NCBI GenBank assembly: GCA_021323945.1
Contig: JAJPKA010000003.1
Coordinates: forward strand, 197,429-261,428
From: Pseudomonadota bacterium
Lineage (GTDB): Bacteria > Desulfobacterota > Binatia > Binatales > Binataceae
Reading direction: 5' to 3'
Length of the DNA stretch: 64,000 nucleotides
Part shown: positions 1 through 64,000 of the stretch, one piece after another
Numbering within the stretch: the first letter of the stretch is position 1
How the letters are laid out: each line of letters opens with the position of its first letter
Program-made: the position numbers and the translations under genes
The notes under the pieces: generated by a model
What the model saw: only the letters and a program-made list of their open reading frames with translations
Told to the model about the DNA's origin: nothing
Database searches by the model: none

Positions 1-26
1 TCAACCAGGGCTATCCCCCAAGCGCC

Positions 27-776
27 TCAGGTCGGTCTGCGCGCAACACGCGGGCGCCACTGCCAATACGACCGCAGATCAACCGCGAAACTCCAGGCGT
101 TGCGGGGCTGGTTGATCAAATGCACCAGTTCGTCACAAATCGCCTCGGTGGCAACGAAATGATCCGGATCCTCCTCGGGAGCCCCTTCCGTAATCCGTGG
201 CAGCCCCACCGCGCCGTCAACGTCGAGGGTCGCGGCATGCACCCCGCGATGCATGAACTCATAAGCGCAAGATTCGGCGAGAGCCCGTTGGGCAACCTTG
301 GACGCATTATAGGCGGAGTACTGCGCGGGACCGCCTCGGGTCTCCGAACCGAGGATAAAGATAATAGTGCCTGACCCGCGCTCGGCCATTTTGCCGACAA
401 CCGCCTGGGTCGCATAAAAAGGCCCATAACAATTAACTTTCAGCTGGAAATCGAACTCTTCCTCGGTGATCTCAGTAAACGGTTTTCGCAGGTAGGCCCC
501 GGCATTATTGATCAGTACCGAAATCGGCCCAAATTCACGCTCTACCGCTGCGACAGCCGCCAGCACTTGCTCCTTTTTCGAAACGTCAGTCGGTGTGACG
601 AGCGCCTTGCCCCCTTGTCGGCGAATCAGTTCTGCGGTCTCCTCGAGCTGAGACTTGGTGCGTGCTATCAATCCGCAGGCGTAACCCTCGCGGGCCATCC
701 GCTGCGCGATCTCGCGGCCAATTCCTCGCCCGGCGCCCGTGATCAATGCAACTTTGGACTCTGCCATGTCGGGCAT
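27..776 (-). CDS. SDR family NAD(P)-dependent oxidoreductase
   Basis: Classical short-chain dehydrogenase/reductase of about 249 residues, expected to be cytosolic and to interconvert an alcohol and a ketone with NAD(P). The protein shows the cofactor motif TGAGRGIG near the N-terminus, the NNAG motif, and the catalytic YSAYNASK (YxxxK), all at the usual spacing. The longest frame opens with a GTG at 791; ATG codons at 776 and 767 place the first beta strand (KVALITG) closer to the N-terminus, and I chose 776. The gene stands alone on the minus strand ahead of the window edge. The substrate cannot be read from the sequence. Confidence 0.9.
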   Translation of the reverse strand: MPDMAESKVALITGAGRGIGREIAQRMAREGYACGLIARTKSQLEETAELIRRQGGKALVTPTDVSKKEQVLAAVAAVEREFGPISVLINNAGAYLRKPFTEITEEEFDFQLKVNCYGPFYATQAVVGKMAERGSGTIIFILGSETRGGPAQYSAYNASKVAQRALAESCAYEFMHRGVHAATLDVDGAVGLPRITEGAPEEDPDHFVATEAICDELVHLINQPRNAWSFAVDLRSYWQWRPRVARRPT

Positions 777-861
777 CTTAGCGTGAGCCACGCCTTTTCG
801 GAACCGTCGCCGCGCTGTTTTGTCAGCCCAGCAGATAAACCGCTGACGATGGCGCGAGCAG

Positions 862-1578
862 TCATCGCTCGTTGTGAAGGCGATCCCATTCGTCGCCGAC
901 TTCGCAAATACCCTGGTAGAAGAGCTTTTCGCCTATGAGTGCGGAGTCCAATCCGGCAAGAATCTCGGCGCGCTCGACCTCGCTCATCACCTTGCGCGAA
1001 ATAGGTTCCCAGACCTGCGCACCAGCGTGATCCTGATCGGCCTTGAGGTGGTACGTAAAGAAGAATACCTGCTGATCGTTAAGTCCGAAGGTTTTCTTCC
1101 AGGCTTCGGGCATGAAGTTGTTTTGCGGCAGCGTACTCAAGATGAATTCGTCGACGGAGGTGGTGAGCCAGCCGGCGATCCAATGGCGGTTGCGGCAAAC
1201 GTTCTCCCAGACATTGAACGCGGCGTCGACCAGCGGATGAGCTCTGACGGTATCCATTTCGTGATCGGTAAGCCCAATATTGCGACCCATTTGCCGCAGC
1301 AGTGCGGTGTGGCCGGTGCCGATTTGATCGTCCATCACCAACTCCTGCCTGATCTGGCCAATCGTCTTGCGCACGACCTCGAGATCGGGACACCGGCTCA
1401 TCCAAGCCGGACGCAGGACCGAACTCAGCAGGCGATTACGCAAGATGTGCTGGAGCATGTAAGCGCGTCCCCGCCCGGGCGTCAGGGGATCGCAGAACCA
1501 ACTGATTTCCCGACCTGCTTTCAGAGTGCGGTCAGCGATTTCGTCGATTAAGCTCTTCGCTTGCGGTTGTTCGTGCAT
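862..1578 (-). CDS. Heme-oxygenase-like putative di-iron oxidase (PqqC/TENA/CADD-like fold)
   Basis: An all-helical protein of 238 residues resembling the PqqC/TENA/THI-4 and iron-containing redox enzyme families. The C-terminal half has H177-x3-D181-x2-H184 (TYHLKADQDH), the ligand pattern of heme-oxygenase-like di-iron oxidases such as CADD and UndA. Upstream lie D83-x6-H90, where the family normally has E-x6-H, and E125 (VWENV) as a possible third carboxylate. Known members perform oxygen-dependent reactions such as decarboxylation, N-oxygenation or para-aminobenzoate formation; which applies here is unknown. A zinc-ribbon gene lies 70 bases upstream on the same strand, so the two are probably cotranscribed. 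Fold assignment is fairly secure; catalytic class is inference. Confidence 0.7.
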   Translation of the reverse strand: MHEQPQAKSLIDEIADRTLKAGREISWFCDPLTPGRGRAYMLQHILRNRLLSSVLRPAWMSRCPDLEVVRKTIGQIRQELVMDDQIGTGHTALLRQMGRNIGLTDHEMDTVRAHPLVDAAFNVWENVCRNRHWIAGWLTTSVDEFILSTLPQNNFMPEAWKKTFGLNDQQVFFFTYHLKADQDHAGAQVWEPISRKVMSEVERAEILAGLDSALIGEKLFYQGICEVGDEWDRLHNER

Positions 1579-1648
1579 AGGTCCCGCTATTTGTGGGTCG
1601 TTCTCTGGTCACAAGCTGAACGAACGCCGATGCTGGGTGGCGCAATGG

Positions 1649-1912
1649 TCAGGGGTCGCGCTGGGCAATCGAGCGCGCACGTTCGCTTTGATAACCGCAT
1701 TGACAGCCTAACAGCCCTGTCGCGTAAAGCTCCAACTGATCGTTGACGATCCGACGGGCAATTCCCGGTAACAATCTGTCACCGACCGAGCCGAGCGCCC
1801 TACCGCATCTCTCGCATCGCAAACGATAATACGTTCCGTATGTGGCGATGCCCTCAACTTCAATGCCCACGATCGCATAGGCATCGCGAATCTCGTCGAG
1901 GATTGCATTCAT
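1649..1912 (-). CDS. Small zinc-ribbon-like hypothetical protein
   Basis: An 87-residue protein of unknown function. It has C33-x2-C36 (CERCG) and C70-x-C72 (CQCG), which could form one zinc site. A good ribosome-binding sequence (AGGAAAAG) lies about 7 bases before the ATG at 1912, which supports a real gene. It precedes the putative di-iron oxidase on the same strand. It may be a small metal-binding accessory protein, but nothing in the sequence proves this. Confidence 0.6.
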   Translation of the reverse strand: MNAILDEIRDAYAIVGIEVEGIATYGTYYRLRCERCGRALGSVGDRLLPGIARRIVNDQLELYATGLLGCQCGYQSERARSIAQRDP

Positions 1913-1977
1913 TCGCTTTTCCTGACCACGTTGAGCTCACGGGCCGGTCATTGACATGAGCATTGAGACGATGCTTT

Positions 1978-2814
1978 TCACAGCCGGCTGTCCAGCCTGA
2001 GCCCGAGCAACTCATGGGCGAGGTGAAAGCCAAGATCTTGCACGATCAATCGTTTCCACGGCCGTCGCACAACAGCACTGGTCAAGCGTCTCACGCTCCG
2101 TGGCTTTTTCATTATCTTGTCCGCGATCTCCCACGCTCTCGGCAACAAACGCTCGAGCGGCATCACTTCGTTAACGAGTCCGATCTCCTTGGCGGTATGA
2201 GCGTCGATCTTGTCACTGGTGTAAAGGTAATACGCGGCTCGCTTCAGACCCATCAACTCCTGGAACGTCAAACCCTGCCCGTCACCCGGAACAGCGCCTA
2301 AATCGCCAAAATGGGGATCGAACAGAACTGCATGATCCGCGCATAATGTGATATCGCACAGCAGAGCAAACTCCGTGTGGAACCCGGGCCCGTTGATGCA
2401 AGCGATTGTCGGTATGTCGAGATTGAAGACGAATGCCTCCAAGAGCTTGGTCGCGTCCCAATAGATGTGATCGTAGAAGGCATCCGAGGGCATCTCGGCG
2501 ATCGGTTGCTCGCCCATCGACCGATCAAAACCAGCTATCCAGTGGTCACCAGTTCCGCTAAGGATCAACAGCTCATTGTCGGGATCGTTACCGATATCCA
2601 TCCACAGCTGGGGCCAGTCGTTGTGCACGGCAAGATTGAAGATCAGAGGTCCGCCGTCGGTATGCATCTGGACCTGAAGAATGCCGTTGCGACGCTCCAT
2701 CTTGAAGTGTTTGGCATACTTCTCTTTATATTGGTCGAATCGCGGCCGTGTGACCAATCCCAAGCGCTGTTCGCGCGCCCGCGCATTCGCGCGTTCGTCA
2801 TGTTCCACGCTCAT
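1978..2814 (-). CDS. Enoyl-CoA hydratase/isomerase (crotonase) family protein
   Basis: A crotonase-fold protein of 278 residues with about 40 extra N-terminal residues. The stretch around H146 (GFHTEFALLCDI), D166 (FDPHF) and VPGDG (175-179) resembles 6-oxocamphor hydrolase, in which a His and an Asp at these places serve in carbon-carbon bond cleavage of a cyclic beta-diketone. Ordinary enoyl-CoA hydratases have two glutamates in this area. A GGAGCGAAGAG ribosome site precedes the ATG at 2814. I infer a crotonase that may hydrolyse a C-C bond rather than hydrate an enoyl-CoA; the superfamily is certain, the reaction is not. Confidence 0.8.
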   Translation of the reverse strand: MSVEHDERANARAREQRLGLVTRPRFDQYKEKYAKHFKMERRNGILQVQMHTDGGPLIFNLAVHNDWPQLWMDIGNDPDNELLILSGTGDHWIAGFDRSMGEQPIAEMPSDAFYDHIYWDATKLLEAFVFNLDIPTIACINGPGFHTEFALLCDITLCADHAVLFDPHFGDLGAVPGDGQGLTFQELMGLKRAAYYLYTSDKIDAHTAKEIGLVNEVMPLERLLPRAWEIADKIMKKPRSVRRLTSAVVRRPWKRLIVQDLGFHLAHELLGLRLDSRL

Positions 2815-3158
2815 CGCTCTTCGCTCCCTTCGATCGGGTTACTCCGCGATCGTCAATTGCAGCCTTCAACCACGCCTTCGTTCCCCTGATCGTTATCGCC
2901 GGATGCGGCTAAATTCAAATGCGAGCTCGTGGCTCTGGTAGCGCCCAACCCGATGCGGAATTGGCGAGTAAGCAACCGAAAAAGCGAGTCTGGGGTCTGA
3001 CCGGACATCCAGAACAATCTAAGACAACATCCATCCCGCGCCGCGGTTAAGCGAGAACCGCTCAATTTGCCGTGTGCTGTCAGGCTTTCGATGGGCCATC
3101 CAGGACCGTGTTGGGCCCCACTCAAGAGCGTTTAGGGCGACGCGTTTCGCCCGTCGAT

Positions 3159-3194
3159 GCGCCAAATAGTTGGCGCGACGCCAAATTGATGGCG
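3159..3194. promoter_or_regulatory. Tandem inverted repeats, possible operator
   Basis: The first unit is GCGCCAA-ATAG-TTGGCGC, a perfect 7-bp dyad with a 4-base centre (3159-3176). The second is CGCCA-AATTGA-TGGCG (3179-3194), also perfect. Their centres are 19 bases apart, close to two helical turns, and share the half-site CGCCAA/TGGCG. Such an arrangement fits a pair of dimeric regulator sites, though hairpin formation in RNA is also possible. No bound regulator is known. Confidence 0.35.
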
Positions 3195-3230
3195 CCACCG
3201 TCCGGTCCGAAGCGGGGCGATGAATCGCGC

Positions 3231-3257
3231 CGACTTGAAGTTTAATTCGTCAAGTCG
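3231..3257. repeat. 8-bp inverted repeat
   Basis: CGACTTGA (3231-3238) and TCAAGTCG (3250-3257) are perfect inverted arms around an 11-base AT-rich centre. It could be an operator or a weak hairpin; there is no U-tract on either side. Confidence 0.35.
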
Positions 3258-3301
3258 AGGGATTGCTGCTAATAATACAGCAAAGGTCAGTGGCCGCAAC
3301 G

Positions 3302-3333
3302 GGAGCTGAGCCGAGTATCAGCGACTCAGCTCC
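3302..3333 (-). terminator. Hairpin after the XRE gene
   Basis: GGAGCTGAG (3302-3310) pairs perfectly with CTCAGCTCC (3325-3333) around a 14-base loop, 14 bases past the stop codon of the XRE gene in its direction of transcription. No clear U-tract follows, so termination is plausible but unproven. Confidence 0.45.
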
Positions 3334-3347
3334 TGTCGGCCGGCGGC

Positions 3348-3782
3348 TTATTTGCTTTCCGGAATATCGCGGATAAGGGTCAGGATTGCCAGAAATTCTT
3401 TTGCGGTCAGGGCAGTTCCCAAAAGGCTCAGATGTTCAAGTACCTGAAGTTCCCGTTTGGTCACGTGGTAGCGTGCCAACAGGGCATGGTCCTTGATGAA
3501 CCGCTGCCACGAGGGTGTCGTCTTTTTGGGGGGCTCAGTCTGGTTTGAAGTCAATAAGGCCTTGGCCTCGGGATGAGCCAATACCAGCAGCTCTTGCCGG
3601 TCAAGCCCCAAGGTGTCGGCGAGTCGCGCCACTAACTTGAGCGACGGCTTACGCCGACCACTCTCGATGAATGCCACGTGGCTGGCCTCAACCCCTAATT
3701 TCTGGGCCAGGGAGCGCTGAGTCAATCCGAGAGCCTCCCGGCGAGTCTTCAAAAATTCTCCCAGCTTATTCATCTGCTTCAT
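3348..3782 (-). CDS. XRE family transcriptional regulator
   Basis: A 144-residue DNA-binding protein with an N-terminal helix-turn-helix of the Cro/CI type (residues 7-65). Recognisable pieces are LGEFLKTRREALGLTQ, LAQKLGV and FIESGRRKPS. The C-terminal half, rich in helices, does not match a domain I know. Its ATG overlaps the stop of the upstream metallopeptidase gene by four bases (ATGA), so the two are translationally coupled. It probably represses its own operon or a distant target and may be cleaved by its partner. Confidence 0.9.
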   Translation of the reverse strand: MKQMNKLGEFLKTRREALGLTQRSLAQKLGVEASHVAFIESGRRKPSLKLVARLADTLGLDRQELLVLAHPEAKALLTSNQTEPPKKTTPSWQRFIKDHALLARYHVTKRELQVLEHLSLLGTALTAKEFLAILTLIRDIPESK

Positions 3783-4612
3783 GTGTTGTACTCGTCCAGT
3801 AACGCCCGACGCAGCTTCGCATAATGGACGAGTGCTGCAAGAGCGTGAAATCGTTTTTTAGCTCCGCGAATTTGCATGAAACGGAAGCCATAACGACCAG
3901 CGACGTATTCCAGGAGGCGCGCGAAGGTCGGGTCAGGTAAGCCGCGCTCGCGACCCTCGCTCGACGCCGGGTCGCGAACGCCAAAGAGCGAGCGTGCAAT
4001 CGGGGCCGGAAAGATGCCCAGACTCACCAGCGTATCAGCCGCCAGCTCTCCAGGCTCGGTCAGGTGCTCCTGGAAACCGGTTTGTGACAATAGGTGCGTC
4101 TCGTTCCTTTTACCGAAGATCTCTGCTGTCAAGTGGTGTCCCATTTCATGATCGAGCGCTACTCCTACGACGGCCGGCGGGTGCGCGGTATTCACGAAAA
4201 TCAACGGTCGTTTGCGGATTTCATCGATTCGGTTGAGGTAAAACCCGAGCAGAGCCAAGCCGTCTTTCCAAGGCAGGCTGGCAAACTTGAAATCCACGCC
4301 AAAGGTCGACCAGCGCCGCACGAACTCGTTCGGCGAGACCAGCGTGACCGGATGTCGATTAAGACCCGGCCAGACACGGGCTTTTCCCTCGCGAGCAATC
4401 TCTTTGATCTCCCAACGGCTGAGACAGCGGCGTAGAGCTTGGCCGTAATTCGTGCGAATTAGCCCGTTGACTTCGCGTTCAAGCTCGACGACACCCCCCG
4501 GTTCTTTCCTTTCACTCACACTGGCAGCGGCCGAGATCTCACGTACCAGGCTGAGAAAGCCACCGGTCCGGCGCTCGGCAGCCGAATTTTCTCGACCTAT
4601 GGGTAAGGCCAT
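3779..4612 (-). CDS. ImmA/IrrE-like zinc metallopeptidase
   Basis: A protein of about 277 residues with a zincin signature: HEMGH (in LDHEMGHHL) followed about 33 residues later by EPGELAAD, which can supply the third ligand. This resembles ImmA/IrrE (COG2856), which cleave XRE-type repressors in mobile elements and in the Deinococcus stress response. The frame can open with TTG at 4693, but an ATG at 4612 with GGGGGAAAC just before it is the better start. It is cotranscribed with the XRE gene. The N-terminal 90 residues are unfamiliar. Family assignment rests on motif and gene pairing. Confidence 0.7.
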   Translation of the reverse strand: MALPIGRENSAAERRTGGFLSLVREISAAASVSERKEPGGVVELEREVNGLIRTNYGQALRRCLSRWEIKEIAREGKARVWPGLNRHPVTLVSPNEFVRRWSTFGVDFKFASLPWKDGLALLGFYLNRIDEIRKRPLIFVNTAHPPAVVGVALDHEMGHHLTAEIFGKRNETHLLSQTGFQEHLTEPGELAADTLVSLGIFPAPIARSLFGVRDPASSEGRERGLPDPTFARLLEYVAGRYGFRFMQIRGAKKRFHALAALVHYAKLRRALLDEYNT

Positions 4613-4969
4613 GTTTCCCCCGGGCTTTTGCCCACTGCCCAAGATTACTCCAGTTAACCATCTGAGAGCAAGCCTTTTTTGACTGTCTAGCAAGGACGAC
4701 GAATGCTAAACACAGCACGACATTGCATGCTGGGAGTCACAGTAGCCTAACTTCCTGTAAGCAAGCTTTGCCGCAGGTAACTGGTTATAGATGGATTAAT
4801 CGTAAGACGTCGCTAAATCAGCTAAGCTCGCCCCATGTTTTGGCTCTGCCAGGCAGCGCCACCCCCTCCAACTGTACTCCAGTTCCTCCCTTCTCGCGCC
4901 CCTCCGCTCGATAGCACAGTTCGGGGGAACAACATCTGCAAATGTCATAACGCAGGAGGACATTTTCCT
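4613..4969. other. Intergenic region between divergent genes
   Basis: These 357 bases separate the minus-strand peptidase gene from the plus-strand GNAT-like gene. Both promoters should be here. The segment is AT-richer than its surroundings, but I cannot name a convincing -35/-10 pair, and the frames inside it have no ribosome site. A start-codon choice at 4835 would extend the GNAT-like gene into it, which I reject because of the strong AGGAGGA at 4954-4960. Confidence 0.4.
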
Positions 4970-5683
4970 ATGCAACTTCGTTTACTCACCACCAACGTTG
5001 AGCGCAGCGTCTTTCTGGCACGGCTCGAGCAGGCCCGCGCTCGGCACGGCGCCAGCTTCCGCGAAAATAGCCAATCTCGAGCGCTTAATCAGCGACGGCT
5101 CGAATGCTCTCGGCTTTATGGTTTGTTCGAAAGTGACGGCGCGCCGCCTTCGGCAATGTTGGCAGGCGTGGCGATGCACGACCTTCGGTCCTTCCCTCAG
5201 AGCTGTCCCGAGCCCAATTTGTCGCACTTGCCGCCGGAAACGGTCGCCGAATGCAGCGACCACTGGTCGCTGTCGAATGGAGCCGGCATGGTGGCATGGG
5301 CCGGGCTCGCAGTGCCGATGCGGTTGCTCGGCATCACTACCGTGCTTGCCTATCTGGCGGCAAGCGATGATCAGTGCGCGCATGCCGGCTTCTATCGATT
5401 GATGGGTTTCCAGCCACTCGGACCGAAGGTGCCGCATCCTTTCGTCGAAACTCCAGAGGGCGACAAGCTGATGGTCCAACCTGTGGTGCTGCAGGGCGAT
5501 GCCTTTGACCGCGCGATGAAGGCTTTATCGATTGCCTGCACTGATTATTCTGACGACGCACGCATTTTCGATCTCAAAAATGTGCGCTCGCTGATGCGGT
5601 TGGCATCTGTTCGTCAACGGGAATACGTGTCGGTTACCAAACCAGTAGGTGAGAATGACGCAGTTGAAACCGCTCGCTCATAA
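4970..5683 (+). CDS. GNAT-like / N-acyltransferase-like protein
   Basis: A 237-residue protein with a distant acyltransferase signature: the segment FYRLMGFQPLGP (about residues 142-153) matches the last helix and strand of GNAT folds, and the general layout recalls N-acyl amino acid synthases of the FeeM kind. The acetyl-CoA binding loop (Q/RxxGxG/A) is not obvious, so the donor might be acyl carrier protein. The ATG at 4970 follows AGGAGGA by nine bases. A fatty-acid desaturase starts 51 bases downstream, which would suit a pathway making or modifying an acylated product. Function remains inference. Confidence 0.5.
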   Translation: MQLRLLTTNVERSVFLARLEQARARHGASFRENSQSRALNQRRLECSRLYGLFESDGAPPSAMLAGVAMHDLRSFPQSCPEPNLSHLPPETVAECSDHWSLSNGAGMVAWAGLAVPMRLLGITTVLAYLAASDDQCAHAGFYRLMGFQPLGPKVPHPFVETPEGDKLMVQPVVLQGDAFDRAMKALSIACTDYSDDARIFDLKNVRSLMRLASVRQREYVSVTKPVGENDAVETARS

Positions 5684-5734
5684 CCACAAGTCAACAGAAA
5701 TCAATCAACAGCTACTTAGCCGGTGGGGGTCACA

Positions 5735-6775
5735 ATGAACGTGAGTTTCGAATCAGGGCAAGCGGGGCAAACGCACGAATATCATTCGTCGCGAGTTACG
5801 ACCCCGATCAAATTGAATAAGGAAGACCTGCAAGTTCTTTCCCAAGTAAACCCATACCTCAGCAGTTGTCATATTTTGCTGGAATGGAGCGTAATCCTGC
5901 TGGCCGCCACTGTCTGTCATCACTTCTGGAATCCACTGCTCTATCTAGCCACCGTCGTGATCATCGGTGCAAGGCAACACGCACTTCTCGTTCTCATGCA
6001 TGACGGTACCCACTATCGCCTGTTTCGCAACCGCCGCGTGAACGATTGGGTGACCGAAGTTCTGTTGGCTTGGCCCCACCTGGTCACAATGCGCGCTTAT
6101 CGGGAAAATCATCTGGCTCACCACAACTACGTGAACACTGACAAAGATCCCGACTGGCGCCGCAAAAAAGACAATCCGGAATGGCATTTTCCCCAACCGA
6201 TCAAAAGCCTGTCGGGAATTTTCGTGCGCGATCTGATCGGAATTGGCGGCGTCAACCTGATCCGGTTGGCATCGTCACTGAAATCGGCAGCGCGCAAGCC
6301 TGACAAGAACGTTTCGCGTATACGGCTTGCCTTTTATGTTGCTGTTGTCGGCGGCCTGGTAGTAAGCGGATGTGGTTCAGACCTGGTATTGTACTGGATT
6401 GTTCCGTTCTTCACCTGGCTGGTCTTTGTGATGCGCGTGCGCAGTCTTGCCGAACACTTCGCCATCGAAAATCGAGCGGGCATCTATGGCCAAACCCGTA
6501 CCACGCAGACAGGCCTTTTAAGCCGGATCTTCCTTGCGCCGAAGAACGTGAACTACCATATCGAGCATCACTTTTTCCCGAGCGTGCCTTTTTATCGGCT
6601 GCCTGAACTTCACTCACTACTGATGACGAATCCCGAGTTTGCTCACGGCGCGCACATAACCAAGGGCTATGGAAGGGTGTTGCTGGAATGCCTCGGGCGG
6701 GGCACGAGCCGCACTCACCCCTCGGCTGCAACTATCGCCTCCCAGGTAACGCCGCTCGCGATGGCCGAATCTTGA
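5735..6775 (+). CDS. Membrane fatty acid desaturase
   Basis: An integral membrane di-iron desaturase of 346 residues. Three histidine boxes are present: HDGTH (about 88-92), HLAHH (about 125-129) and HIEHH (about 273-277), which ligate the two irons; hydrophobic segments lie between them. It introduces a double bond (or another oxidation) into an acyl chain using O2 and an electron donor. A GTG at 5723 is in frame, but the ATG at 5735 follows GGTGGGGGT and is preferred. It pairs with the GNAT-like gene upstream; a long hairpin follows its stop. Confidence 0.9.
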   Translation: MNVSFESGQAGQTHEYHSSRVTTPIKLNKEDLQVLSQVNPYLSSCHILLEWSVILLAATVCHHFWNPLLYLATVVIIGARQHALLVLMHDGTHYRLFRNRRVNDWVTEVLLAWPHLVTMRAYRENHLAHHNYVNTDKDPDWRRKKDNPEWHFPQPIKSLSGIFVRDLIGIGGVNLIRLASSLKSAARKPDKNVSRIRLAFYVAVVGGLVVSGCGSDLVLYWIVPFFTWLVFVMRVRSLAEHFAIENRAGIYGQTRTTQTGLLSRIFLAPKNVNYHIEHHFFPSVPFYRLPELHSLLMTNPEFAHGAHITKGYGRVLLECLGRGTSRTHPSAATIASQVTPLAMAES

Positions 6776-6792
6776 TCGTATCTCCTGATACA

Positions 6793-6841
6793 GGCGAAAG
6801 GATGAAGCGCAAGCCGTTGTGAATCGCTTCATCTTTTCGCC
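6793..6841 (+). terminator. Long hairpin after desaturase gene
   Basis: Two 17-base arms (6793-6809 and 6825-6841) pair with only one G-U wobble around a 15-base loop. The 3' arm contains four U residues and ends 66 bases past the stop codon of the desaturase gene. It is likely an intrinsic terminator or an RNA-stabilising structure. Confidence 0.6.
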
Positions 6842-6880
6842 GCTCGGGGCGTGCGACTACAATCGGATCGATGGATAGCC

Positions 6881-6931
6881 ACCCTTCCGGTTAAAAGTCT
6901 GGGCGACGGGTGACAGATGAACCGGAAGGGT
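6881..6931 (+). promoter_or_regulatory. Hairpin in leader of MaoC-like gene
   Basis: ACCCTTCCGGTT (6881-6892) and AACCGGAAGGGT (6920-6931) are perfect 12-bp arms around a 27-base purine-rich loop, followed at once by CTTTT. It sits 62 bases before the MaoC-like start codon. It could terminate readthrough from the desaturase gene or act as an attenuator in the downstream leader. I could not match it to a known riboswitch. Confidence 0.45.
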
Positions 6932-6992
6932 CTTTTGCGCCGGAACGAAGTCGAAGACCGTGGCTGCCATCGAAGGAGGATCCGAACATTTC

Positions 6993-8129
6993 ATGTCCGA
7001 AGATGTTCAACGCTTTTCAGTTATCACTGAGAAGAGTCTCGCCGAACTGCGCAAACTGATTAATGTGCCAATCGAAGACTCGCTCGAACCCTGGTGCTAC
7101 GAAGCAACCCGCGACAATATCCGGCATTGGGCGCACGGTATCGGTGATGACAATCCACTCTGGTGCGACCCGGATTATGCGGCTCGCACGCCGTATGGAC
7201 GCCTGCTTGCACCGCCGTCGTTTATTTTTACGCTTAACCGTCCCTTCAGTGGATACGTTGGCGGCCTTGCGGGAGTTCACGCGATGTTTGCGGGCATCGA
7301 CGTCACCTGGCACCGACCGATAATGCTCGGGGACCAATTCACAACGCGAGCCTGGCTCAAGGATCTGGTTGAGCATCACACCCGCTTTGCCGGCCGCTCC
7401 ATCCAACAAATCTACCGCTGTGAATTTTATAATCAGCGCAACGAGCTGGTTGCGGAGGGTGATAGCTGGTGCTTCCGCACCGAGCGGGATACGGCGCGCG
7501 AACGCGGGACCAAGTACGAGGAGGTCAAGAAGAAACCGAAAGTCCACTATACACGCGAACAACTGGCGCGGATCTTCAGCTTCTACGAGCGCGAAGAGAT
7601 CCGTGGTGCCCTGCCACGTTACATTGAGGATGTGAAGGTGGGCGACAAGCTGCAGACGATGGTCAAGGGCCCAATGACAGTGACAGGTTTTATCGCTTTT
7701 GCTCAAGGCTGGGGAGGCCTCTACATCCGTGCCAACAAATTGGCCTGGAAGCAGCTCCAGAAACATCCTGGCCTAGGCATTCCGAACAAATTCGGCATAC
7801 CCGATGTGCCCGAGCGCGTCCATTGGGAAGACGATCTCGCCACGCTGGTGGGTACGCCAGCGGCGTACGATTACGGTCCTGAGCGCTGCTCCTGGATGTC
7901 GCATCAGCTTACTAACTGGATGGGGGATCAGGGATTTTTGCGTCGTTTGGAGGTAAAAATTCGACGTCATAACCCCGTGGGAGATACGCTCTACATCGAT
8001 GGCGAGGTGACGCGAATCTTCGAGGAAGATGGCGCGCACTACGTAGAAATTGCCCAGCGCGCGACGAACCAGGACGGCGAATTATCAGTAGTAGCCAATG
8101 GCATCGTGCGTCTGCCGTCCCGCGGCTAG
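6993..8129 (+). CDS. MaoC-like double hotdog hydratase/dehydratase
   Basis: A 378-residue cytosolic protein made of two hotdog domains. The N-terminal domain has the hydratase-2 type motif GDDNPLWCDPDYAART (about residues 50-65) with YGRLLAPPSF after it, typical of FAS1-like dehydratase / MaoC N-terminal regions. The C-terminal half is a second, more divergent copy. Such proteins hydrate or dehydrate CoA or ACP thioesters in fatty-acid, steroid or side-chain degradation. The longest frame begins at 6960, but AAGGAGGA at 6973-6980 points to the ATG at 6993. The gene stands alone between hairpins. Confidence 0.8.
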   Translation: MSEDVQRFSVITEKSLAELRKLINVPIEDSLEPWCYEATRDNIRHWAHGIGDDNPLWCDPDYAARTPYGRLLAPPSFIFTLNRPFSGYVGGLAGVHAMFAGIDVTWHRPIMLGDQFTTRAWLKDLVEHHTRFAGRSIQQIYRCEFYNQRNELVAEGDSWCFRTERDTARERGTKYEEVKKKPKVHYTREQLARIFSFYEREEIRGALPRYIEDVKVGDKLQTMVKGPMTVTGFIAFAQGWGGLYIRANKLAWKQLQKHPGLGIPNKFGIPDVPERVHWEDDLATLVGTPAAYDYGPERCSWMSHQLTNWMGDQGFLRRLEVKIRRHNPVGDTLYIDGEVTRIFEEDGAHYVEIAQRATNQDGELSVVANGIVRLPSRG

Positions 8130-8158
8130 GCGCACTCGGTGCCGCTTCTGACAGCAAC

Positions 8159-8188
8159 GAGGCCGGAGCGGGAAATCGCTCCGGCCTC
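8159..8188. terminator. Bidirectional terminator between convergent genes
   Basis: GAGGCCGGAGCG (8159-8170) and CGCTCCGGCCTC (8177-8188) are perfect 12-bp arms around a 6-base loop. The hairpin lies between the stop codons of two convergent genes (8129 and 8214), as expected for a shared terminator. Confidence 0.8.
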
Positions 8189-8213
8189 CTTCATTCAAGA
8201 AACGCGACTCCAA

Positions 8214-9890
8214 TCAGGCGGCGACCGAACGAATCACCTCGCCGGCCAACACGCCTGTCTGACGGCCGTGTTCGTATGACACTTTGCCATTAACGATCGT
8301 ATATTCGATCCCCTCCGCCGGCATGACGAGTCGGCGTCCGCCACCCGGCAGATCGTACTGCATGGTGGCGCGTCTGGCCGAGTTAACGGTATTGTAGTCG
8401 AAGATCGTAATGTCCGCTTTCCATCCCTTTTTCAATTGCCCACGGTAAGGAATTCCAAAAAAAGCGGCCGGCTCGGAGGTGATCCGCTTGATTGCAAATT
8501 CCAGCGTAATCGCTTCACGTTTGCGCACCCAATTGCCCAAAAGATAGGTTGCGTAGCCGGCATCACACAGCATATCGACGTGAGCACCGCCATCGCTAAG
8601 ACCAATCATGGTCCGCGGATCGCTGATCAGCTGCTGAATACCCTCTTCGTGATACTGCTGCATGGTGTACTGCAGTTTCAGGTCGTCTTCGACCGCCAGA
8701 TCGAGGAAAGTATCTAACGGGTCAGCGCCGCGAAGCTCTGCGACTTCCTCCACGGTCTTGCCTTCGTAGGGCTTGAGCGCCGGATTGACCGCCTCAAGGA
8801 TCTCGACACGATGCCATCGGCCGGTGAACAAATGCGGCCGTTTAAGGCTTTCGCGGAATGAGCGGCGGAATTCCGGATCGCTGTAAATTCGTTTTTGTTC
8901 CTCAGGCGACCGATTGAACACGTGGTTCCACGCTTCGTTGTCGGCAAACGTAAACGGGTTCCTCAGATCGAGCTGAGAGACGAAGGGTTTGCAGAGCACC
9001 TGTGGGATGGCGCCGCGCTTGATTAAGGGTTCGCAGCGTTCCAATGTCTGCAGTGCGCGCTCAGGATGACGCGGCGTCGATGCCATAGCAAGCCAGGTAA
9101 CTGGTCGACCGCTCTCACTGAGCAACAGGTCAAGCAGCTCGTACTCGTCATCTGAGACGGTGGCGATCTTCTTGGTTAGGGCCACCTCAATCGCACCTTT
9201 GCGGTGCTGCTTCAAAACGTTGGCATAGGCCTTTAACTCATCTCTACTCGCCAGTCGGCAGGCAAGCGGAGTGCCGTGGAAGCCGATATGCTGCTTGAGC
9301 GTAGTGGTCGAAAACCCCATCGCCCCGGCCGCCATCGCTTCACTCAGAAGAGCGGCAATTTTGGCAGTTTCTTCCGGGGTGGCCGCGCGCTCCATCGACT
9401 CTTTGCCCATCACATAGTGGCGAAATGGCGTGAGCGGGGCGAGAAATCCCAGGTTGATGGCACTGCCCCGCCGGCCCGCCGCATCGAGGAATTCGGGAAA
9501 CGTCTCCCAATCCCAGGTGATCCCCTTGCTTAGCGATTCGTATGGAATCGCCTCGACATTAGTTAGATCCCATGCGGCAATCTCGCGCGATTCCGGTTTG
9601 CAGGGGGCGACACCTACGCCGCAATTACCCATGATGACCGAGGTAATCCCGTGCCATGAAGTACAACTAACCAGCGGATCCCAGCAGATTTGAGCGTCGT
9701 AATGAGTGTGCGGATCGATGAAGCCGGGGCTCACGATCAGATCCGAGGCATCGATCACCCGATGGGCACCTTCATTGATGTCGCCGATTTCGGCGATTCG
9801 GTCACCGGCAATGGCAATGTCGGCACGAAACCGCGGCGCGCCGGTGCCATCAACCACCGTGCCATTTCTAATTAACAAATCATAAGCCAT
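8214..9890 (-). CDS. N-acyl-D-amino-acid deacylase-like amidohydrolase
   Basis: A 558-residue amidohydrolase-superfamily metalloenzyme of the D-aminoacylase group (amidohydrolase family 3). The N-terminal beta-sandwich begins YDLLIRNGTVVDGTGAPR, the metal motif DPHTHYDAQ (about 58-66) opens the TIM barrel, and the distal LSDGGAHVDM carries the conserved aspartate. The C-terminus returns to the sandwich (YTIVNGKVSYEHGR). AAGGAA precedes the ATG. Relatives remove the acyl group from N-acyl-D-amino acids, but the group is broad and often misnamed. It is followed upstream by two amidohydrolases of a different family on the same strand. Confidence 0.85.
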   Translation of the reverse strand: MAYDLLIRNGTVVDGTGAPRFRADIAIAGDRIAEIGDINEGAHRVIDASDLIVSPGFIDPHTHYDAQICWDPLVSCTSWHGITSVIMGNCGVGVAPCKPESREIAAWDLTNVEAIPYESLSKGITWDWETFPEFLDAAGRRGSAINLGFLAPLTPFRHYVMGKESMERAATPEETAKIAALLSEAMAAGAMGFSTTTLKQHIGFHGTPLACRLASRDELKAYANVLKQHRKGAIEVALTKKIATVSDDEYELLDLLLSESGRPVTWLAMASTPRHPERALQTLERCEPLIKRGAIPQVLCKPFVSQLDLRNPFTFADNEAWNHVFNRSPEEQKRIYSDPEFRRSFRESLKRPHLFTGRWHRVEILEAVNPALKPYEGKTVEEVAELRGADPLDTFLDLAVEDDLKLQYTMQQYHEEGIQQLISDPRTMIGLSDGGAHVDMLCDAGYATYLLGNWVRKREAITLEFAIKRITSEPAAFFGIPYRGQLKKGWKADITIFDYNTVNSARRATMQYDLPGGGRRLVMPAEGIEYTIVNGKVSYEHGRQTGVLAGEVIRSVAA

Positions 9891-9954
9891 GACTCTGTTC
9901 CTTTCCTTCTCTGCGGCGAAGCGGGTCGTTGCGGCAAAGCCGTGCGGCTGGCAT

Positions 9955-11103
9955 TCAGTTCAGGTTAATGTGGTACAGCTTCGCCGCATTCTCGCAAATG
10001 ATCTTCCGGGTCACTTGTTCGGGAACGCCCTTGAAGTCCCGCTCGATTACTTTTAGCGAATTCGGCCAGGTCGAGTCCGTGTGCGGAAAGTCGGATGCCC
10101 ACATGAAGTTGTCTTCGCCGAAGTAATTGAAAAGCATCGGGCCAATAGGATCATCCTGGAAGGTGGCCCACAAGTTACGCCGCACGTATTCGGATGGTTT
10201 CATGTCCAGCGGCTCCGACATCAGCGCCCCGAATTTTTCGAAGGCATGATCCATCCGGTACATGTAATGGCCGATCCAGCCAGTATCGTTCTCGGCAGAG
10301 ACGATCTTGATTTTGGGAAAGCGCATCATTACGCCACCGAAGATGATGTCGGTAAGCGACCGCTGGACTTCATGGATCAGGTTCATGTAGCCACGCACAA
10401 AGGATTGGTCGCGAGCTGCGCGGATCTTCTTGCGTTCCTCCTCGGAGCGTGGCGGCTTTTTGCCAGTGATGACATGAAGGGAAAGTGGCATCCCGAGGTC
10501 CTGGGCACAGGCCCAGAAGGGGTCGTATTCTTTTGACGTGTAGGGCTTCTCGCGCGGCGGTGCCCCCCAGATCATTGCTCCCCGCAATCCGATCTTGGCG
10601 GCACGCTCCAGCTCCTTGATCCCCTCGCTGATATCCTCAAGAGAAATCAGCGCGGTCCCGATTAATCGGTTAGGATTATAGGAGCAGAACTCAGCGAGCC
10701 AGTCGTTATAAGCCCTGAAACACGCGCGCTGCAAATCCGCGTCGTGCAAGCCAAAAAGCGACATCCCGAGAGTGGTGTACAAAACCTCCGCCTGGACTCC
10801 GTCGATGTCCTGATCTTTGATTCGTTCGACGGGATCCCATCCGCTGGGCCGCGCCGTGATATAGCCTTGGTCCTGCCCCTTCTTCATGAACTCCTTGAGT
10901 TCCTCACCACTGCGGCCTGCCGCAAAGCCGCCGGCCACCGGGAATGGTGGCAGGCCGGGCGCCACAAAGACCCAGCCGCCCTTTTCTTCGCTCTTGATCA
11001 CTCGGGGTGCGTTATCTCGGTATTTCGCATCGACCCGCTGTACCCACAAATCTGCCGGCTCCATCATGTGGGAGTCAGCCGAGATTACTTGCCTTGCTGC
11101 CAT
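9955..11103 (-). CDS. Amidohydrolase (Amidohydro_2 / ACMSD-like), copy 1
   Basis: A 382-residue TIM-barrel hydrolase or decarboxylase of the amidohydrolase-2 family. The start VISADSHMMEPADLW holds the metal-binding D-x-H-x2-E; SLHVITG and WASDFPHTDSTWP supply a further histidine and the catalytic aspartate. The longest frame reaches 11217, but GGAGG lies nine bases before the ATG at 11103, which matches the start of the neighbouring paralog. Members include aminocarboxymuconate-semialdehyde decarboxylase and other ring-cleavage enzymes. Substrate unknown. It is a tandem copy of the next gene. Confidence 0.85.
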   Translation of the reverse strand: MAARQVISADSHMMEPADLWVQRVDAKYRDNAPRVIKSEEKGGWVFVAPGLPPFPVAGGFAAGRSGEELKEFMKKGQDQGYITARPSGWDPVERIKDQDIDGVQAEVLYTTLGMSLFGLHDADLQRACFRAYNDWLAEFCSYNPNRLIGTALISLEDISEGIKELERAAKIGLRGAMIWGAPPREKPYTSKEYDPFWACAQDLGMPLSLHVITGKKPPRSEEERKKIRAARDQSFVRGYMNLIHEVQRSLTDIIFGGVMMRFPKIKIVSAENDTGWIGHYMYRMDHAFEKFGALMSEPLDMKPSEYVRRNLWATFQDDPIGPMLFNYFGEDNFMWASDFPHTDSTWPNSLKVIERDFKGVPEQVTRKIICENAAKLYHINLN

Positions 11104-11213
11104 CGAAAATGCCTCCGAACCTGGAATGCTTTGCTCGCACTCGTCTAGCTTGACCTGAGTTGTGCTGGCTATGTTCCAGCCACGATCACATCCCCGAGTC
11201 GTGACTACTCGGC

Positions 11214-12386
11214 TCAATTGAGATTAATGTCGTAAAGCTTTGCCGCGTTATCGTAGACGATCTTTCGGGTAACCTCCTCGGGTACGCCCTGGAAGTCCTG
11301 CTCAATCACCTTCAAAGAGTTGGGCCAGGTCGAGTCGGTATGCGGAAAATCCGACGCCCACATGTAGTTATTTTCGCCGAAGAACTTGTAGGTCATTGGC
11401 CCGATCGCGTCGTCCTGGAAAGTTGCCCAGATGTTGCGGCGGACATATTCGGAAGGCGGCATCTGCAACTTGGTTTCTTCGCGCATAGTGCCGAACTTTC
11501 CGTAGAAATGGTCCATCCGATACATAAAATGGGCGATCCAGCCGGTATCATTTTCGGCTGACACGATGCGCAATCCAGGGAAGCGTTCGAAAACTTTGCC
11601 AAAGATGAAGCCGGAGAGGGTACGCTGAACCTCGTAGATAGGTTGCATCGTGCCGATCAGCATCTTTACCCCACCGAACACGATCGGTTCTTTATTCTCG
11701 CGCGGCTTGTCTTCACCCTGGGGTTGTTCCCTCTGTTTACGACTCTTCTGGTTGCGCTGGGTGATTACGTGCAGCGACAGTGGCATCTTGAGGTCCTGCG
11801 CCGCCGCCCAAAATGGATCGTACAGCTCGTTGTAGTAGGGCTTGTCCTCAGGCGGCACACCCCAAATCATCGCACCCTTCAGCCCCATCTTGGCGCAGCG
11901 CTCAAGCTCCTTGACCGCGAGTGGAATATCATCCAGCGAGATGAGCGCAATAGGATGCAGTCGGGCTGGACAGTACGAACGGAATTCGGCCACCCAGTCG
12001 TTGTAAACTGCAAAACACGCGCGGCGCAATTCGTCGTCGTCCACGCCGAACAGCGGCATTCCAAGCGTAGTGTAAATGACCTCGGCTTTGATCCCGTCGA
12101 TATCCTGGTCCTTGAGACGTTCCGCCGGGTCCCATCCACTGGGACGAGCGGCTTCGTAGCCCTTTTGCAGATGCTCTTTCAGTTCTTCGCCGCTTTTGCC
12201 AATGCCAAAACCGCCGGCCACGGGAAATGGCCGCACCCCCGGTGCGACGAATAGATAACCCGGGCCCCGCTCGTTCTTGACCACTTTAGGAGCGTGGTCA
12301 CGAAATTTGCGGTCGAGGCGGGTTTCCCATAGGTCCGCAGGCTCCATCATGTGGGAGTCCGCGGAAATAACCGCTAGTTGTGCCAT
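11214..12386 (-). CDS. Amidohydrolase (Amidohydro_2 / ACMSD-like), copy 2
   Basis: A 390-residue paralog of the adjacent downstream amidohydrolase, alike over its whole length: ISADSHMMEPADLWETR at the N-terminus, SLHVITQRN in the middle and WASDFPHTDSTWPNS near the end. It differs by an insertion rich in charged residues (about 210-233, KSRKQREQPQGEDKPRENKE). AGGAGGG precedes the ATG. The pair probably arose by tandem duplication and may act on related substrates or as a heteromer. A perfect palindrome lies about 50 bases upstream and may be the operator of this operon. Confidence 0.85.
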   Translation of the reverse strand: MAQLAVISADSHMMEPADLWETRLDRKFRDHAPKVVKNERGPGYLFVAPGVRPFPVAGGFGIGKSGEELKEHLQKGYEAARPSGWDPAERLKDQDIDGIKAEVIYTTLGMPLFGVDDDELRRACFAVYNDWVAEFRSYCPARLHPIALISLDDIPLAVKELERCAKMGLKGAMIWGVPPEDKPYYNELYDPFWAAAQDLKMPLSLHVITQRNQKSRKQREQPQGEDKPRENKEPIVFGGVKMLIGTMQPIYEVQRTLSGFIFGKVFERFPGLRIVSAENDTGWIAHFMYRMDHFYGKFGTMREETKLQMPPSEYVRRNIWATFQDDAIGPMTYKFFGENNYMWASDFPHTDSTWPNSLKVIEQDFQGVPEEVTRKIVYDNAAKLYDINLN

Positions 12387-12436
12387 GTCGAGTCCCTCCT
12401 GGGTTCAAGTGAAGGCTGCCTAATATTGTTTATCAC

Positions 12437-12452
12437 ATCCGACAAGTCGGAT
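12437..12452. promoter_or_regulatory. 16-bp palindrome upstream of amidohydrolase operon
   Basis: ATCCGAC-AA-GTCGGAT is a perfect palindrome, placed 51 bases before the start codon of the minus-strand amidohydrolase. Size and position fit the operator of a TetR- or GntR-type dimer. No regulator gene is adjacent. Confidence 0.4.
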
Positions 12453-12696
12453 AACAAGGGTTAGGCTCTAGGATTACCCATGGGCGGGTTGAGGGATTAT
12501 GCTCGTGAGGGGCGAAGTGAAATTTGATTCTTTGCGATGCTCGGCTTTGTGAATCGTTTGTCTCAGTGCAGGTGCGCTGCCATAGACGCTCTGGGCCCAT
12601 TATCGACATGGGATGGCCACAACGGCAAAGATTTGTTCAACTGCAAACGGTTCAAACGACGAGCCAGACGTGCCTGCAGCGCCAATTAAGCGCAGT

Positions 12697-12740
12697 GAGT
12701 TTCACGGCGGAACTCAAGGAACTCGGCGGAAGCGGAAGAG
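12697..12740 (+). pseudogene. Possible relic of the aldo/keto reductase 5' end
   Basis: By eye, 32 of 40 bases (12697-12736) match the translation start of the aldo/keto reductase gene (14225-14264). In the matching frame the relic reads SFTAELKELGGSG against SLTMELKELGRTG in the intact gene; the start codon is replaced by GCG, and the similarity stops after about 13 codons. It looks like the decayed end of a duplicated or rearranged gene, although chance similarity is not excluded. Confidence 0.4.
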
Positions 12741-12800
12741 CCAGGCGCAGGTGTGGAGCGGCCAGCCGAGACAAATACGTTCAAAACAATAGCCAACCTG

Positions 12801-14207
12801 ATGAAAACATCTAGGGCCTGGCAATTTCTGGCTCGAATGTCTGGGCAGCGTATTCAAGAAACGTGTGAGCAGCCCGGCCCGACGCTGACCCTCAATGCCG
12901 ACGAGCTGAAAGCGATAGCCCACCGTAACAGTCTGTTACTGGGTATCGCCCTGATGTTCGTGTGGTCCGGCCGCCAGTTGTTGCCCACGTTCGGCGGAAT
13001 GATCGCGGTCAAACTGACCGGGACCCGAGGTTTAAGCGGCGCCATGTTCGCTGTCTACATGCTAACCGGATCCGTAGGGGCTTGGCAGGCTGGAAGGTGG
13101 ATGGATCGCGCGGGACGGCGCCCGGCACTGGCAACCGCCTTTGTGATCGCGGCCGTGGGAGCTTTTCTCGTAGGCGCGGCCGTGATGGGCGACTCCTTCG
13201 GCTTCGCGCTGTTGGGTTCGGCCATCATGGGTTATGGCCTGGGCGCAGGCCAATTGGCCCGTCTCGCTGCGGCCGATATGTACCCCGTCCACCAGCGAGC
13301 CAAGGCAGTCAGTTATGTGTTGATGGGGGCGGCCGCGGGGGCAGTTCTAGGCCCGCTGGGCACCGCGGCTCTCGAAAAATGCGCCGGGGCCGACGGGATG
13401 GAGGCGATTGCCGGGCCTTGGCTGGTCTTTCCGCTGGTCTTTATGCTCGGCGTCGCATCGGTGTTGCTGGTGCGGCCGGACCCAAGCACTATTGCCGTCC
13501 GCATCCACGAGCTCGCTGCGAAGCCGTCAGAAAAATTAAAGACGGTCTCACTGCGGGGACGCCGAGAGCTGTTGCGGATGCGTCCGGTTTGGGCTGCGAT
13601 ACTGGCGATCGCCACCCTGGAAACAACGATGGTCATGATTATGGCGATCGTTCCGCTGGGCATGGCTGATCTCCACTACCCACTGGCCCTCATCTCCACA
13701 CTTATCTCGGTTCATTTTATCGGCATGTTCGGTCTGTCGATCCCGATTGGTCGGATGGCCGACCGACTCGGACGACAGCCTCTCCTGGTCATTGGTTGTC
13801 TGATTTCAGCATTAGGCTGCTTACTGATCAGTTCGGGTAGGTCGGTGGGGCTCGTGGGCAGCGGCTTCTTCTGTGTGGGTTTAGGCTGGAGCTTGGGCTA
13901 CCTTACCGCAACGACCATACTAGCCGACGTGACCCATCCACATGAGCGAGCAGGACTGATCGGCATCATGGACTTCGCGGTGGCGATCGGTGGCGCAACC
14001 GCTTCGCTGGTCGGCGGTGAGATCTATGGGTTAGCCGGGTTGCGGGCCTTGGGTCTAATCGGGATGAGCTTGACTCTGCCGCCATTGCTCGCAGGTCTGC
14101 ACCTACGCGAAAGCCGCGTGGGCGTGTACGAGACGGCCAATTCAGCTCCCGTGCTGGAACCATCTCAGGTCCACGCCCAAAAGCAACTTCAAAAGGCGCA
14201 CGACTGA
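12801..14207 (+). CDS. MFS transporter
   Basis: A major facilitator superfamily transporter of about 468 residues with around twelve hydrophobic helices. Motif A, GRWMDRAGRRPAL, lies after the second helix, and a half-repeat of it, GRMADRLGRQPLL, follows the central loop. The central loop (RIHELAAKPSEKLKTV) is cytoplasmic. The start is uncertain: GTG 12753, ATG 12801 and ATG 12837 are in frame and none has a strong ribosome site; I use 12801. It precedes an aldo/keto reductase by 27 bases, so it may move that enzyme's substrate or product. Substrate unknown. Confidence 0.85.
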   Translation: MKTSRAWQFLARMSGQRIQETCEQPGPTLTLNADELKAIAHRNSLLLGIALMFVWSGRQLLPTFGGMIAVKLTGTRGLSGAMFAVYMLTGSVGAWQAGRWMDRAGRRPALATAFVIAAVGAFLVGAAVMGDSFGFALLGSAIMGYGLGAGQLARLAAADMYPVHQRAKAVSYVLMGAAAGAVLGPLGTAALEKCAGADGMEAIAGPWLVFPLVFMLGVASVLLVRPDPSTIAVRIHELAAKPSEKLKTVSLRGRRELLRMRPVWAAILAIATLETTMVMIMAIVPLGMADLHYPLALISTLISVHFIGMFGLSIPIGRMADRLGRQPLLVIGCLISALGCLLISSGRSVGLVGSGFFCVGLGWSLGYLTATTILADVTHPHERAGLIGIMDFAVAIGGATASLVGGEIYGLAGLRALGLIGMSLTLPPLLAGLHLRESRVGVYETANSAPVLEPSQVHAQKQLQKAHD

Positions 14208-14234
14208 TCGCAGTTGCGCGCGGCGAGTTTAACG

Positions 14235-15047
14235 ATGGAACTTAAGGAACTAGGCAGAACTGGAGTCAAGGTGCCTGAAATTGGCATCGGCGTTTGGCGC
14301 TACAGTGGCGGTATCGAACCTCTACGGGCCGGAATTGCGATGGGAGCAACGCTCATCGACACGGCTGAAATCTACGGAACCGAAGACGTGGTCGGCCAGG
14401 CGGTTAGTGGCATCCGTGACCGCGTCTTCATTGCAACCAAGGTCTCCGGCCAGCATCTCCGATACGACGAGGTCCTGCGGGCCGCAGAGGCGAGCTTGCA
14501 GCGCCTGCGGACGAACTATATTGACCTGTACCAAATCCATTGGCCGGGCAATGTGGTGCCTATTCAAGAGACGATGCGCGCAATGGAGACGCTGGTGGAC
14601 CGCGGCCTGGTCCGCTACCTGGGCGTTAGCAACTTCTCGGTCGAAGAACTCCACCGCGCACGGCTTGCTATGGCCAAGTATCCGCTTGTTTCCAACCAGG
14701 TCCTCTACAATCTCAACCGGCGTGAAATCGAGCCACAGTTGCTGCCTTATTGTGAAGCCAATGGGATTACCGTGATTGCTTACACCCCGCTCGACGATGG
14801 GCGACTCGCGCGCCATTCGCAATATCCGCGTAACGCACAGGGTCAGCAAGCCTTGGAATGGGTTGCCGCACAAACCGGCAAGACTATGGCGCAGGTGGCG
14901 CTGAACTGGTGCGTATGGCGACCCTCCATCATTGCGATCCCGAAGTCAAATAGCGCTGCACGGGTAGTCGAAAACTGTGGAGCTTCCGGATGGCGCCTGA
15001 CGCGGGAGCAATACGAGCTACTGAGCCGCGCGTTTCAGGCGGTTTGA
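14235..15047 (+). CDS. Aldo/keto reductase
   Basis: A 270-residue (alpha/beta)8-barrel NADPH-dependent oxidoreductase. It shows the catalytic tetrad in order: D in LIDTAEIYG, Y in the same segment, K in IATKVSG and H in YQIHWPG. The NADPH-binding tail has IPKSNSAARVVEN. The frame can begin with TTG at 14214, but the ATG at 14235 gives the standard beginning MELKELGRTG. It follows the MFS gene closely and probably shares its transcript. The substrate, a carbonyl compound, cannot be told. Confidence 0.9.
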   Translation: MELKELGRTGVKVPEIGIGVWRYSGGIEPLRAGIAMGATLIDTAEIYGTEDVVGQAVSGIRDRVFIATKVSGQHLRYDEVLRAAEASLQRLRTNYIDLYQIHWPGNVVPIQETMRAMETLVDRGLVRYLGVSNFSVEELHRARLAMAKYPLVSNQVLYNLNRREIEPQLLPYCEANGITVIAYTPLDDGRLARHSQYPRNAQGQQALEWVAAQTGKTMAQVALNWCVWRPSIIAIPKSNSAARVVENCGASGWRLTREQYELLSRAFQAV

Positions 15048-15194
15048 GGCGCTGGCCTCCGCACCCATAAACCGCCACAAGGCGCGTGTGAAACGTTAGA
15101 CATTGGATGTATATTCGGCTGAGCCAAGTCAGCGGACTGGACGCGCGAGCCCGTCGCGGCCGCCGACCAAATTCGATCCGCTAAGGAGAGCCCG

Positions 15195-16322
15195 ATGAAA
15201 GTCGGAATGACGCTGCAACTGACCAGTTTCGGGGGCAAACCCGACCAAGAGACCTATCAGGACGAGTTGTCGCTAATGGAGATGGCCGAGGGTCTTGGCT
15301 TCGACTCGGTCTGGGCGCTCGACCACCACTTCACCGGCTACGTCATGTCGCCGAATCCGACCGAGCTGTTGGCCTACGTCGCCGGACGCACCAAACGAAT
15401 CCAGCTCGGCACGGCCGTGATCGTGCTGCCGTGGCACGACCCGGTTGAAGTGGCCGAGAACATCGCTCTACTCGATCTACTCTCCGGAGGGCGCACAATC
15501 TTCGGCTTCGGCCGCGGAGCAGCGACGGTGGAATACAATGGATTCCGGGTCAACATGGAAGAATCGCGTGACCGCTTCATCGAAAGCGCGATGATCATTC
15601 GCAAGGGTCTAACGCAGCCGAGTTTCTCCTTCGACGGCAAGTATTACAAGATTCCGGAGATCCAGATTCGGCCGCGGCCAATCTCCCATCCCGAGACTCG
15701 TTTCTACGCTTCCGCCGTCAGTCCGGAGTCGGTCGAGATCTTTGCCAAGATGGGATTTGGCGTGTTGATTATTGCGCAGCGCAGTTGGGAGGATACCGCC
15801 GCAGATTACCGGCGCTACGTCGAGACTTCTCTGGCAAACAATTTCCGCCCGCGCCCGCCAATTGGCTTGCTTAACATCCTGGTGGCCGACGATCCCAGCG
15901 AGGCCAATGACCTAGCCACGGTGCACATGGAGGCAATGTGGGACTCCATCGACCGTCACTACCATTTCTCCGACGGACATTTGAAGGGCGTTAAGGGATA
16001 CGAGTTCTACGCCAAAATGGCCAAGACTTATTCCAAGCTGCAAGCCGATACCGACGCCAAGGCCAAGGCCGTTGCGTTTTATCGTAGCCTGCATGCCGAA
16101 GGGACCCCATCACAGGTTCTCGAAAAGTTGCGCTACATTCATCAAACGGTCCCGCTCGAACATGTCATTGGAACTTTTGCATTTGGCGGCCTCCCTTATC
16201 CGAAGCTGGAACGGAGCTTTAAACTGTTCGCCGAAAAGGTCTTGCCAGTATTGCACGATGACCCGGCCTTCAAGCTACCGGCCCAGCAGAGCAGCGGGGC
16301 GGAACTGGGCGCCACCAGATAA
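15195..16322 (+). CDS. LLM class flavin-dependent oxidoreductase (luciferase-like)
   Basis: A 375-residue member of the bacterial luciferase superfamily, a TIM barrel using FMN or F420. Typical pieces are GFDSVWALDHHF (about 37-48), RIQLGTAVIVLPWHDPVEVAE, and LDLLSGGRTIFGFGRGA. Such enzymes oxidise alkanals, alkanesulfonates or terpenoids, or act with F420 on alcohols. TAAGGAGAG lies seven bases before the ATG. It is followed by a strong hairpin terminator. A second, divergent LLM protein is encoded at 50.3-51.6 kb. Cofactor and substrate are not determined by the sequence. Confidence 0.9.
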   Translation: MKVGMTLQLTSFGGKPDQETYQDELSLMEMAEGLGFDSVWALDHHFTGYVMSPNPTELLAYVAGRTKRIQLGTAVIVLPWHDPVEVAENIALLDLLSGGRTIFGFGRGAATVEYNGFRVNMEESRDRFIESAMIIRKGLTQPSFSFDGKYYKIPEIQIRPRPISHPETRFYASAVSPESVEIFAKMGFGVLIIAQRSWEDTAADYRRYVETSLANNFRPRPPIGLLNILVADDPSEANDLATVHMEAMWDSIDRHYHFSDGHLKGVKGYEFYAKMAKTYSKLQADTDAKAKAVAFYRSLHAEGTPSQVLEKLRYIHQTVPLEHVIGTFAFGGLPYPKLERSFKLFAEKVLPVLHDDPAFKLPAQQSSGAELGATR

Positions 16323-16337
16323 CGTTGAAATGGTTGA

Positions 16338-16361
16338 GCGCTGCCCGTTCTCGGGCAGCGC
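16338..16361. terminator. Bidirectional terminator
   Basis: GCGCTGCCCG (16338-16347) and CGGGCAGCGC (16352-16361) are perfect 10-bp arms around the loop TTCT, followed by a pyrimidine-rich stretch. The hairpin lies between the convergent LLM oxidoreductase and agmatine deiminase genes. Confidence 0.8.
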
Positions 16362-16402
16362 CCTTCCCTGCCGGCCGTGCCGCAAGCCGGCGTGATTCTT
16401 TG

Positions 16403-17467
16403 TCAGCTCAATTGCCTGGGCAAGGGGTGTTGTAACGTTAGACAATGAATCGCGCCGAGGCCCCACACCAGATCGGTGCACGCTATGGGAACAATACGGC
16501 GGCTCGGAAACAAGCGGCGAAGGATATCCTGCGCCAGTTCATCCGCCGGACATCCAAACGTCGGCATCAACACAGCGCCGTTGAGGACATAGAAGTTTGC
16601 ATATGAAGCCGGCAGACGAACCCCGTTAAAATAAATTGGGCGAGGCATGGGTAAGGTCGCGATTTTGAAGGGTCTCCCGCGCAAATCGCGCATTAACTGC
16701 AGGCGTTTGAGATTGTCTTGGAGCGCAGGATAGTTGATATCCGCCGGGTCCTGCTCCACCACCGTCACAATTGTGTCATCCGAGGTGAAACGCGCGAGAT
16801 CATCGACGTGACCATCGGTGTCGTCGCCCGCGATCCCCTCACCGAGCCATAAGATTCGTTCGACACCCAAGTAGCGGCACAGATTTTCTTCAATCTGGCG
16901 GCGATCCATTGAGGGATTTCGATTTTTATTCAGCAGACACCCCTCGGTCGTCAGCACCAGACCGGCTCCGTTGACATCGATCGAACCGCCTTCGAGCACC
17001 ATCGATGTTTGGATGATTTCGAAGCCGTAATAAGCGGCCAACCGCTCGGGTACTTGGTCATCCAAATCGCCGTTGCCATATTTACCGCCCCAGCAGTTGA
17101 AGCGCCAATTTATAGCCAATTGCATGGGGCCTTCGCTGTCAGCGCGGAAACGGTTAACAAAGGTGGGACCGAAATCTCGAATCCAGGAATCATTGGTTGC
17201 AATGGGCAGGAAGTCGATCCGGTCGGTTCGCGGCCGCTCCCCATCGAGCCCGTCAACTTTCTTGATCATTTCAAGTACAGCCGGGAGCCGGGTCTCATCT
17301 TGAATCAGGATGCGCACGGGTTCGAAATGCGCGATGGCCGCCGCTATCTGCGCAAATATTGGCGGCACCTGGTCGAACTTCCCGGGCCAGGTCTCGAGAT
17401 TGTGCGGCCAGACCAGATAGGTGGCGAGATGCGGCGCCCATTCCGCTGGCATCCGATAATCCGACAT
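16403..17467 (-). CDS. aguA: Agmatine deiminase
   Basis: A 354-residue enzyme of the peptidyl-arginine deiminase-like guanidino-modifying family, hydrolysing agmatine to N-carbamoylputrescine and ammonia. The beginning RMPAEWAPHLATYLVWPHN is diagnostic; GGSIDVNG, the histidine segment DDTDGHVDD, and the catalytic cysteine in GAIHCLT near the C-terminus are all there. The frame extends to 17593 through the neighbour, but the ATG at 17467 starts 23 bases past the neighbour's stop and gives a family-length protein. With the adjacent amidase it completes the agmatine route to putrescine. Confidence 0.93.
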   Translation of the reverse strand: MSDYRMPAEWAPHLATYLVWPHNLETWPGKFDQVPPIFAQIAAAIAHFEPVRILIQDETRLPAVLEMIKKVDGLDGERPRTDRIDFLPIATNDSWIRDFGPTFVNRFRADSEGPMQLAINWRFNCWGGKYGNGDLDDQVPERLAAYYGFEIIQTSMVLEGGSIDVNGAGLVLTTEGCLLNKNRNPSMDRRQIEENLCRYLGVERILWLGEGIAGDDTDGHVDDLARFTSDDTIVTVVEQDPADINYPALQDNLKRLQLMRDLRGRPFKIATLPMPRPIYFNGVRLPASYANFYVLNGAVLMPTFGCPADELAQDILRRLFPSRRIVPIACTDLVWGLGAIHCLTLQHPLPRQLS

Positions 17468-17490
17468 TCGAACCGTTGCCGTAGGCACCG

Positions 17491-18360
17491 TCAGGTCCGA
17501 AATCGCAGTGTGAGATCGCCGTACGCATCTATCCGGCGGTCTCGTAGAAAAGGCCAATTGCGACGCGTATGTTCGACGCACGCCAGATCGCAATCGACGA
17601 TTAGCGTCTCTTCCTGGTCATGGCTCGCCCGCGCGATCAATTCGCCAAACGGGTCACAGACAAAGGAGCCGCCCCAGAATTCGAGGGCACCCTCGATCCC
17701 AACGCGATTAACCGCCGCAACAAAAACGCCGTTGGCTATCGCATGTGAACGTTGAATAGTTTCCCATCCTTCGAACAAGCGCCTGCGGGTATGAGCAGAC
17801 ATCTCTGCCGTCCAGCCGATCGCGGTCGGAAAAAAAAGGATCTGAGCTCCTGACAAAGCCGTTAGCCGAGCCGCCTCGGGGAACCACTGATCCCAGCAGA
17901 TCAACACACCGATCCTGGCGCTACCGACTCGATGAGTGGTGAAATCGCGGTCGCCGGGGGTGAAATAAAACTTCTCGTAATACCCTGGGTCGTCCGGGAT
18001 ATGCATCTTTCGATAAAGGCCCACCACCCCTGAGCTATCCAACACCAGGGCTGAGTTGTGATAAAGGCCAGGTGCGCGTCGCTCGAAAATCGGGGCGATG
18101 ATGGCGATCCTGCGTGCCGCTGCAAGCCTCCCCAATACTTCGCTGCTGGGGCCTGGTATCGGTTCGGCAAGCTCAAATTTGTTATCGTCCTCGGATTGAC
18201 ACGGATACCGCGAGCGATAGAGCTCCTGGAGGCAGACGATCTGAGCGCCATCCGCCGCTGCCCGCTCAATCCGGGCGGTTGCCTTCTCCAGGTTACGTTC
18301 CGGCGACTCCTCGCAGGCCATCTGTATCAGGCCGATTCGTAGCAGATCGCTTTGCATCAT
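17491..18360 (-). CDS. aguB: N-carbamoylputrescine amidase
   Basis: A nitrilase-superfamily amidase of about 289 residues that hydrolyses N-carbamoylputrescine to putrescine, CO2 and ammonia. The catalytic triad is visible: E in CLQELYRS, K in YRKMHIPDDPGYYEKFYF, and C in LICWDQWFPE; the last two segments are characteristic of this subgroup. The frame could begin at 18417, but the ATG pair at 18360/18357 follows AAGGGA and matches family length. It is the first gene of a two-gene operon with the deiminase. Confidence 0.93.
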   Translation of the reverse strand: MMQSDLLRIGLIQMACEESPERNLEKATARIERAAADGAQIVCLQELYRSRYPCQSEDDNKFELAEPIPGPSSEVLGRLAAARRIAIIAPIFERRAPGLYHNSALVLDSSGVVGLYRKMHIPDDPGYYEKFYFTPGDRDFTTHRVGSARIGVLICWDQWFPEAARLTALSGAQILFFPTAIGWTAEMSAHTRRRLFEGWETIQRSHAIANGVFVAAVNRVGIEGALEFWGGSFVCDPFGELIARASHDQEETLIVDCDLACVEHTRRNWPFLRDRRIDAYGDLTLRFRT

Positions 18361-18586
18361 TCCCTTAGATAGCAATCGAGCCAGGCCCTGGCCACCGGTT
18401 AGTCCGCTTTGCGTCAACGACCGGTGGCCATGAGGTCGCGCGCCGCGCCTGAAATCATTAGAATGTGTGGGTACGGGAAATTCGGTTTAGCCCAGGCCGT
18501 CGGCGTGAGACCCGATGTGGCGTGCCCGAATGAGCTGCGCCCCATCGTTGCTGACACGGCATTTGATAGTTCAACATTTGGGTCGG

Positions 18587-18715
18587 ATTGCCCACCGAGC
18601 GATAGCCGGGTCCTGCGCAAGGGAACGCCGCGAACCCCGCCAGGTCCGGAAGGAAGCAACGGTACCGGCTAACTCTCTGTGCCGCAGGAGCGCCTGGCTA
18701 TCGCTCGGGGGCAAT
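18587..18715 (+). ncRNA. ffs: Signal recognition particle RNA (small bacterial type)
   Basis: The conserved core for Ffh binding is present: CCAGGTCCGGAAGGAAGCAA at 18640-18659, with the opposing ACTCTCTGTGCCGCAGGAGCG side at 18672-18692. The ends pair: 18587-18607 with 18696-18715, one long helix with a single bulged A. The predicted length of about 129 bases is somewhat longer than the 114-base E. coli 4.5S RNA, so the true ends may lie inside. It binds Ffh and targets membrane proteins to SecYEG. It lies 92 bases upstream of dnaX, a neighbourhood seen in many bacteria. Confidence 0.93.
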
Positions 18716-18807
18716 TGACTCGCAAGGCTGTGGAAGACCAAAGATTTGTGGCAGATGAGCCCAGTCGCTTGGCAGGCGCAGTCCATCGGCGCCATTAGGA
18801 GCCTATA

Positions 18808-20757
18808 GTGGTTTCAACGTCACACCTGGTGCTGGCGCGCAAATGGCGCCCTGAGCGGTTCAGCGACCTGGTCGGCCAGGAACATGTGACCAGAACCCTG
18901 GAGCAGGCCCTCAAGACCGGACGTATCGCGCACGCCTTTCTCTTCACTGGTATTCGCGGGGTCGGTAAGACAACAGCCGCCCGTATCCTGGCACGATGCC
19001 TGGATTGCGCAAAAGGACCGACCGCCGAGCCTTGCGGGCAATGCCCGGCATGCCAGGAGATTCGTTCAGGCAATGCCCTCGATGTGGTCGAGATTGACGG
19101 CGCCACCTATCGTAAAATCGACGATGCCCGGGCCATTATCGAGAACCTCGGCTATCGGCCTGCCCGCGACCGCTTCAAAATTTATATTATCGATGAAGCC
19201 CATCAACTCACCGATCAAGCCTTCAACGCGCTGTTGAAGACGCTGGAGGAGCCCCCTGCTCACGTCAAGTTCATCCTTGCGACGACCGAACCGCAAAAAA
19301 TGCCGGAGACGATTCTCTCGCGGCTGCAGCGATATGATTTCCGCCGAATCCCTTTTGCCGCTATTCGCAACCGACTGCGTGAGCTGGCGCGCCGCGAGGG
19401 CATCGAGGTCGAAGACAGCGCTCTGACTCTGCTCGCGCGCGAGGCGGGGGGGAGCATGCGTGATGGCGAGCGGATGCTGGAAACCGCCATCGCATCGCTG
19501 GGAGAGAAAATCCGCGAAAGCGAATTAGCCCCAATTCTTGGCGTCGCCAGCCGCAGCCGCATCTTCGAAATAGCTGGTGCTATCCTGCGGAAGGAACCTG
19601 CTGCAGCACTGCGTGCAGCGCGGGAGTTGAGCCAGGGCGGCGCTAATCTGGAGTCGCTCGGAAGAGACCTGCTGGAGACGCTGCGCAACGTCGCTGTAGC
19701 CAAACTGCCAGGCGATAGTCAAAATCTCCTCGCGGATCTACCAGACCATGAGCTGGCCGAGCTGCAGCGGCTCGCCGAACAAGCTAGCATGCGAGATCTC
19801 ATGCGCCTGTTTCGGCTCATGGCGGATGCTCAGGAACAGCTGGCACGCTCAGCCTGCCCCGATTTGATCCTCGAAATGGCCATGATCCGCATGGCAACTT
19901 TGGCACCGGTACTCGATACCGACGAGCTGCTGCGTGCCATTAACCGTGCGGGAGAGAGTGGGAACGGCCCAAGCGGCGAGGGCACCGGCCGCAAATCATC
20001 CCTGCGCACCGCGCAAACCGACCCGGCGTCCAAGCGTAAGGCACGTCCAACGGAACCAACCCCGAACAGTTTGAGGCCAGGGGACAAAACCACGCGCTTC
20101 GAGACGAGTTCAGAACCCGAAGTGACTCCAGCGCCGCTGCGTCAAATTCCGTTCGAAGGCGACGTCAAAGCCGACGCTCCGCGCCGGGCCTCGGCATCAA
20201 CGGTTGACACGGGTGATTCAGGGGTGGCCGATGGCCGGGAACTGCCGGAGTTGAGAGATTTCATTCGCAGTCGGCGGGCAGCGTTGGCAGGGTTTATGGA
20301 GCAGGGTGCATCCCTGAAAATTGATGGGGATTTGCTGACTGTCTTCCCGCGCAGTGATATTTACGTGCGCTACCTTACGGATAACCGCAGCGCGATTGCT
20401 GATCTGGCATCTGAGCTCTACGGGCGCCGGATCCGCGTCGAAATTTCCGGCAATCAGTCTGCAGCCGGGTCACCGGACAGTCACAGCGGCGAGAGCTTGA
20501 GTGCGGCAGCTCAGTCGGTGGTTGAGCCTGTTGTACCCCCATCCCATGAATCGAAACCCTCGTTTGCAGCTTTCGGAAACGGGTCTACGATCGCCGGACC
20601 AGCTCTGCCCGCAGACCATTCTCAATCGGACGCTCGACGGAACCTTTATGCCGACCCGGTCGTGCGGAGCATCTTTGAGAAATTCGATGCGCGTTTGGTC
20701 GATCTCAAAACTGGAATACGGGCGGACACCACGACTGCGCCAGCCGACAGGAAATAA
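18808..20757 (+). CDS. dnaX: DNA polymerase III subunit gamma/tau
   Basis: The 649-residue clamp-loader ATPase of the replisome. LARKWRPERFSDLVGQEHV opens the protein; Walker A is GIRGVGKTT (48-56), a four-cysteine zinc module follows (about 64-82, CLDC...CGQCPAC), then Walker B IDEAHQL and sensor segment LSRLQRYDFRR. Residues past about 370 are low-complexity and hydrophilic, then a domain V-like end (LPELRDFIRSRRAALAGF) that would contact the polymerase. The GTG at 18808 follows TTAGGA. It heads the dnaX-ebfC-recR operon. No clear frameshift heptamer for a short gamma form was seen. Confidence 0.96.
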   Translation: MVSTSHLVLARKWRPERFSDLVGQEHVTRTLEQALKTGRIAHAFLFTGIRGVGKTTAARILARCLDCAKGPTAEPCGQCPACQEIRSGNALDVVEIDGATYRKIDDARAIIENLGYRPARDRFKIYIIDEAHQLTDQAFNALLKTLEEPPAHVKFILATTEPQKMPETILSRLQRYDFRRIPFAAIRNRLRELARREGIEVEDSALTLLAREAGGSMRDGERMLETAIASLGEKIRESELAPILGVASRSRIFEIAGAILRKEPAAALRAARELSQGGANLESLGRDLLETLRNVAVAKLPGDSQNLLADLPDHELAELQRLAEQASMRDLMRLFRLMADAQEQLARSACPDLILEMAMIRMATLAPVLDTDELLRAINRAGESGNGPSGEGTGRKSSLRTAQTDPASKRKARPTEPTPNSLRPGDKTTRFETSSEPEVTPAPLRQIPFEGDVKADAPRRASASTVDTGDSGVADGRELPELRDFIRSRRAALAGFMEQGASLKIDGDLLTVFPRSDIYVRYLTDNRSAIADLASELYGRRIRVEISGNQSAAGSPDSHSGESLSAAAQSVVEPVVPPSHESKPSFAAFGNGSTIAGPALPADHSQSDARRNLYADPVVRSIFEKFDARLVDLKTGIRADTTTAPADRK

Positions 20758-20785
20758 TCCGTGATTAAATCTCAGGAGTATTCTC

Positions 20786-21124
20786 GTGGCACAATTCGAC
20801 CTTTCGTCCTTGCTGCAACAAGCTCAGGCAATGCAGGAGAAGTTCAAGCAGATGCAGGAGGAGATCGCGGCGAAAACGGTCGAGGCTCAAGCCGGTGGTG
20901 GAATGGTGCGCGTAACGGCGGATGGCTCGCTAAGGCTTCGCAATGTTCAGATTGACCCTGGGTTATTAGCTGCTAACGATCGGGAGATGCTCCAGGACCT
21001 GCTGGTGGCGGCAGTCAACGATGCATTGCGGCGTGCGCAAGACCTGTTTAATCAGGAAATGAGCAGGCTTTCGCCATTTGGCGGGCCACTAAACATCGCT
21101 AGTTTGTTTGGTGGACGTGAATAG
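20786..21124 (+). CDS. ebfC: YbaB/EbfC family nucleoid-associated protein
   Basis: A 112-residue DNA-binding protein of the YbaB/EbfC family, which forms dimers and coats DNA. The N-terminal helix is QQAQAMQEKFKQMQEEIAAK; the core has GGGMVRVTADGSLRLRNVQIDP, both typical. The start is a GTG after CAGGAG. It lies 28 bases after dnaX and just before recR, the standard order in many bacteria. Proposed roles are nucleoid structure and recombination support. Confidence 0.95.
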   Translation: MAQFDLSSLLQQAQAMQEKFKQMQEEIAAKTVEAQAGGGMVRVTADGSLRLRNVQIDPGLLAANDREMLQDLLVAAVNDALRRAQDLFNQEMSRLSPFGGPLNIASLFGGRE

Positions 21125-21240
21125 GTTCGAAAAAGGCGAGCTGCCGGCTCTATTCCCTCGGACCGGGACAGAGCGCGGAGCAGCGTGCATCTTTCGTCTG
21201 CCGCGGTGCTGAGATATTCAGCTGTTTGACTGCCAACCAA

Positions 21241-21864
21241 ATGGCCGAGAACCTCAAGCGCAGCGATGGGTTGCCTCCGGCGATGATGCGACTGGTCAAG
21301 GAGTTGGCGCGTTTGCCCGGAATTGGCGAAAAAACCGCCTCCAGGCTCGCTTTTAACCTGCTAAACCGACCGCGCGAGCAAGTCATTGCACTCGCCGAAG
21401 CGTTGCTCGAGATGAAGGAGCGGGTCGGCTTGTGCCGCGAATGTTTGGGACTGTCCGACTCCCCTCGCTGCTCGATCTGCAGCGACCCGGAGCGCGATCA
21501 CCAATTGATTTGTGTAGTCGAGGGGCCAGCTGACCTGATGGCGATCGAGCGAGCTCGCAGCTACAACGGCCTTTATCATGTCCTGCACGGCGCGATTGCC
21601 CCACTCGATGGCATCGGGCCAGACGAAATAAAGATTAAGGAGCTGCTAGTGCGCCTGGAGAATTCACGTCAGGTGCGCGAGGTAATTATCGCCACCAATG
21701 CCACCGTCGAAGGCGAAGCCACCGCGCTTTATTTGGCTAAAATCATCAAGCCGCTGGGCGTTCGAATCACTCGACTAGCGCGGGGATTGCCAGCTGGGGG
21801 AGATCTCGAGTACAGCGACGCAGCGACGCTTTCCAGCGCTCTTAACGGCCGACGAGAGCTCTGA
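21241..21864 (+). CDS. recR: Recombination mediator protein RecR
   Basis: A 207-residue protein that with RecO loads RecA on single-stranded gaps. In order it has the helix-hairpin-helix LARLPGIGEKTASRLAF, the C4 zinc finger CRECLGL...CSIC, and the Toprim domain with VVEGPADLMAIE. The tail RGLPAGGDLEYSDAATLSSAL is typical. An in-frame TTG at 21226 is an alternative start; neither has a strong ribosome site. It closes the dnaX-ebfC-recR operon. Confidence 0.95.
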   Translation: MAENLKRSDGLPPAMMRLVKELARLPGIGEKTASRLAFNLLNRPREQVIALAEALLEMKERVGLCRECLGLSDSPRCSICSDPERDHQLICVVEGPADLMAIERARSYNGLYHVLHGAIAPLDGIGPDEIKIKELLVRLENSRQVREVIIATNATVEGEATALYLAKIIKPLGVRITRLARGLPAGGDLEYSDAATLSSALNGRREL

Positions 21865-21951
21865 GCAGGTCCAGACTCCCGCCCTTGGCTGGCTCCTTGT
21901 TTGAGCACGAGCGGTGTCAGTTGTTCAGGTGTGAGCCTTCCAACTTGCTCG

Positions 21952-21981
21952 TTGCAAGCGTTGGGAAGGCGGGGTTACAAT
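21952..21981 (+). promoter_or_regulatory. Candidate sigma-70-type promoter for sodB
   Basis: TTGCAA (21952-21957) and TACAAT (21976-21981) are 18 bases apart, matching four of six and five of six consensus bases. The start of transcription would fall near 21988, giving a leader of about 110 bases before the superoxide dismutase gene. Confidence 0.4.
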
Positions 21982-22097
21982 CATGAAGTAGTCAGCCGCG
22001 AAGTGCCCGCCTCACGCTCGGCAGTCGACGCCACGGTCGCAGACGCGGGGGTTGGCGCTCGCACCCTGCGATTTCTCTCAAAAGGACGGTAATCACC

Positions 22098-22679
22098 ATG
22101 GCCTTTGAATTGCCGAATCTGCCTTATGCGCTAGACGCTCTTGCGCCGCATATCTCCAAAGAGACTCTGGAGTTTCACCACGGCAAACATCACGCCACCT
22201 ACGTGACCAATCTGAACAATCTGGTGAAGGGTGGCAAGTTTGAGAAGATGAGTCTTGAAGAAATCATCCGCGAAGCCGGTCAAGGTCCGGTCTTCAATAA
22301 TGCCGCCCAGCATTTCAACCACAGCTTCTATTGGAAGTGCATGAGGCCGAACGGTGGGGGTGAGCCCAAAGGCCGCATGGCCGAAGCCATCAAGAAATCA
22401 TGCGGCGATTTCGAGACCTTCAAGAAGAAGTTCACTGAAACCGCGGTTGGCCATTTTGGCAGCGGGTGGGCCTGGCTGGTTCAGAACGAAGACGGCTCGC
22501 TGGCGATCGAGGGGGGTCACGATGCCGACAATCCGATCGTTCATAACAAACGTCCTATTCTAACATGCGACGTCTGGGAGCATGCGTACTACATCGATTA
22601 TCGCAATGCCCGGGCGAAGTATGTTGAAGCGTTCTGGAACATCGTCAACTGGGACTTTGCAGAGTCGAATCTCAAGTAG
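22098..22679 (+). CDS. sodB: Superoxide dismutase, Fe/Mn family
   Basis: A 193-residue cytosolic superoxide dismutase. Metal ligands are visible: the first histidine in LEFHHGKHHATYV (about 26-38), the second in HFNHSFYWKCM (about 73-83), and D and H in DVWEHAYYIDY (about 157-167). FGSGWAWLV is also typical. The residues around the second ligand look more like the iron type, but metal choice cannot be settled by eye. AAAGGACGG precedes the ATG. It is probably a single-gene unit with its own promoter, ahead of the sugar-phosphate operon. Confidence 0.95.
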   Translation: MAFELPNLPYALDALAPHISKETLEFHHGKHHATYVTNLNNLVKGGKFEKMSLEEIIREAGQGPVFNNAAQHFNHSFYWKCMRPNGGGEPKGRMAEAIKKSCGDFETFKKKFTETAVGHFGSGWAWLVQNEDGSLAIEGGHDADNPIVHNKRPILTCDVWEHAYYIDYRNARAKYVEAFWNIVNWDFAESNLK

Positions 22680-22842
22680 CTTGCGATTGCCTCTTCATAA
22701 CCTATAGCCAAACTTTCCCCCAGACCGCGGGGCGGCCCCCGGGTTTGCTTCGCCAAGAGCGGTTAGCAGCTGGCCGACGGTGCGCGGCGCCGAGGTGCGC
22801 GGTCCAAAGCGTGGGGGAAAATGTCGCCGCCCGGAGGCCTCA

Positions 22843-23757
22843 ATGGAACTCGGATTTGTCGGCTTGGGCAAGATGGGAATGAACATGGTCGAGCGGCTGC
22901 GACGCGACGACCATAAGATTGTCGCCTTCGACATTGATAAGGCCAAGCTCGATCAGGTCCGCTCCTATGGCGCCATGGGTGTTACTCAACTGGCCGATCT
23001 GGTCTCGAGTCTTTCACCCCCTCGGGGTGTATGGGTCATGGTGCCAGCGGGCGATCCGACTGAACAGACGATCCGGCAGCTCGGCGCGTTGCTGAGCGCC
23101 GGCGACACGATCATCGACGGTGGCAATACGAATTACCATGACGATGTGCGGCGCTCAGCGGAATTAAAGGCGCGCGGGATTCATCACATCGATGCGGGCA
23201 CCAGCGGCGGCATTTGGGGATTAAAAGTTGGCTACTGTCTTATGATTGGCGGCGAGGAGGCGATTTTTCGCCGCTATGAGCCAATTTTCAAAACGTTGGC
23301 GCCACCCGATGGATACGCATACATGGGCCGCAGCGGCGCGGGTCACTATGTCAAGATGATTCATAACGGGATTGAATATGGTTTGATGCAGGCCTACGCC
23401 GAGGGCATGGAATGTCTGCACAAATCCGATTATTCGCTCGATCTTGCCCGCATCGCGCGACTCTGGGGGCGAGGGAGCGTGATTAGATCGTGGTTGCTCG
23501 AGCTGGCGGCTGACGCGTTATCCAAAGACCCCCGGCTCGAGCGGATACGGGGATGGGTAGCAGATTCAGGCGAAGGCCGCTGGACCGTGCTCGACGCGAT
23601 CGAAAAAGACGTTGCACTTCCGGTGATTGCCCTGTCGCTGTTTACACGTTTCCGGTCGCGTGTCGACCCCGAGGGTCGCGGAAGCTTTGCGGAGCGGCTG
23701 CTTGCCGCCTTGCGAAATGAATTCGGCGGCCACGCCGTGATCGAAAACCGCGAGTAA
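22843..23757 (+). CDS. gnd: 6-phosphogluconate dehydrogenase, short form
   Basis: A 304-residue oxidative decarboxylase converting 6-phosphogluconate to ribulose 5-phosphate. The cofactor fold begins MELGFVGLGKMGMNMVERL, the substrate loop is HIDAGTSGGIWGL, and the catalytic lysine lies in HYVKMIHNGIEYG. At about 300 residues it belongs to the short class, whose studied members often prefer NAD+. GGAGG stands just before the ATG at 22843; the longer frame to 22780 lacks a site. It heads the gnd-zwf-glk-fba block and lies 11 bases from zwf. Confidence 0.93.
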   Translation: MELGFVGLGKMGMNMVERLRRDDHKIVAFDIDKAKLDQVRSYGAMGVTQLADLVSSLSPPRGVWVMVPAGDPTEQTIRQLGALLSAGDTIIDGGNTNYHDDVRRSAELKARGIHHIDAGTSGGIWGLKVGYCLMIGGEEAIFRRYEPIFKTLAPPDGYAYMGRSGAGHYVKMIHNGIEYGLMQAYAEGMECLHKSDYSLDLARIARLWGRGSVIRSWLLELAADALSKDPRLERIRGWVADSGEGRWTVLDAIEKDVALPVIALSLFTRFRSRVDPEGRGSFAERLLAALRNEFGGHAVIENRE

Positions 23758-23768
23758 GCGCCCGCTCC

Positions 23769-25304
23769 ATGGCTGCGATTTCTCCGTCGACAACAGTTCG
23801 CGTGCCCGGCTCATTCTCGGTCACGCCCGCGCAGGTGCCCTGCACCCTCGTGATTCTGGGCGGTGCGGGTGACCTGAGCCACAAAAAGCTGCTGCCGGCG
23901 CTCTACAATCTGAGCCTCGATGGCGTGCTCGGGCCTAAATTTGCGATTCTCGGCTTTTCGCTCGAGACACTGGACGATGAAAAATACCGACAATTCGCCC
24001 GCAGCGGAATTGAAACCTTCTCGCGTCGTGGCTTGACCGAAGCGGGCTGGAATAAATTCGCTCCACTGCTCCACTTTGTCTCGGGCAGCTTTACGGTCGC
24101 CGCAGACTATCAAAAGCTCAAGCAGCGACTGGCTGAAATTGACAGTCAATTTGGCACCGAGAGCAATCATGTCTTTTACTTTGCTATCCCGCCGGAGTTT
24201 ATCGAGCGATGCTCGGCTGGTTTGATGCAGGCAGGCTTGATCCAGACAGCCGACGGAGGCCACGGTTTTACGCGAGTCGTGATTGAAAAGCCCATCGGGC
24301 ATGACCTGGCAAGCGCAACCGAAATTAATGATCAACTGGCGAAATATTTTTCTGAAAACCAGATCTTTCGCATCGACCATTACCTGGGCAAGGAAACGGT
24401 CGAAAATCTGATGGTGTTGCGATTTGCCAATTCGATCTTCGAGCCCATTTGGACCTCGCGCTTTATCGACCATGTCCAAATCTCAGTGGCCGAGCAGGAG
24501 GGCGTCGGCACTCGGGCGGCTTATTATGATAAGGCAGGTGCGCTGCGCGACATGGTGCAAAGTCATATCCTGCAGGTGCTTTGCATGACGGCCATGGAGG
24601 CTCCGCGCTCCACACAACCCGACGCTGTGCGTGACGCGAAACTCGACGTGCTGCTGTCGCTGCGCCCGTTCGAACCGGCTGATGTCGAACGAGCAGTTGT
24701 CCGGGGGCAATACGAGCAAGGCTTGGTTAACGGTGAGAAAGTCCCGGCATACCGGGCGGAGGAGCACATTCCGCCCGATTCCAACACGGAGACCTTTGTC
24801 GCTCTAAAATGCTTTATCGAAAACTGGCGCTGGGCCGGGGTGCCGTTCTATCTCCGAACTGGCAAGCGAATGACACGCCGCGCTAGCGAAATCGCCATCC
24901 AGTTCAAACGCGTGCCGCGCATCCTTTACAACTCGAGGCCGGCACCACCGCTCCCCGCCAATGTGCTCTCTATTAGGATTCAGCCCGACGAAGGTCTCTC
25001 TCTGAATATTGTTGGCAAGCAACCCGGGTCACCTCTGCGGCTGGGACCTGTGAAAGTTGATTTCCATAGCGCAACCACCTCACCCGAGGCTTATGAGACG
25101 CTGCTTCGCGACATTCTCGCCGGCGATCAGACTCTGTTTATGCGCCGGGACACAGTCGAGGCAGCTTGGCGTTTCATTCAAAATATCCTTGACTATTGGT
25201 CAGTGGCTGGAGGTGAGCCGTTTTTTTATCCGGCCGGTTCTTCGGGGCCAACCGAGGCCGCGGTGATGATCGCGCGCGACGGCCGCACGTGGCGTAACCT
25301 GTGA
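23769..25304 (+). CDS. zwf: Glucose-6-phosphate 1-dehydrogenase
   Basis: A 511-residue dehydrogenase oxidising glucose 6-phosphate to 6-phosphogluconolactone. The N-terminal nucleotide motif is LGGAGDLSHKKLLPALY, the substrate-binding signature is RIDHYLGKE (about 201-209), and KPIGHD precedes it. C-terminal segments FYLRTGKRM and TPxxEAAW-like blocks are present. It overlaps the glucokinase gene by four bases, showing translational coupling. No gene for 6-phosphogluconolactonase is in the block, so that step must be encoded elsewhere or proceed spontaneously. Confidence 0.96.
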   Translation: MAAISPSTTVRVPGSFSVTPAQVPCTLVILGGAGDLSHKKLLPALYNLSLDGVLGPKFAILGFSLETLDDEKYRQFARSGIETFSRRGLTEAGWNKFAPLLHFVSGSFTVAADYQKLKQRLAEIDSQFGTESNHVFYFAIPPEFIERCSAGLMQAGLIQTADGGHGFTRVVIEKPIGHDLASATEINDQLAKYFSENQIFRIDHYLGKETVENLMVLRFANSIFEPIWTSRFIDHVQISVAEQEGVGTRAAYYDKAGALRDMVQSHILQVLCMTAMEAPRSTQPDAVRDAKLDVLLSLRPFEPADVERAVVRGQYEQGLVNGEKVPAYRAEEHIPPDSNTETFVALKCFIENWRWAGVPFYLRTGKRMTRRASEIAIQFKRVPRILYNSRPAPPLPANVLSIRIQPDEGLSLNIVGKQPGSPLRLGPVKVDFHSATTSPEAYETLLRDILAGDQTLFMRRDTVEAAWRFIQNILDYWSVAGGEPFFYPAGSSGPTEAAVMIARDGRTWRNL

Positions 25305-26281
25305 TAGTTCTCGCTGGTGACATAGGGGCGACCAAGACTCATCTGGCGCTTTATCAGGCCGACAGTGACCAGCTGGTCCGACTCTGCGACCATATTTTCG
25401 TAACGCAGCAGCTCCCCAGCCTCGAAGCAGCATTGCTGGACTTCATCAAAGGCCAACCCGCAATCGATCGCGCCTGTTTGGGCGTGCCCGGACCGATAAC
25501 CGACGGCTCCGCGCGCCCAACCAACATAGCCTGGACAATACATGAGGGCTCATTGTCTCAGTCACTGGGAGGCGCTCCGGTCCGGCTGGTAAACGATCTG
25601 GCTGCCACAGCATACGGGATGCTGCATCTTCCGCCATCCGACCTTGTCGAGCTGAACAAGGGGCATCAAACGCAGCGGCCCGGAAATATCGCGGTCATCG
25701 CAGCGGGAACCGGGTTAGGCGAGGCCGGACTGATAGCCGCGGAAAACGGCTGGACCACGGTAGCCACCGAAGGTGGTCATTGTGACTTTGCTCCGCGAGG
25801 CGCTGAGCAGATGGCATTGCTGCAATTCCTGGAAAGGGAATTTGGCCACGTGAGCTACGAGCGAACGCTTTCGGGTCCCGGCCTGCACAACATTTACCGC
25901 TTTCTTCTCGAATATCTGCCCGCTCCCGAACCGCAATGGTTAGGCGATCGGCTGCGCAACGACGACCCTGCGGCAGTCGTGAGCGCCGCAGCGTTAGGGG
26001 GAGAGGATGAACGCTGCGTCCGTGCGGTCGAGCTGTTCACTGCAATCTATGGCGCTGAAGCAGCCAATTTAGCTTTGAAATTCCTGGCGTTCGGCGGGCT
26101 GTATGTGGGCGGTGGCATCGCGCCGAAAATCCTCGCCTTTTTGCGAAAGGGCATCTTCATGGATGCCTTCCTCGCCAAGGGACGCTTAAGCGCAGTCCTC
26201 GAAAGAATCCCGGTCCGTATTTCGCTCAACCAGGAAACGGCACTGCTCGGAGCGGCGCATCTGGCCTGTTCAATGAAATGA
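25301..26281 (+). CDS. glk: Glucokinase
   Basis: A 326-residue ATP-dependent glucose kinase of the Glk family. The phosphate-binding motif LAGDIGATKTHLALY opens the protein, VNDLAATAYG and the glucose-binding EGGHCDFAPR follow, and GGLYVGGGIAPK closes the fold. It starts with GTG overlapping the zwf stop by four bases. It feeds glucose 6-phosphate directly to the enzyme encoded upstream. Confidence 0.94.
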   Translation: MIVLAGDIGATKTHLALYQADSDQLVRLCDHIFVTQQLPSLEAALLDFIKGQPAIDRACLGVPGPITDGSARPTNIAWTIHEGSLSQSLGGAPVRLVNDLAATAYGMLHLPPSDLVELNKGHQTQRPGNIAVIAAGTGLGEAGLIAAENGWTTVATEGGHCDFAPRGAEQMALLQFLEREFGHVSYERTLSGPGLHNIYRFLLEYLPAPEPQWLGDRLRNDDPAAVVSAAALGGEDERCVRAVELFTAIYGAEAANLALKFLAFGGLYVGGGIAPKILAFLRKGIFMDAFLAKGRLSAVLERIPVRISLNQETALLGAAHLACSMK

Positions 26282-26320
26282 CTTGAATTAGGGCCGAGAT
26301 GGCCCAAGGAGTCAGAAGCG

Positions 26321-27238
26321 ATGATTACTGAGCGCGTGCGGCGCATCCTTAGTTATTACGACTCTGAAAATCCCGGAGTCAGAACCAATCTGGCGCGATT
26401 CCTGAATCACGGCCGCCTGGCAGGCACCGGCAAGCTGGTCATCCTGCCGGTCGACCAGGGTTTCGAGCATGGTCCGGCCCGCAGCTTTGCCCCCAATCCT
26501 CCGGCTTACGATCCGCTCTACCATTTCGGCCTGGCGGTGGAAGCGGGCTGCAACGGATATGCCGCACCGCTAGGCTTCATCGAAGCAGGCGCCGCAGAAT
26601 ACGCGGGAGAGATTCCGCTCATCCTGAAGCTGAACAACCACGACCTACTGCTTGATGAACAAGACCCGATCCCGGCTGTCACCGCCAGTGTTCGGGACGC
26701 TCTTCGGCTCGGCTGCTCTGCAGTGGGTTTTACTATTTATCCTGGCTCGGCCTACCGTCAGGAGATGTATGAGCAGCTGCGCGAGATCGCTGAAGAGGCC
26801 AAGGCCCACGGACTGGTGGTTGTTGTCTGGTCCTACCCACGCGGCTCGGGCCTAAGCAAGGAAGGAGAAACCGCGCTTGATGTTGTGGCGTATGCTGCGC
26901 AGATAGCGGCACAACTGGGTGCTCACATAATCAAGGTGAAGCTGCCGACTTCGCACATCGAACAGGCAGAAGCCAAAAAAGCCTACGAGGCCGCCCGTAT
27001 TCCTCTGGAACCGCTCTCCGAGCGGGTTCGTCATGTCGTGCAGAGCTGCTTCAACGGTCGCCGAATCGTGATTTTTTCGGGCGGTGCGCGAGAAGAAGAA
27101 GAGCGCTTGCTCGAGGAAGTCCGTGCGATTCATGCCGGTGGCGGTTTCGGCTCGATCATCGGCCGCAATTCATTCCAGCGGCCCAAGGCAGAAGCGATCG
27201 CGCTGCTACGCCGAATAATGGACATCTACTCGGCTTGA
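26321..27238 (+). CDS. fbaB: Class I fructose-bisphosphate aldolase (DhnA/FbaB type)
   Basis: A 305-residue Schiff-base aldolase of the DhnA/archaeal type, splitting fructose 1,6-bisphosphate into triose phosphates. The segments LPVDQGFEHGP (about 43-53), LKLNNHD, and IIKVKLP (about 204-210, containing the likely Schiff-base lysine) are characteristic, with the phosphate-binding FSGG and GGFGSIIGRN near the end. It follows glk by 39 bases and likely belongs to the same transcript, linking the pentose-phosphate genes to glycolysis or gluconeogenesis. Confidence 0.9.
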   Translation: MITERVRRILSYYDSENPGVRTNLARFLNHGRLAGTGKLVILPVDQGFEHGPARSFAPNPPAYDPLYHFGLAVEAGCNGYAAPLGFIEAGAAEYAGEIPLILKLNNHDLLLDEQDPIPAVTASVRDALRLGCSAVGFTIYPGSAYRQEMYEQLREIAEEAKAHGLVVVVWSYPRGSGLSKEGETALDVVAYAAQIAAQLGAHIIKVKLPTSHIEQAEAKKAYEAARIPLEPLSERVRHVVQSCFNGRRIVIFSGGAREEEERLLEEVRAIHAGGGFGSIIGRNSFQRPKAEAIALLRRIMDIYSA

Positions 27239-27292
27239 GCGTAACTAACAGGCCCACAGTCCCAAAAGCTCAACCAGATTTGCAATAAGCCT

Positions 27293-28198
27293 TCAGCCGT
27301 CTGAGAGCGACGCCACGAATTCGCCGATCGCGGCAGCAGTCGCGTCCGGATTGTCCAGTGGGACGTGATGGTGGGCGCCGCGTATTATTTTGAGTTGAGA
27401 AGCGTGAATCCTCTGTTGCATCCGTCGTGCCTGCCGCTCGGACACCAGAGTGCTGTGCTCTCCACGGATGATCAACACGGGCAATCGAATCCGTTCGATT
27501 GGGCATCGCGGCAGGCGCCAGCCTGGAGAGAGTTTGCGCGTTCTGGGATCGAGGCGAAACGCCCAATTGCCATTCGGAAGCTGCTCGGCACCTTTGAGCG
27601 CGAGCTCGCTTAACTGCTTCGCGTTCAAACAGTGCCCCGGCGGTGAAAGCCTAAAGCGTGAGATGAGAGCTTCTTTTGTGGGGAACTCGGGGCGCGTGTC
27701 TGACTGATTGCGACGCTTCCATCGCCAGATTAGGCGGGTCTTGAGCGGCAACCCACGCGGCGAAGCATCGACAATAACCAGGCCGTCGAGCAAGTGAGGC
27801 GAGTCTGTCGCCAGACGCATTGCGATTTCACCACCCATCGAATGGCCAACCAGAACAACGCGACGGCCGAGATGGTCTGCAATAAACTTGGTGAGATCGT
27901 CAAGATATGCCGGCAGGCCGTACGATGGCGCCCATTGGCTCTGACCATGACCACGAAAGTCAAGGGCCAGTACGTGCCCGTACTCAACCAGCTGAGGCGC
28001 AACGGCGTCCCACCAATGACAATGGGCTGACCCGCCGTGGCATAGCAGAATGGTTCTGGTCTCGGCGCTGAAACGGCGATGATGACCGCTGGCCGCAGCT
28101 TTGGTTCCCCAATCCAGATAGTGTAATTGCAGACCGTTGACCTGAGCGTAGGCACTGGTCGGCTTCGCTTCCGCGATAGCCGCTTCCCGCGGACACAT
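27293..28198 (-). CDS. Alpha/beta hydrolase
   Basis: A 301-residue alpha/beta hydrolase. The nucleophile elbow is VGHSMGGEIAMRLA, the oxyanion region is LCHGGSAHCHWW, the acid is likely in LIIRGEHSTLV, and the histidine is in GAHHHVPLDNP. Relatives are esterases, C-C bond hydrolases or haloalkane dehalogenases; the substrate is unknown. The gene is alone on the minus strand between two plus-strand operons. Confidence 0.85.
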   Translation of the reverse strand: MCPREAAIAEAKPTSAYAQVNGLQLHYLDWGTKAAASGHHRRFSAETRTILLCHGGSAHCHWWDAVAPQLVEYGHVLALDFRGHGQSQWAPSYGLPAYLDDLTKFIADHLGRRVVLVGHSMGGEIAMRLATDSPHLLDGLVIVDASPRGLPLKTRLIWRWKRRNQSDTRPEFPTKEALISRFRLSPPGHCLNAKQLSELALKGAEQLPNGNWAFRLDPRTRKLSPGWRLPRCPIERIRLPVLIIRGEHSTLVSERQARRMQQRIHASQLKIIRGAHHHVPLDNPDATAAAIGEFVASLSDG

Positions 28199-28333
28199 GA
28201 CGCTTCTATGCTAGCTGACTGCTGAGCCCTGGAAAACCTGGGTTTGGCAGCAACGCAACGACCGGCTCGCGCCGCTTAGGGCACGACATCGATGCCGGCT
28301 CATGCTACGTAATCAGAGAAAGGAGCGACCTCG

Positions 28334-29116
28334 ATGAGTCTTCGATTGGATGGCAAGAATGCATTAATCACAGGCGGTGCAAGTGGCATCGGCCGTGCTT
28401 CGGCCTTACGCTTTGCGCAGGAGGGGGCCAATATCTGCGTCGCGGACCGACAAGCAGCAGCCGCAGAAGAAACAGCCGGTGAAGTGCGCAAGCTGGGCCG
28501 AAAGGCACTCGCGGTCGCGGTCGACGTGAGCAATCCCCAACAGGTCCAGACGATGGTCGAGCGTGCTGCGCGGGAGCTGGGCGGCATTGATATCGTACTG
28601 GCGGCCGCAGGCGTATCAGCGGCGAACTATGGCGAGGGTCCGATCGAATCCAAATTCCTCAATGAACTGCCATTCGAAAACTGGCGCAAGGTTATGAGCA
28701 TCAATCTCGACGGCGTTTTTCTTACCTGCACAGCTGTGGCGCGCGAGATGATCAAGCAGGGTCGTGGCGGGCGCATCATCGCTATCTCCTCGGGCGCGGC
28801 CAAAGTGCCGCTGAAGGGTTCGGGCGATTATTGTGTCAGCAAAGCCGGCGTGTGGATGCTAATGAAGTGTATGGCGCTTGAGTTGGGCCGCTACAACATC
28901 ACGGCTAACGCTATCGGGCCTGGAGTCATTGACACGCCGATGACCAAGGAGATGCAGAGCGACCCGCGCTTCGAACGAATGATCAAGCGCACCCCACTTA
29001 AGCGGATCGGCAAGCCCGAGGACGTCGCTAACACCGCACTGTTCCTGGCCAGCGAGGAAGGCAGTTTCTTCACTGGTTCGATTCTCCATCCCGACGGTGG
29101 GGTAATCATGCAATAA
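28334..29116 (+). CDS. SDR family oxidoreductase
   Basis: A 260-residue classical short-chain dehydrogenase. The cofactor motif is TGGASGIGRAS (about 14-24), the structural motif AAAGVS replaces the usual NNAG, and the catalytic YCVSKAG follows a serine at the usual distance (ISSGAAKVPLKGSGDYCVSK). The tail with GPGVIDTPM and FFTGSILHPDGG is standard. GAAAGGAG precedes the ATG. It leads a four-gene operon with an alpha/beta hydrolase, a PrpB-like lyase and a TcuA-like flavoprotein, so its substrate is probably an intermediate of the same catabolic route. Confidence 0.92.
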   Translation: MSLRLDGKNALITGGASGIGRASALRFAQEGANICVADRQAAAAEETAGEVRKLGRKALAVAVDVSNPQQVQTMVERAARELGGIDIVLAAAGVSAANYGEGPIESKFLNELPFENWRKVMSINLDGVFLTCTAVAREMIKQGRGGRIIAISSGAAKVPLKGSGDYCVSKAGVWMLMKCMALELGRYNITANAIGPGVIDTPMTKEMQSDPRFERMIKRTPLKRIGKPEDVANTALFLASEEGSFFTGSILHPDGGVIMQ

Positions 29117-29145
29117 GAGGCGACCCTCCACGAAAAGAGCCCCAA

Positions 29146-29964
29146 ATGACACAATGGAGCACTGAATTTATCCCGGGCGAGCCGCGTATAGCCGTCGATC
29201 ATGCTGGTGCAGGCGCGCTTGTCGTGTTCCTGCACGGCATCGGCGGCAACCGGACCAACTGGCATGATCAGCTGCCGTTCTTCGCCCGGCGGTTCCACGC
29301 CGTCGCGTGGGACGCCCGCGGTTATGGTGCGAGCCAAGATTACCCGGGACCTTTGGATTTCGGCGATTTCGCTGTGGACCTGGCGCGTGTGCTCGATCAT
29401 TTTCGCGTCGAGCGCGCACACCTCATAGGCCTCTCGATGGGAGGCATGATCGCGCTGAATTTCTATTGCAGCTACCCACAGCGCGTCGCGACCCTGACAG
29501 TCTGCGATTCTCTGCCGGGATTCGATCATTTATCGGCCGAGCAGCGTCGCGAATTTATCCGGTTGCGCCAGGCGCCTTTGCTGGCTGGTCTCGAGCCGAA
29601 GGACATCGCACCGGCTGTGGCAAAGACGCTGGTGGGCAGCTCAGCGCGTATCGGCTCTTATGAGCGGCTCGTGGAAAGTATGTCAGCACTCCATAAGGAG
29701 TCGTATCTGAAAACGATTGCAGCTACCGTCAATTACCGCCGGTCCTTTGAGTTGGAAAACATCAAGGTTCCGACCCACGTAGTCGTCGGCGCGGAAGACA
29801 GATTGACGCCACCGGAAATGGCTCGCCAAATGACAGCCAGATTACCAGATGCCCGGTTGAGCATAATCGCGGGCGCTGGGCACCTAAGCAATATCGAACA
29901 ACCAGAAAAATTCAATCAGGCGGTGCTGAGCTTTCTGCTCGATCATTACAGCACGTCGAGGTAG
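29146..29964 (+). CDS. Alpha/beta hydrolase (3-oxoadipate enol-lactonase-like)
   Basis: A 272-residue alpha/beta hydrolase resembling PcaD-type lactonases. FLHGIGGNRTNW forms the oxyanion region, GLSMGGMIAL the nucleophile elbow, GAEDRLTPPEMA holds the acid, and GAGHLSNIEQPEKFN the histidine. It lies 29 bases after the SDR gene and 8 bases before the lyase gene, so all are cotranscribed. It may hydrolyse a lactone or ester made by the SDR; this is inference from the neighbourhood. Confidence 0.85.
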   Translation: MTQWSTEFIPGEPRIAVDHAGAGALVVFLHGIGGNRTNWHDQLPFFARRFHAVAWDARGYGASQDYPGPLDFGDFAVDLARVLDHFRVERAHLIGLSMGGMIALNFYCSYPQRVATLTVCDSLPGFDHLSAEQRREFIRLRQAPLLAGLEPKDIAPAVAKTLVGSSARIGSYERLVESMSALHKESYLKTIAATVNYRRSFELENIKVPTHVVVGAEDRLTPPEMARQMTARLPDARLSIIAGAGHLSNIEQPEKFNQAVLSFLLDHYSTSR

Positions 29965-29972
29965 AGACCTGT

Positions 29973-30923
29973 ATGACGTGGTTAACCGAGCGCGACAGCA
30001 AAGATTACCCGCCGGGCGCTCAGCTTTCGGCATTGTGGCAGGCACCGGGAATCCTTCAAATCCCAGGGGCGCATAATGCGCTCGCCGCATTGTTGGCCAA
30101 AGAGGCGGGCTTCAAGGCCATCTATCTCTCTGGCGCCGCTCTCAGCGCAAGTCTCGGATTGCCCGATCTGGGAATTCTCGGGCTTGATGAATTGTGTTTT
30201 TTCACTAGAGCGATCGTGCGTGCTGCTGGGCTCCCGTTGGTGGTGGACGCTGATACCGGGTATGGGGGCGTCCTAAACGTCATGCGTGTGGTGCGTGAGT
30301 TGGAAGACGCAGGTGCGGCCGCGCTGCAGTTGGAAGATCAGGTCTTGCCTAAGAAGTGCGGGCACCTCAATGGCAAACACCTAATTGCCGCAGAGGAAAT
30401 GGCAGCAAAGATTGCTGCTGCCGCACGCGCGCGGCGCCATCTGCGCATTATCGCCCGGACGGACGCAGCCGGTGTCGAAGGTTTCGCCGCCGCCGTAAAA
30501 CGTGCACAACTCTACCTCCAGGCCGGCGCCGATGCGATCTTTCCCGAGGCGCTCACCAGCGCCGAAATGTTTATCGACTTCGCCAGCGAGGTTAACGCAC
30601 CGCTGCTCGCAAATATGACTGAGTTCGGCCGTACGCCTTATTTCACAGCCCAGGAATTTGAACGATTTGGCTACAAAATGGTCATTTGGCCAGTATCGTC
30701 GTTGCGAGTCGCGGCCAGGGCTATGGCAGACCTCTACGCGACCCTGGCACGAGACGGGAGTCAGAAGGCCGTCTTGGACCGGATGCAGACGCGAGCGGAG
30801 CTCTACCAGATTATTGCGTACCAAGAGTATGAAGCACTCGATGCGTCGATCGCACGAAGTGTACTTCCGCCGCATTTGAGCGACCCTGCTGACAAGCCGA
30901 ACGAAGGTAATCGAGCATCATAG
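29973..30923 (+). CDS. prpB: Methylisocitrate lyase-like protein (isocitrate lyase/PEP mutase family)
   Basis: A 316-residue lyase of the isocitrate lyase/PEP mutase superfamily. VDADTGYGG (about 91-99) binds the metal, QLEDQVLPKKCGHLNGK carries the catalytic cysteine in the KKCGH signature used by 2-methylisocitrate lyases, and IIARTDA follows. The normal reaction yields pyruvate and succinate. No prpC or prpD gene is nearby, so propionate use is not shown; the neighbouring TcuA-like gene suggests a related tricarboxylic acid as substrate. A second family member is encoded at 43.9 kb. Confidence 0.8.
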   Translation: MTWLTERDSKDYPPGAQLSALWQAPGILQIPGAHNALAALLAKEAGFKAIYLSGAALSASLGLPDLGILGLDELCFFTRAIVRAAGLPLVVDADTGYGGVLNVMRVVRELEDAGAAALQLEDQVLPKKCGHLNGKHLIAAEEMAAKIAAAARARRHLRIIARTDAAGVEGFAAAVKRAQLYLQAGADAIFPEALTSAEMFIDFASEVNAPLLANMTEFGRTPYFTAQEFERFGYKMVIWPVSSLRVAARAMADLYATLARDGSQKAVLDRMQTRAELYQIIAYQEYEALDASIARSVLPPHLSDPADKPNEGNRAS

Positions 30924-30938
30924 GGGCAAGTGCTCAAG

Positions 30939-32423
30939 ATGACCAGCTATGACGTAATCGTGGTCGGAGGAGGAAATGCTGCGTTCTGTGCGGCGCTCGC
31001 TGCCCAGGAGGCGGGCGCACGCGTGCTGGTGCTGGAAGTGGCGCCGCCGGAAGAGCGCGGCGGCAATTCGCGGTTCACAGCAGGCGGGATGCGCGTCGCC
31101 TATGAGGGGGTCGATGACCTGCTTCGGTTGATGCCCGATCTCACCGACGAGGAACGTGCCATCACGGACTTCGGCAGCTATACCCAGGACCAGTTTTATG
31201 ACGATCTCTGTCGCATATCCCAGTATCGCGCCGACCCGCAATTGGCCGAAACGTTAGTCACCCGCAGCCTGGAAACGCTGCTCTGGATGCGACAGCGCGG
31301 AGTGCGTTTTGTCCCAATCTACGGCCGCCAGGCATTCAACGTCGAGGGACGCTTCAAGTTCTGGGGCGGATTGACCGTCGAAGTTTGGGGTGGAGGACCT
31401 GGGCTGATCGACGCGCTCTATCGAATTGCCGCAGCAAGTGGCATCGACGTTTCCTACCAAACTCGGGCGCTCGAATTGCTCAATGATGACAACGGTGTTC
31501 ATGGTGTGATCGCCCGCTGCCGGGGACAGACGCGAAGGATCGAAGCAAAAGCCGTGGTGCTGGCAAGCGGCGGATTCGAGGCAAACGCCGAATGGCGCAC
31601 GCGTTATCTCGGCCCGGGTTGGGACCTGGCAAAGGTGCGTGGAACGCGCTTCAACACCGGCGATGGCATTCGCATGGCGCTGGAGATCGGCGCGATGCCG
31701 TATGGCAATTGGTCCGGATGCCACGCTGTGGGATGGGACCGAAATGCACCCGAATTTGGCGATTTGAGCGTAGGCGACGGGTTTCAGAAACATAGTTATC
31801 CCTTTGGAATTATGGTTAATGCGCGCGGCCGACGTTTCGTTGACGAAGGTGCTGACTTTCGCAACTACACTTATGCCAAATACGGACGGGCAATCCTTGA
31901 ACAGCCAGGCCAATTCGCCTGGCAGATCTTCGACCGCAAAGTGGCGCCTCTGTTGCGCGATGAATATCGCATCAAGCGCGTCACCAAGGTGAGTGCCGAG
32001 ACCCTCGCGGAGTTGGCTGACAAACTCGAAGACGTCGATCGGCAAGGTTTCCTCGAAGAAGTTCAGGCTTATAATGCCGCCGTACAGACTGACATAGCGT
32101 TCAATCCCAACATCAAGGATGGACGTTGCACTCGAGGCCTTACCATCAACAAGTCGAACTGGGCGAATACGCTGGATACCCCCCCGTTCGAGGCCTACGC
32201 CGTTACCTGTGGGATAACTTTCACTTTCGGCGGCCTCAGAATCAACGAGGAGGCCGGCGTCATTAACACCGACGGGCTGCCAATTCGCGGCCTTTACGCT
32301 GCGGGCGAACTGGTCGGCGGTCTTTTTTACTTCAATTATCCGGGGGGTACCGGCTTGATGTCAGGTGCAGTTTTTGGTCGACTGGCGGGTACGTCAGCGG
32401 CGCACTTCGCACGCTCCACGTGA
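30939..32423 (+). CDS. tcuA: FAD-dependent tricarballylate dehydrogenase-like protein
   Basis: A 494-residue flavoprotein of the fumarate reductase/succinate dehydrogenase family, most like TcuA. It starts YDVIVVGGGNAAFCAALAA (FAD-binding), then APPEERGGNSRFTAGGMR, and ends with GLYAAGELVGGLFYFNYPGGTGLMSG. TcuA oxidises tricarballylate to cis-aconitate. A GTG at 30930 is an alternative start; the ATG at 30939 begins at the usual place. It closes the operon with the PrpB-like lyase. No TcuB or TcuC homologue follows, so electron transfer and uptake would need other proteins. Confidence 0.75.
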   Translation: MTSYDVIVVGGGNAAFCAALAAQEAGARVLVLEVAPPEERGGNSRFTAGGMRVAYEGVDDLLRLMPDLTDEERAITDFGSYTQDQFYDDLCRISQYRADPQLAETLVTRSLETLLWMRQRGVRFVPIYGRQAFNVEGRFKFWGGLTVEVWGGGPGLIDALYRIAAASGIDVSYQTRALELLNDDNGVHGVIARCRGQTRRIEAKAVVLASGGFEANAEWRTRYLGPGWDLAKVRGTRFNTGDGIRMALEIGAMPYGNWSGCHAVGWDRNAPEFGDLSVGDGFQKHSYPFGIMVNARGRRFVDEGADFRNYTYAKYGRAILEQPGQFAWQIFDRKVAPLLRDEYRIKRVTKVSAETLAELADKLEDVDRQGFLEEVQAYNAAVQTDIAFNPNIKDGRCTRGLTINKSNWANTLDTPPFEAYAVTCGITFTFGGLRINEEAGVINTDGLPIRGLYAAGELVGGLFYFNYPGGTGLMSGAVFGRLAGTSAAHFARST

Positions 32424-32456
32424 TTCTGGTCTGCGGGCGAACCGATCCTGGATTAC

Positions 32457-32843
32457 TCAAACGTCGCCTGTGTGTAGCCAGGGCATCCGCTCTTCGACGA
32501 AGTAGTGTTTGGTCGGCCGGAGCTGTGCGGCCTGCTGGAAGGCCCCGACATGGAAATGGGTGACCGCCGGCTCGGATAGGCTTTCACAAGTCAGGGTTGA
32601 TCCGCACTTAGCACAGAATCCGCGCCGGGTCTTGCCCGGGGTGGAGTCGAATTTTGTAATCTCACCGTGGGTCACCCGGTAGCTGTCGCGCTTGAATGCC
32701 ACAAAAACCGCAACCGGGGCTCCGGTATGCTTGCGACAGCTTTGACAGTGACACCAATAAATTCCTCGCGGTTCACCGCTCGCGGTAAAACGTACCGCAC
32801 CGCACAGACATGCACCTTCAAACTGCGGGGTTGTGGCGCCCAT
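32457..32843 (-). CDS. GFA family protein (CENP-V/GFA domain)
   Basis: A 128-residue zinc protein of the GFA (glutathione-dependent formaldehyde-activating enzyme-like) family. The cysteine motifs appear in order: CLCGAVRF, CHCQSCRKHTGAP and FCAKCGSTL, which bind two zinc ions. The ATG at 32843 follows AGGTAGGAAT, so the longer frame to 32915 is not needed. Most family members have no proven activity. It converges on the tcuA-like gene with 33 bases between stops. Confidence 0.85.
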   Translation of the reverse strand: MGATTPQFEGACLCGAVRFTASGEPRGIYWCHCQSCRKHTGAPVAVFVAFKRDSYRVTHGEITKFDSTPGKTRRGFCAKCGSTLTCESLSEPAVTHFHVGAFQQAAQLRPTKHYFVEERMPWLHTGDV

Positions 32844-33337
32844 ATTCCTACCTCTCGCCAAGGCTGATCGTCGTCCGAGCGTGACGATGACTGCATTTTG
32901 CGCATCCCAAATCAAGAGGGCGTATGCGCAGTAGTCGCGCGACGGACTTAAAGCTAACGCAAGTCTAAGGCGCGAACCAGGGAATGATGTCCTGTACCGA
33001 ATGCGGTGTGATATCGGCGAGCTAAATAATTGTGTGTAGACTGAAGCAGGCAGCGTGAGATCACTTTTAGCTCATTGCAGAGCGCGGTTCGTTGCCACCC
33101 TTGAGATGGTCCGAGCAATTTTGCTCAGCTAGTCGCTGGCGAATTGGGAAAAGATGGAACGGGTAGAAATGCCCATTTCAAAGGCAAGTGCACTGAACTT
33201 ATTCGTTTGCCGCATATTTGAGCAGGTGAGAAGAAGATTTGTAAGGTCCAGCCTGCCTGGCACCTAACGAAAATCGGCGATAGCCACCCATCGGCAATGA
33301 AAACATCTTCTTTTTTCTTGATTCGCCTTAGAAATTC
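32844..33337. other. Intergenic region, no gene seen
   Basis: Nearly 500 bases between the divergent GFA and Lrp-type genes. Minus-strand frames here (around 33125-33782) run antisense to the Lrp gene and have no domain or ribosome site. I see no tRNA or other RNA gene. A promoter for the Lrp gene follows at 33338. Confidence 0.5.
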
Positions 33338-33367
33338 TTGACTCAACGGGGTGGAGACCGCTATTTT
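33338..33367 (+). promoter_or_regulatory. Sigma-70-type promoter for Lrp-gltBD operon
   Basis: TTGACT (33338-33343) and TATTTT (33362-33367) are 18 bases apart, matching five and four of six consensus bases. Transcription would begin near 33374, some 80 bases before the ATG at 33456. It also argues against the in-frame start at 33351, which would lie between the two promoter boxes. Confidence 0.55.
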
Positions 33368-33455
33368 GGCGGCTCAGCCTTTCATCTACGCGCCCTTCGC
33401 AAGGGCGGAAGGCCGGAACACAGCTTGGGCGCAAACTACTAGCGCCATTGCTGAT

Positions 33456-34016
33456 ATGAAATCGGGTCACGAAACCTTCGCGCCGGATGCGATCGATCTG
33501 CAGATCCTTACGATCCTGCAGGAGCATGGCCGCATCCCGCTCACCAAGCTTGCCGAGCAGGTGGGGCTTTCGGCTCCGTCCGTGATTGAGCGGGTCAAAA
33601 AGCTGGAGGATCTTGCCATCATCACTGGATATCACGCCACGGTTGACGCCCGAAAACTGGGTCAGGACGTGACGGCCTTTATCGGCGTGTCCATTGGCGA
33701 TCCTCGCACGATTGGCGTGTTTGAGCAGACCGTTGAACGGCTCGACGATATCCTCGAATGCCATCATGTGACCGGTGAACATACGGTGTTACTCAAGGTC
33801 AAGACACGCAACACCGGGAGTTTGGAAAGTCTCATTCGAGCAATTCGCATGATCGAGGGCGTGATTCGCACAGAGACCATGGTCGTCCTTTCAACCCATA
33901 CTGAACGCACGCAGATTTGCGTCTATCCACACCAACCGTTGCACGAAGCAGCTAACGGTAAACGCCATCGCCACACGAGTGGGAAAACTCCGAACAGCGA
34001 GACTAGAAGGGCATAG
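33456..34016 (+). CDS. Lrp/AsnC family transcriptional regulator
   Basis: A 186-residue regulator with an N-terminal helix-turn-helix ([30 protein letters not shown] split over about 12-41) and a C-terminal RAM ligand-sensing domain (about 65-150, [25 protein letters not shown]). The ATG at 33456 is favoured over 33351 by the promoter position. The gene touches gltB, so it almost certainly controls glutamate synthase in response to an amino acid. The last 30 residues are basic and unusual for the family. Confidence 0.9.
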
Positions 34017-34018
34017 TG

Positions 34019-37000
34019 ATGCAGGTTTTCCGCGCAATCCCCAAAGCTCAGGGCTTGTACCACCCCGCACACGAGCACGATGCATGCGGCGTGGGATTTG
34101 TCGTCGATATCAAGGGACGACGGTCTCACGAGATAGTTCTCAAAGGGTTGCAAGTACTTGACAACCTCACCCATCGAGGAGCCTGCGGCTGCGATCCGTT
34201 AACCGGCGACGGCGCAGGAATATTGATGCAGCTCCCTCATGACTTCTTCGCACAAGAAGCAAGCAAACTAGGATTCGATCTGCCGGCACCAGGTGAGTAT
34301 GGGGTGGGAATGGTCTTCCTGCCTCTTGACCCCAAGAAACGCGAGGCGTGTGAGTCCATTTTCGAAAGGGTGGTGCGAGAAGAGGGCCAGCAGGTGCTTG
34401 GTTGGCGGACGGTCCCGGTTGACGACAGTCAATGCGGAGTGATCGCGCGTCAGGGACTGCCTGCAATCCGTCAAATTTTCATCGGCAAAAGTCCCGGGAT
34501 TAGCGACGAGGCGGCACTGGAACGTAAACTCTATGTCATCCGCAAACGGGTTACCAACGAGGGTGCCAGGATTAAGCTTGAGGAGGGTGAGCTTTTTTAC
34601 ATCTGTAGCCTTTCCAGTCTGACTATTGTCTACAAGGGCCAGCTCATCTCGCATCAGCTCCCCAAATTCTATCGCGACCTGCTTGACCCAGCGGTCGAGA
34701 CCGCGCTGGCAATGGTTCATCAGCGTTTCTCCACCAATACCTTCCCGAGCTGGGATCGTGCTCACCCGTACCGCTTCCTGTGTCATAACGGCGAGATCAA
34801 CACTCTGCGCGGCAACATCAACTGGATGCATGCACGCGAGAAACAGTTCGCCTCTCCCTTGTTCGGCGACGATATCAAGAAGATTCAGCCGATCATCGAG
34901 GCTAACGGCAGCGACTCGGCAATGTTCGACAATTGCCTTGAGCTGCTGGTGCGCACCGGGCGCTCACTGCCTCACGCCATCATGATGATGATTCCCGAAG
35001 CGTGGCAAAACGACCCGCTGATGGACGACGGCAAACGGGCCTTCTACCAGTTTCACTCCTGCATGATGGAACCCTGGGATGGTCCCGCGTCGATCGCCTT
35101 TACCGATGGTCATCGCATTGGCGCGGTTCTGGATCGTAACGGCCTACGGCCATCGCGTTATCTAATCACCAAGGACGGGCTGGTCGTGATGGCATCTGAA
35201 ACCGGCGTCCTAAACATTCCGCCGGAGGAGATCGAATACAAGGGGCGGTTACAGCCTGGCCGAATGTTCTTCGTCGATACGGTCGAGGGTCGCATCGTTC
35301 AAGATGAGGAGATCAAGCAAAGTTTTGCGCGACGAAAGCCGTATCGCCAATGGCTGAACGAAGAACTGGTCGATCTCGATACATTGCCCGAACCACCGAG
35401 CTATCCAGCGATCAACGGCTATGAGCCGTTCGATCTGCTTAAGCAACAACAGGCATTCGGCTACACGCTTGAAGAGCTCAAGATGATCCTGGCGCCGATG
35501 GCGGTCAACGGCCAGGAACCCGTCGGCTCGATGGGCACCGATACGCCTTTGGCCGTCCTGTCTGACAAATCACCACTGCTCTTTCAATATTTCAAACAGT
35601 TGTTTGCGCAGGTAACCAACCCACCGATTGATCCGATTCGCGAAGAGATGGTGATGTCGGCAGAGACGACCATCGGTGCTGAGCAGAACCTCTTCGAAGA
35701 GACTCCGCTCCATTGCCGCCAGCTGCGGCTCAAAAACCCGATCATTGACAACAAACAGCTTGAAAAAATTAAACGTCTGGCACGGCCCGGCCTCCGCAGC
35801 ATAACCTTGAGCACGCTCTACCGGGTCGACGATGGCGAACGCGGCCTGCGCGAAGCGCTCGATAATCTCTGTCGCCAGGCGTCACGCGCGATCGACGACG
35901 GGTATACGATTATTGTGTTGTCTGACCGCGGAGTTAACGCGGAATGGGCGCCGATTCCGAGTCTGCTGGCTACCGGCGCCGTCCATCACCATCTAATCCG
36001 CGCCGGCACTCGGACCAAATGCGGGCTGGTGATCGAATCCGGTGAGCCACGGGAAGTGATGCATTTCTGCCTGTTGGTCGGTTACGGCGCTGGGGCAATC
36101 AATCCCTACCTTGCGTATGCTTCCCTGGCCGGCATGATTCATGACGGCCGGCTAAAGGATCTCAGCGAGGAGGAAGCCGTCGAACATTTCATAAAGGCGG
36201 TGGGGAAGAGTCTTATCAAAGTTGCCTCGAAGATGGGCATCTCGACCATTCAGAGCTACCGCGGCGCGCAGATCTTCGAAGCCATTGGGCTCAGTCAGGA
36301 GGTTATCGACAAGTACTTCACCTGGACTGCGTCACGGGTGGGCGGTATTGGCCTCGACGTCATTGCCCGCGAGTCAGCGAATCGCCACAGACTCGCCTAC
36401 AAAGCCGATCCAAACCTGGATGGCGAGCTGGAGGTCGGGGGCCAATATCAATGGCGACGTCGCGGTGAATTCCATATGTACAACCCGAACACGGTCGCCA
36501 AATTGCAACACGCCGTGCGCTCGGGCAGTTATCGGCTCTTCAAGGAATACACGCGGCTCGTGGACGAGCAGAGCCGCAGCCTGGCAACGCTGCGCAGCCT
36601 GCTTAAATTCAATTCGAACCGACCGCCCGTGCCGCTCGAAGAAGTCGAACCGGCCAGCTCGATCGTCAAGCGCTTCAAGACCGGCGCCATGTCATTCGGC
36701 TCGATCAGCAAAGAGGCGCACGAGAATCTCGCCATTGCCATGAATCGGATTGGCGGCAAATCCAACACCGGCGAAGGAGGCGAAGACCCGGCCCGCTTTG
36801 TTCGTGATGCCAATGGCGATTGGCGGCGCAGCGCAATCAAACAGGTCGCGTCGGCCCGCTTCGGAGTAACCAGTTGGTATCTGGTTAATGCCGACGAATT
36901 GCAGATCAAAATGGCGCAGGGAGCCAAACCGGGCGAAGGTGGTCAGCTCCCCGGCCACAAGGTGGACGAGTTTATCGCGCGCATCCGCTATTCGACCCCG

Positions 37001-38572
37001 GGGGTTGGCTTGATCTCCCCACCACCTCACCACGACATTTATTCGATCGAGGACTTGGCCCAGCTCATTCACGATCTCAAGAATGCCAACGATCGGGCAA
37101 GGGTCAGCGTCAAACTGGTCGCTGAAGTCGGGGTCGGCACCATCGCGGCCGGTGTGGCCAAGGCTAAGGCCGACGTAGTCTTGATCAGTGGCCATGACGG
37201 CGGCACCGGTGCGTCGCCTTTGACCTCGATTAAGCACGCCGGCATTCCGTGGGAACTCGGGCTGGCCGAAACGCAGCAGATTCTGGTGATGAACAATCTG
37301 CGGGGCCGAATCACCGTTGAGACCGATGGCCAGCTCAAGACCGGTCGCGACGTGGCGATTGCTGCCTTGCTGGGCGCCGAGGAGTTTGGATTTGCCAGCG
37401 CAGCACTCGTCGCCTCCGGCTGCATCATGATGCGTGTCTGTCATTTGAATACCTGTCCGGTGGGCATCGCAACTCAGGATCCTGAGCTTCGCAAGAAGTT
37501 CGAGGGCAAGCCCGAGCATGTAGTTAACTTCATGATGTTTATCGCAGAAGAACTGCGCGAATATATGGCGCAACTCGGCTTCCGCACCCTGGCAGAGATG
37601 GTCGGGCATGTCGAATGCCTCGACGCCAACGATGCGATCAAGCATTGGAAAGCACGCAACGTCGATTTAAGTGCAATCCTGACCAAGCCCAAGGTCCCCG
37701 ACGATTGGCCACTTCATTGCGTCGAGCAGCAAGACCATGGTCTCGATAAAGCCCTGGATCGACAATTGGTCGAATTGAGCAAGGAAGCGCTCGAACATAA
37801 ACGACCTGTCGAACTGCATTTGCCGATTCGCAATGTCAACCGGACTGTCGGAACAATTCTGTCGTCGGAGGTCTCCCGACGCCATGGTGAACAAGGCTTG
37901 CCACCCTACACGATTCAGATTCACTTCAAGGGCTCGGCCGGGCAAAGTTTCGGCGCCTGGTTGGCGCCCGGGGTCGCGCTTTTTCTCGAAGGCGACGCCA
38001 ATGATTACTGCGGCAAAGGACTCTCCGGCGGCTTTTTGGTCGTAAGACCGCCACGCGAAGCAACCTTCAAAGCCGAAGAAAATATTCTCATAGGGAACGT
38101 TGCACTCTACGGGGCTACTGGCGGCGAGGCGTTCTTTCGCGGCGTCGCGGGCGAGCGATTCGCGGTCCGCAATAGCGGCGCTACCGCGGTGGTCGAAGGC
38201 GTTGGTGACCACGGATGTGAGTACATGACGCGCGGTCTGGTAGTCGTCTTGGGCAAAACCGGACGCAATTTCGCGGCAGGCATGAGTGGCGGACTAGCCT
38301 ACGTGCTCGACGAGGACGGCAGTTTCGCCAGCAAATGCAACATGGGTATGGTCGAGTTGCATCCATTCGACCAGCCTAATGAAATCGCTCAGATTCATGC
38401 CTTGCTAGTACGGCATCATCAGTACACGGGTAGCACAGTAGCGCGGCGCTTGCTTGATGATTGGGACCGCGCCATCGGCAAATTCGTGAAGGTGATGCCG
38501 ACAGAATACCGGCAGGTGCTCGAACGGCAGCTTAATATGAAATCCGATTTGGCCAAACTCGCGGCGGTTTGA
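34019..38572 (+). CDS. gltB: Glutamate synthase, large subunit
   Basis: A 1517-residue subunit making glutamate from 2-oxoglutarate and glutamine. A short propeptide precedes the catalytic cysteine (C23, HDACGVGFV) of the amidotransferase domain. The FMN-binding synthase domain holds [15 protein letters not shown] and [14 protein letters not shown]; the 3Fe-4S cysteines are C-x5-C-x4-C in [12 protein letters not shown]; the GXGXG domain ends the protein ([22 protein letters not shown]). GTG 34016 is an alternative start overlapping the regulator's stop. AAGGG lies eight bases before the ATG. It is followed by gltD. Confidence 0.97.
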
Positions 38573-38623
38573 AGCTGCGACTCCACCACCATCCTCGAAT
38601 TCAAGCGCTAAACGGAGTACTTA

Positions 38624-40069
38624 ATGGGCAAGATTACGGGCTTCATGGAGTTCAAACGGGAGACCCCTCCCCGCCGCCCAGTCCGTGAACGCGTCACTGA
38701 CTGGCGCGAGTATGACCTCAAGATGCCCGACGACAAACTGAGGCAGCAGGGGGCCCGCTGCATGGACTGCGGAATCCCCTTCTGTCACAAGGGCTGTCCG
38801 CTCGGTAACATCATCCCCGATTGGAATGATCTGGTTTATCGTGGTCGCTGGCGTGAAGCGATTGACCGCCTGCACTGGACAAATAATTTTCCCGAGTTTA
38901 CAGGACGGGTCTGTCCGGCCCCATGCGAGGAAGCCTGCGTCCTCAACATCAACAGCGATCCCGTCACAATCAAGCTGATCGAGAAGAGCATCGTCGACCA
39001 TGCCTGGGCTCAAGGCTACATCACGCCGCAACCGAATCCCCGCAAGACGGGAAAGAAGGTGGCGGTGGTAGGTTCGGGACCGTCCGGATTAGCCTGCGCC
39101 CAACAGTTGGCGCGCGCCGGACATTCCGTAACGCTGTACGAGCGGTCGGACCGCATTGGCGGATTGTTGCGCTACGGTATTCCGGATTTCAAGCTTGAGA
39201 AATGGCAGCTCGACCGCCGGATCGAGCAGATGAAGGCCGAGGGCGTTGAGATGGTTACTAACTGCCGCGTCGGGTTTGACATCCACGCCGAGGAACTGCG
39301 ACGCAGACATGATGCAGTTGTGCTGACCATCGGGGCCACCAAACCTCGAGACCTACCTGTCCCAGGACGCGAGCTTAAGGGAATTCATTTCGCGATGGAG
39401 TTCCTGCCCCAACAAAACAAGCGCAACGCCGGCGATACCATACCGCCTGAAATATCGATAACCGCTGAGGGAAAGAGGGTGGTTATTCTGGGGGGTGGGG
39501 ACACAGGATCGGATTGTCTCGGCACCTCCAATCGTCAGGGCGCCAAGATCGTTTATCAATACGAGTTGCTACCGATGCCTCCGGAAAGGCGCACTAGCGC
39601 CATGCCCTGGCCCGAATGGCCGATGATTTTGCGAACATCCACTTCACATGAGGAAGGCGTAATTCGCGACTGGAGCATCAACACCAAATACTTTTCGGGC
39701 GAAAACGGTGTGGTTAAAAAGCTGCACGGAGTCCGGCTCAACTGGAAGCAGGACAACGGCCGGATGGTTATGGAAGAAATTCCGGGCTCGGAGTTTGAGC
39801 TCGAGTGCGATTTGGTCCTGCTTGCCCTGGGATTTCTTGGCCCGGAACCGGACGGAATTGTTGCGGAGCTCGGGCTGAAACTCGACCAGCGTGGGAACAT
39901 TGCCTGTAACAACTACCAAACCAGTGTTCCGGGCGTGTTCGCCGCAGGGGATGCTCGTCGCGGCCAATCATTGGTGGTGTGGGCCATTTGGGAGGGGCGT
40001 GAATGCGCCCGCGCTGTCGACGCTTATCTGATGGGTGAATCATTTCTGCCGACCAGCCCGGAGCCCTGA
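38624..40069 (+). CDS. gltD: Glutamate synthase, small subunit
   Basis: A 481-residue NAD(P)H-oxidising subunit that passes electrons to GltB. The N-terminal cysteine clusters [17 protein letters not shown] and [11 protein letters not shown] bind 4Fe-4S clusters; FAD binds at [19 protein letters not shown] and NAD(P)H at [16 protein letters not shown]. The C-terminal [19 protein letters not shown] is typical. It begins 51 bases after gltB and is cotranscribed with it. Confidence 0.97.
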
Positions 40070-40156
40070 ACGCCGGGAGCTGACAGTCAGTGTCATGCAA
40101 GACGCGGTCGACCGGACTGCCCTCCAGCATTGGCGTTCCGACCGCGGAGAACAACT

Positions 40157-40978
40157 GTGATTGTTTACTTCGACACCGAAGCCTTTGACCACCTCTACAA
40201 GAAAATCGGCTGCACCAGCGCCGATGTTGCCAATTTGCGCAAGGCTGTCTACGGACGCCGGCTCTCGATTTTGCTAAGCATCCATACGCTCGAGGAAATG
40301 CTGCTTGGCCGTAAGCTTCCGCCTCAAGCGTTCGCCGCTCAGATCAAACTAACCTTATCCATTGCCAGCTCGCGAACCTTGATCAAGACGTGCAATCGAT
40401 TGGTACTCGATGATTTGCATAGTTACCTGAATTCGACGCAGACCGCTCGTCCATTTCTTCCCGGTGAGATGCAAAACGTAGTGGCCGACGGAATTTCATC
40501 TCTCATTGAAAGCGACGGCGAGGAAATGGAAGAGGATTTTGTTTCCTTGCTCGACCAAGCTCGTCAGGACAAACTCCGCTTTTACGAGATGCTCGAGGAG
40601 TTACGCGATAAAGCACATCATAATGGTCAATCCGGGCAAGCTGTCACTTTCGAGCAGTACTTCGACGCTAATGCTCCGCGGCTACTTGAAACTTTATTGG
40701 CCCATGCAGGAGTAGTCGCAACTCCCGGTCAGCCAGAGCTCGAGGCCCTCCTGGGGATCCGCACTGTGCGTTCGATCATCTGCTCGGTTCTTGCGCCGAC
40801 GTTCGACCGGTCCTCGTTCTCGACGCTCAAATTCGACAATTTGCATCACGCTATCTCCGCCGTGAGCGTCGCCCGAACCTATGTTACCGATTCCAGAGAT
40901 AGTCGCAGGTCGTTGGGCTGTTGGCCGCACGAGGATTTTGGTGTTACCGGCCTCGCCGAATTTATTGCCGGTCTCTGA
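40157..40978 (+). CDS. PIN-domain-like protein, function unknown
   Basis: A 273-residue protein with PIN-like features. The N-terminal MIVYFDTEAFDHL places an aspartate just after the first strand, and the C-terminal LHHAISAVSVARTYVTDSRDSRR resembles the end of PIN nucleases, with acids in the YVTDSRD segment. The long middle is helical and acidic (SDGEEMEEDF), larger than in VapC toxins. The start is GTG 40157, following GCGGAGA; the frame also opens at 40130. It follows gltD by 87 bases. No antitoxin gene is next to it, so a toxin role is not supported; an RNase or nuclease role is inference. Confidence 0.5.
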   Translation: MIVYFDTEAFDHLYKKIGCTSADVANLRKAVYGRRLSILLSIHTLEEMLLGRKLPPQAFAAQIKLTLSIASSRTLIKTCNRLVLDDLHSYLNSTQTARPFLPGEMQNVVADGISSLIESDGEEMEEDFVSLLDQARQDKLRFYEMLEELRDKAHHNGQSGQAVTFEQYFDANAPRLLETLLAHAGVVATPGQPELEALLGIRTVRSIICSVLAPTFDRSSFSTLKFDNLHHAISAVSVARTYVTDSRDSRRSLGCWPHEDFGVTGLAEFIAGL

Positions 40979-41240
40979 CCGCGACAAAGGTGCTGCGACT
41001 TGGAGGCATTCAGTAAAAGCAGCTCGAGTTCCACCATCCACAGACAATCTCTGGGGTTGAGCGACCTGACGCCGGTCAACCCGAGCGGCTCTCTCGAGAG
41101 CTCTCTTTCGTCGGAGTAATCGGACGACAGACATCAATTTGGTGCGAAAAAAGCGACGTCGTGGCCCTCAAGTAACGGGCACCGACGCCGCTTGCATGAA
41201 GTCACTTTACGCTCTACGCGAAAACAGACTTACTCAGGAG

Positions 41241-42602
41241 CTATCGCAGGATCTGCATCAAACCACCGGGAGTGCAGTACTTATTGTAGTCATGGTAGTC
41301 GGGCGGTGCGTCCTGGTTGAATTTTGGTCCCACTCCAGCTGGGTCGACTGTCGACACCATGGTCATATGCTCGTTCTGCACATCCCACACTGCACCAGTG
41401 GTTGAGTTGGTAGTAACATGACCTACTTCTGGGACTGTTTCGGCTCGCGGCGCATTCCAGAAAATTTTCCAAAGCTTCAGGTTTGAATCGTAAATATCTA
41501 CCCAGATTCCATAATGGAAATGCGAATCCACGTACATGATGCGGCTGCCATAGCAGTAACCTTGACTTTCCGACGGTACCCGCCGGACGTCGATAATATC
41601 TACGTCACGCAATTGCCAGTCACCCCACGAAGGCTTGGGGAAACCAAGCGGCATCACGTAGTCTTCCGGAAACTTTCCGGTTTCGTGCGTATAGTCATCA
41701 AGCAAGTCCAGCACTTTGCGGTGGCCGAGAAAGCGAGAATCGAACAGCGCCAAGCCGCCGTTGAAACCGACCGTTTTGTAGTCGTCGAGCACAAAATCAC
41801 TCCCCGCGGCTGGTGCGCATCGGGCATTTACCGACAAACGCAGCGAGCGGCGTAACGCCGGAACAAACACGTAATCGTCTTCCGGCAATTCAGGATTTTT
41901 ATGGAACATTGTCAGATTCGTGGTATAGCGTGATTGCTCTGGGGTCTCCACCATGAACCATTCAGTAAACCAAGTGTCAACTGCCTGAGGCAGATCTCTC
42001 GGGACCCCCGGATCTGTGTTGTATCCGACCTGGCGGTAGATCCAGGCGATCGTACTGCAGGCGATGTTGCCGAAGCGATCCTCGGTGCAACTCACGCCGG
42101 GATGGTCGAACTGCTGCGCATAGAGATTCGGAACATATGAGAACCACACATCGGCGAGCAGCTTATAGCCTTTGTCGGGTTCCTGAGGATTAGGAAACGG
42201 CTCGCCAGCAACATAGTTGGCCACGTAATGGTGACCACTCGCGGTGGTTCCGACACTGGTCTGGGAGCCATACTGCTCGCTGGCTTCGACATAACCGCGC
42301 GGCAGCGGCAGGATTCGCGTTGGACCCACCTTGATTTGAAGATCTGATGGCGCTTTCCAAAAGCCCGAACCGTTGAAAATCGTCTGCAGCCCATAGGGCA
42401 TAAACTGCTTGAACTGTTGCCAGTTGCTGCTATCAATTACGGTTCCGGGTTTAATGGTCCCTTGGTTCTGAGTCTCCGTCAGCCATTGCTGCATCGGGGC
42501 GGGCGGTTGATAGGTTGGCTCTTCGCTCCACCCCGCGTCCGCCGTCATGACAATGGTAACGATGACAGCGGAAAGAAAGACAAGTAAACGAGATGTTCTC
42601 AT
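41241..42602 (-). CDS. Exported DUF1329-like protein
   Basis: A 453-residue secreted protein. It begins with a signal peptide (MRTSRLLVFLSAVIVTIVMTA, cleavage likely near ADA). The segments TVIDSSNWQQFKQFMPYGLQ, FVPALRRSLRLS and the later DDYVMPLGFPKPSW recall DUF1329 proteins, which are periplasmic beta-rich lipid-handling proteins often found with RND exporters. No exporter is nearby. The ATG at 42602 follows GGAGGAG; the frame at 42623 begins within that site. Single-gene unit; about 600 non-coding bases lie upstream. Confidence 0.65.
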   Translation of the reverse strand: MRTSRLLVFLSAVIVTIVMTADAGWSEEPTYQPPAPMQQWLTETQNQGTIKPGTVIDSSNWQQFKQFMPYGLQTIFNGSGFWKAPSDLQIKVGPTRILPLPRGYVEASEQYGSQTSVGTTASGHHYVANYVAGEPFPNPQEPDKGYKLLADVWFSYVPNLYAQQFDHPGVSCTEDRFGNIACSTIAWIYRQVGYNTDPGVPRDLPQAVDTWFTEWFMVETPEQSRYTTNLTMFHKNPELPEDDYVFVPALRRSLRLSVNARCAPAAGSDFVLDDYKTVGFNGGLALFDSRFLGHRKVLDLLDDYTHETGKFPEDYVMPLGFPKPSWGDWQLRDVDIIDVRRVPSESQGYCYGSRIMYVDSHFHYGIWVDIYDSNLKLWKIFWNAPRAETVPEVGHVTTNSTTGAVWDVQNEHMTMVSTVDPAGVGPKFNQDAPPDYHDYNKYCTPGGLMQILR

Positions 42603-43203
42603 GCTTTGTATGTTCTCCTCCACCGTTGAGTAGATTAAAGCAGGTCAGTTATTTCCATCGAGTTTCGCTGCCTCAACATAAGACCCGCGCTGCTCTCGAG
42701 CCTGTTAGCCTTTGGGCAGCCCCGCCGTAATTGGGAATATAGTGTGCGGAAAAAATCAGTGGTTCTGGCGAGTTGAAGCTAAAAATTTCCTGGTAACGTT
42801 CCTTTACAAATATCTCTAGTACATAGTGGTCGCTCGAACGACTAAGCTAAAAGCCGAAGCGTCTCCAGCCCTTCGCTTTGGCTGCCGCTGATGTAGCCGA
42901 GAACCATCCGCGGCTCAATCCGCTGCACCGAAAAGTACCAAAAGTAACTTATGAAGTAATTTATGATGACGTAAAGCCTTGATCAAAAGCGTAATCGACA
43001 CCGTGACGGTCTTGAGTAACAGCCATGCTCAACCACGACGGAGTTTTGTCGAGCGACGATTCTCAAGACTTCGCGCCGCGCGGGTCAGTCACGCGTGCAG
43101 ACTCTGCGGCGCGCGCCCCATAAGAGTGCTATACGAAAACCGTACCTGAACTCAACCCCTTCCCGGCGCCCAGCAGCGGCCTCGTGTTGATCCGCAAACT
43201 GAT
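42603..43203. other. Long intergenic region, nothing recognised
   Basis: About 600 bases between two minus-strand genes, AT-richer than the flanks in its middle. It must hold the promoter of the DUF1329-like gene, but I see no clear boxes. No frame has both a ribosome site and a plausible protein; no RNA gene motif was found. A small regulatory RNA cannot be excluded. Confidence 0.45.
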
Positions 43204-43845
43204 TTATCCGGCTTGGTATGCCGATTGGCTTCGGCGGCGGAGTCCCATCCGGTCAAGCTTGGACATAACCCAATTTACACGATCATATCCCCAGAAGAGC
43301 TCACCGTCGACGACAAATGTCGGAACACCGAAGACCTCGTCTTTCTCTGCCTCGGCAAAGCAAGCCTTCAACCTCGGTTTCGCCTCAGTTGCCTCGTTGG
43401 CTACATAACTCAGGAACTTGCCGGTGTCGGCCCCCACCTCCGCCAAGATTGCGGCCAATGCAACAGGATCTTCAATCTCGAGCTCGCGCTTCCAGAAGCG
43501 CTCGAAAACCCGGTCCGCGTAAGGGCGAAACAACCCTTGATCATCGGCACACATCCCGCCGTAAAAGGCGAGGCGCGCGCTGAAGATCTTCTTTGGCGGC
43601 CGAATTATCAGCCCCCGTTCGGCCGCGAGACGGCGCGCGTCCTGGTACAGGTAGCGGAGCTTGCGCCTATTGCGTTCGTCACGCTCGGCGATCTCACCCC
43701 CATAGACCTGCCTAATATTGACCCCATACGGGATAAAGCGAAGCTTGACCTGATAGGCGCTTTCCAATTCGTAGGCCGCACCCATCGCCAGATAAGTGAA
43801 CGGGCTGGTATAAGCGAAGTAAAGTTTGATGGGCAGGTCAGCCAT
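43204..43845 (-). CDS. 2-hydroxychromene-2-carboxylate isomerase / DsbA-like family protein
   Basis: A 213-residue thioredoxin-fold protein of the DsbA/GST-kappa group. It starts IKLYFAYTSPFTYLA, where the CxxC of true DsbA is replaced by a TSPF serine motif, as in 2-hydroxychromene-2-carboxylate isomerases; FGVPTFVVDGELFWGYDR near the end is the matching cis-proline region. Relatives isomerise naphthalene-pathway intermediates with glutathione. It lies six bases after the lyase gene stop on the same strand. A second member occurs at 46.7 kb. Confidence 0.85.
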   Translation of the reverse strand: MADLPIKLYFAYTSPFTYLAMGAAYELESAYQVKLRFIPYGVNIRQVYGGEIAERDERNRRKLRYLYQDARRLAAERGLIIRPPKKIFSARLAFYGGMCADDQGLFRPYADRVFERFWKRELEIEDPVALAAILAEVGADTGKFLSYVANEATEAKPRLKACFAEAEKDEVFGVPTFVVDGELFWGYDRVNWVMSKLDRMGLRRRSQSAYQAG

Positions 43846-43851
43846 TGACAG

Positions 43852-44694
43852 CTATATGGCGTATTTCTTTGATAACGCTTCGGTTTGCGGAACGCCCATC
43901 AGTTCAATCAGCTCAGCGAACAGATGGCCGGTGATGGGAAGATCCAGCCTGCCGGTTTCCTTCAGCTGTCGCAGCGTATCGCGGAAATGAACATACGAGG
44001 CCATTAGCGTACTGGTATGAATATTGACGCGAAACCCATATTGGCCGAGCTCCCTCACCGGTAATAATGCGCCATTATAAAGCAGTGGCAGGCCGGAAAG
44101 TCGCGATGCATATTCCTTGAGGTCGTCGACCGTCCGTATTCCATCAACAAAGATCAGGGCGGCGCCTGCCTCGCGGTACGCATGGCATCGCCTGACGACA
44201 TCGTCCCAGCCGTTGACGGCGAGGGCGTCGGTACGGGCGATGATTACGAGATTCTGATCGCGGCGCGCATCACAGGCAGCACGCACTTTGGGCACCATCT
44301 CCTCGAGTGGAATGACCTGTTTGCCGGCCAGAAAACCACATTTCTTGGGCCAGACCTGGTCCTCAATATGAAGCGCCGCTGCGCCAGCTTCCTCATACTC
44401 CCGCACGGTGCGCCATACATTGATTGGGTTGCCATAACCGGTGTCTGCGTCACAGATGACCGGAACTTTTACGGCATGCGCGATCGCTCTGACGTTCTCA
44501 ACCATCTCTGACATGGTAAGCAGGCCTAGATCCGGAAAACCACGAGCCGCCGCGGTTCCGAATCCGGTCATATAGACCGCAGCGAACCCGACCTGTTCGG
44601 CCAGCTTCGCCTGCAGGCAATCGTAAACAAACGGCGCGACGATCATTTCAGGGCCTTGGAGCAGGCGCCGCAATTGTTGAGTGGTTTCAAGCAT
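43852..44694 (-). CDS. Isocitrate lyase/PEP mutase family protein
   Basis: A 280-residue member of the superfamily with the motifs CDADTGYGNP, HIEDQVWPKKCGFLAGK and VIIARTDA. The active-site loop reads KKCGF instead of KKCGH of methylisocitrate lyase, so the substrate may be another 2-substituted malate or a phosphonate. It is upstream of the HCCA isomerase-like gene with a six-base gap, so both are in one operon. The exact reaction is unknown. Confidence 0.8.
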   Translation of the reverse strand: MLETTQQLRRLLQGPEMIVAPFVYDCLQAKLAEQVGFAAVYMTGFGTAAARGFPDLGLLTMSEMVENVRAIAHAVKVPVICDADTGYGNPINVWRTVREYEEAGAAALHIEDQVWPKKCGFLAGKQVIPLEEMVPKVRAACDARRDQNLVIIARTDALAVNGWDDVVRRCHAYREAGAALIFVDGIRTVDDLKEYASRLSGLPLLYNGALLPVRELGQYGFRVNIHTSTLMASYVHFRDTLRQLKETGRLDLPITGHLFAELIELMGVPQTEALSKKYAI

Positions 44695-44781
44695 GGCTTA
44701 CTCCGCTTAGCCGCTGCGCAAAGGCGCGACCGTAGACCAATTTAAAGTCGACGACCGATAATGAAATGGGGTCGTCGAGAA

Positions 44782-45564
44782 TCAGTGAGTGTCCTCGCCG
44801 TATTTGGCTTTTTCAAGCTGAGCGTCAAGGGCCCGCAATTGCGACAGCTTCTGGTCAGTAGGCTCGAGTTCTTTTTTACGCTCCGCCTCCAATTCTTCCT
44901 GGTGATGGTTGGGGAGCTCGCCATCAATTTTTTCGAGCGCTTCCTGAGCGAGTCTCCGAACCATCGCACTTCTATCGTTTTGCACAATCTGAATCAGGGT
45001 ATCATTGGCTCGCGGATCGCCGATCTCACCCAACGCAAAGACCGCGGTGCCTCGGCTATCGGGATCAGTCGTTTCTTCCAGGTACTCGATAATGGGCAGC
45101 GTTCCGCGCGCATCGCCGATACGCCCGAGCGCGGCGACGAGGTGCAATCTTTCGATGGCGGGGGTTTGCCGCAGGAACAGCCGCTGTGACATCAAGGGAA
45201 CCGCGTCGTTGACACCGCGTGCCCCCAGCACATCAATTGCCTTGATTCGCACTCGCACGTCCAAATCATTGAGGCCGAGGTTAAGCAGCTGAGTCGACTC
45301 GGTCTGGTTGGCAACGTAACGCAGCTTTTCGAGACCCTCCACCCGGACTCGCGGATCCGCATCAGCGATTCGTTCCTTGGCCTCTTTGATCAACTGGTCG
45401 TCGGCCTGTGCTCGCTGAGTATTCGGTCCCACGGTTTCGAGGTTTTGGAGCAAAGTACCGGGTCCGCCTGGGCCCGTATATCCGAGTTGGGCAAAGGCAG
45501 GAAGGGGCAACGCCAGCGCCACCGCCAAAACGAGTGCACTCAACTGTGCGCGGGCTTTCGACAT
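44782..45564 (-). CDS. Exported HEAT-repeat protein
   Basis: A 260-residue secreted protein: a clean signal peptide (LSALVLAVALALPLPAFA) followed by a Gly-rich linker, then about five HEAT-like helical repeats (IADADPRVRVEGLEKL, LNDLDVRVRIKAIDVLG, ALGRIGDARGTLPIIEYL, ALGEIGDPRANDTLIQIV). The tail (about 215-255) is charged and likely a coiled coil. The ATG at 45564 follows GGAGGATGAGGGA. It would act as a periplasmic protein-binding scaffold. It is divergent from the DUF3108-like gene, with 39 bases between start codons. Confidence 0.75.
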   Translation of the reverse strand: MSKARAQLSALVLAVALALPLPAFAQLGYTGPGGPGTLLQNLETVGPNTQRAQADDQLIKEAKERIADADPRVRVEGLEKLRYVANQTESTQLLNLGLNDLDVRVRIKAIDVLGARGVNDAVPLMSQRLFLRQTPAIERLHLVAALGRIGDARGTLPIIEYLEETTDPDSRGTAVFALGEIGDPRANDTLIQIVQNDRSAMVRRLAQEALEKIDGELPNHHQEELEAERKKELEPTDQKLSQLRALDAQLEKAKYGEDTH

Positions 45565-45603
45565 TCCCTCATCCTCCCGAATTCGGCAAAATCGTGGTCC
45601 ACA

Positions 45604-46581
45604 GTGTATTGGATCGGTCTCAAATGGAAAATCTGGCCGCGCCGTCCTTTGCTGATAGGCGTCGTGATAATCTGCAGCACTATCGGCGCTGCCAGTGCTA
45701 AATCGCCATCGCATCGCACAGACTCAAGGCAGCCCCCGGTTCATTTCACCGCAATTGCCTTTCCTTCCGACCTTACTATTCCACGTTACCATCCGGGCCA
45801 CCAACCCTTTCGCGGCGGCGAGACCCTAATCTACCGTGCCTCGTGGATCGGCATTCCGGCCGCTGAAGCCAGGATAACCTTGGTCAAGAATGGAGCAGAC
45901 GGCTCGTTATGGACAGGGAAATTATGGTTGCGGAGCACCACCGCGGTCGATCTTCTTTATCGGATGCGCGATTACGTTTATGAGGATTTCAACCGAGCTG
46001 ATTTGCGGCCACGTGAGATGCGCATCATTCAGCATGAAAAACAGCGACGCGACGAATGGTCAATACGATTTGACGATCACGCTCATCTGGTGACCAGTGC
46101 CAAGCGCAACGCGCAAGGGCGGACCTGGATCCGCCAGTTCACTGGTGGCGAACCGTGGGGGCCATTCTCAGGCGCGATGCTGGCGCTCTCACTGCCTCTC
46201 GGAGTCGGCCAGACATACACATTTGATGTGTTTAGCGGCGGCAATCGCTACGTCCTGGCATTTGACGTGCAACGCCGGGAGTCGATTACAACTGCACTGG
46301 GTACCGTACCCGCGCTACGCATCATGCCATCGGTGGTCTGGCTGAGCGAAGGCAAGTTCCGCAATCAGGTCAGCCAGTCAGTCCTGTGGCTTAGTGACGA
46401 CGAGCGTCATTTGCCACTCAGGATTGAGGCTACGGCATATATCGGAACCATCCGGATAGATCTAATAAAGATTCTTAATGGACCAGTAAATGCGGCCGTC
46501 GCGGGAACCCAGACAATCGAGGCTGCCGAACGTGAACGCAATTTTCAGCTGCTTACGCCCTTATTTACTATGATCCCATAA
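45604..46581 (+). CDS. Exported DUF3108-like protein
   Basis: A 325-residue protein with an N-terminal signal sequence (PRRPLLIGVVIICSTIGAASA) and a DUF3108-like body beginning FRGGETLIYRASWIGIPAAEA (split over about 62-82), with ALGTVPALRIMP and LPLRIEATAYIGTIRIDL later. The family is expected in the periplasm or outer membrane. The longest frame begins at 45445 but runs across the divergent gene; the GTG at 45604 gives a sensible signal peptide, though no good ribosome site is seen. Function unknown. Confidence 0.65.
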   Translation: MYWIGLKWKIWPRRPLLIGVVIICSTIGAASAKSPSHRTDSRQPPVHFTAIAFPSDLTIPRYHPGHQPFRGGETLIYRASWIGIPAAEARITLVKNGADGSLWTGKLWLRSTTAVDLLYRMRDYVYEDFNRADLRPREMRIIQHEKQRRDEWSIRFDDHAHLVTSAKRNAQGRTWIRQFTGGEPWGPFSGAMLALSLPLGVGQTYTFDVFSGGNRYVLAFDVQRRESITTALGTVPALRIMPSVVWLSEGKFRNQVSQSVLWLSDDERHLPLRIEATAYIGTIRIDLIKILNGPVNAAVAGTQTIEAAERERNFQLLTPLFTMIP

Positions 46582-46717
46582 TGGTTTCGCAGTAACCGAA
46601 TGTGGTATTGGTGAGAACGGACAGAAGAGCGATTGGAACGAGCGGCCGGACCTCAATTAAAGCGGACTTTTTCGGTCATCCGTCCTCTGGGCCGCGCTTC
46701 AGGCAAGAGAGAAAGAA

Positions 46718-47323
46718 ATGGGTAAGAAGCTTGAGTTCTTTTACGATTGTTCCAGTCCTTGGACTTACCTCGCGTTTAGCAAAATTGAGGACGTTGCGCG
46801 ACGCCACCAGGCCGACTTGATCTGGCGGCCAATCCTGGTGGGCGGCGTGTTCAATGCGGTGAATCCCTCCGTCTACGAAACCCGCCAGCGGCCGGTCAAA
46901 CCCAAAGCGCGGTATTATGCCAAAGACCTTCAGGACTGGGCTCGTCTTTACGGTTTAAAGATCGGTCAGCCGAGCGTATTTCCGGTAAATTCGGTTAAGG
47001 CGATGCGTGGTGCATTTGTCGCGCATGAGCACGGCAAAATCTCCCCCTATTCGCGCTGCGTCTTCGAGCAATACTGGGGCGAAGACCGGGATATCAGCAG
47101 GGACGAGGTGTTACGCGAGATTGTGGGAATGGTCGGCCTGGACCCTGACGAATTCTTCGAGAAGATCAGTTCGCAAGAGTACAAAGACAAGCTCAAGCGC
47201 AATACCGATGAACTGATCGAGCGCGGCGGTTTCGGCTCGCCGACGATCTTCGTCGATGGCGAGATGTTCTTTGGCAATGACCGGCTGGTGTTGGTCGAGC
47301 ATGCCTTGGCCCAGTCCCATTGA
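46718..47323 (+). CDS. 2-hydroxychromene-2-carboxylate isomerase family protein
   Basis: A 201-residue thioredoxin-fold protein. The active site is in FYDCSSPWTYLAF, with the serine-proline arrangement of the isomerase group, and GFGSPTIFVDGEMFFGNDR is the C-terminal counterpart. It is clearly homologous to, but distinct from, the protein encoded at 43.2 kb. GAGAGAAAG lies just before the ATG. It stands alone between two unrelated genes. Confidence 0.88.
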   Translation: MGKKLEFFYDCSSPWTYLAFSKIEDVARRHQADLIWRPILVGGVFNAVNPSVYETRQRPVKPKARYYAKDLQDWARLYGLKIGQPSVFPVNSVKAMRGAFVAHEHGKISPYSRCVFEQYWGEDRDISRDEVLREIVGMVGLDPDEFFEKISSQEYKDKLKRNTDELIERGGFGSPTIFVDGEMFFGNDRLVLVEHALAQSH

Positions 47324-47620
47324 CTTCCGGCCTCGACCTTAAACCAAAGATCCAGGCGAAGCGATCGCTGAGGGAACTCCTCCAAGCCTCCTCGCTCTTG
47401 GCACCGCTACCGCACGACGCCCTACAAGTCACGAGAAAACGGCAGGATCCTATTTCTCGACCAGCCGCCATTAAAGCATGCCACCATATGGCGTAAACGA
47501 AACAGAGCAGGTTCGAGTCACTCACCAGGAATGGCCGTTGCCTTTCACCCACCGCAACCAGGTTAAGCTTCCATAAAAGGGAGATGCCGTTTTCGTGGTC
47601 GCTCGACATGCGTTGAGTAG

Positions 47621-48241
47621 GTGATTGGGGAAGTGTCTCGGCTGCCACAATTCGACAGCTTGCCCGAAAAAGTTCGAGCCTTCGTTGCACTTCGAATGGG
47701 TGCAGAGGTTGAAGCCGCGATCGGCGATTTAATCAATCACTTACGTGAGATTCCTAGCGGCACGCGTTGGGTGTCGCGGGAGAATCTACATCTAACGTTG
47801 CGATTTTTGGGAGATTCCTGCGACCGCAACCTGCTGGCAGCGCTGGACCGTCATCTTAACTGGATTGCCGCGCGCACTCTTCCGTTCGTCCTCAGTGTGC
47901 GTGGTACGGGAGTTTTCCCAAATCTGAACCGTCCCCGCGTAATATGGCTCGGTCTCACAGGCGCGATGTTATTGGAACTGGCGCAGCAGGTCGAAGCTGC
48001 CGCGCGCCAGGCTGGCTTTGCCGCAGAATCTCGTCCATACAGTCCTCATCTTACGATCGGCCGGGTACGAGACTTGACCGGCTGGCAACGAATCCGTGCA
48101 ATCCTCAATCGCGCCTCGAATCAAGAGTTCGGATCCGCTTACATCGCAGAAATGATGCTGTATCGCAGCATCCTGGGTGGTCCCTCACCCCAATACCAGG
48201 AAATTAATCGCTATCAATTCGGCACGACACCCATTCCTTAG
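47621..48241 (+). CDS. thpR: RNA 2',3'-cyclic phosphodiesterase
   Basis: A 206-residue 2H phosphoesterase. The two H-x-T motifs are LHLTLRFLG (about 54-62) and SPHLTIGRV (about 142-150). RAFVALRM begins the first strand. Family members hydrolyse 2',3'-cyclic phosphates or ligate tRNA halves in vitro. GTG 47621 or 47633 could be the start; neither has a well-placed ribosome site. Confidence 0.92.
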   Translation: MIGEVSRLPQFDSLPEKVRAFVALRMGAEVEAAIGDLINHLREIPSGTRWVSRENLHLTLRFLGDSCDRNLLAALDRHLNWIAARTLPFVLSVRGTGVFPNLNRPRVIWLGLTGAMLLELAQQVEAAARQAGFAAESRPYSPHLTIGRVRDLTGWQRIRAILNRASNQEFGSAYIAEMMLYRSILGGPSPQYQEINRYQFGTTPIP

Positions 48242-48336
48242 AGACTCTCGGCCGGCGCGGCGCGTGCCGCTATCGTCCTGCGTGCCAAGCGGCTATCGTA
48301 TTGCAGCGAAACTCACCAAGATCGAGCAAGCAAGCC

Positions 48337-48777
48337 ATGGCAATTACGGTAAAGAAGACAGTGCTTTGGAGAAAGGAACTGGATAATGAGCCCGGAACAC
48401 TAGCGACCGCCCTTGAGCCTGTGGCGAGCGCGGGCGCCGACCTTCAACTCGTCATGCTCTACCGCTTCCCGGGAACCCAAAAAGGTGCTGTCGAGCTTTA
48501 CCCGGTTACCGGTAGGAAGCTAACCGGGATCGCACAAGGTGCCGGCTTAGCTCCATCTTCAATTCCTGTGCTCGTGGTCGAAGGAGATAATCGGCCTGGC
48601 CTTGGTTACTCGTTTGCCAAAGCTATCGGCGATGCCGGGATCAACTTGAGTTTCCTTATGGCGCAAGTCATTGGTCGAAAATATGCGGCGGTATTCGGGT
48701 TCGAAAACGAGGCCGACGCGACTCGGGCGGCGACACTGCTCAAGCGGACGGCCGCGCCCAGCCGCAGGCGCAAGTAG
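48337..48777 (+). CDS. ACT-domain-like protein
   Basis: A 146-residue protein with two ACT-like units: residues 5-65 (LWRKELDNEPGTLATAL) and 75-135 (VVEGDNRPGLGYSFAKAIGDAGI), each with the Gly-turn typical of ligand-binding ACT domains. No catalytic domain is attached, so a regulatory role in amino-acid sensing is plausible. It begins with ATG 48337 and ends 31 bases before the recA upstream dyad. Its basic tail (KRTAAPSRRRK) is unusual. Confidence 0.7.
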   Translation: MAITVKKTVLWRKELDNEPGTLATALEPVASAGADLQLVMLYRFPGTQKGAVELYPVTGRKLTGIAQGAGLAPSSIPVLVVEGDNRPGLGYSFAKAIGDAGINLSFLMAQVIGRKYAAVFGFENEADATRAATLLKRTAAPSRRRK

Positions 48778-48807
48778 ATCGGAGGGCGCTCGATATCAAG
48801 TCCTGAG

Positions 48808-48822
48808 GTGCGATTATCGCAC
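48808..48822. promoter_or_regulatory. Perfect dyad upstream of recA
   Basis: GTGCGA-TTA-TCGCAC is a perfect 6-bp inverted repeat with a 3-base centre, 97 bases before the recA start codon. Its place suggests a LexA-type or other SOS operator, though it matches no LexA box I know. Confidence 0.35.
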
Positions 48823-48918
48823 TCAGTCGGTCCAATAGTCGGTTTCTGTTATCCTAGCGATATTCCCTGTCATTTATGCCAAGATTCTGGCCGAGCTTCG
48901 GTAGCTGTGGGGACGGCA

Positions 48919-49995
48919 ATGGCCCAGGATATCAAGACTAAAGCGCTCGACCTGGCTCTCAGCCAAATCGAGAAGCAATTCGGCAAGGGTTCAATCATGA
49001 AGTTGGGGGAGCAGGCGGTTGAAAGTGATATTGCGGTTATCCCCACCGGCTCGCTCGGTCTCGACCTGGCTTTGGGGGTGGGCGGTCTCCCACGGGGGCG
49101 GATTGTCGAAATCTACGGTCCCGAGTCATCAGGCAAAACGACGCTAGCCTTGGAATGTATCGCTGAGGCGCAGAAAATGGGCGGAATCGGCGCCTTTATT
49201 GACGCTGAGCATGCCCTCGATGCCGGCTACGCCCGAAAGCTTGGCGTCAACGTCGAAGATCTTTTGATCTCCCAGCCTGATAATGGTGAGCAAGCTTTGG
49301 AAATCGCCGAAACTCTGGTCCAGTCCGGCGCCATCGATGTACTCGTGATTGATTCGGTCGCCGCACTCGTGCCCCGGGCGGAAATTGAGGGCGAGATGGG
49401 CGAGCCGCAGATGGGTTTACAGGCCCGCCTGATGTCTCAAGCTCTGCGCAAACTGACCTCGATCATCGCGCGGTCGCGAACGATCGTCATCTTTATCAAT
49501 CAGATTCGGATGAAGATTGGCGTAATGTTCGGCAATCCCGAAACCACTACCGGAGGGAATGCGCTTAAGTTCTATTCTTCGGTCCGGATAGATATTCGCC
49601 GCATCGGTTCGATTAAGTCCAATAACGAAGTGATCGGCTCGCGAACCAAGGTGAAGGTCGTCAAGAATAAGGTTGCCCCGCCCTTCCGAGAGGCTGAATT
49701 CGATATTCTCTACGGCTCCGGAATCTCCAAGGAAGGCGAACTCGTGGACCTGGCCTCCGAGCACAATGTGATCGAAAAATTAGGCGCCTGGTACTCTTAC
49801 AACGGTGAAAGGATTGGACAAGGACGCGAGAACGCGCGTGATTTCCTTAAGTCCAATCCGAAAATCGCTGCAGAAGTTGAAGCCCATTTGCGCGCCAAGC
49901 TGTCCACCAAAGTTACCACCAGCAGCGGCCACGAGTTGGAAGTCGCTGATGAGGACACGCCGCCGAGTTCACCCGCTCCCAAACGCCGGACATAA
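48919..49995 (+). CDS. recA: Recombinase RecA
   Basis: A 358-residue recombinase forming ATP-dependent filaments on single-stranded DNA and promoting LexA cleavage. Walker A is [12 protein letters not shown]-like EIYGPESSG precedes it; [20 protein letters not shown] and the signature [23 protein letters not shown] follow, with loop 2 residues [15 protein letters not shown]. The acidic-basic tail ends in SSPAPKRRT. The longer frame to 48808 lacks a site; GGGGA stands before the ATG at 48919. Confidence 0.97.
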
Positions 49996-50276
49996 CAGAC
50001 CTTCGCGGCACAAGGTGCTCGATGCGAGCCGGCGCGGGTCTTGGTACAAACCACAACGCCAGCCCCGCTTAATGCCAGCGATCGACCTGCGCCTGCAATT
50101 CGAGCTTATCGTTGCGCACTCAGGCATATGGGCAAACTCAGCCACGCGCAACGCCACCATGGGCTCGAGCATCGGGTGTTGGGGCATTTAACCGCCCGCT
50201 GGGTCAGACCGAGCTTGAATAAGTTGGGCACACTTGGTCTGCAAAAACATTCGTACACAGCGAGGAAATCAACAAA
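49996..50276. other. Intergenic region after recA
   Basis: These bases between convergent genes contain frames without ribosome sites. No recX gene follows recA here. Nothing else is recognised apart from the hairpin that starts at 50277. Confidence 0.4.
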
Positions 50277-50306
50277 GAGGGAGCGGCGGGTAACCGCTGC
50301 TCCCTC
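50277..50306 (-). terminator. Terminator after LLM oxidoreductase gene
   Basis: GAGGGAGCGGCG (50277-50288) pairs with CGCTGCTCCCTC (50295-50306) with one non-Watson-Crick pair around a 6-base loop. On the minus strand it is followed by TTTGTTGATTT, an adequate U-tract. Confidence 0.7.
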
Positions 50307-50319
50307 GCATCGAAGATTT

Positions 50320-51636
50320 TTATGCAGAAGCTTCCAGCAGCTCGGCATTGCCGACGGGTTCATACTTGCCCGAAGGTGGCAGCGGCCGAGAGCCAGGCTT
50401 GACCTCGAAGGGGGAAGTAAGACCCATTTCCTTGGCAATCTCACGGAGGGCTGGCACTACTTCTTCGCCCAATAACTTTACGCAGGTTCTGCGATCCTTT
50501 AGCGGAACTGGACCGTCGAGCCAAAACGAGAAGATGCCAGGGCGCAGTACCTCGAAGATGTACCGGAGCTTTTTGACCAAGGTCTTCGGCGAGCCAGTAA
50601 CTATTTGACCCTGTTTCTGCCAATCAGCATAGCTGTTGTACAAACGCTGCTTTAGTTCGCGCACTTCGTCATCATTCTCGGGATCATGGTCGATGGTCGA
50701 TCGTCCGGGAAGATTCGGATTGGCGAACTGACTGGCTAATCTGCGAGTTGCCTCCTTTGAGTTGTATCCGGGCGGGAACATCCATTCAGGCCGGGCAAAA
50801 TGGGAGAAGCCGCCACCAAAAAGAAATGCCTTCCCAAACTCTTCGGCTTTCTCGTCAGTCTCATGGCAGAAGACCGGTTGTAAGTAGCCGAAATTCTCCG
50901 GTCCAGCCTGATAACCCTGGTCGGCAGCGATCTTCGCGTACATGTTCCACAGCTCGAGCGTCGGCTTAAGCATCGTCGCAAGCGCAACATAGGGATACTT
51001 GTGATTGGCGGTCCAAACCACCGTTTCCGGACTGATGAGACCTGGTATCCAGATCGGTGGATGGGGCTTCTGCAAAGGTAGCACCCATGGATTCACGAAC
51101 CGGTAATGGAAGTGTTTGCCCTCGAATCGGAAAGGTCCCGGACGTGTCCATGCCTGGATAATGAAATCGTGCGCTTCGTCGAAATATTCGCGATTATATG
51201 CCGGATTGGCATTGTTGAAGAGTTGTTCGCTCCCGGCACCGCGGATAAACCCTGGCACCAAGCGCCCGCCGGACAACATGTCGATCATGGCCAGCTCTTC
51301 AGCTAGCCGCAGAGGATTCGAGACCACAGGAGTGGGATTGCCGAGCAACACGATCTTGACTCTCTTCGTGACTCGGGCAAGGACGGAAGCCTCTACATCC
51401 ATTACGGCTCCCATGCAGAACGGCGTGCCATGATGCTCATTGAGCATCACACCATCGAAACCCAGTTCGTCACAGTAAACCTTCTCGTCGATATATTCGT
51501 TGAGCAGCTGCGCTCCTTTTTCGGCATCGAAGAACTTATTGGGCACACCGAAAAAACTGCGGCGCTTCAGGATCTCGTCTTCGAGCACCTCTGGGTTTCC
51601 GTGATAGGCCCGCTCGGTAAAGAACATAATGTGCAT
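50320..51636 (-). CDS. LLM class flavin-dependent oxidoreductase (luciferase-like)
   Basis: A 438-residue luciferase-superfamily protein, opening MHIMFFTERAYHGNPEVL. EHHGTPFCMG, ARVTKRVKIVLLGNPTPV, and LDMLSGGRLVPGFIRGAG (as MIDMLSGGRLVPGFIRGAG) are typical barrel segments. It is longer than, and only distantly related to, the one at 15.2 kb. GGGAG precedes the ATG at 51636; the frame also opens at 51651. A TATAAT-like -10 lies about 70 bases upstream. Its neighbour on the same strand is an alpha/beta hydrolase, possibly part of the same degradation route. Confidence 0.9.
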   Translation of the reverse strand: MHIMFFTERAYHGNPEVLEDEILKRRSFFGVPNKFFDAEKGAQLLNEYIDEKVYCDELGFDGVMLNEHHGTPFCMGAVMDVEASVLARVTKRVKIVLLGNPTPVVSNPLRLAEELAMIDMLSGGRLVPGFIRGAGSEQLFNNANPAYNREYFDEAHDFIIQAWTRPGPFRFEGKHFHYRFVNPWVLPLQKPHPPIWIPGLISPETVVWTANHKYPYVALATMLKPTLELWNMYAKIAADQGYQAGPENFGYLQPVFCHETDEKAEEFGKAFLFGGGFSHFARPEWMFPPGYNSKEATRRLASQFANPNLPGRSTIDHDPENDDEVRELKQRLYNSYADWQKQGQIVTGSPKTLVKKLRYIFEVLRPGIFSFWLDGPVPLKDRRTCVKLLGEEVVPALREIAKEMGLTSPFEVKPGSRPLPPSGKYEPVGNAELLEASA

Positions 51637-51705
51637 ATGGTCGACTCCCAAGTCGAATCTAAAGCTTATTCATCGGCGCAACCGCCGGATACGATTACGA
51701 GATTA

Positions 51706-51711
51706 ATTATA
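51706..51711 (-). promoter_or_regulatory. Possible -10 box for LLM oxidoreductase gene
   Basis: The minus strand reads TATAAT exactly, 70 bases before the start codon at 51636, in an AT-rich stretch. The -35 region is poor (TGAACC at a 19-base spacing), so an activator may be needed or the match may be accidental. Confidence 0.35.
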
Positions 51712-51789
51712 TCCTCATTATCAGAACAACGGTTCATGATTCCACGCTGGTTCGCACCGCTTTCCGCGCCCCAGCCTGATCTGTTCCCT

Positions 51790-52584
51790 CTACTTGAGGA
51801 AGTTGCGTACTTCGCGCACGAACTCTTCGACCTTTTCGACCTCCGGCATGTGTCCGCAATTGTCTAATACGACCAGACGCGAGCCAACGATTTTAGCGTG
51901 ATACAGCTCTCCCGCACTCAATGGCACGACCGGATCCTCTCTTCCCCAAATGAGCAGCGTCGGCAGACCCACCACATTTTCCAACAAATGCGGCATCGCC
52001 TGATTGAACATGTATGGCTTCCAGGCCAGACGAGCGGTCTGGGCACGCGCATCCTCCCAGGCTTCAAACTGCGCGGGGGTTTGCTCGCCTCCGAACAGCT
52101 TCTTGAACTCCGGGTTAGTGTTGGGGTTGAGTACGTTTCTGTTCAAGTAAGTACGCGCGGTGACAGTGAACATATCCATGATCTCGCCCTGAGGAGGACG
52201 CAGGCCAGTAGGCCCGACCAGAATCATCCGCGCAAATTGGGCGGAGTTTTGTACGGCCATCTCGGCTGCCAACCAACCGCCCAGCGAGAACCCAATCACG
52301 TCTACCGGGGCCAGATTCTGCTCACGCACGAATCTCGCGTAGAATGAGGCGAGATCGCGCATATCCATTATCCAATCAACCTGAGGCGATCTTCCGAAAC
52401 CGGGATGCTGCGGAATCCACAGCGTGCGCTCGGCGGCGAGCGCTGAATGCCAGCTAAGCCAGCCCGGATCCCCTAACTCGCCATGAAACACCAGCAGCGG
52501 TCGGCCGCTGCCTCCCTTGATAACCACCAGCTCCGTTTCTCCAACACGGAGCTTCTCCTCAATACGATTCAGCTGGTCAGTCAT
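51790..52584 (-). CDS. Alpha/beta hydrolase
   Basis: A 264-residue alpha/beta hydrolase. VFHGELGDPGWLSWH forms the oxyanion side, GFSLGGWLAAEMA the nucleophile elbow, WGREDPVVPLSAGE the acid and NCGHMPEVEKVEEF the histidine. It resembles C-C bond hydrolases of aromatic meta-cleavage pathways. It lies upstream of the LLM oxidoreductase gene with about 150 bases between them. Substrate unknown. Confidence 0.85.
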   Translation of the reverse strand: MTDQLNRIEEKLRVGETELVVIKGGSGRPLLVFHGELGDPGWLSWHSALAAERTLWIPQHPGFGRSPQVDWIMDMRDLASFYARFVREQNLAPVDVIGFSLGGWLAAEMAVQNSAQFARMILVGPTGLRPPQGEIMDMFTVTARTYLNRNVLNPNTNPEFKKLFGGEQTPAQFEAWEDARAQTARLAWKPYMFNQAMPHLLENVVGLPTLLIWGREDPVVPLSAGELYHAKIVGSRLVVLDNCGHMPEVEKVEEFVREVRNFLK

Positions 52585-52774
52585 GTACTCTCCGTCTCAC
52601 CGTGCGCTTAAAGCGCCCGAATCTTCGGGCTGCTTATCAGAGTTTAAGCGAGGAGGGACTATAACGCGAAGCCTGCTTACAAAGAAGCGAATCGAGTTCC
52701 CAAATAAGCGGGTCAAGTGGGTGGCAAGCACTTGCCGGTTAGGGTAACCTTTCGGTGCCCAGGAGCGACAGCTG

Positions 52775-52954
52775 ATGGCCTTTATCATGTGCGATGACCA
52801 CAACCTTACAATCGAGGCTGACGGCATCGATCCAGCGAAAGCTCGGAAATTGATGCTCAGCGAGCCCGAGGAAAGTCCCTCTGCGATGGAGCAGGAAGTG
52901 ATCGAATTCGGGAAAAAGCACCGGGAGTGCAACCTCCGGATTCTGGCTGAGTGA
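52775..52954 (+). CDS. Small hypothetical protein
   Basis: A 59-residue frame, MAFIMCDDHNLTIEADG and onward, ending RECNLRILAE. AGGAG lies about nine bases before the ATG. The composition is charged, with no signal peptide or transmembrane segment, and codon use is like that of the neighbours. It lies alone on the plus strand between minus-strand genes. Function unknown. Confidence 0.45.
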   Translation: MAFIMCDDHNLTIEADGIDPAKARKLMLSEPEESPSAMEQEVIEFGKKHRECNLRILAE

Positions 52955-53011
52955 AGCTCAACGCCTTGGAAATTCCGCTGTCAAACGAATTCAATTGAAT
53001 GTCAGGAGCCC

Positions 53012-54109
53012 CTATCGCCAAGCTTCCAGTTGGCTTACAGATTCGACAGAGACATCGTCGGTGGCCTTCTTCGCCTGGCTCATGGGACCTTTGAGAGTCC
53101 GTCCCAAGCCCTGGCGGCCGGTTGCGTCGAGTGCCAGCAGAACCATGATAACTGCGCCTTCGATTACCTGGACGAGAACCGGTGATATACCCTGTGTCCG
53201 CTGCATTGCCTGAGCGCCATTATCGAGCGCGCCAAATACGATCGCGGATGGCACCATTGCCAACGCATTCAGACGGGCGATAAGGGCGACCGCAATCGCC
53301 TCATAACCCCACCCAGGCGAGAATGATTCGTATAGCCGGTGCGTAATTGCGGTGACTTGGGTAGCGCCGCCCAATCCCGCCAGAGCGCCGCTTAATGCCA
53401 TCGCGCAGACGGTCAGCTCAGCGGTGTTGATCCCCGAGAACTCGCAAGCCCGTCGATTGCGCCCCATCGCGCGCAATTCGAGTCCCTTCTCAGTGTGGTA
53501 GAGCAACGCATAACAAGCAGCTGCACAGGAAATTGCCAGCAACATGCCGAAATTCAGGCGGCTCGGACGGAAGTAAAGGCGCAACTCAGCGGCAGGCGCA
53601 ATCGGCAGGCTAATCGGGTACGCATGTGATCGCTCAATCAAAGGGCCATGAACCAACCAACTTAGAATTTGCGCGGCGACAAAGTTCAGCATGATTGTGG
53701 AGATGACTTCATTGACCTGCCTCCGTGCACGCAGCCATCCAGCCGTTCCTCCCCACAAAGCGCCACCGCCCGCGCCAGCGAGCAGCATTGCCAGGACGGC
53801 CAAAGGGTGAGGCCAGGCGCTTAGCATTGGTCCCAAAGCGCCGGCGCTCATCGCCCCGGCCAATAGCTGACCATCCGCGCCAATGTTCCACAGTGCCCCT
53901 TCGAAGGCTACAGCGATGGCGAGTCCGCAAAAAAGCAATGGGGTAGATTTGGTCAATGTGTCAGTCAGCGCGAGCCAGGTGCCAAAAGCGCCCTCCCAGA
54001 ACGCCAGGGCGACATTAATCGGCGAGGCTCCAAGCGCCACCAGCATTATGCAGATCAGAACTGCCGCCAGAGCCAGCGCGAGCAGTGTTCGGGCCAGTGA
54101 CCCCTTCAT
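53012..54109 (-). CDS. ABC transporter permease, nucleoside/BMP type
   Basis: A 365-residue inner-membrane permease of the COG4603 (NupP/YufP) group with about nine hydrophobic segments. Typical parts are TLTKSTPLLFCGLAIAVAF, LWNIGADGQLLAGA and EVISTIMLNFVA. These permeases work with a second permease (NupQ/YufQ), a duplicated ATPase and a BMP lipoprotein to take up nucleosides. Here only the ATPase gene is adjacent, 39 bases upstream. The C-terminal tail (about 330-365) is longer and more charged than usual. Confidence 0.88.
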   Translation of the reverse strand: MKGSLARTLLALALAAVLICIMLVALGASPINVALAFWEGAFGTWLALTDTLTKSTPLLFCGLAIAVAFEGALWNIGADGQLLAGAMSAGALGPMLSAWPHPLAVLAMLLAGAGGGALWGGTAGWLRARRQVNEVISTIMLNFVAAQILSWLVHGPLIERSHAYPISLPIAPAAELRLYFRPSRLNFGMLLAISCAAACYALLYHTEKGLELRAMGRNRRACEFSGINTAELTVCAMALSGALAGLGGATQVTAITHRLYESFSPGWGYEAIAVALIARLNALAMVPSAIVFGALDNGAQAMQRTQGISPVLVQVIEGAVIMVLLALDATGRQGLGRTLKGPMSQAKKATDDVSVESVSQLEAWR

Positions 54110-54148
54110 CGGTTATTGCCTGATTGCCTTGGTTGCGGGCACACCCTA

Positions 54149-55654
54149 TTACTTTTCCGGTCGTGATTCGGTCTCGTCGGCAAAGTGCCCCGCCATCATC
54201 AGCCCGATCTCGGCCATATTTTGTTGCCCGAGCCGAACCTCCGCTACACGCCCACGATTGATGACGTAGAGTCGATCGCACAACTCGAACAGTTCCTCGA
54301 GATCAGCTGAAATCAGCAGAACGGCGCCGCCGCGTCGTGCGTATTCGCATAATCTGGCCCGCAGCTCCGCCGCGGCACTGAAATCAAGCCCGCGACTGAT
54401 ATCGCAGGCCGCAATCACGGCGGGGGTTGCCGCCAACGTCCGCGCGATCAGGAATCGCTGGCGATTGCCGCCGGATAACGATCCAACAGGCACTTTTGCG
54501 CTGTAAGCACGGACGTTAAACAGGCTGATTATTTCCTCACACAATTGAATCGCGCTTGCACGCCGGATCCATCCATGTCGCGAGACCAGGCGCCGGCGCA
54601 GCCGAGGAGCAAGTAACAGATTCTCCCATAATGACAGTTCCAATATCAGGCCATCGCCGTCACGGTCTTGCGGAACAATGGCTATTGCCTCACGCCGATC
54701 GCAATTGGGATCGGCAACTACAATCGAACCGGAAGATGCCGATCGCACACCGGCGATGACTTCGACCAGCTCCTCTTGCCCGTTACGTTCGACGCCAGCG
54801 ATTCCGACGATAGCGCCGGAGTGTAGAGTCAGTGAGACCCTGTCGAGCACCAGACGGTCGGCTGACCGGACCGTGATTTGATGAAGTTGCACGACGGGCT
54901 TCCCGGGTTGCCGGCGCTCAGTAGGGGCGGATGATGGGCGTGGTCGGTCCTCTCCCATCATCAAGCGCGCCAGTTCAGCCTCATTGGTATGGCAGGCTGC
55001 CGTTTCGCCGACTACTTTTCCCGCGCGTAAAATTGTGACGTGGTCCGCAACCGCCAGAGCTTCGGCCAACTTGTGGGTCACAAGGACAACCGTGCGCCCC
55101 TGGCTGCGCAACCGACAGAGCAGAGCCAAAAAAGGTTGCAATTCGGTCGGCGACAAAATGCTGGTAGGTTCGTCGAGAATTAGTACCTGGGGATGGGAAC
55201 GCAGCGCACGGAGAATTTCGAGCCGCACCCGCTCGGGAACTGAAAGCTCCTCGACCAACGTCCGCGGGGGCGGCAATGTAAAGCCCAGGTCGGCTGCAAC
55301 TGCCTGGGCTTCCGCCGTTACTTGGACAAAATCGAGTCTGCGCTGATTCAAGCGTCCAAGGGCGAGGTTTTCTTCCCAAGTCATGCGCTCGAAGAGCATG
55401 GGCGTCTGGTAAACGGCCGCGATTCCGCGCCTTAGTGCGGTCGCCGCCGACCCAACCTGTAGGGGGATCCGGTTAAGCGTGACTTGGCCGGAATCGGGCC
55501 GTAAGATCCCTGTCAGGATCCGGATCAGAGTGCTCTTCCCCGCCCCGTTTTCTCCCAGCAGGGCATGAATTTCGCCCCTCGAGGCGACAAAATCAACTCC
55601 GGCTAGCGCTCGAATTCGCCCGAACTGCTTGGTTATCGACTTGGCAGCTAGCAC
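54149..55654 (-). CDS. ABC transporter ATP-binding protein, nucleoside/sugar type (two domains)
   Basis: A 501-residue protein of two fused ATPase domains, as in NupO/YufO and sugar importers. Domain one has Walker A GENGAGKST (34-42), a changed signature LSVPERVRLEI, and Walker B LILDEPTSIL. Domain two has the degenerate Walker A GVERNGQEE (family norm), signature GSLSGGNRQR and CDISRGLD at the Walker B position. It energises the permease encoded just downstream. The importer's second permease and lipoprotein are missing from this locus. Confidence 0.9.
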   Translation of the reverse strand: MLAAKSITKQFGRIRALAGVDFVASRGEIHALLGENGAGKSTLIRILTGILRPDSGQVTLNRIPLQVGSAATALRRGIAAVYQTPMLFERMTWEENLALGRLNQRRLDFVQVTAEAQAVAADLGFTLPPPRTLVEELSVPERVRLEILRALRSHPQVLILDEPTSILSPTELQPFLALLCRLRSQGRTVVLVTHKLAEALAVADHVTILRAGKVVGETAACHTNEAELARLMMGEDRPRPSSAPTERRQPGKPVVQLHQITVRSADRLVLDRVSLTLHSGAIVGIAGVERNGQEELVEVIAGVRSASSGSIVVADPNCDRREAIAIVPQDRDGDGLILELSLWENLLLAPRLRRRLVSRHGWIRRASAIQLCEEIISLFNVRAYSAKVPVGSLSGGNRQRFLIARTLAATPAVIAACDISRGLDFSAAAELRARLCEYARRGGAVLLISADLEELFELCDRLYVINRGRVAEVRLGQQNMAEIGLMMAGHFADETESRPEK

Positions 55655-55696
55655 CTTATCGCGGTTCTGTGATCGGATGTCGAGCGTCGTCGCTAC

Positions 55697-57034
55697 CTAG
55701 CTCTCGGCAGGTTGCTCAGGGGTGTAGTGCATCCGAACGTAGTGTAATGCTTCTTCACGAGTCTTGAGAGTACCATCAAGATGATGATCCTCGATCTCGC
55801 GCAGGATTTTTTTGAAGCGGGGGCTCGGCTCGAAACCAAGCGCAATCAGATCATCACCGGTAATCAGGCGCGGTGGATGAATTTCGGCCGCCCCCATGGT
55901 CGCCATGGCACGTCGACAGAAGTGGTAGAAACCCAGTGCCGAACCTGCTGCCAGCGTATCGAGCAGAGATAATTCAAGCAGTTCGGAAAAACCTTCCTCG
56001 GCCAGCATCCGCTTGAGCGTCGAACGCCGCATGCGCGGTGCCATCATCATGCGCAAATGATTATGTACCAGGTAGGCAACTCGGGCTTGCACTGCGCGGG
56101 GCCGCCGCAACCGCTGAAGTGCCTCAGCCGCGACCCGGGCTCCAATCTCTGTATGGCCATAGTAGGTCATTTTGCCGTCGGCTTCGATCCTAAGTGTCTG
56201 AGGTTTCGCGATATCGTGAAACAGGGCGCCAAAGGCCAAAGTTTCAGCACAGCCCTGAGGCAGCATCGAAAGCATCAATCGAGTGTGGCGATAAACATCG
56301 CCCTCCGGATGATAATTGACCGGCTGAGGGCATCCGCGCAGAGGCAGTACTTCGGGAAGAATGACCGAGGCGAGGCCGCTGTCGACCAGCAGGTCGAGTC
56401 CCTCGGCCGCGCCGCCCTCGGTCATCATCATCGTAAGCTCTTCACCAATACGCTCCGCCGCGATCTGGCCGATCTTGCCGGCGTTGCGCTGAATAGCCGA
56501 CCAGGTAAATGGGTCTATGGAGAAGTTCAAACGTGCCGCGAAACGGATGGCGCGAAGCATTCGTAAGTGATCCTCGGCGAAGCGCAAGTCCGGGTCACCA
56601 ATGGCCCGGATGACGCCCGCGCGAAGGTCACGCATCCCGCCAACCAGATCAATGACGCGGCCCGTTTGCGGGTCCAGGTACATCCCACCGATGGTGAAAT
56701 CACGACGCTTAGCATCCTCTTCCAAGGTGCCGAAGCGAACCGCTGACGGACGCCTTCCGTCTACATAGTCGGCGTCGGCTCGAAAGGTTGCGACTTCAAA
56801 CTGCTCCCCTTCGAGCACCACGACCATCACCCCGAACTTGGCTCCGAGGCTGACTGTGTTTTCGAATAGACTGGCAACGGTGTTGGGCCGGGCGTCTGTC
56901 GCAACGTCGTAGTCCTTGGCCTTCAACCCCAAAATACGGTCGCGCACGCAGCCCCCCGCGAGATAGGCCGCGAAACCCGCGGAACGAAGCCGCTCGACTA
57001 TCGCTAGCGCGAGTTTTTCTTTATCGTGCTGCAC
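55697..57034 (-). CDS. cca: CCA tRNA nucleotidyltransferase / poly(A) polymerase family protein
   Basis: A 445-residue class II nucleotidyltransferase. The head has GGCVRDRILGLKAKDYDVATDARP (split over about 21-45) with the catalytic aspartates, then RRDFTIGGMYLD, and RFAEDHLRMLRAIRFAARL. An HD domain follows (GALFHDIAKPQTL, about 268-280), and a final helical part. It adds CCA to tRNA 3' ends, or may be a poly(A) polymerase; the HD domain favours CCA addition. The gene is upstream of the ABC genes, with 42 bases between. Confidence 0.92.
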   Translation of the reverse strand: MQHDKEKLALAIVERLRSAGFAAYLAGGCVRDRILGLKAKDYDVATDARPNTVASLFENTVSLGAKFGVMVVVLEGEQFEVATFRADADYVDGRRPSAVRFGTLEEDAKRRDFTIGGMYLDPQTGRVIDLVGGMRDLRAGVIRAIGDPDLRFAEDHLRMLRAIRFAARLNFSIDPFTWSAIQRNAGKIGQIAAERIGEELTMMMTEGGAAEGLDLLVDSGLASVILPEVLPLRGCPQPVNYHPEGDVYRHTRLMLSMLPQGCAETLAFGALFHDIAKPQTLRIEADGKMTYYGHTEIGARVAAEALQRLRRPRAVQARVAYLVHNHLRMMMAPRMRRSTLKRMLAEEGFSELLELSLLDTLAAGSALGFYHFCRRAMATMGAAEIHPPRLITGDDLIALGFEPSPRFKKILREIEDHHLDGTLKTREEALHYVRMHYTPEQPAES

Positions 57035-57223
57035 AATGACTTTACTTTAACTGGAGCTCGTAACGCCCTTCTACAGGATGACGAGCAGATTGTGACTCCT
57101 GGTGCCTTTTTAGCTTCTGAACAGTCTCTTTACCCAGGATCCCGGCTTGCAAACTGACATTGACGCCACAGTGAAGACGTGGTAACGGTTCGGGCGCAGA
57201 ATGTCACGACGCGGGGAGGTAAA

Positions 57224-57700
57224 ATGGCGCTCATACATCGTTGTCTCTGGACTCTGGCGTCCGTGTTGGTGCTGGGCGGCGCGCTCGTCGGGTTTACTGA
57301 AGGAAGAGGATTAGCGCAGGTCGAGATGGGACCAAGTGGTATAGTGACCAGCGGCAGACTGGACTTTCGTCGTTACTGTGCTCAATGTCATGGCATGGAC
57401 GGTAAAGGCGATGGGCCTGTGGCTCCGGCGCTTAAGAAAAAGCCGGCCAATCTTACGCTGTTGGCGAAGAACAATGGCGGGGTCTTCCCCGAAAAGGAAG
57501 TGAGGGATTTTATCGACGGGACCAAGACATCGGCGGCACACGGCACGCGCGAGATGCCTATTTGGGGTGACGCTTTCAGGATGCGAACCGGAGCTGCCTC
57601 GGGCGCGGGTGGTATCATGGGTCCCGGTTTAACCCAGGCTCAAGTTGACCAGAAAATTAATAGCTTGGTTAATTACGTTAAGTCGATACAGGTGCAGTGA
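57224..57700 (+). CDS. Small c-type cytochrome, exported
   Basis: A 158-residue exported monoheme cytochrome c. The signal peptide ends near GRGLAQ; the heme motif is CAQCHG (about 50-55), followed by DGKGDGPVAPALKKKPANL; the axial methionine is likely in TREMPIWG. GGGGAGGT precedes the ATG at 57224, against the longer frame at 57179. A second cytochrome c gene follows 50 bases downstream. It would shuttle electrons in the periplasm. Confidence 0.9.
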   Translation: MALIHRCLWTLASVLVLGGALVGFTEGRGLAQVEMGPSGIVTSGRLDFRRYCAQCHGMDGKGDGPVAPALKKKPANLTLLAKNNGGVFPEKEVRDFIDGTKTSAAHGTREMPIWGDAFRMRTGAASGAGGIMGPGLTQAQVDQKINSLVNYVKSIQVQ

Positions 57701-57730
57701 CGACAAAGTCAGTCCGAAGGCGATAAAATA

Positions 57731-57759
57731 GCGCGGCGGGTCGACCGACCATGCCGCGC
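57731..57759 (+). promoter_or_regulatory. Hairpin overlapping a start codon
   Basis: GCGCGGC (57731-57737) and GCCGCGC (57753-57759) are perfect 7-bp arms around a 15-base loop, followed by GTTCGTTTTAAA. The hairpin covers the only plausible start codon (57751) of the second cytochrome gene. It may act as a terminator for the first gene or as a translational switch for the second. Confidence 0.45.
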
Positions 57760-58194
57760 GTTCGTTTTAAATTCGTTCAATCGACCGGGTCGGCATTTCA
57801 GCCCTTTCAGGCTGAACGTCGCTATTTTAAGATAGGCCTTGCGTGGCTCGGTGTTGTCGCTGCCTCAACTCTTCTGGCTCACACCGCTCTATATGCTGCA
57901 GACGACAGTGTGACACGGGGTGCGAGAATTTTTTCTGCGAATTGTGCCCGATGTCATGGGAGCCACGGCAAGGGCGACGGGCCCGACCTGGTTAAGCTTC
58001 AGTCAGCGGTCTCTCCGGACGACTGGACGGACAAGGAAACCAATCGGGAACTCACAGATAGCTTCATCATCTCGATGATTACCAAGGGCGGAAAAGCTAA
58101 CGGAAAGTCTCACGTTATGCCCGCCTTCGGAGATAAGCTCAGTGCTCATCAGGTTGATGATCTGTTAGCTTTTATCAGATCGCTGGCAAAGTAA
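57751..58194 (+). CDS. Small c-type cytochrome, exported
   Basis: A 147-residue monoheme cytochrome c. After a polar N-terminus (residues 1-27) it has an uncleaved or cleaved hydrophobic segment (FKIGLAWLGVVAASTLLAHTALYA), then the heme motif CARCHG (about 68-73) and KGDGPDL; the axial methionine is likely in HVMPAFG. No other ATG, GTG or TTG is in frame before the hydrophobic stretch, so 57751 is probably correct even though it lies in a hairpin. It is paralogous to the upstream cytochrome. Confidence 0.8.
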   Translation: MPRVRFKFVQSTGSAFQPFQAERRYFKIGLAWLGVVAASTLLAHTALYAADDSVTRGARIFSANCARCHGSHGKGDGPDLVKLQSAVSPDDWTDKETNRELTDSFIISMITKGGKANGKSHVMPAFGDKLSAHQVDDLLAFIRSLAK

Positions 58195-58226
58195 GTCAGC
58201 GGCTCGCAGCTATTTCAACCTTCGAA

Positions 58227-58805
58227 TCAGTAAAACCATCTGTCCTTATCCCAGGAGAAAATCTCGAGCGTATTGGTCTCCTGAGTTAATTTGGGCACAG
58301 CGTGGCGAGCTTCGTCGATTGTCTTGCCCGCAATAGCGTAAATCCTCTCTGAATACCGTATCTTGCCAATTGGGAGTCCTTCCTTCGATGGCTTGCATTC
58401 ACAGCTCTCGACCTTGCCATAACCGGTATAAGTCGCCTTCTCCAACCCACCCTCTTTTCGCCACGTCAGATGGTTCAGATTATTAAGTTCTCTCTCATGA
58501 AGCAGCCGCTCCCAATCGTGACAGAATGACGAGAAAGCTGATGCCGCGCGCTTATATACGCGGCGCTGTGCGGGCGTCAGCCCCTCGAGCCCGTCAATTG
58601 ACGACTTTATGGCCGGCGCACCGCCGGGCGCCGGCGACAAGGATGAAATGTTGGTCGCAGCCGAGGTTGCCGAGGCCGTCGCGCTCTGAACCATGCCCAA
58701 GGACTGCACCTGGGACGACTCCGCCGCGGCCAGCAGCGGCCACAAGACCACGCCCGCCAACAGTGGTGAAGCTTTGCACAGAACCGCCATCATCTTCGAA
58801 TTCAT
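58227..58805 (-). CDS. Exported protein of unknown function
   Basis: A 192-residue secreted protein with a signal peptide (MMAVLCKASPLLAGVVLWPLLAAA) and an alanine/serine-rich linker (SATASATSAATNISSLSPAP), then a helical region with HDWERLLHERELNNL and a C-terminal domain containing GYGKVESCECKPS and RYSERIYAIAGKTIDEAR. The CEC pair might bind metal or form a disulfide. GGAGG lies eight bases before the ATG at 58805. It converges with the cytochrome gene. I recognise no family. Confidence 0.6.
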   Translation of the reverse strand: MNSKMMAVLCKASPLLAGVVLWPLLAAAESSQVQSLGMVQSATASATSAATNISSLSPAPGGAPAIKSSIDGLEGLTPAQRRVYKRAASAFSSFCHDWERLLHERELNNLNHLTWRKEGGLEKATYTGYGKVESCECKPSKEGLPIGKIRYSERIYAIAGKTIDEARHAVPKLTQETNTLEIFSWDKDRWFY

Positions 58806-59044
58806 CTCATCAACCTCCACCGCCGTTGTTCCACTGCACAGATCCACGACTCCAGCAACGCCAGACAATCCAGACACGGCTCTTCGCCTTGGTGAGCGCA
58901 GATAGCTAATCCTGTCTCTGAATGTCCGGCTGAAGTGGTCCAGGAATGGCTAGAACTATAGATTCGGTTTTCCCAACTTTGCAAGCACTTGGGCCGTTGG
59001 ACAAGTCAAGTAAACTGCGTAATCAACCACTTACTTGGCCTTAA

Positions 59045-61825
59045 TTGAAAGCACACTTGCTTTTGAACATGCTTGCTCCCGGCAGGAGTGACGATGTCGG
59101 TTTGAAACCGTTAGAGTCTGGAGTTGCTGAGCTTGACACTAAACGCGGAGGCGGGGCCGCGGTGGAAGGTTTTGTGGCGATCGGTGATGACTCATCGCCT
59201 GACACGCATCGATTTCAGTCGCTGGAGCGAGCCATCCCAAAGCCCTTGGAGTTGCTGCTGCTCAGAACTCCACCGTTGTATCTAACAACGGCGGCGCTTC
59301 TTGGCGGCGATGCTCTGGGCAATCTGAATATATTCGTGCCACTGTGGATGGCCCTCATTGCAGTAATCGTTTGTGCCTGCCTGTTTCTGCTCCGTTTGCG
59401 CGCGCTAGGGATGCTGGCCGCCTTGGTCGGCCTCGTCTCGGCGGCGACACTGCCCTTGCACGATCTGTTGGAACCCGAGTCGGGCCCTCAGACTTTGCGC
59501 CGATTTTCCGACGGGGATCGGGTCACCTTGGAAGGTTGGATAACACGAGAACCGGAAAATCAGCCAGACAACCGCGCGTACCTGTTTGTTGACGTTCAGA
59601 AAGGTGCTCGTTCCACATTTGCCCTGCGACCGGTGAGGGGCCGCGTGCGGGTTACCGTGCTGCGGCCTTGCGCTCTCCGCGTCGGCGATCAGGTAATCGT
59701 GTCTGGCAAAATTCGGTTTCCTCGCAACCAAGGCAATGAGAATGAATTCGATTATCAAGCTTGGTTAATGCGGCAAGGTATCGCCGCCACCCTGATTGCG
59801 ATACCTTCCAGAAGTGCCCCGATGCCGCCCGTCAGGATCGTTGGTCACCGACGCGCTTTTCCCGGCGGCGCGTTACAATCAATACGCGATCAGATAGGAG
59901 CGTTCATCGACCGAACTCTCGCGCCCCCTGAGCGCGCCGAAATGCGCGCACTGGTCATCGGCGATCGCGGGGAAATCGACCAGCGCCTCCGTCAGCCCTT
60001 TGCATTAACCGGCATGGCCCATCTTCTGGTCATTTCGGGCCTGCACCTCGGGTTTGTTGCTGGAAGCGTCTTCTTTTTGGTGCGACTACTTTTCACGCCA
60101 TTCGCCCGCCTCAGTGCGCTCGGCTACACGAATAAAATCGCCGCGGCCGCGGCCGCGTTAGCGGTTGCAGGGTACGCGGCGATTGCTGGAGGTCATGTTT
60201 CGACCACCCGAGCATTGATCATGGTGGTGACATTTGCGCTGGCAATTGTGTTGGACCGAGCACAGGAATTATTGGCGAGCCTCGCACTAGCCGCCATGGT
60301 TATCTGCATCGCTATCCCAGGGTCGACCGCTGATATCGGCTTCCAGCTCTCGTTCGCGTCGGTCGCGGTGATTATTCTCGGCATGAGGCGCTTTTTGGCC
60401 TGGTGGCGGTGGCATTACGCTAACCCTCTGGGTACGCGCGGGGAGCGCTCGCAGCCGGCTCTAGTCATGGAGTGGCTCGGCTCGTACGTCGCCGTCTCGT
60501 TCTGGGCGATGGTCGGAACAGCCCCGTTAACCGCCTTCCATTTCAACCAGTTTTCGTTGGTAGGGCTGGTCGCCAACCCGGTTGTGGTCCCAATCATGGG
60601 TTTTGGCGCGGTTATTGGCGGTTTGGTCGCGGCTGCTTGCCGTTTCATCTACGAGCCCCTGGCACGCACGATTCTGATTGTCGCCGGCAAATTTGCGGCC
60701 GCTGGCACGGTGCTCGCACGCTGGTTTGCTGGTTGGCCCGGCGCCTGGGTTCGGACCTTCACGCCAACCCCATTCGAGATGCTCATTGCCTATGGATTGA
60801 TCCTGCTCTGGCTCAGTGCTCCACTGGCGGGAGCCGAGGTGCTTGGAACCTTTCGGCGCCAGTATGCTCGCTACCAAAGTGCCGGAAAGTATGCTGGCAT
60901 TGAGAGCACCCAGCGTAACATCTGGTCACAATGTCGCGGCCTTCTGGCAGCGATGCTCTTGGTCGCGCTCCTCTTCGATGGAGCCTGGTCGCTCTATCAG
61001 CGCTATTTGAATCCTGCGCTACGAGTGACATTCCTTTCGGTCGGTGAGGGTGATTCAGCCGTCGTGCGTTTTCCCGGCAGCCGCGTAATGCTGATCGACG
61101 GGGGCGGCGAATATCGAGGAACCTTCGATCCGGGGGAAAGGATCGTTGCTCAGTATCTCTGGGCGCATAAAATATTGCATGTTGATTATATCGCCTTGAG
61201 CCATCCCGACCGCGATCACTTCGGTGGCTTGATTTTCGTAGTGCGCAACTTTTCTCCCACTGAGTTCTGGACTACTGACGCGTATAGTCCCGACGCCAGC
61301 TATCAGGAGCTGCTTGAGGCGGTTCGGCAAAGCGGTGCTCGACACCACTTATGTGATTCGGCGTCTCCGTCCGTTACGATCGCGGGCGTCGTAGTGGCCT
61401 GTCTGGGCCCACCGCACGGGATAGCACCACTTAACCACAATGACGCTTCAATGGTACTGCGCCTGGGTTACGCGCAAAATGCTTTTCTTTTCCCTGGCGA
61501 TCTCGAAGCTAAGGGAGAACGGCAGCTGGTCAATTCGGGTGCTGATCTTAATGCGACCATACTGAAAGTGCCACATCATGGCAGCCGCACCTCTTCAACT
61601 GCCGAATTCATCAAGGCGGTCCATCCCAAGGTCGCTGTGATTTCACTGGGTTATTTGAACCGATTCGACTTTCCCGCGCCGGAAGTTATTCAACGATATA
61701 AGGACGGCGGCGTCGAAGTGTTCCGGACGGATGAAGACGGAGCGGTTAATGTCGTGGTGGATGGAAGCGGCTACCATCTGAGCACATTCCGCGCGATCAG
61801 AGAACGGTCAAGGGGCTCGACGTGA
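59045..61825 (+). CDS. comEC: ComEC/Rec2 family competence protein
   Basis: A 926-residue inner-membrane protein that moves single-stranded DNA across the membrane during natural transformation. Order: hydrophobic start (about 75-130); a soluble OB-like DUF4131 domain (about 150-250, GDRVTLEGWITREPE); the competence core (MAHLLVISGLHLGFVAG and many helices, about 290-660); and a C-terminal metallo-beta-lactamase domain (about 665-910) with LSHPDRDHFGG and HHGSRTS. The start is TTG 59045 or ATG 59069; the first 70 residues are hydrophilic and unusual. No comEA is near. Confidence 0.93.
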   Translation: MKAHLLLNMLAPGRSDDVGLKPLESGVAELDTKRGGGAAVEGFVAIGDDSSPDTHRFQSLERAIPKPLELLLLRTPPLYLTTAALLGGDALGNLNIFVPLWMALIAVIVCACLFLLRLRALGMLAALVGLVSAATLPLHDLLEPESGPQTLRRFSDGDRVTLEGWITREPENQPDNRAYLFVDVQKGARSTFALRPVRGRVRVTVLRPCALRVGDQVIVSGKIRFPRNQGNENEFDYQAWLMRQGIAATLIAIPSRSAPMPPVRIVGHRRAFPGGALQSIRDQIGAFIDRTLAPPERAEMRALVIGDRGEIDQRLRQPFALTGMAHLLVISGLHLGFVAGSVFFLVRLLFTPFARLSALGYTNKIAAAAAALAVAGYAAIAGGHVSTTRALIMVVTFALAIVLDRAQELLASLALAAMVICIAIPGSTADIGFQLSFASVAVIILGMRRFLAWWRWHYANPLGTRGERSQPALVMEWLGSYVAVSFWAMVGTAPLTAFHFNQFSLVGLVANPVVVPIMGFGAVIGGLVAAACRFIYEPLARTILIVAGKFAAAGTVLARWFAGWPGAWVRTFTPTPFEMLIAYGLILLWLSAPLAGAEVLGTFRRQYARYQSAGKYAGIESTQRNIWSQCRGLLAAMLLVALLFDGAWSLYQRYLNPALRVTFLSVGEGDSAVVRFPGSRVMLIDGGGEYRGTFDPGERIVAQYLWAHKILHVDYIALSHPDRDHFGGLIFVVRNFSPTEFWTTDAYSPDASYQELLEAVRQSGARHHLCDSASPSVTIAGVVVACLGPPHGIAPLNHNDASMVLRLGYAQNAFLFPGDLEAKGERQLVNSGADLNATILKVPHHGSRTSSTAEFIKAVHPKVAVISLGYLNRFDFPAPEVIQRYKDGGVEVFRTDEDGAVNVVVDGSGYHLSTFRAIRERSRGST

Positions 61826-62054
61826 AATCCGCTAACCGTGAATTGGCGCGGCCAGGGTCAAAAGTGAGTTCCGAGCGTCACAGGGCCGACTGTCGCGGGA
61901 GCCCCCGAGTAGTGTCGCCCTTATGTATTGTGTCACGCGCTGCCCCATCCACCGGTGGAGCAGAGTTCTTGCTCAGACCGCATGATCGAGCGGCTGTAGG
62001 CAAGATCTCTCCGGCAATGTCATTAAGCTGAACTGCCAGTGGTGCTCGAGCCTT

Positions 62055-62076
62055 CGACTTTGACCCGGCAAAGTCG
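62055..62076. repeat. 8-bp inverted repeat upstream of serine hydrolase gene
   Basis: CGACTTTG (62055-62062) and CAAAGTCG (62069-62076) are perfect inverted arms around the loop ACCCGG, 41 bases before the ATG at 62118. It could be an operator or a hairpin after comEC; no U-tract follows. Confidence 0.35.
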
Positions 62077-62117
62077 TTATGCTGTGAGCAGATGCCGAAC
62101 CGAATGGAGGTACCACG

Positions 62118-63317
62118 ATGCCAGCGCCTCATTTTTTCGCCGACAGCTTGGAGGAAATCGGGTTGAATCCTGACAAAGTGCAGGCTCTGTTCGACCGCGC
62201 CGAACGCGAAATCAAGGAGGGTTTGTTGCCAGCCTGTCAACTAGCCATCGCGCGTAATGGCAAAATCGGCGCGATGCGCACTTACGGCCACGCAATTCAG
62301 GGCGGACAAGACCGCGCGGCAACCAACGACACCTTCTTCATCATCATGTCCTGCACCAAAGCGATTACCTCTGCCGCGGCGTGGCTTCTCATCCAAGAGG
62401 GCAAGCTCAGCCCCGAAGACCGAGTGGTCAAGTTCGTACCGGAATTCGGTGAACACGGCAAAGAGGAGGTAACTGTCAACCATTTGCTGACACATACCTC
62501 CGCGATCCCAAATGCCCCGGGATGGCAAAAAGAGTTCGGCGATAAAAGACGCCGACTCGAACGCTTGGCACAGTGGCGCCTTGATCACCCGGCGGGGGCG
62601 CAATTCCGTTACCACATCGCGGCCAACTTCTGGCCGATCGCGGAGATTATCGAGCGGATTAGCGGCCTCGACTATCGAGAGTTTGTCCGAACTCGGATCG
62701 CTGAACCGCTCGGTTTACCTGACTTGAGGGTCGGCATTCCACCCGCACTTAACGAGCGAGTGGCAGATGTGGTTTGGGTGGGCGAACCGGCAAAGCCCGA
62801 GGAGTACCAGAAACTTGGAGTCACCCCGCCACGAATCTCAATGGGAGCGATTAATGAAGCAGCTATCGTGGAATTTAACGACCTGGAAACCCGCCAAGCT
62901 GGCTCGCCGGCTGGCGGCGGTATTACCACGGCGGGCGACCTGGCGCTCTTCTACCAGGCGCTCTTGAATCAGGGCCGTGCCTACGACGGCAAGCAGATTT
63001 GGCAGCCCGAAATGTTGCGCGAAGCATGCAGAATCCGTACTGGGTCGATGAAAGATCCCGACCGGGGGATGTTGGCAAACCGCGCCCTCGGAATCGTGAT
63101 TGCCGGCGATGACGGTAGGGCGAATTTGCGCGGCTTTGGCCGCACCAATTCACCCCAAGCGTTCGGCCATCCCGGCTTTGGCGGCCAATGCGCCTGGGCC
63201 GATCCAGCCAGCGGCATTTCATTTGCCTATCTGACCAACGGCTTCGACCGTAATGATCTGCGCGAAGGGCGACGCAGTGTCGCCCTCTGCAGTCTGGCCG
63301 GCGCGTGCGCAACCTGA
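62118..63317 (+). CDS. Serine hydrolase (class C beta-lactamase-like esterase)
   Basis: A 399-residue serine hydrolase of the beta-lactamase/D-Ala-D-Ala transpeptidase-like family. The nucleophile motif S-x-x-K is S78-CT-K81 (MSCTKAI); the second motif is around RYHIAANFW with its tyrosine; the third region holds GHPGFGGQCAWADPAS. No signal peptide is seen, so it is probably a cytosolic esterase rather than a lactamase. GGAGGTACC stands before the ATG. The region between comEC and this gene holds one inverted repeat and no gene. Confidence 0.85.
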   Translation: MPAPHFFADSLEEIGLNPDKVQALFDRAEREIKEGLLPACQLAIARNGKIGAMRTYGHAIQGGQDRAATNDTFFIIMSCTKAITSAAAWLLIQEGKLSPEDRVVKFVPEFGEHGKEEVTVNHLLTHTSAIPNAPGWQKEFGDKRRRLERLAQWRLDHPAGAQFRYHIAANFWPIAEIIERISGLDYREFVRTRIAEPLGLPDLRVGIPPALNERVADVVWVGEPAKPEEYQKLGVTPPRISMGAINEAAIVEFNDLETRQAGSPAGGGITTAGDLALFYQALLNQGRAYDGKQIWQPEMLREACRIRTGSMKDPDRGMLANRALGIVIAGDDGRANLRGFGRTNSPQAFGHPGFGGQCAWADPASGISFAYLTNGFDRNDLREGRRSVALCSLAGACAT

Positions 63318-63423
63318 TGGAGATTCCGCGGCGGAGACGCTCCGGTCGCACCTTCGCCCTTGTCCTGACACGCGCACCCGCCACCGGCATTGGGCAGTTG
63401 AATTCGGATAAGGAGATTTAAAA

Positions 63424-64000
63424 ATGCCTACCGAAACGGGAACGGGCCTGCTGGTTGTATGGACTGATGTGGCACCCGAGGCGGAGGAGGAATTCAACCA
63501 ATGGTACAACACCGAGCATATCCCGCAATTACTTGGTGTTAAGGGTTTTCTCAGCGGCAAGCGCTATCAGGCGGCTGATGGCACACCTAAATATATCGCA
63601 ATCTACGAATTGGCCGACGAGAACGTGGTGAAGAGCGAGGCTTTTCTCAGAGTACGCGAGAACCCAACACCCTGGACGCGCAGGATGTTACCGTTATTCC
63701 GTAACACCCAACGCGGTGTATTTAGGCAGATCTTTTCTTACGGTCAGCGGCCGGCTAAAGAAGCGGAATTCGTCCTGACGGTGCGCCTGAATACGCCTGC
63801 CGAGCACGAAAAGGAGTTCACTGCCTGGTACAATGAGGACCATATCCCGGCACTGGTTGGCGTACCAGGTGTGTATTGCGCCCGCCGCTATCTGGCTGTC
63901 GAGGGTGACCCACGGTTTCTGGCGGTCTACGAGCTGAGTGACGGTGGCATCCCCAGGAAACCCGAATGGGAGAGAGCGCGCAACTACGGACGCACCGCAC
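63424..64000 (+). CDS. Tandem dimeric alpha/beta-barrel protein, 3' end beyond window
   Basis: An incomplete frame of at least 192 codons. It contains two similar units, FNQWYNTEHIPQLLGVKGF (about 24-42) and FTAWYNEDHIPALVGVPGV (about 138-156), each with the W-Y-x3-H-I-P pattern of EthD-like or DUF4286-like small ferredoxin-fold domains. This suggests an internal duplication forming a pseudo-dimer. AAGGAG lies before the ATG. Such proteins often bind or convert aromatic compounds; the function is unknown. The gene follows the serine hydrolase by 106 bases. Confidence 0.7.
   Translation, partial: MPTETGTGLLVVWTDVAPEAEEEFNQWYNTEHIPQLLGVKGFLSGKRYQAADGTPKYIAIYELADENVVKSEAFLRVRENPTPWTRRMLPLFRNTQRGVFRQIFSYGQRPAKEAEFVLTVRLNTPAEHEKEFTAWYNEDHIPALVGVPGVYCARRYLAVEGDPRFLAVYELSDGGIPRKPEWERARNYGRTA

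Follow-up and report, generated by a model that had tools for sequence, protein, structure and literature searches.

The window, the whole stretch of 64,000 nucleotides that was analyzed (C17:197429-261428), belongs to a 3.74-Mb Binataceae-like MAG (G000; completeness, 95.5%). Four of its genes form a run on the minus strand and encode an enoyl-CoA hydratase/isomerase family protein (ECH), a small cysteine protein (ZR), a heme-oxygenase-like dimetal oxidase (HDO) and a short-chain dehydrogenase (SDR) (Table 1). As these genes share a strand, with gaps of 65 bp (ECH-ZR), 70 bp (ZR-HDO) and 70 bp (HDO-SDR), a single transcript is likely. An earlier note, made from the letters alone, had singled out the two central genes; both reading frames were recovered, together with the D83-x6-H90, E125 and H177-x3-D181-x2-H184 residues that it had listed for the larger protein. 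The two cysteine pairs described for ZR (C33-x2-C36 and C70-x-C72) were also present, and the sequence 5' of its start, AGGAAAAGCGA-ATG, constitutes a fair ribosome site. A 225-aa plus-strand ORF antisense to HDO (874-1551) is regarded as merely incidental to the coding sequence on the other strand. The FAS1-type dehydratase encoded elsewhere in the window possibly acts in the same route as HDO.

Other ORFs were noted between the run and this dehydratase. A fatty-acid-desaturase-family protein (PF00487; 5723-6775, plus strand) resembles GntB-type hydroxylases and matched NF041365 with an E value of 1.3e-38, yet scored 133 bits where the cut-off is 380. A 304-aa minus-strand ORF (3779-4693) with an HEMGH (HExxH) stretch had no Pfam or NCBIfam match and precedes, with a 4-bp overlap, a HTH_31/HTH_3 regulator (3348-3782, minus strand). 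A 282-aa plus-strand ORF (4835-5683) was also without a Pfam or NCBIfam match.

Table 1. Positions of the genes and candidate ligand codons in the window, and of the AMP-ligase gene run found elsewhere
Feature	Position	Strand	Basis or remark
Enoyl-CoA hydratase/isomerase family protein (ECH)	1978..2814	-	PF00378, E 4.5e-22; first gene of the run
ZR, 87-aa CxxC/CxC protein, ATG start	1649..1912	-	ORF; no Pfam or NCBIfam match above cut-off
HDO, 238-aa heme-oxygenase-like dimetal oxidase, ATG start	862..1578	-	PF14518 above cut-off
Short-chain dehydrogenase (SDR)	27..791	-	PF00106, E 6.9e-45; last gene of the run
FAS1-type (MaoC-like) dehydratase	6960..8129	+	PF13452, E 5.6e-20; opposite strand, 5.4 kb from HDO
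E79 codon	1342..1344	-	Probable helix-1 carboxylate ligand (E-x10-H); E 63/63
D83 codon	1330..1332	-	Candidate extra or second-sphere carboxylate; D 61/63
H90 codon	1309..1311	-	Helix-1 His ligand (by conservation); 63/63
E144 codon	1147..1149	-	Likely helix-2 carboxylate ligand; 63/63
H177-x3-D181-x2-H184 codons	1027..1050	-	Helix-3 ligands (by conservation); 63/63 each
AMP-ligase, (ZR), PaaA-like, ArsA-like ATPase run	L111:8126-10701 (G000 contig C15), L082, L083, L084

Family, predicted fold and candidate metal ligands

HDO matched PF14518 with an E value of 6.4e-10 (39.6 bits; cut-off, 28.9). Its relatives in other genomes were 47 to 84% identical over nearly the full length, the nearest named one (84%) coming from a 'Candidatus Binataceae' MAG, and HDO is therefore no chance ORF. 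An AF2 model was produced from 11 sequences (the window and loci L002-L009) and had a pLDDT of 86.3 and a pTM of 0.86, with weaker stretches at residues 1-5 and 81-83 (pLDDT of <50) and 171-190 (about 70 to 74). The predicted model had a heme-oxygenase-like helical fold. The best PDB match with Foldseek was CADD (8va9; E 6.5e-6; TM, 0.70/0.77), while VIA-align placed the TenA-like 4lqx at the top (Z, 22.8; rmsd, 4.3 over 234), with CADD 1rcw next (Z, 20.0; rmsd, 2.4 over 207 aa); CADD, PqqC, BesC, FlcD, HrmI, PolF, UndA and TenA were among the 50 matches listed, at Z values of 15.2 to 22.8. A PDB search with a 25-sequence HDO profile detected 9pj4, a 4-aminobenzoate synthase (2e-19), and 4lqx (3e-15), followed by CADD (~1e-9), PqqC (~1e-8) and BesC (1.7e-6), and the best PDB match of the single HDO sequence was also a 4-aminobenzoate synthase. 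Assignment of the larger protein to the heme-oxygenase-like family was hence borne out by both the PF14518 score and the AF2 fold. HDO genuinely belongs to a known superfamily, its setting is unusual, and it is probably an oxygen-activating metal enzyme of an uncharacterized, expanded HDO subfamily.

The CADD/4-aminobenzoate synthases (1rcw, 8va9 and 9pj4) resembled HDO in predicted fold (VIA Z, 19 to 20; rmsd, 2.4 to 2.5) and share with it the His and carboxylate ligands, including an HxxxDxxH stretch near the C terminus. The two differ in that identity between HDO and CADD was 17 to 19%, in the helix-1 carboxylate-His link, which would be longer in HDO if E79 binds, and in the CoA-enzyme neighbors of HDO. 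Membership of HDO in this family was rejected because its TIGR04305 score, 21.8 bits, lies far below the NCBIfam cut-off of 200.

Candidate ligands were examined in an alignment of 70 rows (25 profile members and 45 ORFs from regions L131-L145), from which 7 rows were dropped (2 short and 5 duplicates) to leave 63 distinct sequences, the window HDO included. E79, H90, W133, E144, H177, D181 and H184 were invariant, and an E-H-E-H-(D/E)-H ligand motif was present with 63/63 at each position. Conservation supported the proposal of H90, H177, D181 and H184 as ligands but not that of E125, a position at which E was found in just 18 of the 63 sequences and G, S, A, M, I, H, F, D or L in the others. 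The invariance of E144 indicates that this residue, not E125, is likely the helix-2 ligand. The position of D83 was D in 61 sequences and Q and R, respectively, in the remaining two, which keep E79 as well. The spacing of E79 and H90 was x10 in 56 sequences, x11 in 5 and x12 in 2, and that of D83 and H90 was correspondingly x6, x7 and x8. The Q or R copies are divergent ones (L142:5451-6167 and L143:5659-6375).

Since residues 81-83 had a pLDDT of <50, E79 and D83 were inseparable by model geometry. The conservation data suggested that E79 is probably the helix-1 carboxylate ligand and D83 an extra carboxylate; if both are bound, which is possible, the site would be of a 3-His/4-carboxylate type. 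Such an extra conserved carboxylate would be a likeness to the SznF-type 3H/4C HDOs, although in SznF the extra Glu is provided by an auxiliary helix (according to the accessible part of PMC13108848), whereas the HDO candidate is separated by a single turn from the principal carboxylate of helix 1. An extra Asp90 beside the helix-1 ligands of MboA binds Fe1 in one chain (accessible part of PMC13185094).

Distribution and gene company of the two proteins

ZR had no Pfam or NCBIfam family above cut-off, and a PDB profile search detected chance-level matches only (best E, 0.65). It is a real gene, as orthologs with 66 to 71% identity were present in four other genomes; C33, C36 and C70 were conserved in all five sequences and C72 in four (F in G005). 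Among 148 genomes of the class, ZR was detected in five (G000, G001, G005, G013 and G025; E <1e-45), and the next matches were partial, with none better than 1.4e-3. It adjoined HDO in G000 and G001 only, both of which belong to the genus of the window. The two genes were on separate contigs in G025, ZR was present without an HDO ortholog in G013 and in the only 53%-complete G005, and HDO was present without ZR in G007 and in 15 genomes of f5, another family of the Binatia. A search of eight further sequence sets (three from f5, four from gammaproteobacteria, and G152, apparently identical to the G103 assembly) detected no ZR, an empty answer that carries little weight. The pairing of ZR and HDO, for which co-occurrence in related genomes had been proposed as a check, recurred in a second genome of the same genus, so that the refuting outcome named in the note (no co-occurrence outside this genome) did not strictly arise, but the two genes were adjacent nowhere else among the 148 genomes. 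ZR is thus a genus-level and mostly local neighbor of HDO and not a fixed partner.

A PaaA-like protein (PF05138) was detected at an identity of at least 71% in the same five of the 148 genomes as ZR, in G001 just as a contig-end fragment of 46 residues, and the next-best match was 37% identical. The gene order in G005, G013 and G025 was AMP-ligase, ZR, PaaA-like protein and ArsA-like ATPase, with a luciferase-like gene preceding the AMP-ligase in G005 and G013. In the genome of the window, the AMP-ligase and PaaA-like genes were found together on contig C15, with <60 bp between them and without ZR; the surroundings of this pair yielded neither an ArsA-like nor a close luciferase-like gene. 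The PaaA-like protein, presumably a diiron enzyme that acts in acyl-CoA catabolism, belongs to a different family from HDO, and with the AMP-ligase forms the company of ZR in three genomes while lying apart from ZR in that of the window. Given this placement and the distribution, the idea that ZR accompanies HDO generally was rejected. Most simply, ZR would have moved into the HDO run in the genus of the window, and a function shared by ZR and HDO is possible. MboA and MboB provide a known example of an HDO with a co-encoded helper, but MboB is an NAD(P)H/flavin/Fe2S2 reductase, whereas ZR has no recognized domain. By eye, distant HDO copies gave the impression of lying near PaaA-like genes.

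HDO orthologs were detected at E <=1e-30 in 19 of the 148 class genomes (G000, G001, G007, G025 and 15 of f5), and a wider profile search at E <=1e-8 had matches in at least 86. The f5 orthologs were about 60 to 69% identical to the window HDO. Nineteen genomes of families f2 and f12 contained 11 to 18 matches each, as lower bounds and with some fragments included; the highest counts were at least 18 in G142 and at least 16 in both G074 and G145. Fourteen of the 15 regions that were read (L131-L145) had two to five HDO copies, and a cupin protein was confirmed beside one tandem pair. The tandems often consisted of a divergent copy beside a typical one, with five copies in L133. Judged from their sequence starts, the other genes of these regions presumably include ones for binding proteins and for UbiD-like and gamma-glutamyltransferase-like proteins.

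The ECH-ZR-HDO-SDR order was kept in G001, with one beta-lactamase-family gene inserted before the SDR; the ECH was 87% identical to that of the window and the SDR, which is cut by the contig end, 91 to 92%. In f5, the run at L049 comprised genes for a MaoC hydratase, an HpcH/HpaI lyase, a thiolase-fold protein with an OB domain (ACP_syn_III_C just below cut-off), a thiolase and HDO, followed by an E/ExxH protein, an SSF sodium symporter, a luciferase-like oxygenase and a FAS1-type dehydratase. A FAS1-type dehydratase with 74 to 76% identity to that of the window was present 1.1 to 3.9 kb from HDO in 6 of the 14 f5 loci read, all six being from genus g27 and some of the other loci being short. 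In G000, a ChsH2-type zinc-ribbon/OB protein and a thiolase are encoded outside the window, 5.8 to 7.6 kb past HDO, and were just 27% identical to their f5 counterparts. HDO genes of Immundisolibacteraceae were accompanied by an opposite-strand luciferase-like gene and Rieske oxygenases, with tandem pairs in L004 and L006. The neighbors included, in G025, an aldehyde dehydrogenase gene and others that by eye resembled hydrogenase-maturation genes, and in G007 an RND-pump-like run and a luciferase-like gene (both by eye), such that the four Binataceae loci differed from one another. A periplasmic-binding-type protein was also among the annotated neighbors. Overall, these neighborhoods look like those of CoA-thioester catabolism.

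An E/ExxH protein that recurs beside the oxidase

In 13 of the 15 f5 loci (the exceptions being G076 and G100), the next downstream gene on the same strand encoded a 258-aa E/ExxH protein, the G099 copy of which is cut by a contig end. These loci represented five of six genera, with 7 of the 13 genomes belonging to one genus. A 275-aa E/ExxH neighbor was detected in three of six gammaproteobacterial loci (L004, L006 and L008, from three genomes); L007 and L009 had none, and L005 stops at a contig edge. An E/ExxH protein was thus present beside HDO in 16 of 25 HDO loci, all 16 being from f5 or the gammaproteobacteria, and none was detected in the four Binataceae genomes with HDO (E <=0.01). Residues E50, E97-xx-H100, E153 and E187-xx-H190 were invariant in all 16 aligned sequences, a pattern that we take to be a ferritin-type diiron motif.

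The f5 and gammaproteobacterial profiles matched each other weakly (E, 0.0022; probability, 13%), but L147, L151, L152 and L153 matched both profiles and thus join the two versions, and the L006 and L008 proteins matched the f5 profile at 7e-4 and 9e-5. Two 258-aa f5 proteins, scanned singly, had no Pfam match, and DUF455 matches were observed in 2 of the 16 members (best, 9.5e-5). An AF2 model of one Immundisolibacteraceae member, from three sequences that were 92 to 95% alike, had a pLDDT of 50. Symerythrin was detected in a PDB profile search with an E value of 0.009, ranked under a coiled-coil geminin match (5e-4). The PaaA-like protein gave no meaningful alignment with either version. No ORF in the 15 regions L131-L145 matched the E/ExxH or PaaA-like profile at 1e-3, and the pairing of HDO with E/ExxH is therefore not general for the superfamily. 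Repeated adjacency to this unnamed protein provides a direct and testable partner hypothesis. One form of it, in which the E/ExxH protein of f5 and Immundisolibacteraceae would be a second diiron protein of another fold, acting with a catabolic HDO branch as a two-cofactor oxygenase, with helix-1 E79 and D83 in a 3-His/4-carboxylate site and with the E/ExxH protein lost or replaced in the family of the window, is speculative and distinctly unlikely.

Candidate role and alternative explanations

The reading that we favor, and consider moderately probable, is that HDO belongs to an uncharacterized subfamily and uses a di-iron or Mn/Fe site for O2-dependent oxidation within a CoA-thioester-type catabolic route. 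Its helical bundle would hold the metals through E79 and H90 of helix 1, E144 of helix 2 and H177, D181 and H184 of helix 3. D83, which follows E79 by one turn, would be a conserved additional carboxylate, making a 3-His/4-carboxylate variant possible. After reduction, the site may, like those of other HDOs, bind O2 to give a peroxo intermediate, and the reaction that we infer is oxidation (hydroxylation, desaturation or cleavage) of a small carboxylic acid or acyl-CoA. Other steps could be performed by the neighboring enoyl-CoA hydratase and short-chain dehydrogenase and perhaps by the FAS1-type dehydratase. No electron-donor gene for HDO was identified. The differing neighbors in G007 and G025, and a FAS1 linkage confined to one genus outside the window, argue against one route shared by all these HDOs. 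About a dozen HDOs have been functionally validated, mainly with fatty- or amino-acid substrates (accessible part of PMC13108848). The invariant but differently spaced ligands, the CoA-thioester and oxygenase setting and the 11 to 18 matches per genome suggest a use of HDO chemistry in carbon catabolism. In the literature searched, mostly open-access papers, no account was found of this subfamily, of the pairing of HDO with an E/ExxH protein, of heme oxygenase in Immundisolibacter or of HDO in connection with Rieske proteins, operons or degradation.

The earlier note read D83-x6-H90 as an Asp in place of the usual Glu of the family, and a true swap of this kind, with E79 being structural, could alter the reactivity of the dimetal site. 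D83 is indeed highly conserved, and when counted back from the His without gaps it matches the leading E of DEE in a 4-aminobenzoate synthase; the profile and single-sequence alignments with 9pj4 likewise put D83, not E79, near its IDEE stretch. However, E79, one helical turn before D83, is the stricter position, the family profile set E79 instead of D83 against the E of 'MDE' preceding ENGYPNH in CADD, and the link to H90 varies in length from either residue. In CADD, E81 and H88 have an x6 spacing. The Glu-His spacing is x2 in MboA (Glu86/His89; accessible part of PMC13185094) and x9 in both FlcD (E181/H191; accessible part of PMC11363339) and DtpC (E143/H153; accessible part of PMC13232832). 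As E79 is invariant and the spacing in the superfamily is not fixed at x6, a swap is doubtful; we regard it as rather unlikely, and the supposed substitution probably reflects a misread motif. A dedicated partnership in which ZR transfers electrons or delivers metal to HDO is very unlikely: the genes are adjacent and codirectional in the window and G001, ZR is present in three of the four HDO-containing Binataceae genomes, and ZR elsewhere lies beside another presumed diiron protein, but the separate contigs of G025, the genomes with one gene and not the other, the gammaproteobacterial loci searched (a weak point) and the replacement of C72 by F in G005 argue against such a partnership.

The two other alternatives concern the role of HDO itself. 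Placement in a natural-product or cofactor (pABA-like) pathway, instead of in catabolism, would agree with the mostly biosynthetic roles of characterized HDOs (accessible part of PMC13108848) and with the 4-aminobenzoate synthase as best PDB sequence match. The TIGR04305 score is against it, as are neighbors that comprise CoA-thioester enzymes, Rieske and luciferase-like oxygenases, a symporter and a periplasmic-binding-type protein, with no assembly-line gene noticed among those annotated (a part of the neighboring ORFs), and we consider a biosynthetic HDO unlikely. A protective, nonmetabolic role resembling that of DtpC, an HDO-domain protein that guards against desiccation stress, is highly improbable, since dtpC is in an operon with a catalase gene (both from the accessible part of PMC13232832), whereas the annotated company of HDO consists of metabolic enzymes.

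Genes for two PF04909 proteins were present just upstream of the ECH-ZR-HDO run in G001, and orthologs of the first were detected at an identity of at least 87% in seven Binataceae genomes, including G000 and G007 (on other contigs). Adjacent PF04909-type pairs were observed near HDO genes at L044:3361-5698 (G001) and L131:5271-7812 (G147) and, by eye among the matches listed, in G074:C6 and G136:C13, with at least one such gene in G054:C53. These pairs recall AibH1/AibH2; compared by eye with the AibH2 ligand set (accessible part of PMC7782822), parts of this set are kept in the first G001 protein and lost in the second.
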